64,000 nucleotides of DNA from Metallosphaera tengchongensis. Its GTDB lineage: Archaea; Thermoproteota; Thermoprotei_A; Sulfolobales; Sulfolobaceae. The stretch lies in contig NZ_CP049074.1 in assembly GCF_013343295.1 (NCBI RefSeq), positions 1,965,501-2,029,500 on the forward strand, given 5' to 3'. Each line of letters opens with the position of its first letter. The first letter of the stretch is position 1. Positions 1-64,000 of this stretch are shown here, piece by piece. A program made the translations under genes and the position numbers. Under the pieces are notes generated by a model. The model was not told where the DNA came from. It saw nothing but the letters and a program-made list of their open reading frames with translations, and did not search any database.

Positions 1-183
1 CGGTATTACCTCCACTACTCTACCTATTAGGATATCCAAATATTAAAGTAGTATCTATTAAAGTAGTATCGCCGTAGTCGACTTAGACGTTGGCGCCCAC
101 TATTTCTAATCATCTTGATGCCTCGTCTTGGAGACTTGGGCAAGGGCTTGCGAAGGTCCCGGGTCTAAGGAGGCGACCGACTC

Positions 184-1236
184 TCATTGGCAACTAACCC
201 ACACTTCCTTCAGGTCCTTCACCCTAGGTGGGGCTTTTACATCTAGATTTAAGTAGACGTTATCTTCGGTGTCGTAGCTAACGTGGAAGTGATCATGGTC
301 ATGATAGTTAAAGCCTATATTTACCCCTATCCAAGGTAGGCTTATTACGCTAAACCGATCATCTGCCTTGTGGATATCAATTGACCCCAGTATCCGGTTC
401 TTAGACCCTAAATAATTGTAAAATCTAGAGTAACAGGGTAACCTTGAGTGCGTCAGGAGTATGGACTCCACAGAGAGTTCAAGGGCGAAAAGCGTCGAGA
501 GGTCATGGAGTAGTATAAACTTTCTCTTTATCCTATCGAATAGGTTGTAGACCAAAGGCATGAGGTAAGGGCGTATAGCTAAGTTGACTGTTGGCTGAAT
601 TGCCAAGTTAAGAGGTGGCTGGACCGCCCAGTCTTCGAACCTTCTCCCCCTTATCAAGTCTATGGTCCTCACTATCTGGTATGCAGTCGCTCTAGCCTCG
701 GCATCACACCTGTCTGAAGATCCGCAACCTTCAGCCCAGTGAAACCTCTCGTGAAGCATTATAGAGCTAGTGATAACGTACCTTACCGCCTTCTTTACGT
801 TATTTAGTAACCTGTCCCACCGATATTTATCTTTTATTAATCCTGCCACTACTTCCTTAGTAAAAGCCCTACTCATGTCCGCCAATGTCAAGAGCACGAT
901 GGAGTTAGTAAGGCCGTCAATGTATTCATTTATCCTGTCAATGTTGTAAAAGATGTACCCAGCGTGCTCTCGTTCACTACAGCAAAAGATAGCCAGTCTC
1001 TCTAGGCACGCCTGACTGGGGTAATATATCGGGGACCTCCTCGCAGCCTCGATCACGTTCCTAAGCGTCCCTTGGACATCTAAGTCCAGGAAGTTCCTCT
1101 CATAAAAGGCTGCCTCTATCCTGCGTATGTTTATACCTGACCAGTCGTATACATCCTCCCACCTTACGCTCTCACTCACGTATTCAGAACAGTTGATATT
1201 ACATCTGCCACACTCGTTACCTTGCATGTTTATCAC
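184..1236 (-). CDS. Putative zinc metallopeptidase-like protein (HExxH), unknown family
   Basis: A 350-aa protein that I do not recognise as a named family. Residues 162-166 read HERFH, matching the HExxH zinc-peptidase motif, and an acidic DAEARATAY segment follows near 178-186 that could supply a third glutamate ligand as in gluzincins. The N-terminal 20 residues carry a CGRC-type cysteine cluster (C9, C12, C16). Residues 209-223 contain a short internal duplication around NLAIQP/NLAIRP. A histidine-rich stretch (HDHDHFH) lies near residue 313. No signal peptide or membrane segment is evident. An ATG at 1227 is an alternative start. The gene stands alone with gene-poor DNA on both sides. 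Peptidase activity is inferred from the motif only. Confidence 0.6.
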   Translation of the reverse strand: MINMQGNECGRCNINCSEYVSESVRWEDVYDWSGINIRRIEAAFYERNFLDLDVQGTLRNVIEAARRSPIYYPSQACLERLAIFCCSEREHAGYIFYNIDRINEYIDGLTNSIVLLTLADMSRAFTKEVVAGLIKDKYRWDRLLNNVKKAVRYVITSSIMLHERFHWAEGCGSSDRCDAEARATAYQIVRTIDLIRGRRFEDWAVQPPLNLAIQPTVNLAIRPYLMPLVYNLFDRIKRKFILLHDLSTLFALELSVESILLTHSRLPCYSRFYNYLGSKNRILGSIDIHKADDRFSVISLPWIGVNIGFNYHDHDHFHVSYDTEDNVYLNLDVKAPPRVKDLKEVWVSCQ

Positions 1237-1299
1237 AATGGTTAATTTCTTGGGGGACTTTTAACCCTTTCTTTAGCGTCAAATCTCTAGTGTCAAATC

Positions 1300-2160
1300 C
1301 AAGAGACCCTTTCTTATGAGGTCACGGACCCGTGAAATCCCCAGATCATCCGGGGGTCGTCTCTCGTCTCGTGATGAGAAGATGACCAGCCCTCACACCT
1401 CGGAGGGGACCGCTTTGACCTTCACTCCGACCCTCAAGTCGGGGACCGGATCCTGCCCCAATACACCTTTTGGCTGAGACCTCACGTCCGCTAAGGGCTG
1501 AGGCTTGCTGTGTAGCTGGACCTTTCGTCCGTCAGAGGGGCCAGTGTCGCGGGGTGGTTCAAGGTGACAAAGTTGGTCTAAACCGTAAAGGGTCAGGTTT
1601 CCTGGTACTCTTCACCCACTCGCCTTAGGGGTCTACACGTCCACGTAGCTCTGACGGTGACAGGTCCAGGACCGGGAGAGCGCCTTTAACCGATAAAACT
1701 TAGGCAGGCTATTCTCACGTTGACTCGTGGCGGAGTTGATCAACGTCTGGCGAGGGACTTAGTACCCGTGCGAGGAGAGCTAAGACGCGAGCTAACTACT
1801 CGGACTGGAGCTCCGCACTGGTCCAGCCAGATACGCGATGAAGAGGTGGAGACACCCCAGCAGGGTGAGGGGGCTAACGTGACAGTGGTAGATCAGCAGT
1901 AAAGGGCTGCTCGAGATGACCAGGTTTGCAGCATGGTACTCTCGGGACCTACGAGGAAAGCTCGAGGTTGAGCGGAGACCCCTAGACCGAGCAGACCTCC
2001 TGGGGAGTGGAGGGCTACCGCGTGGGTTTAAAAGGTAGGTCCGGAGGCCTCCTACCCGGTTGGAAGCTCAGGTATCGAGTCCTCACCTCACAAGGGCTAA
2101 AGGTCTACCGGTAAATGGTCGATGACGGGGGCTCACCGCGTCTCTTTCAAGTCCCAGCCT
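1300..2160. other. Gene-poor stretch
   Basis: About 0.9 kb of GC-rich sequence between the zincin-like gene and the secreted protein. Short open frames occur but none has convincing codon use, a promoter or a recognisable product. I see nothing to annotate. Confidence 0.5.
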
Positions 2161-2163
2161 GGA

Positions 2164-3558
2164 CTAACGGTGCCTCCTCTTGACCACAAAGTAGAACGCC
2201 AGGGAGGACACCCCCACGACGACGGCGAGGGCTATCACTGGCCCAAGGACGTTCTGAGCTGACGAGGTCCCACCCGACTCACTACCTGTACCCGGGGCAG
2301 AGGGGTGCGTCGCGTTACCCACCTGGAACACTTGGACTACAGTTGAGGAGCTCCCGAACCCGACAGCGTAGACGTACTCACCCGTGTACAGGGCCGTCAC
2401 GTTACTCCCGGTGAAGTTGTAGACCCCAAGGGCGTGGCCCGACCCGTTCATGAGGACTAGGCTCACTCTGGGCCCTGACCCGACCCCCTCCACGCTGACG
2501 AAAGCTACACCACCAGCTTCCCCGCTCGATACTACCTGTCCCCTCAGGGAGGTCAGGTACCTGTAGCTGTGGTCGGTCAGGTTCAGGAAGAGGAGTCTAA
2601 CCATGCTCAGGTCAGGGCTCTGTAGGTACAAGAGCGCACCTCCTCCCGTAGCATCTACCACACCGACAACCCCTCCAAGGGGCACCTCCATCAGGGTCTT
2701 CCCAGAAAGGGAGTCCAGGACCAATGTGGAGCTCCCGTTGCTCACGGCCAGGTAATCGCCAAAGGCCACCCCCGATAGGTACCCCTGGAAGTGCCGCTCC
2801 CAGAGGACGGAGGTCAAGTCCCCAGAGAGGAGGAAGGCGGTAAGGTTTTGGGGGGAGTAACCGCGCAGGTTGAGGGCACCTGGGACCTGGGGGAGGCGAA
2901 GCCCACCGGCGCTCCCGTTTAGGACAAGGAAGTCCTCCCCTACCTCCTGGAGCTGTATGAGGTTGTACACCGTGAAGTCCCCCCTGTCGGTGACCACTAC
3001 GTACTTGGACACTGACGAACCAAGGGACGCGTTTGACCCTAGGGACTGGAAAGGTGAGGTAAGCACTACGTCATACCTTATGTAGACCACTTGGTCCCCG
3101 GTAGGGTAGGCGACGGTAGGTGAGCTAAAGGTCTGGTTCCTTACCACGCTCCCTCCAGAGACTACCAGGACGTCGCTGGAGTCCTCGAAGGCTGAGGTGT
3201 TGGGCAGGAGGATTGGCGCGAAGGTCAGGACGCTGACGTAGACTGAGGAGTTGTCGAATATTACCGGGTAGGCCCCGCTGAGGAGGGAGGCGTTTAGCAC
3301 TGAGTAGTTCCCTGACGCGTTCACGTAGTAGAGCCCGAACTTGGAAGTGGCGAAGGAGGTGAGCCCGCTCCCCTGGACTGTGCACAGGAGGACCCCGTCT
3401 CCGTCCAGGAAGTACCTGGATGGGCTCCCGGGGAGGGTAAAAGTGTTCAACAGCTCAAGGGGTGTCTGGGAGTGCCCAACAAAACTTGTGACTAGGGAGA
3501 GGAGGAGCAAGGTTAGGAGGACGGTCCCCGTTTTCATGACAGAGGATAGGAGGACCAT
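2164..3558 (-). CDS. Secreted, membrane-anchored surface protein, probably beta-propeller-like
   Basis: A 464-aa extracytoplasmic protein. The N-terminus is a signal peptide (hydrophobic run over residues 10-28, following MKTG at an internal Met8, which is an alternative start at 3537). The C-terminus is a single transmembrane helix (about residues 438-460) followed by KRRHR, so the chain should sit outside the cell anchored by its tail. A Gly/Ser/Thr-rich linker (near 420-435) precedes the anchor. The body is rich in beta-prone Val/Leu/Ser/Gly and has many N-x-S/T sequons, usual for heavily glycosylated Sulfolobales surface proteins. Blade-like spacing suggests a beta-propeller, but this is inference. 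No catalytic motif is seen. Confidence 0.65.
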   Translation of the reverse strand: MVLLSSVMKTGTVLLTLLLLSLVTSFVGHSQTPLELLNTFTLPGSPSRYFLDGDGVLLCTVQGSGLTSFATSKFGLYYVNASGNYSVLNASLLSGAYPVIFDNSSVYVSVLTFAPILLPNTSAFEDSSDVLVVSGGSVVRNQTFSSPTVAYPTGDQVVYIRYDVVLTSPFQSLGSNASLGSSVSKYVVVTDRGDFTVYNLIQLQEVGEDFLVLNGSAGGLRLPQVPGALNLRGYSPQNLTAFLLSGDLTSVLWERHFQGYLSGVAFGDYLAVSNGSSTLVLDSLSGKTLMEVPLGGVVGVVDATGGGALLYLQSPDLSMVRLLFLNLTDHSYRYLTSLRGQVVSSGEAGGVAFVSVEGVGSGPRVSLVLMNGSGHALGVYNFTGSNVTALYTGEYVYAVGFGSSSTVVQVFQVGNATHPSAPGTGSESGGTSSAQNVLGPVIALAVVVGVSSLAFYFVVKRRHR

Positions 3559-3564
3559 GTTTTA

Positions 3565-4230
3565 AATCTGCGTAATCCCTTTTGGAACTAGTCGGCTTGG
3601 AGCTGTCGCGTTGGAACTAGTCTGCCTGGATGTCTCGTGTAGCCCCTCCAGCCTAAGTTTAAGGGAGTCACCTGTGAGTGCTACGTATACCTTGGACTGT
3701 CCATACGTCTTTTCAGCCCTCCTAGGTGTACACCCGCACCTTGGTAGGACTCCTTCACGGTATAGGAATACAACAACTTAGATATGGACTTAATGGTCTC
3801 ACAGAGACCGTATGCCGCGCCCAGGAGCGTCCCATTGAGTCGCAGACCCCTTGAGGGGCTCAATCTCAGTCAACCCTTGGTCAGACTAGCATCACGCATT
3901 ATAAGCAGGTGTGTAAGTCGATAAGCTCCTCTGAGAAGTCCGAGGACTCCTCTAACCTCCAGATATTGGTTCTGAAGTAGCGTCGGACACCTCTACTAGT
4001 GAGGCACCACGTATAGACCACCGTATCTGCCCAGCGGTCGCTCTGACCTCTCTCGGTACACCTGACAGGCTACCTCAACGTAAAGGTAATACGCTCACTT
4101 CATAGCCTGACAAGGGAACTATCAGGGGTATCCGTACATTCCCTGTGCATTGACCACCGTGGGCTATCCTGAAAAAGGGTTTACTTAAAAACGAGGCCTT
4201 GACCTCAAGACTGGTCCTCGGGCTCCTTCC
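3565..4230. other. Gene-poor stretch
   Basis: About 0.65 kb without a convincing gene between two leftward genes. Short frames here lack start signals and coding character. Confidence 0.45.
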
Positions 4231-4234
4231 TACT

Positions 4235-4870
4235 TCACTCCTTCACCTGGAACCCCATGCTTGCAACCTTTGCCAGGAGCTCCTTCGCCGACTTCACAGC
4301 TGAAAACCTCAATTTTTCGCTGCCCTGGTAGATGAAGGCAATGTCCCTGATGTACTTAGATGTAGCCCTTATCCTCCCTGAACTCCCGAAGACCCCCACA
4401 GGCCCTGGTTGGACCACAACTCCTCCGCTCCTGACAGTACCTTCAGTCCTCAACTCCTCGTCGACCACTGCTACAACCAAGCCTGGGGACAGGGCTATCT
4501 CGTTTTGGATCCTACCTTTGGCCATGTGTATTGCCCTCGTGTTGGTCACTGCGTAGAGGTCTCCCTCGCTCGCCCCTTTCCTTAAACGGATACCGAAGTA
4601 GAGGAGGATTATGCCCAGCAAGAGGGCTCCCCAGCTTGACGCTGAGATGGGTCCAAGGGTGGCAAACAACGAGAAGGAGTAAAACGTTATTAAAACACCG
4701 AGTAGCGCGATGATGGTATACAAGGCGAGGACCCTAGACAAGTAGCTAGGGACTTCGTACCACACCAAGGACTCACCCGGGGCTAAGTACTTCTCTAGCT
4801 TAGATACAGCTTTGGGTTTACCTTTCGAACTCCAGTTTGGAAAGATTTGCGCCATAACAACCTTAAGCAC
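4235..4870 (-). CDS. Membrane protein with bacterial PH-like domain
   Basis: A 211-aa protein. After about 45 hydrophilic residues come two transmembrane helices (about residues 47-70 and 80-103). A beta-rich segment follows, starting with YAVTNTRAIHM, the signature strand of bacterial/archaeal PH-like domains (bPH family), which usually reads LYAVTNxRAI. Family members are poorly understood membrane-associated proteins. No operon partner is apparent, and an AT-rich promoter-like stretch lies upstream (4880-4930). The assignment rests on the TM pair plus the PH signature; function is unknown. Confidence 0.6.
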   Translation of the reverse strand: MLKVVMAQIFPNWSSKGKPKAVSKLEKYLAPGESLVWYEVPSYLSRVLALYTIIALLGVLITFYSFSLFATLGPISASSWGALLLGIILLYFGIRLRKGASEGDLYAVTNTRAIHMAKGRIQNEIALSPGLVVAVVDEELRTEGTVRSGGVVVQPGPVGVFGSSGRIRATSKYIRDIAFIYQGSEKLRFSAVKSAKELLAKVASMGFQVKE

Positions 4871-4879
4871 CTGGGGGTT

Positions 4880-6080
4880 TTAAACTTTTCTAATATTTTA
4901 CTCAAATGGTTTTTATCTATGAAAAAAGAGTTAATGAAATATCAGAAAGGTGAAAAATATGGAGGGCCTGAAGGGAGGTCCAGACTGGGGGTTTCCCCTG
5001 AGGGGTGAAATCCGGGAGTCCACTCTTTCAATCCTTACTAACTCCCTCTGGTGGTCTGGGGCTGTGGAGTTGGAACGGGTAGGGTTTTCAAGGGGGTGAG
5101 TAGGCTATGCAGCTAAAGCGCTACCGGAGTACAAAGGACAGTAAGGCAGGAGGCAGTTGTGAGAGCCCAAGAGGAGAGGGAGAAAGGGTTAACCGAAAGC
5201 TTGGAGGTCTTTCATCCAGTAGCTGTGTCCTTCGAGGCCTAGGTGGAGATGGAATATTTATCTCAAGGGACTGGGGTCCTGAACGGAGTGCCCTATTGTC
5301 CCACTCAGAGACGAGGGGAGGTCAGGGACCTGAGACCGGGGGCCGTGAAGGAGTGCATAGAGAGTAGGGATCCCAGCACCTGTGGTGGAGACTTTAAAGA
5401 GGACATGGTAAACGTCACGACTGGACTGGGCACCCCCAGTCGACCAGTACCTGCGGTCGGACGTGGGTCTTGTTCGACGCGCCCCCGGACGGACAAGACC
5501 CTGACGTCATCAACCTAAAATGGATAGGCTGCCTAGACCCGTAACGCCTAACAACCCATCTCGCCATTAACCCTCATGAACGAGCACTATCACGATGCTA
5601 AATCAGGCTTAAGCTCATAATTAACGTTGGCCAACTTGTGAAGGGTCAGGTAGTGTGAGGCAATGAAGTCCTCCAAGTTGACAAGTAAGACGTCGAGGCC
5701 ATTCTCGTCCGAGGATTGGACCCTAGGCTTAAAATGGTAGAGGTTACTTGAATGAGGGCGAAGAAATCATACCTGTCCATCTTCCCGCCCTGACGAATAG
5801 GTCCTCACCCTAAAAATACTTTTCCGCAATGAATAGAGTTTAGTTTATGTCAAAACAATCAAATTGTTGTCCTCACACAAGGACGATGAAGTTGCAGAAA
5901 AGAAGGGGAAATTATACATGCGTCTGTGAAGAATGCTGTGGAAAGGATAACAGGAGACGAAGTACTTATTAAGGTACAGAGTGACTAGTTAAAGCGCAAC
6001 ATCCTGGCCTTATATGTCGTTTAAGGCAACACTTGAAACATATCTCGTGATGAAGAGACAGAAAACATTTGGGCGAGTTA
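4880..6080. other. Gene-poor stretch
   Basis: About 1.2 kb with no supported gene. Open frames around 5107-5518 overlap on both strands, have no recognisable products and are probably chance frames in GC-rich DNA. The right half becomes AT-rich and leads into the orphan CRISPR-like repeats. Confidence 0.45.
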
Positions 6081-6084
6081 GCTA

Positions 6085-6175
6085 TATGATCTTCCATAGA
6101 GTTGAAAGTTCTGTAAGATAACGCAAAAGTTCGTATGGTACATGTACGGGAGTTAATCTTCCATAGAGATGAAAG
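6085..6175 (+). CRISPR. Degenerate two-repeat mini-CRISPR of a second repeat family
   Basis: Two 24-bp units at 6085-6108 and 6152-6175 share ATCTTCCATAGAG and end in TGAAAG. They are separated by 43 bp, a normal Sulfolobales spacer length. From memory, the units resemble the other common Sulfolobales repeat (GATAATC...ATAGAATTGAAAG, 24 bp), at about 19 of 24 positions, and differ from the GTTGCATCC-type repeat of the two large arrays. A weaker third copy may lie at 6210-6233. There is no leader like those of arrays 1 and 2. It may be a decayed array remnant or a small crRNA-like regulatory RNA. Confidence 0.55.
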
Positions 6176-6239
6176 CATGTAATGGAGGCTGATTACATGT
6201 AGAAATACGTAATATCTTGTGGAAGGTTACAAGAAAAAA

Positions 6240-6700
6240 TGAAGTGCAACAGATAAGGGAGGAAATGAGCTCCTTCGAAATTAGAGATCTACCATCGTTT
6301 TTTTCAAACGACAAAAGAGGCTGTGATTTTGGTAAATATTGAATTAATCGTCACACCTCCTTCACCGTTAAGTCACTTATCCAAAAAAGCAAGATTATCT
6401 ACCTTTTCTGCCTTGACTTGGCCTACTACATGGCAGTAAGCCACCCCACCCTACACGAGCAAGGAGCAGAAGAAGACCTGGCGTGGCAATGGTCCTGAGA
6501 GGGCAGGCAGGGTGCAGGAGGTACTGCAGCGACATTGGGCAGACTAACGTGAGGAGTACAAGGAGTTACTCTGAAGTGGGTAAGAGATGGACAGAGTGAA
6601 TAACGTGGAGGAGCTCAGTAAGTTAGGTAGACTCTCGAGGAAAGCATTCAGATTCCACGTTCTCGTAGGGCAAGGATCTCAGTAAGTTAGGTAGAGTTAG
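6240..6700. other. Gene-poor stretch with a short direct repeat
   Basis: No gene is supported. The phrase CTCAGTAAGTTAGGTAG occurs at about 6613 and again at about 6677, just beyond the 3' end of the ATPase pseudogene. Confidence 0.4.
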
Positions 6701-6707
6701 GCTGACT

Positions 6708-7396
6708 TCAGATTTTCTCTAACATCCCCATTACCTTCCTGATGCTGGGCCTCTTCGCTGGGTCTGGATCCGTTGTAGTCAGTATCACTTGCCTAAACCC
6801 TTGCGAAACGCTACCTAGGATCCTTCCGTACTCGTTTACGTAGATGGCTTTAGCCCTCTTGATCAACTCCATTGCCCTACCAGACCCAGTCACTATCTTT
6901 ACTCCCCTAAATTCTAAGTACTCCTTGAAAGAAAAGGGGAAGAGGACGTAGTCGGGGTGTCTCCCTGTCAAGTACGTCGCCAACTCACCTCAGAGCATCC
7001 TAGAATTACTTCCGGTCAGCACAATCCCCTTGCTGTCCCTAAACCTCGTTATGAAGGCTTCCCAACCCTCAACGTTATGGACTTCGTCAAAGACCATGTA
7101 GTCCACGTCTCCGTAGACTTGGTAGATGGCCTGCTCTAGGTCCCTAGGATCCTTAGCCTTAAGCCTAGAGAGGTTTTCGTCGTCAAAGTTTACGTAAGAG
7201 AAGCCCTTACCCTTAAGGAGGAGCGTCGCTAGAGCCGATCTCCCACCCCTCCTTACGCCCAATATCGCTAGGACGTTGGGAACCTCAAGGTAGTCTGAAA
7301 TGTCAGGTACATCCCTGGAGACGTAGTTTTTGAGAGCCTATTCCCCTAAGATATCCTTCTGGTCAGCTAGCACCCTTTTCAACTCCTCTGGGGGGA
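6708..7396 (-). pseudogene. Archaeal AAA ATPase (ATPase + DUF234 type), broken
   Basis: Remains of an archaeal-type ATPase like the intact one at 33630-34775. In one reading frame the translation shows GVRRGGRSALA at the Walker A position (Arg replaces the catalytic Lys), a Walker B-like YMVFDEVHN, a sensor-like VLTGSNS, and then FPFSFKEYLEFRG, a family hallmark. The frame is interrupted by an in-frame TAG at 7338-7340 and an in-frame TGA at 6987-6989. The C-terminal winged-helix and nuclease-like part is missing, so only about 210 residues remain where about 350-450 are usual. Loss of the Walker lysine plus two stops argues for a dead gene. Confidence 0.8.
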
Positions 7397-7455
7397 TACC
7401 GGATTATATTCCGGTATATCTAGATAAAGTTCATGGATTATATTCCGGTATATCT
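7396..7455. promoter_or_regulatory. Palindrome plus direct repeat, operator-like
   Basis: ATACCGGA and TCCGGTAT form a perfect 8-bp inverted repeat around a 6-bp AT spacer (7396-7417). The right part of this unit, starting GGATTATATTCCGG, recurs 34 bp downstream (7435-7455). The arrangement sits at the 5' end of the broken ATPase gene and resembles an operator with two sites. The half-site resembles a palindrome upstream of cas1. Confidence 0.5.
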
Positions 7456-7767
7456 CGAGAGAACTCTATCACGTTCCGTAACTTGGGATAAAACGAAGGG
7501 AACGCCAATTTTTACTTCAATTAATCAAAATCTTTTCGAAGATATTTTACCTCTCGGAACGTCGGTGAGGAAAGAGGGGTAAATTGATCAAGTTGATAAT
7601 TCCTAGACTAGGGAGACCAACATACAAATGAAAATCTTAAAAGTAGATTCATTATTATGAATGAAAATAAACTAGCTAGAGGTCCATCCAGATGTTATTA
7701 CATCAAGGCATTAACAAGACGGTTAAACCTAAGTTAACCTAATAAACTACTCCTCTTTAATTAATCT

Positions 7768-8454
7768 ATGAGGTTCCTACTAGTCAGTGACGTTCACAAG
7801 TCATATAAACCCCACAAGGGGCACGACATGTCTGTAGCAGTTGAATGGCTATTAGAGGTAATAGATAGGACAGGTCCCCAGGTCCTTATCTCCGCAGGAG
7901 ATTGGGACGAGGGGATGACCCCAGAGGATTTTGGGAGAATACTATCAAAAGTAGACCTCCTGACGGTCTATGGCAACCATGAAAACTTTCCTGTAATAGA
8001 GAAGGAAGCTGTACAGAACGGTAAAGTCATCGAGTTTGAGGGCCTGAAAATTGCAGGGATTAACGGACTTATAGGATTTAGAGTTAAGAAAGGGGTACCG
8101 AGGACTGAGCCGACTGAGTTCATGGACGCTGTCCATAGGATAAAAAAGGCTGTACCAAGACTGGACATCCTTGTAACTCACCAACCTCCTTATATACCGG
8201 AAATTTACCCTTACATGAGGGAGGATGACTACAGTAAGCTAGTATTTGAAGCAGTTGAAGACTTAAAGCCCAGGCTGTTCCTTAATGGACACATGCATAG
8301 CAGCTGTTACTCTTATTATCAATTCCCCTCCGGGACTAAGTACCTTAGAGTGGACAGCTCACAGACTCGTAAGTGTTATGGACTATTAGAGTCTGATAAA
8401 AGTGAAGTAAGAGTATATGAAGATGGTAATGAAGTATTTTCGTTAACTTTCTGA
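7768..8454 (+). CDS. Calcineurin-like metallophosphoesterase
   Basis: A 228-aa protein with the full metallophosphoesterase motif set: SDVH (D8, H10), GDWD (D45), GNHE (N70, H71), a THQPP histidine, and NGHMH near the end. These ligands form a two-metal site that hydrolyses phosphomono- or phosphodiesters, and the enzyme should be cytoplasmic. The length is normal for small archaeal members. The ATG is preceded by AT-rich promoter sequence (7745-7765), suggesting leaderless transcription. Base composition is more AT-rich than the neighbours. The substrate cannot be told from the sequence. Since it lies near a CRISPR locus, a nucleotide or nucleic-acid substrate is possible but unproven. Confidence 0.85.
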   Translation: MRFLLVSDVHKSYKPHKGHDMSVAVEWLLEVIDRTGPQVLISAGDWDEGMTPEDFGRILSKVDLLTVYGNHENFPVIEKEAVQNGKVIEFEGLKIAGINGLIGFRVKKGVPRTEPTEFMDAVHRIKKAVPRLDILVTHQPPYIPEIYPYMREDDYSKLVFEAVEDLKPRLFLNGHMHSSCYSYYQFPSGTKYLRVDSSQTRKCYGLLESDKSEVRVYEDGNEVFSLTF

Positions 8455-8459
8455 CCATT

Positions 8460-9910
8460 AACTTTTGTATAAAGTATGGTTCAGGTCCATAGGTAATATT
8501 ATAAAAATACTGATAGAACCCCTGCAGGTCGTGTGAAGGACAGGAAAGGGTCTTAGAAGACGGTGGGATAACAGTATAGAGAAGTGAGAAAAATACAGTT
8601 GATAGGGGATGGGTCGAGCGTATGGACTATATTTCTGAGGGACTAGAGGAGAGAGACTGATACATTTTGAAATAAGACTAAGACCAGAACTTACGCCTTT
8701 ACGATGGTACTATTCCTATATGTTAACTAAGGACAAAAGGCTTAATTTTCAGCAGAAGACCAATCTTGATTCCTTTACTTGACTTCCTTCTCTCTAAAGG
8801 GCTTTAGACTTACCATAAAGGAGTGTACTACTGACGTTATTGTGATAAGCACTTCCGTCGATACTGGACTTGGCTTCGACCTCAAAGATTACCTCAATTT
8901 CACCCTCCTCCCTATCACCGTCATCAACACTTTGAGGTAGTGCGTTTACAGTATGGACCCCATCCCACTCTGTCCGTAAAGTAGTCCACAAGGGATAATG
9001 ATGTGTGGTAGGGTCTCAACAGTTACGTAAGGGGAGCTAACGCGGAGAAACGCTCCCAAGGTCGTGTCAGGGGCCACGGCTTGACGCAGGGGGAGGTCGG
9101 GTCAAGCGAGACGTGATAAGGTGTGACTGCGTTGCTCAGGATGGCAGGGGACGGAACTCCAGAGGTCTTGATAGGCTATGGGGCACTCACAGGTCTAGGA
9201 CTTACACTGGGGTAAAGGGTAGGGGTTGTACCCGAGGAACTTCAGTTTGGGGGGACATGCGACGAGATTGCCCGGGGCCTGGCGACGGCCTTTGTTCCTC
9301 GCGGTAAACAGTGTGGCGCGGCTCATGAGGGCGGGGTGGCTAGGGAGTACGTTGACGGGGCTTATGCCTGAAAAGTTCACACGATCTGTGGACGTGAACC
9401 TGACTTACACCATCAGGGACGGGGCTTCTTACTGGGTGTGCGAGGTTTGACAATACGCCTGACCACGTGTGGAAAGTGGAGGAGAGGGGGACGTAAAATG
9501 GAGATAGTCCCTGTGAAGGACATGAAAGTTCAAGTGGGTATGGAGCGGGATAGTCATCCTAGCCCCGCACAACGAGGGTAAGGCGGCTGGAGGGATTTCA
9601 CCTCGTCGTGGAAGGCGGGTGTGAGGCGGGAGACCCCACGAAAAGCCTAGGAGTGACGAGACTCCCTGTCCTTGCTGTGGCTGGTCCCTACTGCCAGAGT
9701 TGGTTGAGTAGGGGACAGGAGCTATCGCGGGACGTGCAAGGGTGACTATGCTCAAGTTCCTACCGTTGTGGTACTCATAGGACACAGGACGAAGCTCTGC
9801 CCAGGGAGTGTCCAGTAAGACAACGGAGGGGAGTAGAACTAGCAAAGAAGGGCCCCCGCTCAGGAAGAACGTCACCCGTAGATGTATAGAGGAGATGAGA
9901 TCCTGACCAC
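8460..9910. other. Long gene-poor stretch
   Basis: About 1.45 kb between the phosphoesterase and the CARF gene. Several short frames overlap on both strands (notably 9113-9875) but none reads like a protein family and none has a promoter. It may be decayed coding DNA. Confidence 0.45.
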
Positions 9911-9915
9911 AGGGA

Positions 9916-10545
9916 TTGCCTATTAGATACGTATTTACTTCTCCGGGTTGTAAAGGAGAAGAGGTCTTGTCTAGGTGTAAAGCTTTTTACCCCCTTATAC
10001 CGGACAAGCTTATGGTAAACCTGCTTGCGACACTGGGGAGGACAGTTGGGGGCCCCGTGGAGACCTTTGAGAACCTCTCCAACGGGAACTATATCTCCGA
10101 CTTCCCTCCACACAAGGTCAAGGTCGACGAACTAATTGCCCTGACCACCAGTGAGACTGAGGAGACGTTCTTCATAATGAAGGCCGTCCTGATGTGCTGT
10201 CTAAACTTCACCAAGGTAAGGGCTGTGAGGCTTGACATTGACGACGTCAGTACACCTCAGGACTTCGTGCTCGTGAGGGAGAAAGTAAAGGGGCTTTTAC
10301 GTCCTGGGGACTACCTGGACTTCAGCGGCGGTAGGAAGGCGATCAGCTCAGCAGCAGTCCTTGGGGCACGTGAGGTAGGAGCTCATCTGGTGACCAGTAT
10401 AATCGGGGAGGACGAGTACGACAGGGTAAAGGGGAGGATGGTACAGATCAGGGACAGGGCGTTGGCGGTTTACAGGCCGGAACAGTGCCTAGGTTACCTC
10501 TGCGACCTCTATACGACTAAGGCCAGGACCATTGTTTTCTTTTAA
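9916..10545 (+). CDS. CARF-domain protein, candidate ring nuclease
   Basis: A 209-aa stand-alone CARF-like protein. CARF domains bind cyclic oligoadenylate made by type III Cas10, and short CARF-only proteins (Crn1 type in Sulfolobales) degrade it. Here the ligand-loop motif reads YLDFSGGRKAISSA (about 133-146), with K141 after the Gly pair, and an N-terminal loop TSPG (S9) is placed like the nucleotide-contacting serine. No HEPN, PIN or other effector domain is fused. The only available start is TTG at 9916, because an in-frame TGA lies at 9904-9906. It ends 230 bp before the old end of CRISPR array 1. Ring-nuclease activity is inferred; a pure sensor is the alternative. Confidence 0.7.
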   Translation: MPIRYVFTSPGCKGEEVLSRCKAFYPLIPDKLMVNLLATLGRTVGGPVETFENLSNGNYISDFPPHKVKVDELIALTTSETEETFFIMKAVLMCCLNFTKVRAVRLDIDDVSTPQDFVLVREKVKGLLRPGDYLDFSGGRKAISSAAVLGAREVGAHLVTSIIGEDEYDRVKGRMVQIRDRALAVYRPEQCLGYLCDLYTTKARTIVFF

Positions 10546-10775
10546 AGGAGGTACGGGTTCGCAAGATGGGTGATTAGACTAGGCCTCGCTCCCATAATGG
10601 TGTTTCCAGGAGAAGAACTTGGATGACACGCCCGTCCCTTGTCAGTCCTCTCAATATTTGAGGTAAAATAAGGTCAGCGAGCCGCGACTTAGATTCAGTC
10701 CTTACTGACCTTAGATACCTTTTTGGAAGGAACAGGACACCTAATGTCCCGCATGGTATTATGTATTTTCTAAAA

Positions 10776-15070
<4,295 letters not shown>

Positions 15071-15284
15071 TTAGGTATTTATTATCCTGTTACTTCTTTT
15101 TCACCTTCTCCTATAATAAACTTTACTACCCTCACCTGAGCCTACATGCGACCTGATATCCTTGTAATTACCTCTACGTTTCATGGTCGCATGGTCTTTA
15201 CGTAAGATTAAAAGGTGTACATGGCTTTTAAACGTTCAAAATTACGGGAGATATTAGTACTGGTCGCATTGAGGCTCGAACCAG
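15071..15284 (-). promoter_or_regulatory. CRISPR leader of array 1
   Basis: Adjoins the newest repeat of array 1 and is near-identical, in inverted orientation, to the leader of array 2 (20755-20968). The conserved core runs from CCTTCTCCTATAATAAACTT to CGCATTGAGG. It holds three copies of ATGCGACC or its complement, and an A/T-rich segment (CTATAATAAACTTTA) that could serve as the promoter. It should drive leftward pre-crRNA transcription and mark the integration end. Confidence 0.9.
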
Positions 15285-15289
15285 TCTTC

Positions 15290-16470
15290 TCTACAATTCG
15301 CACTTAACTTTAAGTCTATTTCTCGAATCAGGGAAATGAAGTTTCATTATTACGTAGTTTCCGACTAAAAACTATCTATTATAAACCCTTTTTACAAAAC
15401 ATTGTCTAAATCAAGGATACCGTTTAGTATTTAATACCTTTTTTAAACATGCCCTTTTTCACGATTAATAGCCGTGACAAGCTAAAAAGTTTTAACAGGC
15501 GTGAAGAATTTACGTCAGAATTACCTTGTCTGGACTAACGTGGGCTTTTGTCTCCGCTAAGGGGAGCCTTTACATCCACCAATGATCCACCGTGTGGACA
15601 AGGACAAGTACGACGGTGAGGGCGTACTCATCCGTGGGAGACGTCTGTTGGTCAGACAGCTAGAGGAATGGGCAAAGCCCTCAACACCCAGACCATATAG
15701 GCATAAGGGCTCTACGTAAACTGTTGACTAACGCAGTACACCTTGTAGGGATGGGTACCTGTGGTACTTCGGTAGATAGGGGAGAGGGCGGAGCGACTGT
15801 CAAATAATACCTTGGGAGCCCTTTTAGCACAATAGTTTAGACTATTCATAACACGTTGTTACAGCAAATAGCTCAACGAGTTGCTTGGACCGCAGTGGTA
15901 AACCCTGTAGCCCGGGAAGAGTACACCTGGGCTACTGGGATAGGGATACCCTTAACGGGGGCTTTCGGCGTTTTTGTTGAGGGTGACGTGGTTTATTAAC
16001 GAGGGACCTGAGTACACCTCCTCCCCCCATAGCCTGCCCTAGGACTGGACCCTGGGGAGAAGGTCTTAGCCCCCCTGGGGTGAAGGGAACACCCGAGGTC
16101 CTCCTGTTGAAGACTGGTACGTCCAACCACAACCACCTGTGTACAAGTTAAAGTCTGGGGGAGTCATACTGCCACATGTGGCTCGTCCATGCCACCTAGG
16201 ACCTCTCCTCACGTCAGGTAGCCATGACCACCTGACCCTCTCGGTGACCCTCAGGTGTGAAGGGACGTGGACTGTTGCATCAAAAAAGGGATTGAAAGAA
16301 CAAGCTCGACCCGTCCCTGACCGGGCGCAGTATGTCACGTCCAAAAGGGGTGTCAGCTGGACACCCCAACCACCTCCCCCTTTTCCTAGAGAGACTTCAC
16401 TGGGGAGGGCGTAGTCAGGGTATAGTGCGGAAGGGCTGTCCTGTCTAGGTACATCCCCGTCAGCGTCCCC
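15290..16470. other. Gene-poor stretch between leader 1 and csx1
   Basis: No supported gene. It contains the orphan repeat pair annotated separately at 16274-16356. Open frames here have no recognisable product. Confidence 0.45.
16274..16356 (+). CRISPR. Orphan repeat and degenerate partner, possible CreA-like unit or array relic
   Basis: A 25-bp copy of the large-array repeat (starts GTTGCATC, ends ATTGAAAG, two mismatches to consensus) lies alone at 16274-16298. After 35 bp a second, much weaker copy begins (16334-16356, GTCACGTCCAAAAGGGG), so the spacing is spacer-like. It sits outside both arrays, without a leader and without an obvious TATA box. CreA antitoxin RNAs of CRISPR-regulated toxin-antitoxin pairs have this good-repeat, pseudo-spacer, bad-repeat form next to cas genes. 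A simple array remnant is equally possible. Confidence 0.5.
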
Positions 16471-16471
16471 C

Positions 16472-17872
16472 TCAGGTTATCCTCCTCACGCCCTCTGCGT
16501 GGTCCTTGAGTTTGCCTTTTACGTAATCGACAATAGTCCTCCTGTTTATGTTTTGCGTCGGGGTGACCCCCCTCTTGTCGACCTTGACTCTAAGGTCCTT
16601 GGAGAGACCGCTATGCATAAGGAGGTTCCTAAACTTCTGGAAATCACTGTTGTTTAACTCTATATAGGAACCTACCAGGTCTTCGCACAACCTGTACATT
16701 CGGTCGTTGTCATCGAAAGTACCTCCCCCGTGGTTGCTCAGACACTCCGCTACAGGCAGTTCCCTAGCTAAGGACAACGCCTTGTCGTAGTACTCGACCT
16801 CTATGTACTTTTCCAGTGCCTTAAACAGGGTCTCAATGTCGTCCTTCCCCAACAGCGAGTTGAGGACCCCCTCTATGCCCAGGGTGGACGAGAAGTTGGA
16901 GAGCACTATCCTACTCTCCTTCTGGAACCTAGGCTCAGCGTTATACCAAGTGAGGTAGAGGTCGCGTAGGGACAGGAAGTCCTGTCTGAGCTGGGGTATG
17001 TACTGTTGTAGGTCTCTCATGGAGGCTATCCCGTTGACGACGAAGCCGTTCCTCATGTTCCACAGGAAGTCGTTGACCTTGTTGAGGTCCACACGCTTGA
17101 CCCTATTGACTAACTCTCTAGACCTACCGAACTCTGTCGGGTTTAGATCTCTCAACCTTCCAGTGTAGTCCACTGAGTACCTCTCGTCCATCATCTCTAT
17201 GGACAGGCCTATCTTGAGCGAGTCCTTCATCGCCTCTACGATGTTACTCAGCCCGACGATCTCGACTACACCGCTCGGGGAGCCCATCACGGGGGCCGCG
17301 TATATGTCGGACTCAAAGAGGGCTGATGAGGCCAACAACGCCGATACTAACACGTTTGTGCCGTGTGTCAAGTCTACTATGAACTTTCCGCACCCCTCGG
17401 AGTGGTACCTGTGCAACACCGCAAACACCGCGTTGTATATGAAGGTAGGGTCCCTCGAGGATGAGTAGGGCTGCCTGATAGGCCTCCCGTCCTTATCTCT
17501 GCTCAGGTTCCCTTCGCAGTCAGCTACCATGCCGCTCCCCACGCCCACGTTCGGTATGTACTCCACCTTCATCCCGTCTAAGAACTCGTTGAACTTAGTG
17601 GAGACGGGGTCAAACCCTTGCTTCTGTTGTAACTCGTGCGCCCTGGTCGTCAACATGTCCTTGTACGCTTTTTTGACGACCTCCTTGTTGTCGCAGTTAG
17701 CCGAGATGAGGCTGTCTGGGAGCAGTGCCACGGTCTCTTCCGGGTCTAGGGCGGACCATAAAGCATGTGCTGAGAAAAAGCTCGTGTAGTCTTTCCCCTG
17801 AAAGCTGTACTTGACTACCTGGTACGAGGTCACGTCCCCCGCAACGTAGGTTAAACAGGCCCTGTTAGACAT
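16472..17872 (-). CDS. csx1: Csx1-family CARF-HEPN ribonuclease (copy 1)
   Basis: A 466-aa type III accessory RNase. The N-terminal CARF domain shows the ligand loop IVDLTHGTNVLVSALLASS (about 160-180), where cyclic oligoadenylate should bind. A helical middle leads to a C-terminal HEPN domain with RNLLMH (R415, H420), the catalytic Rx4H motif. When the III-D Cas10 makes cyclic oligoadenylate, the dimer should cut RNA non-specifically. It stands alone on the minus strand between the two leaders; AT-rich sequence upstream of the ATG (17880-17915) is its likely promoter. A second, diverged family member is at 28640-30028. The family call is firm; the ring size of the activator is not visible. 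Confidence 0.9.
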   Translation of the reverse strand: MSNRACLTYVAGDVTSYQVVKYSFQGKDYTSFFSAHALWSALDPEETVALLPDSLISANCDNKEVVKKAYKDMLTTRAHELQQKQGFDPVSTKFNEFLDGMKVEYIPNVGVGSGMVADCEGNLSRDKDGRPIRQPYSSSRDPTFIYNAVFAVLHRYHSEGCGKFIVDLTHGTNVLVSALLASSALFESDIYAAPVMGSPSGVVEIVGLSNIVEAMKDSLKIGLSIEMMDERYSVDYTGRLRDLNPTEFGRSRELVNRVKRVDLNKVNDFLWNMRNGFVVNGIASMRDLQQYIPQLRQDFLSLRDLYLTWYNAEPRFQKESRIVLSNFSSTLGIEGVLNSLLGKDDIETLFKALEKYIEVEYYDKALSLARELPVAECLSNHGGGTFDDNDRMYRLCEDLVGSYIELNNSDFQKFRNLLMHSGLSKDLRVKVDKRGVTPTQNINRRTIVDYVKGKLKDHAEGVRRIT

Positions 17873-17899
17873 GTTAATCGAGTAACAGTTAATTATAAA

Positions 17900-18510
17900 T
17901 GTTATAAACTTTATTGGATATCACCTGTTTCTATCCCGTGATTGGACGTGAAGTGTGTTCTGTTGTCCCTGTGGGTGCCTCTGCAACTACGTGGACCTTC
18001 CAGGTGAAGAGCCATGTTGTGGGGGAGACACTGAGGTCCATCTCGGGGGAACTAGCTACCTGGCTCCTGTCGACCGTAGACGTGTAGGTGGGGTCTAGGC
18101 TAATTTCCGTCTCGTCTAGTACCAACCCCAAGCCCTTCACCAGGGTCCTAGCGAAGGGATGTCCCACCCCCAACGGGTGACCCCAGCCCACCTAGGTAGG
18201 GACCTGGACACCTTGGCTGTCCACACCTGTTCGGTCTTCCGGGCAGAGGCCACACCTGGGGCGAAGTCCCTTTGGGTACACAGGGCCACCAACCTAACCC
18301 CGGTCACTGAGGCGGAGGACTTAGACTCTAACTTTGCGGTACACAGTTAACCAACACCTCTGAAAGAGAGGACTCCTAGGCGCCCTACCCCTGCCACGCT
18401 ACAGGGCTCTCAACGGCCAGGAAAAGGGGCGTGGGAAGACCTCATGGAGACCGCGCGTGGAGTAGTAGGGAACACGTCCTCCTCTCCGTGTTCCTGGTAC
18501 CGCAAGGGCC
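17900..18510. other. Gene-poor stretch
   Basis: About 0.6 kb between the csx1 start and the csa1 stop. No gene, repeat or clear regulatory motif beyond the csx1 promoter at its left edge. Confidence 0.45.
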
Positions 18511-18515
18511 AACTC

Positions 18516-19406
18516 CTACCCCTTAGCCCCCGTACTACCTGGACTGTTGCAGTGGTTGAGGAAGGGACAGGAGTCGTCGCATCTCTTGGGCATCCCCGGG
18601 TCCAGGTCGTTGTCTATAGCCTCCACTGCCCTGTCCCTCGTCTCCAGAAACTCGTTCCTCAGCGGGTCAGAGACCTGGACGAGTCTACAGGTGGTGAAGA
18701 CCCCCTTGTCCACAGTCACGTAGCACAGGTAACCGAAGTCTATGGGGACCTCGAACTGGCTCTCCAGGGCCAGGGAGTACCCAGCTAACGCTAGTTCGTG
18801 CGCCCGCCTCGGCCTCCCGGTCTTCATCTCTGCGACCAGTGGTACCATCGGCACGAAGGCGTCTGCCCTGATGTTGTTCTGCAGGCCCACTAGGGACCCG
18901 TCGATGGGGTACTCAACGTGGAAGGGGACGACCAGAGAGACCAGTGAGTCCCTGGTGAGGAAGAGCCTTGACCTGTACTTGTCCACCTCGGCCGTGTAGA
19001 TGTTGACCACGTGGTCCCACATGACCTTCGCCCTCTCCGGGTCCACGACGTTCCTGACTACCCTGTAGAACTCGTCAGTCATGAGGGTCTGTAACCTACC
19101 CCCGGTCACCCTGTCCCCCTCTTCATAGATCAACCTCTTCACCCCTTGGACTGCCTCTGCGTAGACGTAGTGTAGGTCGTTTGCACCTTTGATGGCCTCG
19201 GGTTTCACCCCCTTGTGCTTGAGGTACGCGAAACGGCCCGTCTCGCAGTACCCGTTGGTGAGATCGGAGACCCCCAGGTATGTCGAGGATGAGTGGAGGA
19301 GTGGGGGCTCGTTCCAGTGCCACCCCCTCAGCTCCTCGGATATGGCCCTGGGCGTGAGCTTCACCCTTTTGGCGAGCAGGGTCACGTCAGACAGGGTAAA
19401 GAACAT
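18516..19406 (-). CDS. csa1: CRISPR adaptation protein Csa1 (Cas4-like nuclease)
   Basis: A 296-aa member of the Csa1 family, the Cas4-related protein that accompanies cas1-cas2-cas4 in type I-A adaptation modules. The start is set at MFFTLSDV (ATG at 19406), where family homology begins and a TATA-like AAAATAAACC lies just upstream. The longer open frame to 19592 looks non-coding. Visible are SEELRGWHWNEPPL, the CETG cysteine (C54), the nuclease core RADAFVPMV...EMKTGRPRRAHELA, and a C-terminal cluster (C276, C280, C286) that with C54 should bind an Fe-S cluster. It faces away from cas4 and is separated from cas1 by array 2, an unusual split of a normally compact operon. Confidence 0.9.
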   Translation of the reverse strand: MFFTLSDVTLLAKRVKLTPRAISEELRGWHWNEPPLLHSSSTYLGVSDLTNGYCETGRFAYLKHKGVKPEAIKGANDLHYVYAEAVQGVKRLIYEEGDRVTGGRLQTLMTDEFYRVVRNVVDPERAKVMWDHVVNIYTAEVDKYRSRLFLTRDSLVSLVVPFHVEYPIDGSLVGLQNNIRADAFVPMVPLVAEMKTGRPRRAHELALAGYSLALESQFEVPIDFGYLCYVTVDKGVFTTCRLVQVSDPLRNEFLETRDRAVEAIDNDLDPGMPKRCDDSCPFLNHCNSPGSTGAKG

Positions 19407-19964
19407 GTGTGTAGGTCGCCCTCGGGTAAAATAAACCTTTGTCAGGATTGTCACGGCGTCCACACGTGTTACACAGGGGTCAAGGGCTCTCCGAGCGCGC
19501 AGGGGGTCAGGGTGCAACCAGGGTGCCTCGACGGGTAGTCCCGGCCCGGATGATGGGGTCCGTCCCGAGGGGGACTTCGCTGTACACAACACCGCTTAGT
19601 CAGGGGAGGCCACCCGCCTTCAACAGACAGGTCCTTCCCCCACGTCTGTTGGTGTTCAACGCTGTCGTCTTCCTCCACGTCACGTTTACCAGTCGCCCTC
19701 CGCTGGTGTAAGTTGGACCTACCCTGTGTAACGCACATGTACGGGACAAGGTGGTCACACCTGGGTGAGTACTACTCGGACGTCTTAACGCGTCACGGTG
19801 GGACCTAGTTCTCTGGCCCCAACTGGTCACATGAGACCCCCACGGTATCTGACTGGCGCTGCCTAGATACGGCGCCTCCTTGAAAGGTAATCTCGAGCCT
19901 TCTTCTGTCCCCCCGCCCTTTGAGGGAGGGGTAATTTAATAGAGTCTCCCTCCTAACAGTAGTA
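19407..19964. promoter_or_regulatory. Divergent csa1/cas4 intergenic region
   Basis: About 0.55 kb between the divergent adaptation genes. A TATA-like element for csa1 lies at about 19426-19440 and one for cas4 (GGTAATTTAATAG) at about 19930-19942. The rest is GC-rich and holds no convincing gene. Confidence 0.5.
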
Positions 19965-20537
19965 ATGATAACTGGGGTCTCGGTCAAACATTACGTCTTC
20001 TGTCCGGTCATACTTAGAGTTGAGGGCATAGGTTTCGGGGAGAGGTTGACGGAGGCCATGAGGGAGGGGACAGAGGTGGAGGCGGAGAAGGTCATGGCTT
20101 TCCTTTACCCGACCTTGAAGGCTAAGGAGGTCATACGCAAGCCTTACTTGAAGTATCGAGACCTCTCCGGGGTCCCCGACTACGTCCTGAGGTTCTCCTA
20201 CTACTCCTCCCCTCTGGACCTGAAGGACAGTAGGAGGGTCTCCTTGGACCATAAGGCCCAGGTCCTGTTCTACGCTTACCTCATGGAGATGTCAGGGACG
20301 GTTGTGAAGGAGGCCTTCCTATACTACGTCCCCCTGGAGAGGCTGATCAGGATACCCTACACCTACCAGAGTAGGGAGTACGTCGAGAGGACTATCAGGG
20401 AGATCAGAGAGATAATAAGGGGAGGTACGGGGAGACACCTCAGGGTCACACAGGAGGCAAAAAAGTGCATTAACTGTGGTTTCTTCTACGCTTGCAGGCC
20501 CCGAAGGCAGGGGAAGTTTTTCGTCAGGGAGCTGTGA
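19965..20537 (+). CDS. cas4: Cas4 exonuclease
   Basis: A 190-aa Cas4. The Fe-S cluster ligands are C13 (HYVFCP) and a C-terminal trio C168, C171, C177 (KKCINCGFFYACRP). The RecB-type nuclease core is visible as GVPDYVLR and VSLDHKAQVLFYAYLME, including the Asp-x-Lys and Gln/Tyr positions. Cas4 trims prespacers and selects for PAM during integration. The gene reads rightward toward the leader of array 2, which starts about 220 bp downstream. A TATA-like GGTAATTTAATAG lies 25-30 bp upstream of the ATG. Confidence 0.93.
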   Translation: MITGVSVKHYVFCPVILRVEGIGFGERLTEAMREGTEVEAEKVMAFLYPTLKAKEVIRKPYLKYRDLSGVPDYVLRFSYYSSPLDLKDSRRVSLDHKAQVLFYAYLMEMSGTVVKEAFLYYVPLERLIRIPYTYQSREYVERTIREIREIIRGGTGRHLRVTQEAKKCINCGFFYACRPRRQGKFFVREL

Positions 20538-20754
20538 AGCAGGTAAAAACTTTTTAGTTCGGTAGGTTCCCGTAAAAGGATAGAACCTCGTGCATAAAAG
20601 GGGTAAATTAACTTTGTTATACCATAGGTTTTAAAAGTGTATAGAACAGACCGCAGTTTTCTAGATAGAATTCAGTATTGAAATTCGACTTTCGTAAAAG
20701 ATGTAGGAGTTATCAATAATAGGTCTTACTCCTTAGTGAATGTCTAGGAGGTCG

Positions 20755-20968
20755 ATGGTTCGTGCCTCAATGCGACCGGTACTAATATCTCCCGTAATTT
20801 TGAACGTTTAAAAGCCATGTACACCTTTCAATCTTACGTAAAGACCATGCGACCATAAAACGTAGAGGTAATTACAAGGATATCAGGTCGCATGTAGGCC
20901 CAGGTCGGGGTAGTAAAGTTTATTATAGGAGAAGGTAAAAGATAGGTAATAGGTTAATAAATACGTCT
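20755..20968 (+). promoter_or_regulatory. CRISPR leader of array 2
   Basis: Near-identical to the inverted leader of array 1 over about 210 bp, and ending directly at the first repeat of array 2. It carries the same three ATGCGACC-type motifs (about 20776, 20845 and, inverted, 20886) and the AAGTTTATTATAGG promoter-like segment near 20916-20930. It should drive rightward pre-crRNA transcription. Confidence 0.9.
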
Positions 20969-25048
<4,080 letters not shown>

Positions 25049-25125
25049 TACTACTTGACCAAGCTTACCTTAACGCTGCCGAGTACCTTCGTGCACGAGC
25101 ATCTAGTTTATAAATTTTGTTTACG

Positions 25126-25139
25126 TAATACCGGTATTA
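25126..25139. promoter_or_regulatory. Perfect 14-bp palindrome upstream of cas1
   Basis: TAATACCGGTATTA is a perfect palindrome about 80 bp before the cas1 start, beyond the end of array 2. It is a plausible operator for the adaptation operon. The core resembles the inverted repeat at 7396-7417. Confidence 0.5.
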
Positions 25140-25174
25140 TCAGACCGTGTCATGGACCTTGGGTCCCACGTCTT

Positions 25175-25189
25175 AAAGTTTATTAAAAA
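25175..25189 (+). promoter_or_regulatory. cas1 promoter (TATA box)
   Basis: AAAGTTTATTAAAAA lies about 20-33 bp upstream of the cas1 ATG, the distance expected for leaderless archaeal transcription. Confidence 0.6.
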
Positions 25190-25207
25190 GGATGAGGTCA
25201 TATAATT

Positions 25208-26113
25208 ATGGGGGAGCAGGGCGATGGGAAGAAACTGGCCTTTGTCAAAGACTACGGTGCTTACCTCAGGGTTAACAAGGGCATGATAGTGTGTGAAGTT
25301 AAGGGGCGCCAGATATGGTCCGTCTCGCCAGCTGAGCTGTCTTCCATAGTCGTCATAGCCACGTCCTCCATCTCATCGGAGGTGGTCAAGTTGGCCTACG
25401 AGTACGGGGTGGACTTAGTCTTCTTTGATAGGTACGAACCCATAGCTAAGCTGATCCCAGGTAAGTACGGTGGGTCCATGAAGCTCTGGATGAAGCAGGT
25501 CTTGGCGACCAGGAGGAAGTACGAGTACGCTAGGGAGTTCGTCTACGCTAAGCTCCACAACCAGTACATGACCTTGAGGTACTACGAGAGGAAGTACGGT
25601 TATGAACTGTCATCTAGGGAATTGGACGAGCTTTCAAGGTCGGTCCTGAACCTAACTGACGTGAGGGAGATCATGGGGAGGGAAGCTGAGGGGGCTAAGG
25701 CCTACTGGAGGGGTGTAGTGAGACTCCTCCCCAAGTCGCTCGGGTTCAGGGGCAGGAAGAGGACGGCCCAAGGACAGGACCCCTTCAACGTAGCCCTGAA
25801 CATCGGGTACGCCATGCTCAGAAAGGTCGTCTATTCAGCTGTGGTGTCGGTTGGGCTAAACCCTTACGTAGGCTTCCTCCACAGCCCCAGGGGAGGTAAG
25901 ACCTCCCTCGTCTTTGACCTGATGGAGGAGTTCAGGTCACCTGAGGTGGACAGGAAGCTGATAGGTATGGCGAGGGAGAAGGAGGAGGACGTAAAGGACA
26001 AGAAGCGTGTCTACTCCTTAGGGATTGAGGAAGACCTGGTATACACGCAGGCGAGGAGGTTGGCGAACTCCATACTGAGGGGGGAGGAGTACAGGCCCTA
26101 CCTTAGCAAGTGA
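25208..26113 (+). CDS. cas1: Cas1 integrase
   Basis: A 301-aa Cas1. The N-terminal beta domain is followed by the helical catalytic domain with the metal-binding residues of the family: E159 ([10 protein letters not shown]), H225 (GFLHSPRGG) and an acidic residue in [13 protein letters not shown] (E240). With Cas2 it forms the complex that inserts prespacers at the leader end of both arrays. The ATG at 25208 follows a TATA box at leaderless spacing. The cas2 start lies 10 bp after the stop, so the two are co-transcribed. All catalytic residues are present, so it should be active. Confidence 0.96.
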
Positions 26114-26123
26114 GGGGCCCAGG

Positions 26124-26408
26124 TTGCTCTACCTAGTCTTCTACGACATAACCAGCGACGGCCTCAGGGAGAAGGTAGCGGACTTCCTCAAGAGGAAGGG
26201 GCTGAGCAGGGTGCAGTTCAGCGTTTTCCTGGGTAACCTGAACTCCAGCAGGGTGAGGGACGTGGAGTCAGGGCTGAGGATGTACTACAGGGAAAGGAAG
26301 GAGGGGGAGAGGTTCAACGTCTTGATAGTCCCGGTCACGGAGGTACAGTTCAAGCAGAGGGTGGTCATTGGTGAGGTCAGGGAGGAGAGCGCGAACGTCC
26401 TGTGGTGA
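26124..26408 (+). CDS. cas2: Cas2 integration subunit
   Basis: A 94-aa Cas2 with the ferredoxin-like opening [23 protein letters not shown]; the conserved Asp is in FYDIT. It dimerises and bridges two Cas1 dimers during spacer integration. The start is TTG at 26124, the only reasonable in-frame start, 10 bp after the cas1 stop. The length is typical. It is followed by 258 bp without a gene before cas6. Confidence 0.93.
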
Positions 26409-26636
26409 ACCCGCGTGGGTTCTCCGCGTAGCGTACCTGGGACGCCTGCCCCTGTCACTCCCCACGGGAACGCCCCTACGAGGTAGAGGACGTCATTTTC
26501 AACAGGCAGGGAGACCCAGCACGCGCCGTTGGGCTTGGAGGGAATACCACGCCCATTCAAGGAGGGGACTGCCCGACTATCACGGTGTAATCGGACCCTG
26601 CGTGACTCCAGTTAAAGCTCCCCGTACTCGACATAA

Positions 26637-26646
26637 GTATATAAAT
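26637..26646 (+). promoter_or_regulatory. cas6 promoter (TATA box)
   Basis: GTATATAAAT lies about 21-30 bp upstream of the cas6 ATG, which implies a leaderless transcript separate from cas1-cas2. Confidence 0.65.
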
Positions 26647-26666
26647 TCCCTCTCCCAATTTTATTA

Positions 26667-27461
26667 ATGATCTTCAAAATAGACTTTAAGGTCACCTCCG
26701 ACCACGACGTGTTCCTCCCTCCCTTCCCCTCAAAGCTCAGCAGGCTAGTGCTCACGAGACTTTACCCGTCCTACTCCAAGTTGCAGGAGGCTGGAACCCC
26801 TTACAAGCCCCTCCGAGTGACCACCATAAAGGACAGTAGGGGGAGCCCGCTCTACGCGGTAGGGGGCAGGAAGGTGATCATGAAGAAGGGTGAGGGCTAC
26901 TCCTTTAGCTTCACCTTCCTGGATCCTAAGGTGTTTGAGGAGATAGTCAGCAACCCTGACGCCGAGGTGCAGGAGTGGGACACGAGGTTCCACGTCTCGA
27001 TGAAGGACGCGCAGGTGGTGGAGGACTTCAAGGGAATCGGGGACACCAGGCTGTTCAAGGTGGAGTTCCTCACCCCCACAAGCCTCCAGCCCATAAGGCC
27101 GAACTTCAAGAGGAAGGACAATAGGTACGTCCTTTTCCCCTACGTCCCCCTCCTCATGCACTCGCTGATGAAGCACTGGAACCAGAACATGGAGGAGAAG
27201 GTCCACAGCGTTGCCGGGGTCAAGGCGCTCTACTACATGAGGGAGGTCGACTACTGGCTGAGGCCCGTGACCACTTTCTACGACGGGAGGCCAGTCAGGG
27301 GGTTCGTCGGGTGGACGGTGTTCGAGCTCAGGTCGAGGAGGTACACTAGGCTGACTAGGGCAGCGAAGACGCTCTTGGAGTACGCCAACTACTTCGGGGT
27401 CGGGAAGAGCAGGGCTATTGGGTTCGGAGAGGTCAGGGTGAGCGTGATGAGCGACGGGTAG
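26667..27461 (+). CDS. cas6: Cas6 crRNA-processing endoribonuclease (copy 1)
   Basis: A 264-aa RAMP protein with two ferredoxin-like halves. The N-terminus (MIFKIDFKVTSDHDVFLPPF) and the C-terminal glycine-rich loop GVGKSRAIGFGEVRV are Cas6 hallmarks. Cas6 cuts pre-crRNA inside each repeat, leaving the 8-nt AUUGAAAG 5' handle. It is downstream of cas1-cas2 with its own TATA box. Another Cas6 at 44836-45546 is clearly different in sequence; this copy is closest to the arrays. The catalytic residue cannot be fixed by eye, as usual in this family. Confidence 0.88.
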   Translation: MIFKIDFKVTSDHDVFLPPFPSKLSRLVLTRLYPSYSKLQEAGTPYKPLRVTTIKDSRGSPLYAVGGRKVIMKKGEGYSFSFTFLDPKVFEEIVSNPDAEVQEWDTRFHVSMKDAQVVEDFKGIGDTRLFKVEFLTPTSLQPIRPNFKRKDNRYVLFPYVPLLMHSLMKHWNQNMEEKVHSVAGVKALYYMREVDYWLRPVTTFYDGRPVRGFVGWTVFELRSRRYTRLTRAAKTLLEYANYFGVGKSRAIGFGEVRVSVMSDG

Positions 27462-27885
27462 GGAAGAGGTCCTTAGGGAAGGGGGAGACCCCTCGCTGAG
27501 CTCTACCTAGGGTCGCTGCTGTGGGGCTACGTCCTCCGCTATTTAAGACGCTGCGAGGTGGGTGTCTCTACTTACGCTACACCTTCTTTATCTCAAGGGA
27601 CTAGGGTAATGGGTTCCAAGAACCCAGTTTTACCACAGTCTGATTGGGGCGGCCTGTCCAAGCCCCGCCACGGCATAGGGGTGCCCCCGTCTTCGAGCAT
27701 AACACTTCAAGGACCTGAGCTCTACAACGTGGTCGAGAGTGAGCCGATGGGATCATGACTGCCCAATACCTCACGGGCCCCACAGCGACGTTGACGTTGC
27801 CCTTGTCGCGATGAGACATCGCATTAAAGTTGACATGCCGACTCTGACCGGTAACCTTATCTATGCATGCATGCATATATACATT
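27462..27885. other. Gene-poor stretch
   Basis: About 420 bp between cas6 and vapB with no supported gene. A TATA-like run (CATATATACATTA, about 27873-27885) at the right edge probably serves vapB. Confidence 0.45.
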
Positions 27886-28116
27886 ATGCCCAAAGTAATA
27901 ACGATTTCCGATGAGGCGTACGAGAAGTTAGTTAAGTTAAAGGAGGGAAGGTCTTTCAGTGAGACCATAATTGAGCTGGTCCAGTTTTATAACGCAAATA
28001 AGAGGGGTAGGAAGGAGGTCTTAGACCAGATGTTCGGGGTACTCACTGAGGAGGAGGCTAAGGACATGGAAGAGGAGGTCAGTAAGTTTAGGAAAGACTT
28101 TAGGGCGAGAGAATGA
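27886..28116 (+). CDS. vapB: VapB-type antitoxin
   Basis: A 76-aa protein. The N-terminal MPKVITISDEAYEKLVKLKEGRSFSETI segment is the ribbon-helix-helix/CopG-like DNA-binding part of archaeal VapB antitoxins, and the C-terminal acidic helix (EEEAKDMEEEVSKF) should wrap the toxin. The ATG at 27886 is used because family homology begins there; an in-frame ATG at 27871 lies inside the TATA-like sequence. Its stop overlaps the vapC start by 4 bp (ATGA), as in most vapBC operons, which are autoregulated. Confidence 0.85.
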   Translation: MPKVITISDEAYEKLVKLKEGRSFSETIIELVQFYNANKRGRKEVLDQMFGVLTEEEAKDMEEEVSKFRKDFRARE

Positions 28117-28484
28117 CAGTGCTTGACTCCAACGTGATAATAAGGGTCATGAAGGGAGATAAAAGTACGTTAGAGGCTGTAAAGAGTTTGAGCGATGTTG
28201 TCGGTACAACGGTGTTTAACGTCTATGAGATCTTAAGGTCGAAGTACAGCAGTAAGGTCTCACAGTACTTTGAGGAAATTGTGATATACCCATTTACGAT
28301 CAAGGAAGCAGTCATAGCGTCGCATATCTATAGGGAACTATCGTCGAGAGGCAAGGTCAAGGGGGAGGTGGATATCCTGATATCTTCTATAGTTAAGGCT
28401 AACAATGAGACGTTGATAACTTACGACAGGGATTTTTATGACATCAGCAAGGTCTCGAAAATAAATGTAGAAATATTAGACTAA
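28113..28484 (+). CDS. vapC: VapC-type PIN-domain toxin
   Basis: A 123-aa PIN ribonuclease. D5 and N7 (MTVLDSNVI), a glutamate in FNVYEILRSK (E39), an Asp in GEVDILISSI and the late TYDRDF pair are the acidic residues of the PIN active site. VapC toxins cut tRNA or rRNA when freed from VapB. The gene overlaps vapB by 4 bp. The pair sits between cas6 and a csx1 gene. Toxin-antitoxin pairs are common in such defence regions and a direct CRISPR role need not be assumed. Confidence 0.88.
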   Translation: MTVLDSNVIIRVMKGDKSTLEAVKSLSDVVGTTVFNVYEILRSKYSSKVSQYFEEIVIYPFTIKEAVIASHIYRELSSRGKVKGEVDILISSIVKANNETLITYDRDFYDISKVSKINVEILD

Positions 28485-28639
28485 ATTTCATTAAAAGTGA
28501 GAGATGTAGGTGATAAGGGAAACGGTAGGGTCACTTACCCAAAGTAACTTAGATAGGTGAAGGCTAAGGCCCTGGAGTGAAGACATGGGTGAAAGTCGGG
28601 GACTGGCCCCTCTCTTCACAGAACCTTTTTATCTGAGGT

Positions 28640-30028
28640 ATGATTACTATACCCATGAAGGTCGCTATAGCCCCGTGGGGTGACCCCTCACCTTGGAAAA
28701 AGTCGACATATTACCTCGAGGAGGGGGGAGACAGCCAGGGAAACAGGAGGAAGACGGAGAGCATCACTTCCTTAAAGCTACTCCAGGAGGGCGTGGATAA
28801 GATATATATCTTGGTCCAGGACTCTGCCCTCTTCACTAGCAAGAAGGAAAAGGAGAAGGGAGGCATAAACGAAAGAGCGAAGGAGTGTGGTAATGAGGTA
28901 AGGGCCTACAACGACCTCAAGGACCATGAGGTCATATGGCCTAGGACGAAGTTCAAGGACTACCCAGACCTGGTGGAGAGGACTAAGATGTACGTGGAGT
29001 GCATAGCACGGAGGGAGGGGATCGGGAACGCAGAGGCCATAGTCCTGCCCTCGAACATAGCTGCCAGGTTTGACGGGGTCCCCGGCCTGGCGTACACTGA
29101 GTTCAAGAGCGACGCAAAGAACTACTTCATATACTCGGTAGGCCTCCTGGGCCTCTACGAGAAGCTCAAAGGAGAGGTCGAGAAAATAGAAGAGGTAGTC
29201 GTAGATACCACCCACGGTATAAACTACTTCTCGACCCTTTCCAGTAACCTGGGGAGGGACTTCGCCTCTCTCGTGAACGTCTTGGGGAAGGGGCAAGTCA
29301 AGGTAAGGTACTACAGCAGCGTGCCTATGAGCTCAAAAGAGTATACACTGACGGAGGTCAACAAGGAGGTAAGCCCAAAGCTAAGGGCTATTGACCCACA
29401 GAATCTCTCCGGACGGGGCAATAGCCACGTTTACTACTCCTTAGTCTACAACTCGCCTCTCGCCTTAATTTACTCCCTCGAGGAGTACCAGGACTATAAG
29501 GTCGGACTGGACTCAGTCTATAGCTCAGTCTCGCTCGAGGGTGAGGGAGGGCTCAAGGTGGACTATAGGTTAAGGGACCAGGTGCTGAACAAGGCGGACA
29601 CCACTTACCTTAATATCCTAGCGAAGGGGTTGAAGGAGAAGTTGTGCAAGGAGAAGTGTGGAGACTGGGTCGAGTTTAACCTCCTGTCCACCCTTAGCGA
29701 GGAGGTGTACAAGTCCGTCTCCGAGGCCTCGGTTCAGTTAATACAACATGAACTATACGTCCTCAAAAAGAGCGTCGAGAAATATTGTAAGGATAATAAT
29801 GACATCACTGAGGTACCGTACCATAAACTGTACATCTCTGACCAAGAAAAAGCGGGGGATGAGGGAGAGACGGGTGGGAAGGCGAACGGTAATATCAAGA
29901 GGAACGCGATAGCCCACGCTGGACTCCTAAAGGAGTTCGTAAAGGTTAAGACGGAAGAGGGGTGCAAAAAGATACTGCTGTCCTATGACGACTGGAAGAA
30001 ACTCAAGTCAGCAGTTTACTCGCGGTAG
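28640..30028 (+). CDS. csx1: Csx1-family CARF-HEPN ribonuclease (copy 2)
   Basis: A 462-aa Csx1 protein. The CARF ligand loop reads VVVDTTHGINYFSTLSS (about 188-204) and the HEPN active site reads RNAIAH (R421, H426). It should be a cyclic-oligoadenylate-activated RNase like copy 1 at 16472-17872, but the two are strongly diverged and share mainly the motifs, so they may differ in activator or target. Two starts are possible, ATG at 28640 or 28655; an AT-rich CTTTTTATCTG lies just upstream. It is a single gene followed by an insertion relic. Activity is inferred from intact motifs. Confidence 0.88.
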   Translation: MITIPMKVAIAPWGDPSPWKKSTYYLEEGGDSQGNRRKTESITSLKLLQEGVDKIYILVQDSALFTSKKEKEKGGINERAKECGNEVRAYNDLKDHEVIWPRTKFKDYPDLVERTKMYVECIARREGIGNAEAIVLPSNIAARFDGVPGLAYTEFKSDAKNYFIYSVGLLGLYEKLKGEVEKIEEVVVDTTHGINYFSTLSSNLGRDFASLVNVLGKGQVKVRYYSSVPMSSKEYTLTEVNKEVSPKLRAIDPQNLSGRGNSHVYYSLVYNSPLALIYSLEEYQDYKVGLDSVYSSVSLEGEGGLKVDYRLRDQVLNKADTTYLNILAKGLKEKLCKEKCGDWVEFNLLSTLSEEVYKSVSEASVQLIQHELYVLKKSVEKYCKDNNDITEVPYHKLYISDQEKAGDEGETGGKANGNIKRNAIAHAGLLKEFVKVKTEEGCKKILLSYDDWKKLKSAVYSR

Positions 30029-30224
30029 AGCGCGACTGAGCTCGACAGTCGTAGATCGCGCTAAACCACAGGTGTAATGCCCTTATCTGAGGCTCTGGGC
30101 TCCAGTCCTAGACCTCCCTGGAGGCACGGCACACCCCCGCTGGAGGATCAGCCTGAGAGGGTTTGCCGTTGTCAGCAGTTTCCGTTAACTCGTAAAATTA
30201 TATAATTTCATATGAATGCCTCAC

Positions 30225-30620
30225 ACAACGCGAGACCAAAGGGATTATGCGAAAAACTAGGAATTTCCTACACTCTGGACTTAAGTTAAGCAGAGTGAGG
30301 TAGAGCCTGTTGTTCTAGAGGGCGGTAAATGTTTAGGGAAGACGTGGGGAGGATAGTGGGAATAGTGAAAAAGAGGGAGATCCTCTATGCTGGAGTGTCT
30401 CAGGTATACAAAAAGGAGGGCTAAGACAGGTCCCTTACCTGCAAGAAAAGGTAGAGGGATACGGCCTCGTCATCACTGATGTTGGTTAAAGCTTAGACGT
30501 CGAGATGAAGGTGTCCCAAAGGCTGAGGGTCCTCTGAGACAAGTCTCTAAAGTTGCGTATAGGGACAGTCCAGTGAGTTTAGATCTTAGAAAGTGGAGGA
30601 GGTGTGCGGAGCACACAAAT
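30225..30620 (+). pseudogene. tnpA: IS607 serine recombinase (tnpA) remnant
   Basis: Fragments in several frames match the better-preserved copy near 63551-63960: EKLGISYTL (MerR-like helix-turn-helix), EDVGRIVGIVKKR followed by a YAGVSQ segment (YARVSS in the other copy, the catalytic serine region), and VEEVCGAHKCEVQVL (end of the recombinase domain). Stops and frameshifts separate them and the catalytic serine is not preserved here. Confidence 0.7.
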
Positions 30621-31207
30621 GCGAGGTCCAGGTCTTGATGAACCCACTGGCTTCACACCACGTAGACAAGGCAATTAACGACGTGTTCTCCATCCTGAAG
30701 TCCTGGAGGAAGAGGGCGATAGAGGGTAGGGCGTCCCTAAGGAAGCCTAAGGTTAAGAGACCTTACGTAAGGGTTAAGTCCACGCTAAGGAAAGTGGTCA
30801 ACGACTGGGTCAGGGTCTCTGTCAGACCTTACGAATACTTAACCTTTTCATGGAGGTATGCGTGGTTCAAGGACAGGGTAAAGGGTCTAGAACTCGGTGA
30901 GCCCCTGATCAAGGAGGACAAGGACAGAGCATGTTTAAGAACGCTAGAGGGAAGCTGTCTAGGAAGGTCTCGAGGACTGTGTAGAGGAGTATACACAAGG
31001 TACTCAGGTACAAGGCCCCCCTCTCGGTTCAGGTGTAGTTGAGGTCAACCCATACCTTACCTCTAGGTCTTGCCCCAGATGTGGGTCCATATCCCAAAAA
31101 GTTGGTAAGACCTTCACGTGCCCTAACTGTGGGTTTAAGTTAGACAGGCAGTTGAACGCATCATTGAACATCTACCTAAAGATGTGCAGGTTCTCCCATT
31201 TAGACTG
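30621..31207 (+). pseudogene. tnpB: TnpB (RNA-guided nuclease family) remnant
   Basis: The first frame reads NDVFSILKSWRKRAIEGRASLRKPKVKRPYVRV, a TnpB middle segment. After a shift, 31060-31205 encodes the zinc ribbon SCPRCGS...FTCPNCGFKLDRQLNASLNIYLKM. The RuvC catalytic core is largely deleted. TnpB proteins cut DNA guided by an RNA from the element's right end; this copy cannot do so. Confidence 0.7.
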
Positions 31208-31355
31208 AGTTCCATCTAGGTGGGTCGGGGTTGCCCCTTGGGGCGGAGGAGGATGAAGACCCGCTCGACTCCCGTGACAAGGGTTGAGGGTTGATATCAA
31301 GTATGAGATCCGATGAAACCCAAACCTTCAGCTATTGTACCCATCACCTCCAGGA

Positions 31356-31366
31356 TTTTTATATAT
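31356..31366 (+). promoter_or_regulatory. Promoter of the CARF-PIN gene (TATA box)
   Basis: TTTTTATATAT is 21-31 bp upstream of the ATG at 31387, as for a leaderless transcript. It lies only about 30 bp beyond the IS right end. Confidence 0.65.
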
Positions 31367-31386
31367 CCCCTCATTATATTATACCC

Positions 31387-32781
31387 ATGGCTAGCGAAAC
31401 GTCAAAGGTGTGTGCCGTAATACCAATAAACAGGTCGGACATGAATGTGGAAAGCGCACACTCCGCGATCGTGAGGACTTACGAGCTGTTCAACCCTCGT
31501 AAGTTCGTAATACTAAAGGCGAAGTTTAACGAGAAACTCCTCCTACAAGGGGAACCTCTCCGAGACCTCCTGGATGGGCTAAAAAGGGCGAACGTAGACG
31601 TGAAAGAGAAGGACCTCACTGGAGTGACCAGCTTTCAAGGCTTTAAGAGCACGGTTGAAGGGGAGACGCAGGACTGCGGGAAGGTCTACCTAGTCCCCAC
31701 TCCCGGGGCGAACATAACGGCTGTGTACTTGACGTTACTCTATAACCAGGACACTATGAAGTACGTCCTGGTCAACTACGTCTTTGGCTTTGGGGCGTGG
31801 TATCACCTGTACTACCCGTTCGTCCCTAGGCCACTAGAGGGGCTCGAGACAGTACCAGATCTAGGAGATAAGATTAAGCCCAACTGGAACTTACTGTCCA
31901 ACCTTCGCAGAACCTTCGAGGACCAACTGAGCTCAGTCTCCTCCTCATTCATTGGCAGCGTCTCCTATTACGTGATGGAGCTCAACAGGAGAGGAGACGG
32001 GAGAGGGTACGAGCTGAGGGTGGATCAAGATAAGGTGTTAGACACGACCAACTTTGAGCTAGGGTCATTAAGGAGGAACCTGGGAGATAGGTTCGTTAAC
32101 TCCATGGATGCATGTGTGAACGGGAATAGGGGTAACAACCGGCAGAGTGACTGGCTAGACCAACTGCTTAGCCTGTCCGGGGCATACGAGCTAGAGGTCG
32201 AGAAAGAAACAGAGAACAATAGGGTGAAAGAGCCTTTAAGTAATTACAGCGACGAGAAGGTGGTGATAGACACTAACGCTATCTATTACGGGATCCACAC
32301 TTATGAGCTCAAGCACCTGATCGTCCCTTACTGCGTCTACAACGAGCTGATGCTAGCGTCCTCAAAGGGTGGCCCTACTAGCGTCCAAAGGTCATTCAGT
32401 GCGGGTCTCGATGGCGTCCTAGGGGAGTTGGCGTTGGACTTAGCGTTCTATCTATCGCCGTCCCTGGTGCCCACACAGTCGTTACAGTGCGACGTGGCCA
32501 TACCGAGGATAGACCCCGACCTTATCAGGGACTCCGTAGTGATCACAGCCGACAACAAAGCGCTCATGCTGTGGAAGAGAAAGACCATGTCCAAGTACAC
32601 GACGATAATGAGACTAATAAAGACCAATAATCCTAAGCGAAGTCCCGGGGACAGGATGATGAGCATAGCGAGCCTTGCCGTATCCTTGAGTAGGGTACTT
32701 GATTATTGTAATTACAAATACGATATAGAGCTGTGCTGGGAGGGTATAGATACCTGCGTGAAGGTGGAACCAAGGCCGTAG
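31387..32781 (+). CDS. CARF-PIN fusion protein, putative cyclic-oligoadenylate-activated nuclease
   Basis: A 464-aa protein with two recognisable parts. The N-terminal half (about 1-200) looks like a CARF sensor: KVCAVIPINRSD opening, VILKAKF strand, and ligand-loop-like LVPTPGANITAVYLTLLY at 102-119. The C-terminal half (from about 290) is a PIN nuclease: VVIDTNAIYYG (D295, N297), CVYNELMLAS (E320), and DSVVITADN (D382, D389), with GDRMMS after. PIN domains cut RNA. Such a fusion should be a third type III effector here, beside two HEPN Csx1 proteins. ATG 31387 is chosen from the TATA spacing; the open frame further upstream is IS sequence. CARF-PIN fusions have been noted in domain surveys; I know of no detailed study. 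The PIN call is stronger than the CARF call. Confidence 0.7.
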   Translation: MASETSKVCAVIPINRSDMNVESAHSAIVRTYELFNPRKFVILKAKFNEKLLLQGEPLRDLLDGLKRANVDVKEKDLTGVTSFQGFKSTVEGETQDCGKVYLVPTPGANITAVYLTLLYNQDTMKYVLVNYVFGFGAWYHLYYPFVPRPLEGLETVPDLGDKIKPNWNLLSNLRRTFEDQLSSVSSSFIGSVSYYVMELNRRGDGRGYELRVDQDKVLDTTNFELGSLRRNLGDRFVNSMDACVNGNRGNNRQSDWLDQLLSLSGAYELEVEKETENNRVKEPLSNYSDEKVVIDTNAIYYGIHTYELKHLIVPYCVYNELMLASSKGGPTSVQRSFSAGLDGVLGELALDLAFYLSPSLVPTQSLQCDVAIPRIDPDLIRDSVVITADNKALMLWKRKTMSKYTTIMRLIKTNNPKRSPGDRMMSIASLAVSLSRVLDYCNYKYDIELCWEGIDTCVKVEPRP

Positions 32782-32784
32782 TCA

Positions 32785-33625
32785 GCAGTCCACGCGAGCG
32801 ATAAGTCCACATGAACTGCGCTGTTAAGCGCTTTATATACTGCAAGGGCGAACGTGGGGTCTTGCCCCTGATGTGGCCCTGTACCCAGAAAGGCTGGCAA
32901 GACCTGTATGCAGTCCAAGGTGTGCGGTCCCCCCACGTAGGCTACACCCGTCTGGAGGTTATTGCAATAGCCGTATAGGTTGAGCACAGGACCCCGAGAG
33001 GGTATTAGCGAGAGCTGAGAGCTTCGGGGTAAGGTAATGACCTCGGTTCAAATGAGTCAACGGTTCAAATGAGTCAACTGAGCGGACAACCACACAAAAG
33101 GGAAAGCCTCACTTCTCGGGGCTGAGGGGAGGTAAGTTGTACCTATCCAGGCACACAGTAAAGCCAGGAATGCGCCTTACTTGTCCTTGACGATTAGCTT
33201 GGGTTGCCGTACGCTGTCCTAAACATGGGGACTCACGTTGGACTTGGTTCCCACGTCAGCTCTCAGGGGAGGTGTGGACGCCCTAACGCTTTAAGACTGG
33301 GAGTCCTTAGAGAACGGCTGACCAGTACTGAGCAGACTTAGAAAAGTGGTCAAGGTCAAGATGTCCCTTGACTAGGAAGGCAAGGTTCTCTCTCGAATTT
33401 ATAAAAATCTCCTACTTTTCCTACCCATCAACACTCTCGTCCAATCCCTTCCACCGCTCCCTCTAGTAGGCTAGGGGTCAAGACTGAGTAGACCCGGTTA
33501 TTACCAGCCCCTAGTACCTAAGGGTGGGCGTACCCGTTTACCTCTACGGACGGTGGTGTGGGAGATTGACGGTTACTGGAGCGGACTTCTTCCTGGGCAG
33601 TCCCCTAGCTCAGTCAGGGCTTCCA
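32785..33625. other. Gene-poor stretch with a tnpB trace and a tandem repeat
   Basis: About 0.85 kb without a gene. At about 32855-32912 the sequence resembles the zinc-ribbon part of the tnpB remnants (TCTTGCCCCTGATGTGG...AAGACC). A 17-bp unit (CGGTTCAAATGAGTCAA) is exactly duplicated head to tail at 33044-33060 and 33061-33077. Confidence 0.45.
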
Positions 33626-33629
33626 GCCC

Positions 33630-34775
33630 TCAATGGACATGCCCTGGCACGCTTCGGTTAAATACTTCTTCAGCGTAATTGACTAACTCCTCAGGTCCTA
33701 ACTCTTCATCAGCATTAAAGTTCGGCCTCTCCTTCAAACTTATTAATCCAGCTTTAGGAACCCCTGCTCTCCTTATCCTCTCTATAGCTCTCTCAGCGTC
33801 AGCCCTGCTGAACTCTCCTATCTTCACCTCATACCCTATGACAGGTCTATCTTTCTTCAATAACACTACGTCAATATCCTCGTAAGGGGAGTATGCAAAG
33901 GTCGCATTGTACTTTTCAGCCAAAAGTTCTCCCACGGAGAACTGGATCTCTCTACCCAGGGGCAGTTCACCTACCTCCTGAGTAAAGGACACGTTATACT
34001 TTGCCTCAGCGTAAAACATAAGTGAGATCATTGGGGACGAGATCCTGTAGTACCACCTAGCCCTCCTCCTCTCCCCATATATTGGGAGCTTCTCAACTAG
34101 ACCCATGTTTACTAGCGTTTCTAAATAACTGCTGATAGTGGAAGGGGTAACGTTAAAACCTCTACTCGTTAGAACCCCCGAGATCGTCGAGGTGTTCCAC
34201 TCCCCCTCCGATAAAGATAAAAGCACTGTCTCGTACAGGTTAGTCAACTGCCTCTCCTCTTCCTCAAATATTTCCCCAATTAACGCTTTAGTGACCATGA
34301 AGAGTTGATAAGCCCTATCCCTCAGATCGTGGATACCCATTACGAAGTTCACTGTCCAAGGGTCTCTATAGACCATTGAGAGGAGGGGGTCTTTGACTTG
34401 GCTCAAAGTGTCGGAGTACTTCATGATATCAAACCTAAGAGGTAAAACGAGACCAAGTAGAGGGCTCCTCTTATCGAGGACCCTGCCAGAGATCCTAAAA
34501 CTTGAACCGACTAGTACTAACCTCCCTTTAGGATGAGCGGCAGCTAGCCCGTCCCAATACTTCTCCGGCATCCTCTGAAACTCATCAATTACTACTACCC
34601 TATCACCATTTAGGTATTTTATCGCTTGGGAGAAAGCTTCGTCAAGCCTCTTGAAGCTCCCATCCAAGTAGTACGCTTGGAGGTCCCTGGTCACTATGAA
34701 GTAGATGTCGCTCTTAATGTACTTCCTTACGAGGAAGGACTTCCCACTTTTCTCCTCCCGTATATCAGAGTCCAT
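33630..34775 (-). CDS. Archaeal AAA ATPase with C-terminal DUF234 nuclease-like domain
   Basis: A 381-aa member of the archaeal ATPase family. Near the N-terminus is a P-loop-like EEKSGKSFLVRKY, then Walker B RVVVIDEFQRM and sensor VLVGSSFRIS, a winged-helix segment (about 190-245, STISGVLTSRGFNVTPSTISSYLETL), and a DUF234-type C-terminus with IDVVLLKK...GYEVKIGEF, resembling a PD-(D/E)xK nuclease core. The P-loop begins only about 8 residues from the start, so the usual N-terminal helix is short; the true start may be slightly upstream. Function is unknown. Repeated family members around insertion relics suggest a mobile or defence-related role. The copy at 6708-7396 is dead. Confidence 0.82.
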   Translation of the reverse strand: MDSDIREEKSGKSFLVRKYIKSDIYFIVTRDLQAYYLDGSFKRLDEAFSQAIKYLNGDRVVVIDEFQRMPEKYWDGLAAAHPKGRLVLVGSSFRISGRVLDKRSPLLGLVLPLRFDIMKYSDTLSQVKDPLLSMVYRDPWTVNFVMGIHDLRDRAYQLFMVTKALIGEIFEEEERQLTNLYETVLLSLSEGEWNTSTISGVLTSRGFNVTPSTISSYLETLVNMGLVEKLPIYGERRRARWYYRISSPMISLMFYAEAKYNVSFTQEVGELPLGREIQFSVGELLAEKYNATFAYSPYEDIDVVLLKKDRPVIGYEVKIGEFSRADAERAIERIRRAGVPKAGLISLKERPNFNADEELGPEELVNYAEEVFNRSVPGHVH

Positions 34776-34799
34776 GAGTCGATCTTCTCTAGCTCTTTA

Positions 34800-35730
34800 T
34801 ATTCTCTCCGCAATATTTCCGTGGTAATATTTTCACCAAAATATTTTCGTGGAAATATAGTATTTAACTCTTTCTGTAGGACACGTTCCTGTCTTACGCA
34901 TTCTTGTACGCGAAGAGGAGCACTTTGGGCGAGGGGAAGTCAGGTCCAAAACCTCACTACACTAATGCATAGTCCTTCTAATATTTCTCCGTATTGAATT
35001 CAGTTCTATAGAAAATGGGAAAAAGATCTATAAAGGAAGGAAATGATCGCTTTAGGGAGCGGTAACGTTAATTGAACGTACCTCAGTTCTCCACATCCAT
35101 GAACAGAATGTCTAAAAAGGGGACGTCAGAGCAGTAAACGATCCCTTATCACCCCTCTGCTCAGCATGAATGAAAAGTATGAAAAAGTTTAAGTTTCAAT
35201 TTCGTGACGGTCTTAAGGGTGACAAAAGAAGGACATTCCCCTGCCCTTTAGGGCGAGGAAGAGTTCAGTATAATATCTCTCATGTTTTAGAATAAACTGA
35301 GGCGTAAAGTTGGTCTATGGAGTGGAGGGTAGAACTTGTTTCTGATACGATTTCAAGCTAAGTCCTCATGTAGTTAGCCTGAGAGCTCGTGGTTCTCCAT
35401 CTCTCATATCCAGGTCGCCAACAGTTATCGTGATACATTCCACATCCCCACCCCATCCACGGCCTGCGTCGCGTCAAGGTCACCAGTTCCAGGTCCACGG
35501 CCTCGTGGGAATTATCTTAACAATGAAGACAACTTCGATCTTCATAGATTAGTTCAGACCTCATCGCTACAAAACCGAAAAACTGGACCTCAAACGAAAA
35601 ACGGTGCCGTTAAGAGGAGTCCCATCCGTAGTGTAAAGATGTTCTCCAGATCCCCCCATCTAGAACTTGCTCTAGATGGGACTATTCTAAGTCAACTCTA
35701 CCCTATCTTACCTCCTCTCGTCCTACGAGT
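34800..35730. other. Gene-poor stretch
   Basis: About 0.9 kb between the ATPase start and a MITE, with no supported gene. The left part (34800-34870) is AT-rich with several AATATTTTC-type runs and probably holds the ATPase promoter. Confidence 0.45.
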
Positions 35731-36013
35731 CTGCCGTGATAAGCAGTTTCAGTGAGAGGATTAAGTTTACATAACTCCATATTGATATCTTACACGACAG
35801 AAATGGTCTTACCCCAGATGTGAGTATGTATCCCGAAAGGGAGTAAGATAACTTGAGATGTGCGGGTTTCCCCACTTAGGTGGTATCCCATCTAGGTGGG
35901 TCGGGGTTACCCCGCTAATGGGGCGGAGGAGGATGAAAGAGGAGGATCCGCTTGACCCCTGTGACAAGGGTTGAGGGTTGATATCAAGTATGAGATCCGA
36001 TGAAACCCAAACC
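35731..36013 (+). mobile_element. IS607/TnpB-derived MITE, copy 1
   Basis: About 283 bp, near-identical to the MITE at 48223-48503. It keeps the element's left end (GTGATAAGCAGTTTCAGTG), a remnant of the tnpB zinc ribbon (GGTCTTACCCCAGATGTGAG...GGGAGTAAG) and the right end (TTGATATCAAGTATGAG...AAACCCAAACC); the coding region between is deleted. It ends 16 bp from the stop of the last III-D gene. The retained 3' part is where TnpB guide RNAs are encoded, so it may still specify a guide-like RNA. Confidence 0.75.
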
Positions 36014-36028
36014 CCTCTCTTTTCACCA

Positions 36029-36742
36029 TTACTTCAGTTCCTTCTTTCCCTCCAGGTAGGGCTTGAGCTTGTACCACGTCGGGGGACTGGTAAGCCCGTT
36101 CACTTCACCCACAAGGCTCTCCTCTAGGTCAAGGGCCAAAAGGCCTATCCCCCTGGACTTTCCACCTCCAAGGAATGTACCCACCTCGTTCAAGAACTTC
36201 AGCGTCTTGTTCCAGCACTCCTGGGCTTCGTTCCCCCTTACCACTACCTTGACCTCGAACTGCTTCACGTTTAGGTACTTCTCGGTGTAGAGGTGTTTCT
36301 CTAACACTTTCCCCTTTTTCCTGTCCATTGAGGAGTGGGCCCTCTCCAACACTTCGCCGTCCAAGGTGACGTCAGCTATGCTTATGGCCCCAGCGAAGAA
36401 GTCCCCTCCGTAGAGCCTTTCAATCTGACATTTGTATTGCGTGTACAGCTCTGCGAATTCCTTTTGTCTCTCGACGCTGAGGACACCCTTTGCCCTAGCT
36501 ATGGCCGTTATCTCCTCGTTTTTAGAGTTCTCCTCATAGACCTTCTTAGGGTCAACCTCCTCGTGGTTGGGGGAGTGACCGCACACGATCTCCGAGGTCC
36601 TCCTGAGGACTCCCTTCAAGCTGGACGCAGGGATCACGTACTTTCCGCCCATGGTCAATGGCTCCAACGTGTCCTGGTTACCACCACCGATCCTGAACCC
36701 CTTAGGTGTCAGGAACTTCAACTTGTATAGTCTTACCTCCAT
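36029..36742 (-). CDS. Type III-D Csm3-like RAMP (Cas7 group), last gene of operon
   Basis: A 237-aa RAMP. Near the N-terminus RIGGGNQDTLEP is followed by YVIPASSLKGVLRR, the IPxSSLKG signature of Cas7/Csm3 proteins; D24 is placed like the backbone-cutting Asp of Csm3. A glycine-rich loop FLGGGKSRGIGLL lies near residue 195. Csm3-like subunits form the crRNA-binding backbone and cut target RNA at 6-nt steps. The stop is next to a MITE. It begins 1 bp after the previous gene's stop. Confidence 0.85.
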   Translation of the reverse strand: MEVRLYKLKFLTPKGFRIGGGNQDTLEPLTMGGKYVIPASSLKGVLRRTSEIVCGHSPNHEEVDPKKVYEENSKNEEITAIARAKGVLSVERQKEFAELYTQYKCQIERLYGGDFFAGAISIADVTLDGEVLERAHSSMDRKKGKVLEKHLYTEKYLNVKQFEVKVVVRGNEAQECWNKTLKFLNEVGTFLGGGKSRGIGLLALDLEESLVGEVNGLTSPPTWYKLKPYLEGKKELK

Positions 36743-36743
36743 C

Positions 36744-37697
36744 TCACATCACCCTCTTTATGAGTTCACCTAAGTCTGGTATCTTGAATGCGAAGTTGAG
36801 CCCTGCTGCCCTCAGGTCGAGCTTCCCCTCCTCGACGAAGAGTAAGGTTCCCTCCCTCATTACCTTGAAGGTAGGTCTCGTACCCCTCAACGTGTCGGTT
36901 GTGAACCACCCGGTATACATGGAGGTGTCGCCAATCGCCAGCATCCTGTCCCCTAGTCTCCTGACCATCAGTACCTCCTTACCGAACAGCCTGGGGACGC
37001 ACTGGGAGAGGCAGTAGACCAACCCCTCTGGCCTCTCAAAGTCGCTGAGCTCCCTCACAACCTCGACGTCAACCACGTTACCTGACCTCATTTTCCCCCT
37101 CCCGACGAGGATCTTCTTAGAGGCCTTGACCACGTCCAAGACCTCTCCTGGGGAGGCAAGAGCCCACATCTCCATAACCTTTTTGTACTCGTAGGCGAAC
37201 AGCATGCCGTGGTGAGAGGAGCCAGTCCTTTTGTCTATTGCGACGTGCATGTTCACAATGGACTCTGAATGGAACTCCTTGTACTTGTTCTTCCCGTTCT
37301 CGTTTTTCTCGTAGAGGACGATCGTACCAACCTTGGGCTTCATGTCCTTCACCCTGTTTGATAGGATGTTTAGGAGACCCTTCTCGTCCTTGACCCCCTT
37401 CATCTCCTCCTCTACACGTCGGAGGATGCCTTGTTCCTCCTCGAACCCCTCAGACTTCCTACCGCTCGCTGGGGAGAAGTAGTGGGCTGGCGCTCCCCTA
37501 GCAGGGTAGGCGGGGGAGGCGTAGAAGTCGACGGGTACCCTCTTCTTCTGCTGGTAGAACTCGTTGAGGATTGCACCCCTCAACGTGGTGGAGGGTATGT
37601 AACTAGAGGTCGCGAAGTAGTAGTTCAGGACCCTCCTCATCTGGGTCACTACGTAATCCCCTTTTACCTTAAGCTTGAGTAACGCGTAGTCTGTCAT
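36744..37697 (-). CDS. csx10: Csx10-like RAMP (Cas5 group), crRNA 5'-handle-binding subunit
   Basis: A 317-aa RAMP unlike the Csm3 set. It has IPSTTLRGAILNEF near residues 34-47 and a glycine-rich loop LVGRGKMRSGNVVDVE (about 196-211). Csx10 is the Cas5-type subunit that marks subtype III-D, contacts the 5' handle and docks Cas10. Position beside cas10 and Csm3-like genes supports this. The assignment between Csx10 and a diverged Csm4 is by length and context, so moderate. It abuts both neighbours (0-1 bp gaps). Confidence 0.65.
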   Translation of the reverse strand: MTDYALLKLKVKGDYVVTQMRRVLNYYFATSSYIPSTTLRGAILNEFYQQKKRVPVDFYASPAYPARGAPAHYFSPASGRKSEGFEEEQGILRRVEEEMKGVKDEKGLLNILSNRVKDMKPKVGTIVLYEKNENGKNKYKEFHSESIVNMHVAIDKRTGSSHHGMLFAYEYKKVMEMWALASPGEVLDVVKASKKILVGRGKMRSGNVVDVEVVRELSDFERPEGLVYCLSQCVPRLFGKEVLMVRRLGDRMLAIGDTSMYTGWFTTDTLRGTRPTFKVMREGTLLFVEEGKLDLRAAGLNFAFKIPDLGELIKRVM

Positions 37698-38318
37698 CTA
37701 ATCACCCCACAGGAAATTGGAGAGAGAGCTAAGTACCGTCTTGAGCTCATTGTCGCAGGAGGTTGACTTACATATTTGCTCCGGGTTAGTCACCTTTAGG
37801 TCCACCATACCGTTCCTTCCGAACCTCCACAGCCTTAAGGACAGGAGAGAGTACAGTAGTAACTTGAAGAGCCTTGGGTCCTCGCAGGTGTAGTTCAGGG
37901 TAGCCTTAAACTGAAAGCCCGGTCTCAACACCTCTTGGGTGAACAGGGACCCCTCCTTCGCCTTTTGGGTTTTATCCTCTATGGCCACCCTGGTCAGGAG
38001 GTACTTCTCTAGTTGAACCCCCTCCACCTCTACGTAAAAGCAGCTCTCCCCGCTCCCCGGGTAACCGAAGAGCTTGCAGACGTCACAAGGCCCACTGGCG
38101 TGTTTACTCCTCATCATGTCCGGGTTCACCTCCGAGCACGCTGTGAAGTTGCTCGGAGTATACCTCGACACCGCTGTCCTCAATGCCCCCTTCACGGAGG
38201 AGGGTGGTATACCCAGTTCGTTGAAGGGTACGTCCACTGCTCCGACTTTGCTCCCCCCAGCTATTGTCAAAGCTGAAAGGGACTTGAAGATGACCTCGAC
38301 CTTAATCACGTTGACCAC
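37698..38318 (-). CDS. Type III-D Csm3-like RAMP (Cas7 group)
   Basis: A 206-aa RAMP directly downstream of cas10 and overlapping its 3' end by about 17 bp. It shows the start LSALTIAGGSKVGAVDVPF, with D28 in the position of the Csm3 cleavage Asp, then LGIPPSSVKGALRTAV. A cysteine group CDVCKLFGYPG is the Zn-binding thumb typical of Csm3 (CxxC...). The C-terminal glycine loop is weak (RFGRNGMVDL). It is likely a target-RNA-cleaving backbone subunit. Confidence 0.83.
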   Translation of the reverse strand: MVNVIKVEVIFKSLSALTIAGGSKVGAVDVPFNELGIPPSSVKGALRTAVSRYTPSNFTACSEVNPDMMRSKHASGPCDVCKLFGYPGSGESCFYVEVEGVQLEKYLLTRVAIEDKTQKAKEGSLFTQEVLRPGFQFKATLNYTCEDPRLFKLLLYSLLSLRLWRFGRNGMVDLKVTNPEQICKSTSCDNELKTVLSSLSNFLWGD

Positions 38319-40890
38319 CTTGCGTACCTACCCTGAAGTTCTTCAGGGCGAAGTAGTAGTCCAGAATAGGGAACTGTCCTCCTCTCCCTACATCCTTCAG
38401 CAACATCTTAAGCACCTCCCTGTCGTCCGGGTCGTCAGTCCTAACCATTGTCCTCAAGGCGTAAGCCACCACGTCGTAGTAGTCTGGCTTAACTTGGGAG
38501 TAAACTGCCAGATCCTCAAAAGGCCTCAGGTAGTCCCTTGCCTTCTTTCCCTTTTTGTTAGGTTGGTTGTACATCTCGACCGCCTTCTCGAATGTGTCCA
38601 GCTGGTAAACTTTCAACACCTCCTCCACCTTCTTAAGACTGTTAGAGACCTGCAAGAACTTGTCCTTTGAGAACCTCTCTACCTCAGCCAGCACGACTCC
38701 AGCAGTAGCCAAGGTCGTCGAGAATACTAGGAAGGCAATTGAGGACTCGTTGCTCTCCTTGATCTTAGCCTTCTCCATGAGCTCGTTCACTGCCTGATAG
38801 GCGAACTGGACTGGATGATCAGGTTTCACCGTGACTATGCCCACCTTGAAAGTGAAACCCGTGTACTCCTCGGCCCTCTTGAACATCGCCAGTGCAAACG
38901 GGACTGAGACCGCGCTTGGCATCATTAGCATTAGATCATCACCTCCCAGGTAGAGCACGCCTGAGAGTACCCTCCCAGCTAGGTCCTCGCTCTCCTTAGC
39001 GAGGTCTGCGACGGTCTCCTGGAAGGCCTTCTTTATCCCGTAGTCTAACCTGAAGCTCCTCTCCACGTAGTCCGACAAGGTGACGCTGGTCATAAAGATG
39101 GTAGAGGCCCTGTTCCCGTCAGCCTTCACTAGCGAGACGTATTTACCATCTTGGGGGCTCTTGTATCCTGCGATGAACTCCATTGCGTACGACGGGTAGT
39201 CCTCCCCAAAGATCTCCTCAGCCTGTTCTCCTGGGAAGATGGCCATGTCACCAAGGACATATCTCGCGCCTGCTCTAGCCATGAACCCCCTGTTCTTGGA
39301 CCACTCTCTCACGGTATTACAACGGGAGCACAGCCTGATTGTTTGATCCCTCTCCTTTATCTCATGTACCACTGGTCTGACCCCGCAGTAGTCGCACACT
39401 AGGTGGAGGCCTAGGGAGAGCTCTTCCTCCTCCCAGTTTATGAGGTACCTCCTGGGCGACTGGGACAGTATGTCCTCCCAGATTTCCTGGAAGTTCCTGA
39501 CGTAGTTATCATAGGCGAAATCGACTACTGCGACGTGTAACCTCACGTCGAGGGGCTGGATGACTTGGGAGAGGGCCTGCTCCACCTTATCCTTATCAAC
39601 ACCCTCGTCCTTCCTGACCACGATATAGGAATGCCCTCCGTAACCGCTAATGAGGGCCTCGACTGGCAACCTGGTCTTCCCTGAGTAGAGCTTCTGGTCT
39701 AGGAGGATGAAGGAGTACACTGAAGTTACGAAGTCCACCAGCATGCTGGCGAAGGACATCTCCCTCATCTTGGGGAAGCTGGTTATGAACTTCTGGACTC
39801 CAGGGAAGTCTACGTAGACTAGGTAGCCCTTAAGGTTTCCTGGTACGACCTTCTTAAGCACGGGTTCAGGGACCTTGGGCAAGTCCTCTAGTCTTAGGTA
39901 GTCGAAGAACTTGGCGTCCCCCTCATGTAACGCTTTCGAGTCCTTCAGTATCTGGGAGACGAGGTACTTGTACACCGTCTTGCTCGCCTTCTCGTACTCC
40001 TCTTTACCGTGCTTGTCAAAGCAGTCGAAGGACTCCTCCCTCTTCAGGGAGTAGCACTCGCTCACCTTTAGTTGGTTACCCTGCTCTCTCATGTAGTGCT
40101 CCACGAGCTGACTGAGCCTGTCCGCTGAAGACGCCAGTCCGTCTGCACTTCTAATGATTGTGTCGTAATCCCTATGGTGCGTGCTCACTAGGCTCTTGAC
40201 ATGTTCAAGTTGATCCTTAAGACAACTCTCCTCCTTTAGGACTTCATCCAGTATCTCGATAGACGCCTTGACGTGGTGCCTGGGACTGACTAACTTCCCC
40301 ACATCGTGCAGGAGGGACGAGACCCTCAGGTAGTTAAGGTCTACAGAGTTAGTCTGCAACAGCCAGGTAAGTAGAGAGGTGAGCTGTAGATGGGACGCCA
40401 GAGAGGTGAAGTTGTAACCGGGCCTGGTATCAGCCGGGGTGTTGAGCAGGGCCTCGTAGAGTGACCTCACCTCTCTCCCGCTCATGACTTCCCTCAGTTT
40501 GCTAACCAGTTCCTTGATATTATTGCCCTCTAACTTCTTCATGACTTCCTCCAGCTCTAGGCTATCGAACTTCAGGTCTAAGTGCCTGGAGACCACGTAG
40601 GCCAGGAAACTCTCGTATACAGTCGTTATCACTTCAGACTTGCGGCTAACCTGCGCGTAGGGTGTCAGCACAGGGAGCTTATAGAGGACTGACACGAGGT
40701 CGGCGAAGATGTCCATGGCTACTCTCCCCCTGTCGGACACGTTGCTCTGTTTCTGCACCAGCTCGCAGGAGACGTCTACCAACTTCTTCAGGACGTTGAC
40801 GATCAAGGGCTTGAGCTTTTCACCCTTATCTTCAGCGTCCTCCACCGTTATCTTGAAGTCAGGAAGGTTAAGCTTTCCTCTAATCGTCAT
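38302..40890 (-). CDS. cas10: Cas10 (type III-D large subunit) with HD and GGDD motifs
   Basis: An 862-aa Cas10. An HD nuclease domain is marked by SSLLHDVGKLVSPRHH (H195, D196) and STHHRDYD. A first palm domain follows, then a zinc ribbon (C499, C502, C521, C524) and the cyclase palm with KADGN (590-593) and LYLGGDDLMLM (GGDD at 649-652). On target RNA binding the HD domain cuts ssDNA and the GGDD palm makes cyclic oligoadenylate. Both active sites are intact, which fits with the three CARF effectors in this window. It starts by overlapping a 53-aa gene by 11 bp and ends overlapping the next RAMP. Confidence 0.95.
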   Translation of the reverse strand: MTIRGKLNLPDFKITVEDAEDKGEKLKPLIVNVLKKLVDVSCELVQKQSNVSDRGRVAMDIFADLVSVLYKLPVLTPYAQVSRKSEVITTVYESFLAYVVSRHLDLKFDSLELEEVMKKLEGNNIKELVSKLREVMSGREVRSLYEALLNTPADTRPGYNFTSLASHLQLTSLLTWLLQTNSVDLNYLRVSSLLHDVGKLVSPRHHVKASIEILDEVLKEESCLKDQLEHVKSLVSTHHRDYDTIIRSADGLASSADRLSQLVEHYMREQGNQLKVSECYSLKREESFDCFDKHGKEEYEKASKTVYKYLVSQILKDSKALHEGDAKFFDYLRLEDLPKVPEPVLKKVVPGNLKGYLVYVDFPGVQKFITSFPKMREMSFASMLVDFVTSVYSFILLDQKLYSGKTRLPVEALISGYGGHSYIVVRKDEGVDKDKVEQALSQVIQPLDVRLHVAVVDFAYDNYVRNFQEIWEDILSQSPRRYLINWEEEELSLGLHLVCDYCGVRPVVHEIKERDQTIRLCSRCNTVREWSKNRGFMARAGARYVLGDMAIFPGEQAEEIFGEDYPSYAMEFIAGYKSPQDGKYVSLVKADGNRASTIFMTSVTLSDYVERSFRLDYGIKKAFQETVADLAKESEDLAGRVLSGVLYLGGDDLMLMMPSAVSVPFALAMFKRAEEYTGFTFKVGIVTVKPDHPVQFAYQAVNELMEKAKIKESNESSIAFLVFSTTLATAGVVLAEVERFSKDKFLQVSNSLKKVEEVLKVYQLDTFEKAVEMYNQPNKKGKKARDYLRPFEDLAVYSQVKPDYYDVVAYALRTMVRTDDPDDREVLKMLLKDVGRGGQFPILDYYFALKNFRVGTQGGQRD

Positions 40891-41041
40891 GGTCGAACCT
40901 CACCCATCTGACTGCTCTCTCGTCCTTCTCCCACACTAAATCCCGTCCCTCTTCCCTGACCTCAGCCACGTAGAGGTAATTGCCCTCCTCTCCTTTAGCG
41001 CACTCCTCCAGGTACAGGTCTCTCCTCACGCAGATCCTCAT
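40880..41041 (-). CDS. Small 53-aa protein inside the III-D operon
   Basis: A small gene fitted exactly between a RAMP and cas10. Its ATG overlaps the previous stop (ATGA at 41038-41041) and its TAG lies 11 bp inside cas10. The product begins MRICVRRDLYLEECAKGEEG and ends WVRFDHDD; it is highly charged, with a predicted beta strand NYLYVAEV. The double overlap typical of translationally coupled genes is the main evidence that it is real. I do not recognise a family. It could be a small complex subunit or an inhibitor/regulator of Cas10. Confidence 0.6.
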   Translation of the reverse strand: MRICVRRDLYLEECAKGEEGNYLYVAEVREEGRDLVWEKDERAVRWVRFDHDD

Positions 41042-41886
41042 TTCCAGTCCTCCTCAAAGTCTAGGGGTCTGTAAGCGTTGATGAACTTTTGAAGGGCACC
41101 CTTTACATCCGTGTTGGGCACTATCCCTTGGTTAACAAGGGAGAACTTCACCCTACCGAAGCTCTTTTTGGAGAACTTAAACCTACCCATGAGCATCACC
41201 TTGGAGTCAAGCTGGTTCCCCTTAATCCTGAAGCCAAGGCCGTACACTAACATACCTAGCTCGTAGTCCTTGAGGCCCTTGAATGTGACAGTCCCCACAA
41301 AGGTCGCGTCCTTTTTGACGCACTCGTAAGACTCACCCTCGTCTTTGACGAACTCGATGGGTACCTTCTCCTTCTCCGGGGTCAGGTCAGAGAAGGACAC
41401 CTTGCTGGACAGGGACATGTTCCCCAATAGGTCACAGACTGGGCATACCTTGGTCATCTGCAATGGTTTAAACTCGTCCTTGGGCTTCCGACTGGGGTGG
41501 AATATGTTTACGTACCTGCTAGACGAGTTCGTGGAATTCCTGTCGACTATAAAGCATGAACCTGGTATGGAGAGCTCCAGCCTTGACCTCACTAAGCCCT
41601 TCATGGTCGATCCCGGTATAACTGGCCTTCCGTCGGAGTACTTGGTCATGGAGTGCACCCTCTCGGAGAAGTAGGAGGACACATCAGGCACCCCGTTCCT
41701 CAGGGCCTGTTCGAGCAACTTCTCCAAGTCCTCCCTCTTGACCTGTCCCTTGGTCTCATAGCTCACCTCCCCGCTACCTATGTGTAAGTAGTCAGAGACG
41801 ACCGTGAGCTTTATCCCTAGGAACCCTTCAAGACCCTTGAAAGTCCTGGGGGTGTAGTTATTTCTCTGGATAACTGGTCTTGACAC
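41038..41886 (-). CDS. Type III-D RAMP protein, diverged Csm3/Csm5-like
   Basis: A 282-aa RAMP. FLGIKLTVVSDYLHIGSGEVSYET is the first strand and loop, an insertion follows, then GRPVIPGSTMKGLVRSRLE. KVCPVCDLLGNMS is a Cys-pair thumb like Csm3. The Asp that cuts RNA in Csm3 is not evident because a longer insert replaces that loop. C-terminally the glycine loop is weak (SFGRVKFSLV). It overlaps the upstream RAMP by 29 bp. The insert and missing Asp suggest a capping (Csm5-like) or non-cutting subunit. Confidence 0.75.
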   Translation of the reverse strand: MSRPVIQRNNYTPRTFKGLEGFLGIKLTVVSDYLHIGSGEVSYETKGQVKREDLEKLLEQALRNGVPDVSSYFSERVHSMTKYSDGRPVIPGSTMKGLVRSRLELSIPGSCFIVDRNSTNSSSRYVNIFHPSRKPKDEFKPLQMTKVCPVCDLLGNMSLSSKVSFSDLTPEKEKVPIEFVKDEGESYECVKKDATFVGTVTFKGLKDYELGMLVYGLGFRIKGNQLDSKVMLMGRFKFSKKSFGRVKFSLVNQGIVPNTDVKGALQKFINAYRPLDFEEDWK

Positions 41887-42688
41887 TGTCGAACGCCTCT
41901 TTAAATGGTTTCATCTGCTCGAAGAACTTGGAGCCCTCACCCTCAGCCACGGTGACCTTGATCTCCTTGTCCTCATCACCCACCTTTTCCGAGCCTACGC
42001 TGGTGAACTTCATCTTCCCGAACTGGACGAAACCGAAGCCTCTGCTCTTCTGACCCCCTACCTGCGATAGCCCCAGGTGGATCTGTTCCATGATCCTGAC
42101 CAAGTACCCAATGACGTAGTTCGGGAGGTTGTTCCCGATGAGCCTAAAACTGAACTTGGACCCGGGCTCCACGAACTCGACGCTCGCGAGGGCACCCTCA
42201 GCCACTGCCCCCTCAGTCCTGCTGATGGCTATTATTGTCCTCACTCCTAGAGTGTAATGTGAGGCTACAGAGTCGGCTAACTTCACTGCCCCTATTACGC
42301 TCATGGCGCCGAAGGTCTTACAGTTGAGGCAGGTCTTCTTCCAGAACATGTCAAGGGCCCCATTAACGTTGTTTTTGATGAGCTTCTGAAATTCATCGGA
42401 TAAATCTCTCTTCTCTAAGCAGTTGTCACCCCCTATCCCACTACATACTTCGAGTCCCTTGTCCCTCAGTATCCTCTCCCCAGTCGAGCGGAAGATCCCT
42501 TTCCAGGACGAGCCTGGGATTACGGGTCTCCCTTGTGGGTCCTTCAAGAGTGTGTCCCTCGCAGTGCTGGTGGGGTCGAGGTTAGCCCTTCCTACTCCTA
42601 TCCTAAGGGGGGACATGGCAATGACTTCGCCGTCTATGTATACGGTCCTCTTCGCAATGTCCTTCCTGATAAAAGAGAAGTCGACCAT
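41858..42688 (-). CDS. Type III-D Csm3-like RAMP (Cas7 group)
   Basis: A 276-aa RAMP. MSPLRIGVGRANLDPTSTARDTLLKD is followed by GRPVIPGSSWKGIFRSTGE, with an Asp (ARD) in the Csm3 cleavage loop. The thumb cysteines KKTCLNCKTFGAMS and the C-terminal glycine loop VGGQKSRGFGFVQFG are clear. A typical backbone subunit that binds crRNA and cuts target RNA. It begins 5 bp after the upstream gene and overlaps the downstream one. Confidence 0.87.
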   Translation of the reverse strand: MVDFSFIRKDIAKRTVYIDGEVIAMSPLRIGVGRANLDPTSTARDTLLKDPQGRPVIPGSSWKGIFRSTGERILRDKGLEVCSGIGGDNCLEKRDLSDEFQKLIKNNVNGALDMFWKKTCLNCKTFGAMSVIGAVKLADSVASHYTLGVRTIIAISRTEGAVAEGALASVEFVEPGSKFSFRLIGNNLPNYVIGYLVRIMEQIHLGLSQVGGQKSRGFGFVQFGKMKFTSVGSEKVGDEDKEIKVTVAEGEGSKFFEQMKPFKEAFDSVKTSYPEK

Positions 42689-42693
42689 TCAGC

Positions 42694-43431
42694 TCATCCC
42701 TTACTCCAGGCGGTTATCAAGTCCTGCAGGGAATACTTCTTCGCCGTGAACAGGTCAGGCGCCTTGTAGAGCGAGACGTTAGCCTCGGTCAGCTTCACTA
42801 ACCCAAACCCCACGCTCCTCCTCGCTCCTAAGAATATCCCATCAGTGGAGAGGTACTTGAGAAGGAGCCTCATAGCCTCAACTGACTCCTTCTTCCACTC
42901 CTCACTCTCGTTATTGACCAGGTCCAAGTTGTATACGACCATTGTGAAGTCAAAGGCTGCCTCCGGTTCCACATAGTCAAGGGTGTAGAGGTGGCCCGGC
43001 GCCTGTCCGCCAAAGACCCTGTTAATTGAGACCATAGTCCTCTGCCCTACTCTGAAGTCCTTGGCTACAGCGTCTAGGATGAAGACCCTTGAGCCCAGGT
43101 CCTTAAACCCAAACAGGATGCAGGGTACGCAATAGGAGGTGTCGTCACATGAGGTACATGACTCCTCGTCATCGTCGATATCGCAGACCCTGGACTTCTG
43201 GTCACCCTTAGCCCTTTCATAGGCCTCTATGAAGCTCCTGAAGGCCCCCTTAATGGAGGATCCGGGGATGACCGGTCTACCATCAACCTTCATTATCGGG
43301 TTGTCAGTCGCGTCCTCTAGAGAGGCCTCTTTCCCAGAACCTACCCTGAGGGGTGTCTTATTCACTAGCTTGCCTTCCACCTTGATGATGGAGGTTATCT
43401 TGTCTAGATCGTAACAGCTCATAGCTACCAC
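42694..43431 (-). CDS. Type III-D Csm3-like RAMP (Cas7 group)
   Basis: A 245-aa RAMP closest to classical Csm3. KTPLRVGSGKEASLEDATDNPIMKVDGRPVIPGSSIKGAFRS includes the Asp-x-Pro cleavage loop (ATDNP), then CVPCILFGFKD thumb cysteines and the loop LGARRSVGFGLVKL. A backbone subunit with an intact target-RNA cleavage residue. It starts directly after the small-subunit gene (adjacent stop/start at 43431/43432), showing operon coupling. Confidence 0.88.
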   Translation of the reverse strand: MVAMSCYDLDKITSIIKVEGKLVNKTPLRVGSGKEASLEDATDNPIMKVDGRPVIPGSSIKGAFRSFIEAYERAKGDQKSRVCDIDDDEESCTSCDDTSYCVPCILFGFKDLGSRVFILDAVAKDFRVGQRTMVSINRVFGGQAPGHLYTLDYVEPEAAFDFTMVVYNLDLVNNESEEWKKESVEAMRLLLKYLSTDGIFLGARRSVGFGLVKLTEANVSLYKAPDLFTAKKYSLQDLITAWSKG

Positions 43432-43836
43432 TTAGGAAATCGCTTTAACTAGATCCATGAAGCTCGGATCTTTACCTAGGAGGTTCCTGTTGACCGTGAT
43501 GTTCCTGGCGGTAAGCGTTTCGAAAGCCCACTTAACGTATCCCAACAGGGTGAGGGCGCGGTCAACGTCTAAGTTCTTGAGGCTCTCCAGGAGCAGCTTC
43601 CCGGTGTTGTTGTCTATCTCCCCCCTCCCCATCTGCCTCATTATTAAGAGAAGGAGTACGTTCACGTCCCTCCTCGACTGCAGAAACGCGATCAGGTTAT
43701 TTATTGTGCTCGAGTTGACTTGGGGTCCCCTCCCACCAGGTCTCGGTGCGGATGCCGAGATAGCTATCTTGGTTGCCTGGTTTAAAAGGTCAACATTTCC
43801 TTGGGCCTTTGACGGCGCCTGGGATAAAGACGACAT
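43432..43836 (-). CDS. Type III small subunit (Cas11/Csm2-like), first gene of operon
   Basis: A 134-aa mostly helical protein. After a disordered, Pro/Gly-rich segment (PRPGGRGPQ near 32-40) come regular helices (NNLIAFLQSRRDVNVLLLLIMRQMGRGEI and LGYVKWAFETLTARN). Size, helicity and first position in a III-D operon match the Cas11/Csm2 small subunit, which lines the inner filament. There is no sequence motif that proves it. A TATA box 25 bp upstream suggests leaderless transcription of the whole eight-gene operon. Confidence 0.7.
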   Translation of the reverse strand: MSSLSQAPSKAQGNVDLLNQATKIAISASAPRPGGRGPQVNSSTINNLIAFLQSRRDVNVLLLLIMRQMGRGEIDNNTGKLLLESLKNLDVDRALTLLGYVKWAFETLTARNITVNRNLLGKDPSFMDLVKAIS

Positions 43837-43858
43837 AGGTATCTTATGTCAAATTCAT

Positions 43859-43868
43859 GTATATAAAC
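43859..43868 (-). promoter_or_regulatory. III-D operon promoter (TATA box)
   Basis: On the minus strand GTTTATATAC lies about 25 bp before the ATG at 43836. No other promoter is seen within the operon, whose genes overlap or are separated by only a few bases. Confidence 0.65.
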
Positions 43869-43869
43869 T

Positions 43870-44256
43870 TTTCTGATTTAAATAATGTGATCATAAAAAA
43901 AGAGACTTACAAACTTACAAAATGGGTTTGGTAGTCAGATGTCTTGAGAAAGATTTAAAAGTATAAACGAGCAATGAATTTGCCGATATGAATTGAGTGT
44001 CTTTGATTATACTAGTATATTATAATGCTTTACTTTCAGTATTCTCCGCCATGAAGAATTTTTTTGTGAAAATAAATCTCTACCTGATAAAATATCAGGA
44101 CTGTAATTTGTTCTTACATGCTAAAAATCATAGTTAACTTTATATATATTTGAGTAGTAAAGGCATATAGGGGTGACAGTAGTGCATTTTAATACCCTTG
44201 AAATATTGGTTACTATAAATCTTTTTTTCATCCCCTTGCCTCTTCTAGGTCAAGGC
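43870..44256. promoter_or_regulatory. AT-rich divergent intergenic region
   Basis: About 0.39 kb, strikingly AT-rich relative to surrounding genes, separating the III-D operon from the rightward nuclease-cas6 module. TATA-like elements for the right module occur at about 44141-44151 (TTATATATATT) and 44213-44219 (TATAAAT). No gene is seen. Regulators of both operons probably bind here. Confidence 0.5.
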
Positions 44257-44754
44257 ATGAATCTAATCCGTAAAGAGGGTAAAGTTAGGATTAAACCTCC
44301 GTTTAGTATTAGGGTAGGCAGTCGAAGGTCAAAGGCGCGGAGGCTCAGCAAAGAGATTTACTATAAATATCTAGTACTTAGGAACGAGGTCTATGAATGT
44401 GACACGGTCAATGCACTGATAGGAAGTGCTAAGTGTTTAACAACTGACATAGAGATTGTAACTTCATTAGAACACGTCGTTAGAGAGATTGTGGGAGGAG
44501 AGCCAGTAGAGTGTTGCGTGCAAAGGAACAAGCTCCACGGAAGACCGGATATCATCATGAACGGGGTACCTGGAGAGATAAAGACTACCATGAGGAAAAT
44601 AGATAACCCTCCGAGAGAGTGGTTAGAGCAAGCTTGCCTATATTGTTACATTTATGACACTCACATCTCCTATCTAATTGTCGCTCACTACACCAAGGAC
44701 AAGGACGAAGGAAAGATAATTATAGACAAAATCACATATTTCAAGTTGATCTAG
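44257..44754 (+). CDS. RecB/Cas4-like PD-(D/E)xK nuclease without Fe-S cysteines
   Basis: A 165-aa protein with a RecB-type nuclease core: GRPDIIMNG (D98), GEIKTT (E107, K109) and motif IV LEQACLYCYIY (Q125, Y129). Cas4 proteins share this core, but the C-terminal cysteine trio that binds the Fe-S cluster is absent here. The start is placed at ATG 44257, where coding character begins and a TATAAAT lies about 40 bp upstream; the frame is open back to a GTG at 44173, which has its own TATA at leaderless spacing. It precedes cas6 copy 2 and diverges from the III-D operon. It could be a Cas4 relative in prespacer processing or a separate DNA effector. Confidence 0.7.
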   Translation: MNLIRKEGKVRIKPPFSIRVGSRRSKARRLSKEIYYKYLVLRNEVYECDTVNALIGSAKCLTTDIEIVTSLEHVVREIVGGEPVECCVQRNKLHGRPDIIMNGVPGEIKTTMRKIDNPPREWLEQACLYCYIYDTHISYLIVAHYTKDKDEGKIIIDKITYFKLI

Positions 44755-44835
44755 ACACGATGCCAAACGAGGAAGAGGTCGACAGACTCGTGGAATCGAG
44801 GCATGCGGAAAAAGGAACATAGAGGGTGAACAAGT

Positions 44836-45546
44836 ATGCTCTTAGCTGAAGTGTCTGTGTCCCCAGAGAACGACGCTATAATACCACCCTTTAGCAGCAA
44901 GGTCGCAAAGACCATGTTGTTAGATCCTAAGGACGTGTCGATATCTCCACTGAAGCGTAGTGACCGGTACCTCATCAAGTTCGGGGGCATGCCAAGGTAC
45001 CTACAGGTGTTTTCTGGTGAGGTCTACTCCTTCGAGGTGGGAGGAGAGGAGGACAAGGTTTTGAATGCGTTGACGAATTTAGACAGCAGGAAGGCCTTCA
45101 ACACCTTATGGAGGGTAGTGGACGTCAAGGTCTCGCAGGTGAGGGTGGACTTAAAGGAATCCTTTGAGGTTAAGGTCATGACTCCAGCTCTCCTAGTGTC
45201 CCCACACCGGAAGGACAAGAGGAAGGTCTTCACCAACAGACCCTCCGTGGTGTTCTTCAATAACGTAATTGACGTGACAAAGTTGGGGAGAGGGGACCAA
45301 GAGTTGAACGAGCTTTTGAGCAGCCTTGATCATGCATTACGTGAGGAACCTTCGGTCATGTATTACGCCAAGGTGATCTACGCAGGGAAGGAGGTAGTTG
45401 GGCTGACCGGGAGGTTGAGGTACTCGCTAAGTGAGACGGACGAGGTAGTAGTGAAGACCCTGAGACTATCTCTTGAATCGGCTGTCGCTCGAGGGATAGG
45501 TTCCTCGAGGAGGAACGGCTTCGGTAGAGTAAAGGTGATGACTTAG
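44836..45546 (+). CDS. cas6: Cas6-family endoribonuclease (copy 2)
   Basis: A 236-aa RAMP with the Cas6 opening LLAEVSVSPENDAIIPPFSSKVAKTM and the C-terminal glycine loop AVARGIGSSRRNGFGRVKV. It differs strongly from copy 1 (26667-27461), so it is not a recent duplicate. An SD-like GAGGGTG lies about 10 bp before the ATG, consistent with an internal operon gene. It is followed 2 bp later by a 120-aa gene. Lying beside the III-D effector, it may prepare crRNAs for that complex or process another repeat type. Confidence 0.82.
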   Translation: MLLAEVSVSPENDAIIPPFSSKVAKTMLLDPKDVSISPLKRSDRYLIKFGGMPRYLQVFSGEVYSFEVGGEEDKVLNALTNLDSRKAFNTLWRVVDVKVSQVRVDLKESFEVKVMTPALLVSPHRKDKRKVFTNRPSVVFFNNVIDVTKLGRGDQELNELLSSLDHALREEPSVMYYAKVIYAGKEVVGLTGRLRYSLSETDEVVVKTLRLSLESAVARGIGSSRRNGFGRVKVMT

Positions 45547-45548
45547 GG

Positions 45549-45911
45549 GTGGACATGTTGATGAAGGTGAACATAAGGTACGTGTACGTGACCATTTCAA
45601 AGGATTTGGTGAAAGACACTGAATGTATAGTGCTGAAGGACAAGGTTGGGAACTCTAGGGAGTACATGTACATCTCTTTCTACCAGCCACCTGTAAGGGG
45701 TGAGACAGTCCAGGTCCCTATCAGTAAGATAGTTCGACTCCTTAACAGAAACGCTGACAGATGGAAAATAGTGAGGAAGGGAAAGAACAGGGTACTACTG
45801 CAAATCCTGGGCCTCAGCAGACAGGGGAACCGTGGGAGAAAAATACGTGGACAGCAAGGGACAGGGGAGGGCAGGTGGGATGAATTCACAAGGAGGATGA
45901 AGTACATGTGA
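45549..45911 (+). CDS. Uncharacterised small CRISPR-linked protein
   Basis: A 120-aa basic protein starting 2 bp after cas6 copy 2 (GTG at 45549; ATG at 45555 or 45561 are alternatives). The N-terminal half is beta-rich (NIRYVYVTISKD, YMYISFYQPP, ETVQVPISKIVRLLNR) and the tail is Arg/Lys/Gly-rich (GRKIRGQQGTGEGRW), suggesting RNA binding. I do not recognise a family. Tight coupling to cas6 and the RecB-like nuclease implies a shared role in crRNA or prespacer handling. Confidence 0.6.
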   Translation: MDMLMKVNIRYVYVTISKDLVKDTECIVLKDKVGNSREYMYISFYQPPVRGETVQVPISKIVRLLNRNADRWKIVRKGKNRVLLQILGLSRQGNRGRKIRGQQGTGEGRWDEFTRRMKYM

Positions 45912-46374
45912 GTTAGGGGTACGAAGTCAGTTCCTATACCGGGTACCACGTTTAATGAAATTAGGAAAGAGTTCTCACTAAAATATCATGCAGGTGCTAA
46001 CTACCTTTAAGTAATCTCGGTAATACACCTAAGAAGAGCAAACTTTATTGGTATTTTCAGAAGAGTGTACAAAATAAACTATAAATCAAAAATGAATATT
46101 TTTTACTCAGTATTATAAATGGAGGTGGATAGGGTGATACTTTCACCCAAATAGAACCGGAGGAAAGTCCAACCGGAGTGGGGTTTAAAAACCTTACACT
46201 TCATCGTGAAAATCTGTTGGACCTCCACGAACGTGTATATCCCTCCCAGGACACGGTCTAATGTTTGACAGAGTGAGAACAAGCCTCGCAGGCAGGGAGG
46301 AAGTTATGGGGGTCTAAAGATCCCATCACTTAAAACAGCCCACCTTCCCTATGGCGAGCAGGCCCGCCAACTAC
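45912..46374. other. Gene-poor stretch with TATA-like element
   Basis: About 0.46 kb with no gene. TATTATAAATGG (about 46108-46119) looks like a promoter for a rightward transcript, and GGAGGAAAGTCC follows at about 46161. No protein is encoded and no stable RNA family can be confirmed. Confidence 0.4.
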
Positions 46375-48107
46375 TCATCTCAAGCACTCTTCGATGAAGG
46401 CAACTACGTAGGAGTACTCCCTCGCCCTTAACTCTGGGTCAGCCACGCTGTGCCCAGTGTCGTTGACGAAGAGTAGCACGTCGTTCCCCAGTTCCCTAGA
46501 CCTGGCGGCGTACTTGATGCCGTGGCCTGGGTGTACCCTATCGTCGTTGAGGCCTGTATATACGAAGGTCTTGGGTAGGCCCCCTCTCAGGTTGTGGTAG
46601 GGGCTGTAACTCAGGAGGTAATCCCTCATCTCAGGGTCCTCAGGGTCTCCGTACTCCTCGACCCAGTACTTGCCTACGTACAGCTTGTGGTACCTCAACA
46701 TGTCGAGCACCGGGTGCCCTATGACGGCGCAGTCCACGAGCTCCGGGCGTTGGTTTAGGGTTGCCCCAACGAGTAGACCGCCATTACTACCCCCCATGGC
46801 GACAGTCCTCCCTCCCATCCCCTTCACGACCTCGAGGAACTGGGCGAAGTCCCTGAAGACGTTCACCTTGTTCTTCAACATGCCGGCCTTGTGCCACTCC
46901 TCACCTTTCTCGTAGCCTCCCCTCAGGTTGGTTATCAGCACGGAAAACCCATCGTCCATGAGGACGTTGTGTACGGGGTTATAACTGGGGAGGAGGGGTA
47001 ACCTAAAGCCTCCGTAGCCGTAGACCACTACGCCCTTGGGTTCCTTGACCTTGGTGAGGAGGAACCCGTGTAAGAGGACGTCCCCCTGCACGTACACGTC
47101 CTTGACATGGACTTGAGTGCTCCCCGAACTGAGGATGACGTTCTCCCTGCCTTCCCTCTTGCTGGAGACTTTGACCCTGTATGAGAACGAGGTCTCGGTC
47201 AGGAAGAGCGTTGGTCCCTCGCTGTCCATCATAAGCACGTTGTCGTGAGTCTCCTCGTCCAGCTTCCTACCTAGGAGGTCGTAGGTCAGGATGGGGGTTC
47301 TGTAGTCCTTTATTACCTCGACTGCGAGTAAGTCCCCCCACAGGACGACGTCTAGGACAGGGTAGTCCACCTTTATCGTGACGCTCCCGGTCAACACGGA
47401 GTCGTTCCTCCTGTAGATCAAGGTATCTGAGAACCCCACAGGACCGACTGTCTCGCCCTCGTCCACCTTCCTCATTCCCCCGAAGTCCTCCCCAACGAAG
47501 AGCTCCTGGTGCCTCCAACCCTTGCTCCTGACCAGGGTGAGGAGGTCCCCGAAGGGCCTCACGGAGACGAACTCACCTGGTTTTAGGTCTTTACCGTACA
47601 CGACCTCTCCCCCGCAGACTACCCTCTGGGTGGGGTAGTCCCCTCCGTCTGGGGGTGGGGAGGACATGTACACCTTCACGTAGCACAGCTCGCCCTTAAA
47701 GTAGAAGGGTTGTTCCACCATCTCCCCTACCTCCCTGACACTCTCACCTGGGGAGACTAGGAGAGTGGTCTCCCTATCGCTCCCCTTCTCGCTGAGGCTA
47801 ACGCGCACCTCCCGGGAATTGTGGACTTTCCAGACCCTGGTGACTAACTTCCCAGGTGGAGGGGAGAATATCTCGCGCCCCCCTAAATTCACGGAGTTCC
47901 TCTCCCCGTAGAGGAGGAGGACGGCGTCCCTCTCGTCATAGGCGAACATGTCTAGGACTGTGAGTTCCCTGAGGGTTTGATAAAGTCTAGGGTATATAGC
48001 CTTTCAGCCCCCTCGCCTAGGCGGGACTTGACTTCTCTGTTCCTCTCCTCTATTAGGGACTTGGTCCTCTCGTCCTCCAGGTCCTCTAGGTATTCCAGGT
48101 TGTCCAT
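46375..48107 (-). CDS. Prolyl oligopeptidase family serine peptidase (S9), frameshifted near the N-terminus
   Basis: An S9 peptidase. The long frame (start at 47949, 524 aa) has a beta-propeller-like N-terminal half and an alpha/beta-hydrolase half with MGGSNGGL (Ser), GLNDDRVHP (Asp) and NDTGHSV (His). The family N-terminus is missing from this frame. It is found upstream in another frame: ATG 48107 begins MDNLEYLEDLEDERTKSLIE. The two frames meet at TATATA (47993-47998); removing one TA would join GAERLY to PRLYQTLREL and give a normal protein of about 577 aa. This is a mutation, a sequencing error or a frameshift site. It would cut proline-containing peptides in the cytoplasm. Confidence 0.85.
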
Positions 48108-48222
48108 ACCAAGTAGATATACGGTATGTTTTATTTGTATATGTATTTATACTTGAGACCTGGGCGATGAAATGTCGGTCGGCTACGGTCACGGTTGGAC
48201 CTGGGGCTGTGCCCCAGCTTAC

Positions 48223-48503
48223 CTGCCGTGATAAGTAGTTTCAGTGAGAGAATTTAGTTTACATAACTCCATATTGATATCTTACACGACAGAAAAGGTC
48301 TTACCCCAGGTGTGGGTATGTATCTCGAAAGGGGGTAAGATAACTTGAGATGTGCGGGTTCCCCCACTTAGGTGATATCCCATCAAGGTGGGTTGGGGTT
48401 ACCCCGCTAATGGAGCGGAGGATGAAAGCGGAGGATCCGCTCGACTCCCGTGACAAGGGTTGAAGGTTGATATCAAGTATGAGATCCGATGAAACCCAAA
48501 CCC
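48223..48503 (+). mobile_element. IS607/TnpB-derived MITE, copy 2
   Basis: About 281 bp, near-identical to 35731-36013 with scattered substitutions and a short deletion in the GGAGGATGAAAG part. It has the same ends and the same tnpB zinc-ribbon trace (48298-48345). It lies upstream of the oligopeptidase and is followed by gene-poor DNA. It is non-autonomous. Confidence 0.75.
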
Positions 48504-48509
48504 CTTCAG

Positions 48510-49020
48510 GGAGGTAACTAGCACTAGATTGTATTAGCTCAAGAGACGGAAGGTGCTCATGTAGTTCACCATGATGCGTAGGTCTCCCTGGGTAATAGAT
48601 CAAGTCCAAGAGGGGACTCTACCTCCTTCCGACCACGCGCTATGACCAGGATAACCATAGTACCTTATATAAGCTATGGACGATAGTTGGCTCGAATAGC
48701 ATGTGACCTTGTCGTGCGCAGAGCCCAATAGGGCTCATGTTTGGATGCTCTAAACTACAGAGACCTCTGCGTACCAACTATCCGTATGATCGGCTTAACT
48801 CTTACGCAATACATATGTATAATATATAATATAGTATAGCGTACTGTCACGACCCGTGGTGCGTCCTCACACCGACGACATCTCAAATGCAATAACGTGG
48901 ATAGTGAAGTCACAGACCCCTCGGTCACCTACCCCACGGGTGACGGTACCTTGGCTCTACACAGACAGAAAGACAATAAATGAAGGCAGGCCTCACAAGC
49001 GTGGAAAACGCAGGTGTGAC
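48510..49020. other. Gene-poor stretch
   Basis: About 0.5 kb with no supported gene; a short AT-rich run at 48805-48840 is the only notable feature. Confidence 0.45.
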
Positions 49021-49022
49021 TC

Positions 49023-49592
49023 TCACCAGATAAGAGGGATTAATCTCTTCTTCCTACCGAACTTTTGCGTGTACTCGTCCCCAAACTTGGAGATTAGGAC
49101 TTTTTCCTCGTTGGCTATCCTCCTCTGGAAGCCCACAAAGACGAGGAGGAAACTAACCAAAGAGAGTATGGACCCAGTAAGGAGACTCATACCCAGGACT
49201 GCGAAAAGTGCTCCGGTATAAGCTGGGTGCCTCACGAACCTGTAGGGGCCCTTCACAACTAGTCCGTGCCCCTCCTGTATCTCCACCACTGGGGTGAAGT
49301 ACTTACCCAGAGTGACGATTGCCCATACCCTAAACCCCTCACCCAAAAACGTAAGCGGTACTCCTAACCAGTATAGGAGAGGTGACCTTACCTCACCTAT
49401 ACCGCTGTAGTAGGAGAAGAATGCGAAATAGAAGAGAAGGAAAATAGCGGCGAAAATTGTGAGTTGTAAATACGCTAGATCCCTGTAGTCCCTCTTGACT
49501 ACCCTCCTCCTTCTCACCGCGGGTATTAAATACGCGAAGGTCAGATCGACAACTAACCAGATGTAAAACGTTAAGAACAGTAGAGTAAACAT
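49023..49592 (-). CDS. Isoprenylcysteine carboxyl methyltransferase (ICMT/PEMT-like) membrane protein
   Basis: A 189-aa integral membrane protein with about five hydrophobic segments. The motif GPYRFVRHPAYTGAL (about 119-133) followed by an EEKVLISKFGDEY segment is the hallmark of the ICMT/phospholipid methyltransferase fold, where S-adenosylmethionine binds. In archaea the substrate is usually unknown (lipids or small molecules). The start at 49592 is preceded by AT-rich sequence. It is a single gene. Confidence 0.85.
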   Translation of the reverse strand: MFTLLFLTFYIWLVVDLTFAYLIPAVRRRRVVKRDYRDLAYLQLTIFAAIFLLFYFAFFSYYSGIGEVRSPLLYWLGVPLTFLGEGFRVWAIVTLGKYFTPVVEIQEGHGLVVKGPYRFVRHPAYTGALFAVLGMSLLTGSILSLVSFLLVFVGFQRRIANEEKVLISKFGDEYTQKFGRKKRLIPLIW

Positions 49593-49782
49593 GTATCGTT
49601 TATAGCCAACACCATTAAAAATCTTTCCAAAAGTTCAGATTTTTCTATAAGTTCTTAAGGTACAAGTTCCAAGGCAACAACTTACGTCTTACCAAGGCCA
49701 GTTTTTAGATCTGGTGTCTACTGTCCTAAACATATCCCCAGAATTTGACGTCGTTAGGAGTCCCCCGACGACCCCTGACACC

Positions 49783-51132
49783 CTAGACGCAACAGCTTAG
49801 CCTGGCCACGTCCCTCGTGAAGCTCATGGCGACAAGCTTTAAGGACTCGGACATGGTCGGGAAAACGTGTATTGTCTCAATTAGGTCGTCCACAGTCGCC
49901 CTCAACTTTAAGGCCAGTGCAGCCTCGTTTATGACCTCAGCGAAGTTCTCCCCGACCATGGAGACCCCCACTATCCTCTTCCCCAGGGTGACCATCTTCA
50001 CGAGACCCCTAGTGTCTCCAAGTATCTCCGCTTTAGCTACCTGCTCTAACCTGAGGGTCCTACTGCTCACCTCACCTAGTCGGCTAGCCTCCCTCTCTGT
50101 CAGGCCCACGCTGGCTATGTTGGGCTGGGTGAACACGACTTGGGGTACGCTGAGCATGTCGATCCTCTTCCCCTCGTCCAGGACAGCGTTCCTGACAGCT
50201 ACTGTGCCCTGAGCTCCTGCCAGGGCCTCCAACATCTTCCCTCCCAGGACGTCCCCGGCAGCGTAAATGTTGGGGTTATCTGTCCTCAGGGTCTCGTCCA
50301 CCTTTATCCCTCCACTCTCGTTCAAGCTCACCCCAGCGTTCTCGAGCCCAAGGTCAACGTTGGGCCTCCTCCCAGTAGCTATGAGGACCTCGTCCGCCTC
50401 GACCTCTCCCCTGTCCGTAACGACCACCTTTCCCGTACCCTTCCTGACCTCCCTGACCTTGACCCCAGTGAACACCTGTACCCCCTCGTCCTCAAGGATC
50501 CTCCTGGCCTCCCCTGAGACCTCAGGTTCCCAGTTGGGCAATAGGGCCCCGCTCCTCTGTAGAAGCACGACGTCCACGCCCATCCTCCTGTACATCTGGG
50601 CGAACTCCAGCGCTAGGGCCCTGCCCCCTATCACGACTAGGGAGTCTATCCTCCTGTCAGGTGAGAGGGCCTCAACGTTAGTCCAATAACCAGTCTCCCT
50701 CAGACCAGGGACGTCAGGTATTGAGGGGGATGAACCTGTAGCTATTATGAACTTCTCAGCCTCCAGTACCTTGCTATCGACCTTAACGGCGTGGGGGGAG
50801 ACAAACCTGGCCTCACCCTGCACGAGCTCCACGTCGTAGTAGGAGAGCAGGTCCTCGTACTTTACCTTCCTCATCTCCTGGACTAGGGCTTCCTTTTCCT
50901 GGAAGGCAGTAAAGGGAGGGTAGACCTGGCAACCCACGTCCCTGGCGTACTTGTAGAGCTCACCTACCCTCAGCATCCTCTTTGAGGGGACGCACCCGAC
51001 GTTGACGCAAGTCCCCCCAAGTGGCCCCTTCCCTATGAGGAGGGGCTTGACCCCCATCTCGTTGGCGCCTATGAGGGCAGCGAATCCAGCTGCACCATAA
51101 CCTATTATACCGAGCTTATACATCCCCTTCAC
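49783..51132 (-). CDS. merA: Mercuric reductase MerA (flavoprotein disulfide reductase)
   Basis: A 449-aa FAD/NAD(P)H-dependent oxidoreductase. GIIGYGAAGFAA binds FAD, GGTCVNVGCVPS holds the redox pair (C42, C47), GGRALALEFA is the NAD(P)H fold and YAAGDV the second FAD motif. The C-terminus ends LSCCV, and the vicinal pair C447-C448 is the mark of MerA, delivering Hg(II) to the active site. There is no N-terminal MerT/P-like domain, as in Sulfolobales. Directly upstream is merH. The start may be GTG 51132 (overlapping the merH stop) or ATG 51123. Cytoplasmic Hg(II) reduction is expected. Confidence 0.9.
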   Translation of the reverse strand: MKGMYKLGIIGYGAAGFAALIGANEMGVKPLLIGKGPLGGTCVNVGCVPSKRMLRVGELYKYARDVGCQVYPPFTAFQEKEALVQEMRKVKYEDLLSYYDVELVQGEARFVSPHAVKVDSKVLEAEKFIIATGSSPSIPDVPGLRETGYWTNVEALSPDRRIDSLVVIGGRALALEFAQMYRRMGVDVVLLQRSGALLPNWEPEVSGEARRILEDEGVQVFTGVKVREVRKGTGKVVVTDRGEVEADEVLIATGRRPNVDLGLENAGVSLNESGGIKVDETLRTDNPNIYAAGDVLGGKMLEALAGAQGTVAVRNAVLDEGKRIDMLSVPQVVFTQPNIASVGLTEREASRLGEVSSRTLRLEQVAKAEILGDTRGLVKMVTLGKRIVGVSMVGENFAEVINEAALALKLRATVDDLIETIHVFPTMSESLKLVAMSFTRDVARLSCCV

Positions 51133-51293
51133 TTTAGCCTGGCTTCGTACTTGTCTGCGCAGTGGGAACAGCAGAAGTAGTGCTTCTCCCCGTGGATCTC
51201 CCTTACGTAAGCGCTGTCTGGGGCCATATCAACCCCACAGTACTCACACCTTTCTCCAGGGTTTCCTTTCTCCATCCTTATGTTTATCTTCAT
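51129..51293 (-). CDS. merH: MerH, TRASH-domain mercury chaperone
   Basis: A 54-aa protein. Two CxxC-type pairs (CEYCG at 16-19 and FCCSHC at 40-45) with the spacing DSAYVREIHGEKHYFC define a TRASH metal-binding domain. In Sulfolobales merH precedes merA and helps move Hg(II) between the regulator and MerA. The stop overlaps or lies just before the merA start, so the two form an operon. Confidence 0.85.
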   Translation of the reverse strand: MKINIRMEKGNPGERCEYCGVDMAPDSAYVREIHGEKHYFCCSHCADKYEARLK

Positions 51294-51322
51294 GGTATCA
51301 CACTATGTATAGACTCCGAGGA

Positions 51323-51357
51323 CTAATAAACTTATTTATATATGAACATTTATTCAT
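51323..51357 (-). promoter_or_regulatory. merHA promoter and operator-like inverted repeat
   Basis: A TATA-like run (51323-51335) lies about 30-42 bp upstream of merH. Just beyond it is the inverted repeat ATGAA-N6-TTCAT (51342-51357), a candidate site for a MerR/ArsR-type regulator. The regulator gene itself is not seen here. Confidence 0.55.
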
Positions 51358-51379
51358 GTGTTAATATGAGGGTCGGGGA

Positions 51380-51700
51380 ATTGGGTTCTTGGGAAAAGTC
51401 ATTTCTAGAGAGGTGGGCTGTCGACAGTCAAACTCACCCTTGAATAGGTTAGTGTCGTCAAGGGACCAGTTGTTGTTCTAGGCTCTAAGTGTCCTCTCAC
51501 GTTTGATTTACAACTTAACAGCGTGGGGCTCTTTCGGCAACGGTGTTCTCGAGGTCTTGATTTCATCTTGTGATCTCCAAAGTCCCAGGGAGGGGAGGAG
51601 ACTAGGGGGGCAGGGTCTCGGACCAAACCCACACCGTCGTCACCTAAGACTAAACCGAAAAAGCGAGCTAACACATTGTTTTAAACGTCCCGTTTCATTA
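51380..51700. other. Gene-poor stretch
   Basis: About 320 bp without a supported gene. A 25-codon frame starting at 51366 is the only candidate for a regulator remnant and is too short to support. Confidence 0.4.
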
Positions 51701-51705
51701 GTCAT

Positions 51706-52047
51706 ATGGACAGGTACTACTTAGCGTTGTTGGGAGAAGCGGGGGCAGCGGGGATAGCCAAGGCTTTCTACGTGAGGTTTAAGCTACAAAGTCTTGAAAC
51801 AGCATACAAACAAGAACTTACTCATTGGCGATATTTCAGGGGCTTCAGGAGGTCCCGGCTGGAGATGCCCGTGTATTATACCCTCTTCGCCGCGGGGATC
51901 CTCATCTCCCTACTGGGACTGAATGTGACAAAGAGAGTGATAAGGAGACTGGAGACTGGTGCCATTAACTTCTACCTCCAGAACTTCAGGGACGATAAGA
52001 GTGTGGAGTGGATCCTAGAGGACGAGAGACATCACATGCAGGTCTAG
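51706..52047 (+). CDS. Small membrane protein, possibly ferritin-like fragment
   Basis: A 113-aa protein with one clear transmembrane segment (YTLFAAGILISLLGLNV, about 58-74). GEAGAAGIAKAFYVRF at the N-terminus and WILEDERHHMQV at the end recall paired helices of ferritin-like di-iron proteins (E...DExxH), but only weakly. It ends abruptly after DERHH, so it may be a truncated member. There is no clear operon partner. Function is unassigned. Confidence 0.4.
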   Translation: MDRYYLALLGEAGAAGIAKAFYVRFKLQSLETAYKQELTHWRYFRGFRRSRLEMPVYYTLFAAGILISLLGLNVTKRVIRRLETGAINFYLQNFRDDKSVEWILEDERHHMQV

Positions 52048-52049
52048 AG

Positions 52050-52790
52050 AAGCCTCGAGGTTGATAAACGTGGTCGAAGCCAAGGGCTTCTCTGAGGTGC
52101 CCACACACGTTTGGCTAAGAGAAGTGCCCTTATCGTACGCGTGACCCCCACGTTCTACGCATTGTCGTGATGGACGCTTTCACCGGATGAGTTTTCCCTG
52201 TTCTTGGACTAATTTCCTCCAGATTGGATAGGTCTCTCAGTCTCAGTCTTGGGGGACCCTTGAGGACCCTCGGTAATAATCGTGTGAATGTCCTGGAACA
52301 GGGACGGGAGCTTCTAGGAGAGGCCTAGAAAGTGAGTGTCCCTCTTTGTCTATATTAAGTTACTTTTCATGGAGTTCAGTTCCTGTTCCCCGAGGTTTCT
52401 TAAACTTGATCTAAGTCTTAAGCCTAACTAATTTTAAGATTCTAATCTTATAACCGGATTTTTTTATAAGACGTCAATAGATTACGGGTAAATAATAAAA
52501 TTTTGTCAGGACAAGGGTCTGAGATGAAATGTTTAAAAAGGCCTCTAATGGAAATGGAATCCCCTTCTGTAGAAATTAGGAGACGATCCCGTAATGTTCG
52601 AAAATACAAAGTTAGAAAATACAAAAACGTAATAGGAAGAATCGAGACGTTAGCCCTAAGTTAGACGTGTTGCGAGTTCTTCCTCACGGTTATGGAGACG
52701 CTCTGAAACAAATTTTATAGTTTTTAGTTATTTTGAAGCAAACCATATAAATAGCTTAAAAAAAGGGAAGGTTTAATTACTTTCAAAATA
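52050..52790. other. Gene-poor stretch, AT-rich toward the right
   Basis: About 0.74 kb without a gene. From about 52370 the sequence becomes AT-rich with several TATA-like runs (for example TTTTTATAAG at 52460), probably including the tusA promoter. Confidence 0.45.
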
Positions 52791-52800
52791 AACATGGATT

Positions 52801-53052
52801 ATGGATAAACTTAAGGAAGGGAAAGCGGACGAGGTCCTAGACCTGAGGGGGGAGTCCTGCCCTGAGCCACAAATTGAGATCGTGAAGAGGCTAAACCACA
52901 TGAAGGCAGGGGAGGTCCTTGAGGTCATAAGCGACGAGGAGCCCATGGACGTTACCATACCTGCAATATGTAAGAGTAGAGGCTATCCATGCCTCTCCGT
53001 GAAGGAGGGGACTACTTACAGGATCAGGATTCTCAAGACAGGGAGTGCGTAA
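52801..53052 (+). CDS. tusA: TusA/SirA-family sulfur carrier protein
   Basis: An 83-aa protein with the family core EVLDLRGESCPEPQIEIVKRL; C20 in CPEP is the persulfide-carrying cysteine. TusA moves sulfane sulfur and in Sulfolobales takes part in dissimilatory sulfur oxidation. The ATG follows an AT-rich promoter region. It converges on the molybdopterin oxidoreductase gene, and other sulfur or redox genes lie within 7 kb. No DsrE or rhodanese partner is visible. Confidence 0.9.
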   Translation: MDKLKEGKADEVLDLRGESCPEPQIEIVKRLNHMKAGEVLEVISDEEPMDVTIPAICKSRGYPCLSVKEGTTYRIRILKTGSA

Positions 53053-53201
53053 TAGCGCCCATCTACCATATTTCCTCCAGTTCCTAGTGAGCTCCTTCCG
53101 CATTAGAGGGTAGGCTGTAAGTTCCAGGCCTTTTGCTGAGGGTGATCCCGTCTTGGAGAACCTGCCTTAGCTTGTCCGCTCACTTGTGGGAGTAGGAGTC
53201 G

Positions 53202-55178
53202 TCATGTTGGGTTCCTCTCCACCTTCTCTACCTCAATCGACGTGAACTTATACTTAGGTGTGAAAGACAGGTCGTCTAACTCATCGCAGACCACGTAGTT
53301 GACCTTTCCGTCATGGAAATAGGTTACAGCAGTCCCAGGAGTCACCTCTTGGCTGACCCTGACCTTAAAGACCTGTTCACCGCACTCCGACTTTACCTTG
53401 ACTGTATCCCCATCCGCGATCCCCCTCCCCTTGGCGTCGCTAGGGTTCAAGAGGATCGACGACTCGTACCCCCCGTAACCGGGCATCCTACCTGTCCAGA
53501 CGTCCGTGTTGTACCGAGTTACGTTCCTGACAGTAATGAGGACTAGCCCACCCTTCACCTCCCCCTGGTCATAGAACTTAAACCTTGCCCTCCCGTCCCT
53601 CGTCTTAAAGCCTTGGCCGTAGAGGGAGATCTCCCCGTTGGGGTACCTGGAGTTGGAGGAGTAGTCCTTCACCTTGTCCAGTTCCAGACCAGAGTAGATC
53701 GGGGTCACGGACCTCATCTCACGGAAGACCCTCTCCGGATCTGCGTCCAACTTGACGTTGAACTTCTCCCCCAGCATTGCTAACACTTCAAGGTCTCCCT
53801 TAGCCTCTCCCGGTGGGTCGACTGCCTTGAACCTCCACTTGACCAGCCTGTCAAGGTCTGACACTGAACCTTCTTTTTCCGACCAGACCGCGGTAGGTAG
53901 CACGTAGTGGGCAAACTTAGCGGTCTGGGTCATGAACGGGTCGAGGACGACGAGGAGGTCGAGCTCCATTAACCTCCTCTCCACAGCTCTCCTATTCGGC
54001 ATACTAAAGGCAGGGTTAAACCCTAGGAGGACCACGGCCCTGACCTTTGAGTCCCTCAGGAGGGCTTGGGTGACCGTTAGACCGGGCTCGACGGGAGGTT
54101 TGAACCCCCAGACCTCCTTAAGTTTCTCGGCGTTCTCCTCAGTCATGTCCCCAATGGGGAAGACGTTAGGTTTAGCCAGGTCCCCTGACCCCTGGACGTT
54201 GGTCTGACCCCTGAAGACCAGGACCCCTCCAGCCTCACCCACGTTCCCAGTAAGGAGGGCTAGGTCCACGTAGGACATGACCCCCCTAGCCCCTGAGGTC
54301 TGTGTGAGCCCAAGGCCCCAGGAGAAGATGACGCCCTTCCCAGCTATCAGTTCAGCGAACTTAACTATCTGGTCCCTGTTCAAACCCGTCACTCTCTCTG
54401 CGTACTCTAGGGTGTACTTGGACACTCCACGGGAGTAGTCGTCAAACCCTGAGGTCCGCTCTTCCACGAACTGTTGGTCGAATAGACCGTGCTGTATCAG
54501 GTAGTTCCCTACGGAGTTGTAGAGGGCGACGTCCGTGCCTGGCCTGAGCCTTAGGTGAAGGTCGGAGAGCTTGGAGGTACCCGTCACTCTGGGGTCAACT
54601 ACAACTAACTTGGTCCCGTTGATCTTGGCCTGGGTGAGGTACTGGGAGAGGACCGGGTGGCTCTCGGTGAGGGACTCCCCAGCTATTACCACGACCCTCA
54701 TCTCCGGAATCTTTGAAGCTGAAATTGAGGATGCCCCTATCCCGACCATCTCCTTCAGTGAGAGGGCTGAGGGCTCGTGGCACACCCTAGCGCAGGAGTC
54801 GACGTTGTTCGTCCCCAAGGCCCTCGCCAGCTTCTGCATCGAGTAGACCTCCTCCAACGTGTTCTGACAACCACCGTAGAACGCGACGGCCCCGGGACCG
54901 TAACGCGATATTACCTCCTTGAGCTTAAGGTAGATCTCGGTGATGGCCTCCTCCCACGAAATCCTATAGAAGTCGTCCCTAACTCTCTTCAGGGGGTAGA
55001 TTAGCCTGTCCCATGAGTACTGGGGCTCGTGTGAAAGCGTCCCCTTACCGCAGAGGTGTCCCCTGCTGAGCACGTGCTCTTGGAGAGGGGAGATCCTGGA
55101 TATGAACTGACCTTCTGCGAAGAGCTCAACTCCGCAACCTACTCCGCAGAAGGGACATATGCTCTTGACCACTTTCAT
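53202..55178 (-). CDS. Molybdopterin oxidoreductase, formate dehydrogenase alpha-like
   Basis: A 658-aa bis-MGD oxidoreductase. The N-terminal [4Fe-4S] ligands are C8, C11, C15 and C43. NNVDSCARVCHEPS (C133) is the molybdenum-ligand motif of formate dehydrogenase H-type enzymes, with cysteine instead of selenocysteine. A C-terminal dinucleotide-binding domain starts near 525 (GRARFKFYDQGE). There is no Tat signal, so it is cytoplasmic. An Fe-S membrane protein (55359-57260) encoded just upstream is a plausible electron partner. Formate is the best guess, but related enzymes act on other substrates. Confidence 0.85.
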   Translation of the reverse strand: MKVVKSICPFCGVGCGVELFAEGQFISRISPLQEHVLSRGHLCGKGTLSHEPQYSWDRLIYPLKRVRDDFYRISWEEAITEIYLKLKEVISRYGPGAVAFYGGCQNTLEEVYSMQKLARALGTNNVDSCARVCHEPSALSLKEMVGIGASSISASKIPEMRVVVIAGESLTESHPVLSQYLTQAKINGTKLVVVDPRVTGTSKLSDLHLRLRPGTDVALYNSVGNYLIQHGLFDQQFVEERTSGFDDYSRGVSKYTLEYAERVTGLNRDQIVKFAELIAGKGVIFSWGLGLTQTSGARGVMSYVDLALLTGNVGEAGGVLVFRGQTNVQGSGDLAKPNVFPIGDMTEENAEKLKEVWGFKPPVEPGLTVTQALLRDSKVRAVVLLGFNPAFSMPNRRAVERRLMELDLLVVLDPFMTQTAKFAHYVLPTAVWSEKEGSVSDLDRLVKWRFKAVDPPGEAKGDLEVLAMLGEKFNVKLDADPERVFREMRSVTPIYSGLELDKVKDYSSNSRYPNGEISLYGQGFKTRDGRARFKFYDQGEVKGGLVLITVRNVTRYNTDVWTGRMPGYGGYESSILLNPSDAKGRGIADGDTVKVKSECGEQVFKVRVSQEVTPGTAVTYFHDGKVNYVVCDELDDLSFTPKYKFTSIEVEKVERNPT

Positions 55179-55358
55179 GGTTATAACTCGCGTTTCCTAA
55201 GTAAAAAACGAGAACATTAGGCTGAACAATGAGGTTTATTAACCGGGTTAATACCGTAGCGAGAGAGCCATCCCAATAGGGTAACGTAGCCCACGCGGTG
55301 TAAGTACCTCTAAGGAACTGTCCCTAAGGGCTGCGCGAACGACCGTCATGAACTCCAA

Positions 55359-57260
55359 CTAACCCCTTTTTCTTACGTCAGTTATGATAAGGTTTTCATG
55401 GGGGCAGCTCTCCACGCAGTCTCCACAGCCTACGCAACTTATCCTATTCACGTACCTCTTGGATAGGACGTCCTCCCTCACCTCTATCTTGATTGGGCAA
55501 GCCCCTTCGCACTCCACAGTGTTACAACTCCTGCAGGTCTCCACGTCCTTTGCCCTAACCTTGAACAAGACCTTGTTGAACAGCCCTACGAAAGTCCCAA
55601 AACCGCACCAGCCCTGCCTGGAGCATGAGTAAGTCCCAAAGATAGGTGTCAAGAAGAAGAAAAACCACCACACGTAGTTTAGGGTGAACATGCCGTAAAG
55701 GTTAAGAGGGTCGACCTCCGCGTGGGACTGGGTCAGCTCGTCGAGGGCCCAGTATACGAACGTTATCACCATCAGGGTGAAAGGAAACCACCTAAAGTAC
55801 TCCCAGAACCTGTGGGTCCTCTTGGGCTTAAACCTGTCGTAGAAAGCGTTTGACCACATGTGGGCTGACATGCAGACCAGGTTGCAGTAGGCCCTCTTCC
55901 CAAAGAGGGTTGACGCTAAGGCTATTCCCATCAAGGATAAGGTGAAGCTCAGGACAGTCACTGGGAATATCATTCCGCTCATGCCGAAGACGTAAAGGTT
56001 GGTGTAGTAGGGTATGAGCCAGACGAAGACTGGGACCCCAACGAGGATGGCCAAGGTCCATCCCTTAATCCTGGTCACATTCCTGTACCTCTCGTAGACA
56101 AGAAAGCCCATCTCGGCCCCCATCATTATGACGTAGAAGGGGGTCATGGTGGTGGCCATGACTGCCACGTAGGAGGTGTAGACCAAGGTCAGGAGGAGGT
56201 CATGCGTGCTCGCGAGCATGTGGGTAAAAGAAGATGAGACCATTACCAAGGGGTCCATGGGGAAGAGCCACCAGAACGGGTTGGAGAACGGACTCATACT
56301 CATGGTCTTACCCATGGTATTCCCCATCCCTTGGACTCCAACGTGGTTGTACATGGAGTTGGTCACCGTAAAACCCAGGACGCTGTTCCCGAGGCCCATA
56401 ACTAGTTCTGTCAGGTTTACCAGGGCCAGAAAGGTGAGAGCGTGCTTCAACCCTAGGTTAGTCCTCCTGTCCGGGAAGTTGTGGAGGACCAAGACGAAGT
56501 ACCAGACCATGGAGATTATCATGGAGGTCGAGATCAGCTCCATCCCCAACCCGGAGGACAGCGTGACGAGCCCAAGCATCATGAAGAGGTCTAGCCCAGC
56601 CAGCGAGAACGAGAGCAGTTGGACGTTGAATGACGCGCTCTTCATCTGAAGGAGGTAGAGCGTAACGATGTTCACTACCATGACCGCTGACGAGAGGACT
56701 GACGTGACGAGGAGTACGTATCTCGGGAAGGATATAAACACGTTTGGCATAAAGGACATGGAGACCGCGAAGGTAAACACTGAGATCTCCCTCAAGTCCC
56801 TTACCCCAGCGAGGGCTAAGAAGAAGACCGCGTCCGCGAGCATCATTGCCCCAAAGGCCGGGTTGCTCACCGAGGACACTAGAGGGTTGAGGTCGGGTCC
56901 GAAACCTAGGGAATAGAGGTACCCCATGGAAAGCTCATCTAGAACTAGGGTCAGGCCCAACACCGAGGCCAACCTTAGGTCTGACCTCCAACGGATGACA
57001 GAGTCCCTGCCCTTCAGGGAGAGCAAGGCTGGGACTGACGCTAGGGTAAGGGTCACGGGTTCCTCCAGGAGAGACCCGTGGCGGAAGATGATGTAACCCA
57101 GGTCCATGGCCTCCAGCGACATGTAGAGGAGGATGGAGGACGTGAAGAGGACCGCTCCCCTGCTGACAAGTGGCTTCCTCAACACGTAGTAGAGGACTGA
57201 AAGGTCTACGGACATCATCCCCACAAGGTACAGCAGGACCAAGGTCTGGAACGGGTTCAT
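55359..57260 (-). CDS. Polytopic membrane Fe-S protein (NapH/NosR-like electron carrier)
   Basis: A 633-aa protein. About a dozen hydrophobic segments occupy residues 5-550, including a CNLVCMSAHMW motif near 465 that recalls the CxxxCP motif of NapH/NosR-type proteins. The last 60 residues hold ferredoxin-like clusters: CRSCNTVECEGACP and CVGCGDCVESCP, for two [4Fe-4S] centres facing the cytoplasm. It likely passes electrons between quinones and a soluble dehydrogenase such as the molybdoenzyme encoded next to it. It has a strong AT-rich upstream region. Confidence 0.75.
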   Translation of the reverse strand: MNPFQTLVLLYLVGMMSVDLSVLYYVLRKPLVSRGAVLFTSSILLYMSLEAMDLGYIIFRHGSLLEEPVTLTLASVPALLSLKGRDSVIRWRSDLRLASVLGLTLVLDELSMGYLYSLGFGPDLNPLVSSVSNPAFGAMMLADAVFFLALAGVRDLREISVFTFAVSMSFMPNVFISFPRYVLLVTSVLSSAVMVVNIVTLYLLQMKSASFNVQLLSFSLAGLDLFMMLGLVTLSSGLGMELISTSMIISMVWYFVLVLHNFPDRRTNLGLKHALTFLALVNLTELVMGLGNSVLGFTVTNSMYNHVGVQGMGNTMGKTMSMSPFSNPFWWLFPMDPLVMVSSSFTHMLASTHDLLLTLVYTSYVAVMATTMTPFYVIMMGAEMGFLVYERYRNVTRIKGWTLAILVGVPVFVWLIPYYTNLYVFGMSGMIFPVTVLSFTLSLMGIALASTLFGKRAYCNLVCMSAHMWSNAFYDRFKPKRTHRFWEYFRWFPFTLMVITFVYWALDELTQSHAEVDPLNLYGMFTLNYVWWFFFFLTPIFGTYSCSRQGWCGFGTFVGLFNKVLFKVRAKDVETCRSCNTVECEGACPIKIEVREDVLSKRYVNRISCVGCGDCVESCPHENLIITDVRKRG

Positions 57261-57264
57261 ATCT

Positions 57265-57595
57265 TTAACTAGGCTTTGGACTAATAAATTTTTATCATAT
57301 ACATATTATTATCTGGAAATTTCTAGTTTATTTTAGAAAATTTAACAAAAAGGGGAAAGTTTTGTGAGGAAGTTATTAGACCAAAAGAGGACGCAAATGT
57401 TAAGGGGCTTCAACGTTTAGGGCACGGGGATGGCATTGACTGGAACTCCCGTGGTACAAGGAGAGACCGGAGTGTGAGGAGAAACGTTTTCCACAGACGG
57501 GCTTTAGGGGCTGAGCACGGCTCTAGGGACTATACTGCTGTAGTTTACGACCTTCCCTGGGCCTTGATGGCCCCCGTCATGGTGGTCTAGCGCTC
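57265..57595. other. Gene-poor intergenic region
   Basis: About 330 bp. The left part is AT-rich and probably promotes the leftward membrane protein gene; the remainder holds no gene. Confidence 0.45.
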
Positions 57596-57596
57596 A

Positions 57597-58073
57597 CTAA
57601 AAGTACAGCGTGTCGAGGTAGAACGCTATTACGAACAGGGTCACCATGGACAGGGGTAACAGGTAGGAGTAGACTAAGGGGTTCTTTACTCCCCTCCTCA
57701 GCATTAGGTTCCCAAGACCTGAGGTGGAGTGGACTATGAAGAAGAAGGAGAGTGGGGCTATCAGGATCAAGTGCAGTTGCAGACTGGTTCCCCTGTCGAG
57801 GAGCCCAAGGGTTACCTCGTTAACTACCGTGGAGGTCTGAGGCCCTGCCCCGAAACCAGTGAGCCCCTCAAGGAGGGCAAGGGCGAACAGGACGTATGCT
57901 GTGGTCCTCTGTACCGCCGGGTTATATATTGAGTCCTTGGATACAGGGTTAAAGGCCTTTTTATATTGACCGACCATCAGGATCAAAGCCACAGGGAGTA
58001 GAGGGACAAACTTGAGCGCTGCCCCCATGGACAGGAGGACTGCGCTAGCCAGGCAAAGGTCACTTGACCGCAT
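57597..58073 (-). CDS. Small membrane protein, partner of sulfite-oxidase-like enzyme
   Basis: A 158-aa protein with about four transmembrane helices. A histidine pair in LQLHLILIAPLSFFFIVHSTSGLG could bind heme, as in membrane cytochrome b-type partners of molybdoenzymes. Its start overlaps the end of the sulfite-oxidase-like gene by 14 bp, so the two are translationally coupled. Function as a quinone-reducing anchor is inferred from context. Confidence 0.6.
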   Translation of the reverse strand: MRSSDLCLASAVLLSMGAALKFVPLLPVALILMVGQYKKAFNPVSKDSIYNPAVQRTTAYVLFALALLEGLTGFGAGPQTSTVVNEVTLGLLDRGTSLQLHLILIAPLSFFFIVHSTSGLGNLMLRRGVKNPLVYSYLLPLSMVTLFVIAFYLDTLYF

Positions 58074-58680
58074 CGTCTGGGTACCCCAGGCTCTCCCAAT
58101 AGCCTAACACGTTCTTAGAGGTTACGTGGATCCTGACCAACCACTTGGTGTAGGTGTACCCCCACCAACCTGGGACCACCATCCTGACCGGGTATCCGTG
58201 TACTTGGGGGAGGGGTTTTCCGTCGACCATGTAAGCGACTATAACGTCGTCCGTGGCCTTTTCTATCGGGAGGTCAGCTGTATAACCCTCGGCACCAAAA
58301 GTGAGGACTTTTATGGCAGAAGGGTCGGGTCCAGCCAGTCGGAGGATGTTAGAGAGGGGGACCCCAGTCCACTCCACGTTCGCCCGCAGGAAGAGCGGGT
58401 CTGAGACGCACTGTATGGTGTCCTTTACGGTGACTGAGGGCATTGAGGTTAGCTGGCTGTAGGTCAGTTGTAGAGGGTTGCTGACGTCGCCGTCCACCGT
58501 CAGGACGTAGTTCTCAACGTTTACGTTGGGAGTGCTGCCCACCTGGACTATGTACCAGCTACCGAAGGGAGTCACTCCGTTGGTGTGGAGTAGGGAGTTG
58601 AGTCCGTTGCCCCCTAGGCGGTACAGAGCTATGAGGGAAGCAGAAACTAGCATAAGTTTTAGAAAATTCCTTCTTTTCAT
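58060..58680 (-). CDS. Sulfite oxidase-family molybdopterin enzyme, Tat-exported
   Basis: A 206-aa Moco-domain protein. KRRNFLK at the start followed by a hydrophobic stretch is a Tat-type signal. IQCVSDP holds the molybdenum-ligand Cys (C91), and VDGKPLPQVHGYPVRMVVPGWWGY is the family's Moco-binding segment. It should act on the outside of the membrane, oxidising sulfite or reducing a sulfoxide (MsrP-like). Coupling with a small membrane protein, and a TauE/SafE exporter 430 bp away, favours sulfite chemistry. Confidence 0.85.
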   Translation of the reverse strand: MKRRNFLKLMLVSASLIALYRLGGNGLNSLLHTNGVTPFGSWYIVQVGSTPNVNVENYVLTVDGDVSNPLQLTYSQLTSMPSVTVKDTIQCVSDPLFLRANVEWTGVPLSNILRLAGPDPSAIKVLTFGAEGYTADLPIEKATDDVIVAYMVDGKPLPQVHGYPVRMVVPGWWGYTYTKWLVRIHVTSKNVLGYWESLGYPDDAVK

Positions 58681-58689
58681 ACGAGATCC

Positions 58690-59105
58690 GTTTTAAATTC
58701 GATATATAAACGTTTACCCAAATCGTGCGTTACGTTGACCTCAGCTGGGGTGTCCCTGAATAGTTTTCCCCTTCTTTAATTCCAGTTATTACTGAATACC
58801 TACACGGTGGAGAGGTGTCCAGGTGAGAACGTCTGGACTGGACTGGGCAAGAGTTCAGGACTAGCCACATCTTAAGGGATGTCAGTGGTCTCACCACGTC
58901 CGGAGAAGGGGTTTCGGACCAAGTGCTCTCCATCTAGAGGTGAGTCATGAGTAGAAAAGCGCATTGTTAACAGATTAAGAGCTTTCTTTACCTGCGTCAG
59001 ACGGCTCTGTACCCACACCTGGCTCTACCTCGACGTTAAAGTTACAAGCCTAACTCTTCGGAGGGAGGTCAGCCAATAAAGCTATTAAACTTGCCCTCGC
59101 CTTTA
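58690..59105. other. Divergent intergenic region
   Basis: About 0.4 kb between the leftward sulfite-oxidase-like gene (AT-rich promoter at 58690-58715) and the rightward exporter gene. No gene is seen. Confidence 0.45.
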
Positions 59106-59110
59106 CCAGC

Positions 59111-59863
59111 ATGGTACCCGTATATCTACTCGTCCTCCTTGGGCTGGCCGTTGGCGCGTTAACTGGGATTACTGGTTCAAGCGGAGTCCTGGTCGTGGTC
59201 CCAGCCCTCTCCTATTTGGGCTTGGACTTCGTACAGTCCGTGGGCGTTAGCCTACTCGTGGACGTGATCACAACCCTCTCCGTCATCCCGGTCTACTTTA
59301 AGTTCGGTAACGTCGACGTGAGGACCTCGTCCGTCCTAGGAGGTGGGGCTATCCTCGGTGCCCAGCTGGGCTCTAGGGTAGCCCTTCTAGTGCCTGAGAG
59401 GTATCTAGAGTTAGCCTTCGTGGTCTTCGCAGGGTACATGGCGTACGTGTCCTTCAGGAGGTCAAGGAACCCCAACATCAAGGTCAGGAGGATAAACCTC
59501 AAGGGGGGTTACGCCCTCGCCTTTGTCCTAAGCGTAGGTATAGGAACGGTAACGGGGACGCTGGGCGCTAGCGGGGGGATCATGTTCATAGCTGTAATGA
59601 TGTTGCTCTTCTCCGTAGATGTGAAGAAGATGGTGGGGACTGCTACCTTGGCGATGCTCCTTTCAGCAACTAGCGGTAGTATCGCTTACCTGTCCCTAGG
59701 GAGGATCGACCTTTTGGCTTCAGCCATAATAGGGGTGACAGCCTTGACCTCGGGTTACTTCTTCGCGAGGATAGCAAACAGGATGAGGCCCTCAGTCATG
59801 TACTCTTTTCTCGGGAGCGTCTTCGTTATAACTGTCGTAAGTGAGCTGGCGAGGGTAATATGA
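59111..59863 (+). CDS. TauE/SafE-family sulfite/sulfonate exporter
   Basis: A 250-aa membrane protein with about eight helices in two repeats, each starting with a GxxxGxxGxSGG-like motif (GALTGITGSSGVLVVVPAL near 16-34 and GTVTGTLGASGGIMFIAVM near 140-160). That duplication is the TauE/SafE (TSUP) signature. Members export sulfite or small sulfonates. Position beside a sulfite-oxidase-like enzyme supports a sulfur role. The start ATG at 59111 is preceded by AATAAAGCTATTAAAC. Confidence 0.85.
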   Translation: MVPVYLLVLLGLAVGALTGITGSSGVLVVVPALSYLGLDFVQSVGVSLLVDVITTLSVIPVYFKFGNVDVRTSSVLGGGAILGAQLGSRVALLVPERYLELAFVVFAGYMAYVSFRRSRNPNIKVRRINLKGGYALAFVLSVGIGTVTGTLGASGGIMFIAVMMLLFSVDVKKMVGTATLAMLLSATSGSIAYLSLGRIDLLASAIIGVTALTSGYFFARIANRMRPSVMYSFLGSVFVITVVSELARVI

Positions 59864-59869
59864 GGTCTC

Positions 59870-60394
59870 TAGGAGGACTAGGGATCTTGGAAGGGTAGGT
59901 GGACCTCAGACCTTGGGTCTCCAGGGACTAGGAAGACCTTTGGACTGAACAACGTCTCTTGACTCCGTCTAGATGGGGTCTCGCTCAGGATTTAGTAATG
60001 TCTAATACGTCCTTAACCCTTTGGCTTCAGTGGATCAAGAATTCCTCTCACCCTTATACACCCCTAGCCTAGCCTTCACCTCTCAGATGCAGCCCAAATT
60101 AAGGTAGGTCTCTTCCAGGGCTCGTCATGACATGGTCGCATGAGACCACATGGACTAGACGGAGTGGCTGAGACGCTGGTTACTCCTCTGACTAAATTCG
60201 CTCTCGCTCTCTCCCCTCAGGTCTCAGACTCGGTCCTAGACCCTTTAACGTGGGTTGAGTACTTTTCTAAGCTAACTAGATATACTGCACGATAAAAACC
60301 CTGCTCACCTTCACTAGCTGATGGAGCACCGCACTAGTCGAACTCACCCCTTTAGAACCAAAAGTTATTTTAATTGGAAATTTATCTGATTAGT
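59870..60394. other. Gene-poor stretch
   Basis: About 0.5 kb without a gene. At about 60128 CATGGTCGCATG matches 12 bases of a conserved CRISPR leader motif, perhaps by chance. Confidence 0.4.
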
Positions 60395-61096
60395 ATGCCA
60401 CAATATCAGGTCGTGGGAGCAGATCTCCAATACCTTAAGGTCCAGCTCTCTCAGGGAGAGGGTATATACGCAGACGCAGGCCACATGGTCATGAAGGATT
60501 CAGGGGTCTCACTACAGACGAGGTTAAGGGGAGGTTTTCTCTCAGGCCTGAAGAGGGCAATCACAGGTGGCTCCTTCTTCGTCACGGAGTTTTACGGACC
60601 TGGAGAGGTCGTGCTATCTGGGATTTTCCCAGGCAAAATAGTCAGTGTACCCATGCAGGGAGGGGGGATAATGGCTGAGTCCCACTCGTTCCTGGCGGCA
60701 GAGACTACAGTTGAGTACGATGCGTCACTAGCTAGGTTGAGCGCTGGTATTCTGGGAGGTGAGGGGCTCTTCCTGGCTAGGTTCAGGGGGACGGGGAACC
60801 TGTTCCTCCACGCTTACGGTGGGCTGTACATCAAGGACTTGGCCCCAGGGGAGACCATCCAGGTGGAGGCGTCCCACTTGATGGCTTTTCAGGAGGGGAT
60901 GAACTACTCAGTGCAGCTGGTAGGAGGTCTGAGGTCCATATTTTTCTCCCACGAGGGCCTCTTCTTTGTGACCATTACGGGTCCAGGGAGAGTCTGGTTA
61001 CATACCTTAACTGCGCAACAGTTGGCCCAGGCACTAGTGCCATTCTTACCGCAAGGACAGCAAGGAGGGCCTGGGGGTTTCAGTATCAACTTTTAG
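60395..61096 (+). CDS. AIM24 / TIGR00266-family protein
   Basis: A 233-aa beta-rich protein starting MPQYQVVGADLQYLKVQLSQGEGIYADAGHMV. Gly-rich segments recur (FRGTGNLFLHAYGG, TITGPGRVWLHT), as in the AIM24 family of double-stranded beta-helix proteins. Family members are widespread and their role is unclear. The ATG is chosen because homology begins there; an upstream TTG gives seven extra residues. The C-terminal tail is Gly/Gln-rich (PQGQQGGPGG). It is soluble, with no signal peptide. Confidence 0.85.
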   Translation: MPQYQVVGADLQYLKVQLSQGEGIYADAGHMVMKDSGVSLQTRLRGGFLSGLKRAITGGSFFVTEFYGPGEVVLSGIFPGKIVSVPMQGGGIMAESHSFLAAETTVEYDASLARLSAGILGGEGLFLARFRGTGNLFLHAYGGLYIKDLAPGETIQVEASHLMAFQEGMNYSVQLVGGLRSIFFSHEGLFFVTITGPGRVWLHTLTAQQLAQALVPFLPQGQQGGPGGFSINF

Positions 61097-61099
61097 AGT

Positions 61100-61518
61100 C
61101 TCTTTAGCTGTCTCAAGTAGTGTAAACGCGTCCAGTAGTCAGGGCGGTAGGCAAAAAAGACTGAGAGCCGTGACGTAGACCCTCACTACTCCAATACTAC
61201 ACACCCTAAGTGGGGAGAATGGCAGAGGTCTCTTATGTACTTTAGCTGTCATGCGGTAATGAAAACGTCCTCGACGTTATCGCAATCATGAATCGATATG
61301 GGAGGTATCCTTTCCCCCTCAACCCCCTCAAATGCAGATCCACACTCTAACCAACGAGGGGAAACCCGCACGGCGAGTATGAAGTCATCTTCCACACCCT
61401 CACATCCCTGGTCGACATACCCATTCACGTCTGTCCCAGCACTTCCACGTTCCTTAGAACGATAATTAGACCTCTTCTCAGTTAAGATACATTTTTTAAT
61501 GATTAGATTTCTAACCTC
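61100..61518. other. Gene-poor stretch
   Basis: About 0.4 kb without a gene; the AT-rich right edge (ACATTTTTTAATGATTAG) is the likely promoter of the MFS gene. Confidence 0.45.
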
Positions 61519-61520
61519 CT

Positions 61521-62957
61521 ATGAACAGAACTATCATATTACTGGTACTCGTCCTCGGTACTTTGATGGCAGCAGTAGATAGCACCATAGTCCTCCTCGC
61601 CCTACCCCAAATAACGCAGGACCTACACGCAGACCTCTTCACGTCAATATGGGTCTTGTTAGCTTACCTTCTGGTCTCAGCCATATTTTCAACACAGATG
61701 GGTAGAGTAGGGGACATCTTTGGAAGAGCTAGGATGTTTAACCTAGGTTTCGCCATCTTTACTGTCGCGTCAGCGCTATGCGGCCTCTCGGATAGCGTGT
61801 ATGTCCTTATCCTCTTCAGGGTAATCCAGGGAGTAGGGGGAGCCATGATGTCAGCCAACAGTGGGGCCATAGTGGCGGACCACTTCCCTCCTAACTTGAT
61901 GGGTAGGGCGTACGGTTTCACCTCCTTGGGATGGAACATCGGTGCCCTCCTGGGGATAGTGCTGGGTGGGAGCCTCACTACCTTTTTTGGGTGGCAATAC
62001 ATCTTCTACATCAACGTACCCATAGGGATAGTAGCCTTAGTCCTGGGTATCAAGAACATTAAGGACGTGAATAAGGTCCCCAGGAAGCTGGACATCACGG
62101 GGTCTCTCACCCTAGGGGTCGGACTGACTCTCATATCCTACTCATCAATTTCCATGGCCAGTGCTGGATCATCCTTGGTGTCAGACGTCTTACTCCTGCT
62201 CGGTTTGGCCTTCGTAGGGGCCTTCATCTTTAACGAGACGAGAGTGGAGAACCCCATGATAGACCTCAGGGCGTTTAAGTACAGGCTCTTAGCTTACTCC
62301 CTGACTGCCAACTTTATGCAGGGGATCGGAGGTATGGCCATCACTTTCCTCCTCATCATGTACCTTCAGGGCGTGAGGGGTCTCTCTCCCCTCGACGCGT
62401 CCCTGGTCCTCCTTCCTGGGTACGTCATAGCCAGTTTTCTGGCCCCTTACATGGGGAGACTTACAGACAGGCACGGTTCCAGGTGGCTCTCCACAATAGG
62501 GATAGGCGTGATCATGCTATCAGTCCTCCTCTACTACCTGATCTTGACCCCAGACACGCCCTACTACCTAATCCTACTTGTGGCAGGGGTGAACGGTGTG
62601 GGGTCCGGGATGTTCTGGCCATCCAACACGAGCGCTATCATGTCCAGCGCTCCAAAGGGCTACTTCGGGTCAATCTCAGGGCTCTCCAGGACCCTGGGAG
62701 GTGTAGGGATAATACTAAGCTACGTGGTATCACTCTCAGTGGCAGCTGCTGCGATACCTAAGAGCGTAGCCTTCGAGATATTTCTGGGTACCTCCAAGCT
62801 AGATGGAGGTCTTTCCTCAGTCTTCGTGACGGGGCTACACCTGGCGTTCCTCATATCAGCAGTCATCTTGGGGCTGGGAACTGTCTTCTCCTTCATGAGG
62901 GGGAAGGACGTGAGGACAGGGAAAATGGAGGAGTTGGAGAGACCTGGACAAAAGTAG
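61521..62957 (+). CDS. MFS drug exporter, 14-TM DHA2 family
   Basis: A 478-aa transporter with about 14 hydrophobic helices. LGTLMAAVDSTIVLLALPQI (TM1 motif D1) and GRVGDIFGRARMF (loop 2-3 motif A) identify the DHA2 drug:H+ antiporter group, and GSSTTFFGWQYIFYINVPIG-like sequence near 155-172 is typical of the same family. It would export toxic compounds with proton exchange. It is followed by a secreted phosphoesterase fragment and has no regulator nearby. Confidence 0.88.
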   Translation: MNRTIILLVLVLGTLMAAVDSTIVLLALPQITQDLHADLFTSIWVLLAYLLVSAIFSTQMGRVGDIFGRARMFNLGFAIFTVASALCGLSDSVYVLILFRVIQGVGGAMMSANSGAIVADHFPPNLMGRAYGFTSLGWNIGALLGIVLGGSLTTFFGWQYIFYINVPIGIVALVLGIKNIKDVNKVPRKLDITGSLTLGVGLTLISYSSISMASAGSSLVSDVLLLLGLAFVGAFIFNETRVENPMIDLRAFKYRLLAYSLTANFMQGIGGMAITFLLIMYLQGVRGLSPLDASLVLLPGYVIASFLAPYMGRLTDRHGSRWLSTIGIGVIMLSVLLYYLILTPDTPYYLILLVAGVNGVGSGMFWPSNTSAIMSSAPKGYFGSISGLSRTLGGVGIILSYVVSLSVAAAAIPKSVAFEIFLGTSKLDGGLSSVFVTGLHLAFLISAVILGLGTVFSFMRGKDVRTGKMEELERPGQK

Positions 62958-63041
62958 GTTGGGTATATAGGCCTATATTCTTTATTTTTTATCTATAGGG
63001 AATCCTTTAATTCTAGGACTGGATGTAGGCATAGAGGACAA

Positions 63042-63504
63042 ATGAAAGCTAAGTTGTTCATCTTTCTTGTGCTCCTCGTGCTCTCCTCTTTTTTTGTAAT
63101 AGGTAAAGCAGAAACTCCCCAGGGGACTGCTACTCCCATTAAGCACGTGGTGTTCATTGAGCTGGAGAACCACGCTTTCGACAGCATTTTCGGTACCTAT
63201 CCCTTTGGGTACCCAGTCCTGGAGAACAACATCACCCTGAACTTGATGAGACCAGTTAACTACGTGTACAACCTTTCCGTACTCCAGCTCTTGGATCAGG
63301 GCGGGAACGTGTCCTGGGTCTCAGTCCAGTACGGGGACAAGGTACTCCACCCATACTATGCAGGTAACGTGGTCCTGAAGGACCCTGTAGAGGGTTACGT
63401 CAACTACCACGTGGACTGGGACTACGGGAGGATGGACGGATTCGTCAACGGTTCTGGGCCACAGAGCCTAGCTTACATATCTTACGAGCAGGCACCAGCC
63501 TTGT
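63042..63504 (+). pseudogene. Secreted phosphoesterase (acid phosphatase/phospholipase C-like), truncated by an insertion
   Basis: The first 155 residues encode a signal peptide (residues 3-23) and PIKHVVFIELENHAFDSIFGTYPFG, the opening motif of the phosphoesterase family (IKHVVVxxxENxSFDxxFGTYP). A DWDYGRMDGFV segment follows. At about 63500 the sequence changes to the left end of an IS607 element (GTCAGCAGTTTCAGTC), so the reading frame continues into insertion sequence. The usual length is 400-500 aa. The rest of the gene, if present, lies beyond the window. Confidence 0.8.
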
Positions 63505-64000
63505 CAGCAGTTTCAGTCAGAATATTGAGTTTATATAACTCCATATCAAGATCTTATACGATGCTAGGACCAAAAGAGGTATGGGAGAGACTGGGCATAT
63601 CCTACCTTCCGTTGTGGACTTAAGTTAAACAGGGTTAGGGAAGCCTGTCGTCCTAGAGAGAGGTAAATGGGGTTTAGGCAAGACGTGGGGAGGTTAGTGG
63701 GCACGGTGAAAAAGAGGAAGGTGGCCCTCTACGCTAGAGTGTCGTCAGACGCACAGAAGGACGAGCTAAAACAGGTCTACATAAAGGATAGAGTGAAGGA
63801 ATATGACCTTGTTACTACTGACATGGTCCAGGCCTGGACATGGAGAGGAAGGAATCCCGAAGACTGAGGATGGCCCTCTACGACGAGGTCTCTAAAGTCG
63901 CGTTTAGGCACAGGTCAGTGGGTCCAGCTCCGGGGTAGTGGAGGAGGTGTGTGAAGCTCATAACTGCGGAATCCAGGTCTTGGAGGGAGAGGACAGGACT
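63505..64000 (+). mobile_element. tnpA: IS607-family element, left part with broken tnpA
   Basis: After a left end shared with 30165 and the MITEs, an ATG at 63551 begins LGPKEVWERLGISYLP (MerR-type helix-turn-helix), then stops. Further frames give RQDVGRLVGTVKKRKVALYARVSSDAQKDEL (63667 on; YARVSS holds the recombinase serine) and VEEVCEAHNCGIQVLE near 63940. Stops and frameshifts separate them, so the recombinase is dead. The element runs off the window edge. Confidence 0.75.

Follow-up and report, generated by a model that had tools for sequence, protein, structure and literature searches.

Paired CRISPR loci are well documented in the Sulfolobales. In S. islandicus REY15A, two loci with identical leaders lie in inverse orientation, and Csa3a binds the leader region from -143 to -94 (PMC9456107). 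In S. solfataricus, each Cas1-Cas2 pair goes with a pair of loci and the specificity of Cas1-Cas2 is set by the leader, not by the repeat (PMC5815122), while loci C and D have been seen to gain spacers in the same cells (PMC3468723). Leaders of the Sulfolobales kind are conserved for about 230 bp and carry common motifs (PMC4390879). For a CRISPR promoter element in Pyrobaculum, Bernick and colleagues proposed either gene conversion or strong/purifying selection (PMC3396285); we found no earlier statement of gene conversion for Sulfolobales leaders in the open literature, most subscription journals being outside the scope of this search. The layout of the locus analyzed here, in a window of 64,000 nucleotides from Metallosphaera tengchongensis, is thus already known: two paired CRISPR arrays diverge from each other as in other Sulfolobales, and the locus is ordinary for its group. 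Our main proposal, which we hold to be probable and state with good confidence, is that one adaptation module acts here on two equivalent junctions whose leaders have been kept alike by gene conversion, a process that has recently lapsed in this genome.

The architecture of the locus is clear. Array 1 (10841-15070, minus strand) consists of 67 repeats of 25 bp with its leader on the right and its newest repeat at 15046-15070, and array 2 (20969-24988, plus strand) consists of 63 repeats with its leader on the left. Leader 1 (15071-15284, minus strand) abuts the newest repeat of array 1, and leader 2 (20755-20968, plus strand) abuts the first repeat of array 2. As a preliminary description of this DNA had claimed, the two leaders are near-identical inverted copies, each touching the newest repeat of its array: local alignment shows 196/209 identical bases over -213 to -5, and the inverted arms 15043-15283 and 20756-20996 (241 nt) are 93% complementary. 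This similarity is not due to chance because the 2.18-Mb genome contains only two copies of the leader, matched with E values of 4.7e-122 and 4.5e-97. The leaders do bracket the three genes that this description had placed between them, namely a csx1-type CARF-HEPN gene (16472-17872, minus strand, 466 aa), csa1 (18516-19592, minus strand) and cas4 (19965-20537, plus strand). The place of cas1 (25208-26113, plus strand) and cas2 (26124-26408, plus strand) had been missed; they lie at 25208-26408, to the right of array 2 and outside the leader-bounded segment. All four of csa1, cas1, cas2 and cas4 are therefore at the locus, the first and last inside and the other two past array 2. The cas6 gene (26667-27461, plus strand) is just beyond array 2, and type III-D effector genes are found further right of cas1, cas2 and cas6. 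Near the III-D genes, 31291-32781 (plus strand) matches a CARF-PIN type nuclease by PADLOC profile (2.6e-105), possibly a further signaling effector. A Crn1 ring nuclease gene (9916-10545, plus strand), which is between the leaders in several relatives, is just outside array 1 here. Three GC-rich stretches (54-57%) at 15480-16471, 17873-18515 and 19593-19964 contain no recognizable gene and show no homology in relatives. A six-frame search of these intergenic stretches found no pseudogenes and a DNA search returned a solo repeat only, while comparison of the inner segment with plasmids gave no match and Rfam gave nothing.

The locus has the features by which Sulfolobales paired loci are recognized, namely repeats of 24-25 bp, spacers mainly of 35-43 bp and leaders pointing inward across cas genes: its repeats are 25 bp, nearly all spacers in both arrays are 34-44 bp (one is 53) and both leaders point inward. 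That one module would serve both loci is known from experiments in relatives, and in view of the published pairs in S. islandicus and S. solfataricus, two equivalent integration sites are expected biology. The proposal of one adaptation module with two such sites is supported by known Sulfolobales pairs (PMC9456107, PMC5815122) and, indirectly, by the spacers. The 67- and 63-repeat arrays have no spacer in common. Two recent spacers, spacer 2 of array 1 and spacer 7 of array 2, overlap by 16 identical nt (1/300 shuffles had as many), which suggests from sequence that related invaders were sampled by the two arrays during roughly the same period. A search of the window spacers against a phage collection gave no match and no protospacer, the PAM for subfamily 1 being CCN. 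Decayed repeats extend past the old ends of both arrays, at 10709-10799 and 25025-25049. The two arrays end in a shared terminal repeat variant (...GAAAA); a common origin was considered for it but dropped because the sequences beyond it are unrelated. An isolated repeat, GTTGCATCAAAAAAGGGATTGAAAG (16274-16298, plus strand), lies between leader 1 and csx1; it has two mismatches to the array-2 repeat, ends in the GGGATTGAAAG form of sister genera, and may be what remains of an earlier array or else have been inserted off target.

The repeats preserve a layered history. Repeats of the two arrays differ by one base, except for the six oldest of array 1 (10841-11185, minus strand), which lack the array-1 variant base and are of array-2 type, three of them exactly. 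The 61 newest (11226-15070, minus strand) are all GTTGCATCCAGAAAGGAATTGAAAG, and these strata look as if a single mutation in repeat 1 had been copied at each acquisition. The first repeat of array 2 (20969-20993, plus strand) is a unique variant, GTTGCATCTAAAAAGGAATTGAAAG. The leaders themselves differ at 17 positions, 9 of which fall in the 32 bp beside the repeat and 8 in the other 182 (p=1.3e-4, an optimistic value because the 32-bp cut was picked after inspecting the differences). This crowding could instead denote looser constraint near the repeat, but conservation across species in these 32 bp is similar to, and not lower than, that elsewhere in the leader. At 87% identity over 230 bp, the window pair is among the most diverged in our family comparison: over the core it has 196/209 identical bases, whereas most related pairs are 96-100% identical.

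Alignment of 20 leaders shows that the window leaders fit the ~230-bp conserved leader with its shared motifs. Both contain a dyad, CATGCGACC/GGTCGCATG, at about -117 and -78. In leader 1 it spans 15145-15193 (minus strand; arms 15185-15193 and 15145-15153), and in leader 2 it spans 20846-20894 (plus strand; arms 20846-20854 and 20886-20894). Pairing between the arms is preserved at 90% over the 20 leaders, and 4/9 pairs are altered on both sides, a level of covariation reached in 4/500 shuffles. As the dyad overlaps the region corresponding to that bound by Csa3a in S. islandicus (PMC9456107), it may be a regulator-binding site in the window leaders. At about -145 to -137, the window leaders carry a conserved motif, CTTTCAAT (CTTTTAAT in leader 1), whose reverse complement, ATTGAAAG, is the end of the repeat; this is possibly a repeat-like recognition site.

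Evidence for exchange between paired leaders comes from relatives. Our comparison drew on 17 genomes of the family, with 34 leaders in all, the related loci having been found by genome search, since a related-locus search with Csa1 had returned no relative. A sequence pattern of the leader, run over the order, was too strict to be informative, having no match even in the genome of the window. Partner leaders within a genome are 83-100% identical, with the exception of G007 (64%), while the between-genome median is 58%. For 30/31 leaders the best match is in the same genome (shuffle maximum 9), and on the leader tree the genome label changes 16 times, which is the lowest number possible (0/200 shuffles as low), although G013 and G014 are not resolved as separate pairs. 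Because duplication in individual lineages could also produce best matches within genomes, we compared species pairs with matched loci, counting sites that group by genome or by locus; two of the three pairs lack full collinearity, and orthology could be checked for a single flank. In G024 and G026, where the order is the same (array, leader, csa1, Crn1, cas4, cas2, leader, array, cas1), leader identity is 100% and 98.7% inside the two genomes but 84% from one to the other, and the sites split 36:0 in favor of genome. The split is 22:0 for G028/G030 and 9:0 for G013/G014. In this last pair, one outer flank is 89% alike across species, which confirms that this locus is the same in both, while the leaders group by genome. 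In G022, the leaders are identical (256/256) and so is repeat 1, even though the second array has only one further, decayed repeat. In G015, two arrays with unlike older repeats have both switched to one newer repeat, and their leaders are near-identical. In G014 (L037, L038), a block of four consecutive spacers is identical in both paired arrays. L033 (11740-12102) is a two-repeat array in which the second repeat is decayed and the leader is identical to that of the partner array over 256 bp.

Gene conversion, sometimes including repeat 1, explains the site counts in the species pairs and the patterns in G022, G014 and G015. In the mechanism that we propose, Cas1, Cas2, Csa1 and Cas4 would form one adaptation module acting at two equivalent leader-repeat junctions, with each leader also driving transcription of its own array. 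Leaders would stay alike through non-reciprocal recombination, the pair evolving in concert within a genome, and a tract including repeat 1 would make the receiving array copy the donor's repeat into all later units. In the window, the last tract probably extended from about -214 to -35 without taking in repeat 1; array 1 would therefore have kept its own variant through its 61 newest repeats, and conversion would then have lapsed. Whereas the anatomy of the locus, the likeness of its leaders, the repeat strata and the grouping by genome in matched species pairs are read directly from the sequences, we infer from them that conversion is the homogenizing process and where its tract ended in the window. 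Together, the strata and the crowding of differences would reflect a tract that ended before repeat 1 and a subsequent lapse. Comparison with relatives suggests repeated overwriting between the paired leaders of a genome, which would have come to a halt recently in the genome of the window. A broader statement, to which we give about even chances, is that paired leaders in the Sulfolobaceae are conversion partners, that a tract carrying repeat 1 also converts the partner array to a new repeat type, that repeat blocks are an ordered record of conversion, and that a lapse lets arrays diverge.

The alternative that survives best, although we regard it as unlikely, is a recent duplication in which the leader and first repeat were copied inversely in this lineage and the copies then drifted. 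It would account for the presence of only two genomic copies, for the sharp edge at -214 and for the fact that the window's own leaders pair in 100/100 on the tree, far from all others. The preliminary description had located correctly the abrupt end of shared sequence, near 15284/20755, and had read it as duplication of exactly the leader. This reading is not supported, because the conserved leader block of the whole family begins at about -211 (in the alignment of 20 leaders), which makes the edge at -214 no specific evidence for a leader-sized duplication; exact duplication is probably not its cause. In relatives, the point at which within-genome identity stops lies between -227 and -500 or even further out, a spread to be expected if tracts of varying length act on an old pair. 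Moreover, most of the related genomes that we examined have paired leaders, which frequently diverge from the same set of genes, and since such pairs are widespread in the family, that of the window is likely to be old. The pair occupies matching positions in G024 and G026, but its sites split 36:0 by genome, and in the window both arrays are long and have no spacers in common.

Decidedly less likely is that purifying or co-evolutionary selection alone, without exchange, keeps both leaders fitted to the same Cas1-Cas2 and regulator. While the conserved motifs, the covarying dyad and the role of the leader in deciding Cas1-Cas2 specificity in S. solfataricus (PMC5815122) would be consistent with such selection, 16-42% of positions differ between species and partners are identical also outside conserved motifs, up to -500. 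In G010, G006 and G023, partner identity runs into unconserved upstream sequence, and parallel selection would hardly place 36/36 informative sites by genome. Barely credible is an invertible switch, in which leader recombination would flip csx1-csa1-cas4 and change which genes adjoin which array: an inverted repeat of 213 bp whose copies lie about 5.5 kb from each other could plausibly serve as substrate, but no recombinase gene and no shared switch feature were seen, a crossover would leave full leaders on both arrays with no obvious regulatory effect, and none of the compared relatives whose outer markers permit the test showed a flipped segment. The inversion of the enclosed segment that had been envisaged was thus not seen in these relatives, as gene order is the same in G024 and G026, and in the window as in G022 cas4 lies toward the array that cas1 flanks. 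Between species, whole arrays vary in orientation and position, forming divergent, direct or convergent pairs.

The genome of the window also has a second, unrelated adaptation module of another subfamily, with csa1, cas1 and cas2 surrounded by its own divergent array pair of 108 and 159 repeats (about 1922-1950 kb on the G000 contig; L100, L101, L046). Its csa1 and cas1 are about 33% identical to those of the window, and close to it are Csa3-type regulators and an effector protein of type I-A. The leaders of this pair are unlike (124/242 identical; random maximum 0.517), which together with the pair in G007 (64% alike) indicates that paired arrays are not always homogenized.

Conversion between paired leaders replaces the statement that a leader was duplicated by a testable process. 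It would explain why arrays of one system are alike in leader and repeat within a genome and unlike between close species, it is relevant to how Cas1-Cas2 can remain specific for two sites simultaneously, and it would make repeat strata a relative clock for conversion events. Comparison with known systems highlights similarities and differences. Loci 1 and 2 of REY15A are like those of the window in their inverse arrays with the same leader and one adaptation module, but their leaders are identical rather than 196/209, and in the window cas1 and cas2 are not enclosed by the leaders, whereas a csx1-type gene is (PMC9456107). In S. solfataricus P2, loci A/B and C/D similarly have their own Cas1-Cas2 for each pair, but effector content and repeats differ from the window, and the A leader needs about 400 bp in vitro, whereas the stretch common to the window leaders is about 213 bp (PMC5815122, PMC3468723). 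The arrays of Pyrobaculum, with an ultra-conserved promoter element and mixed repeat blocks within arrays, offer a further parallel; that study left the choice between conversion and selection open, while here conversion has been tested on matched loci between species (PMC3396285).
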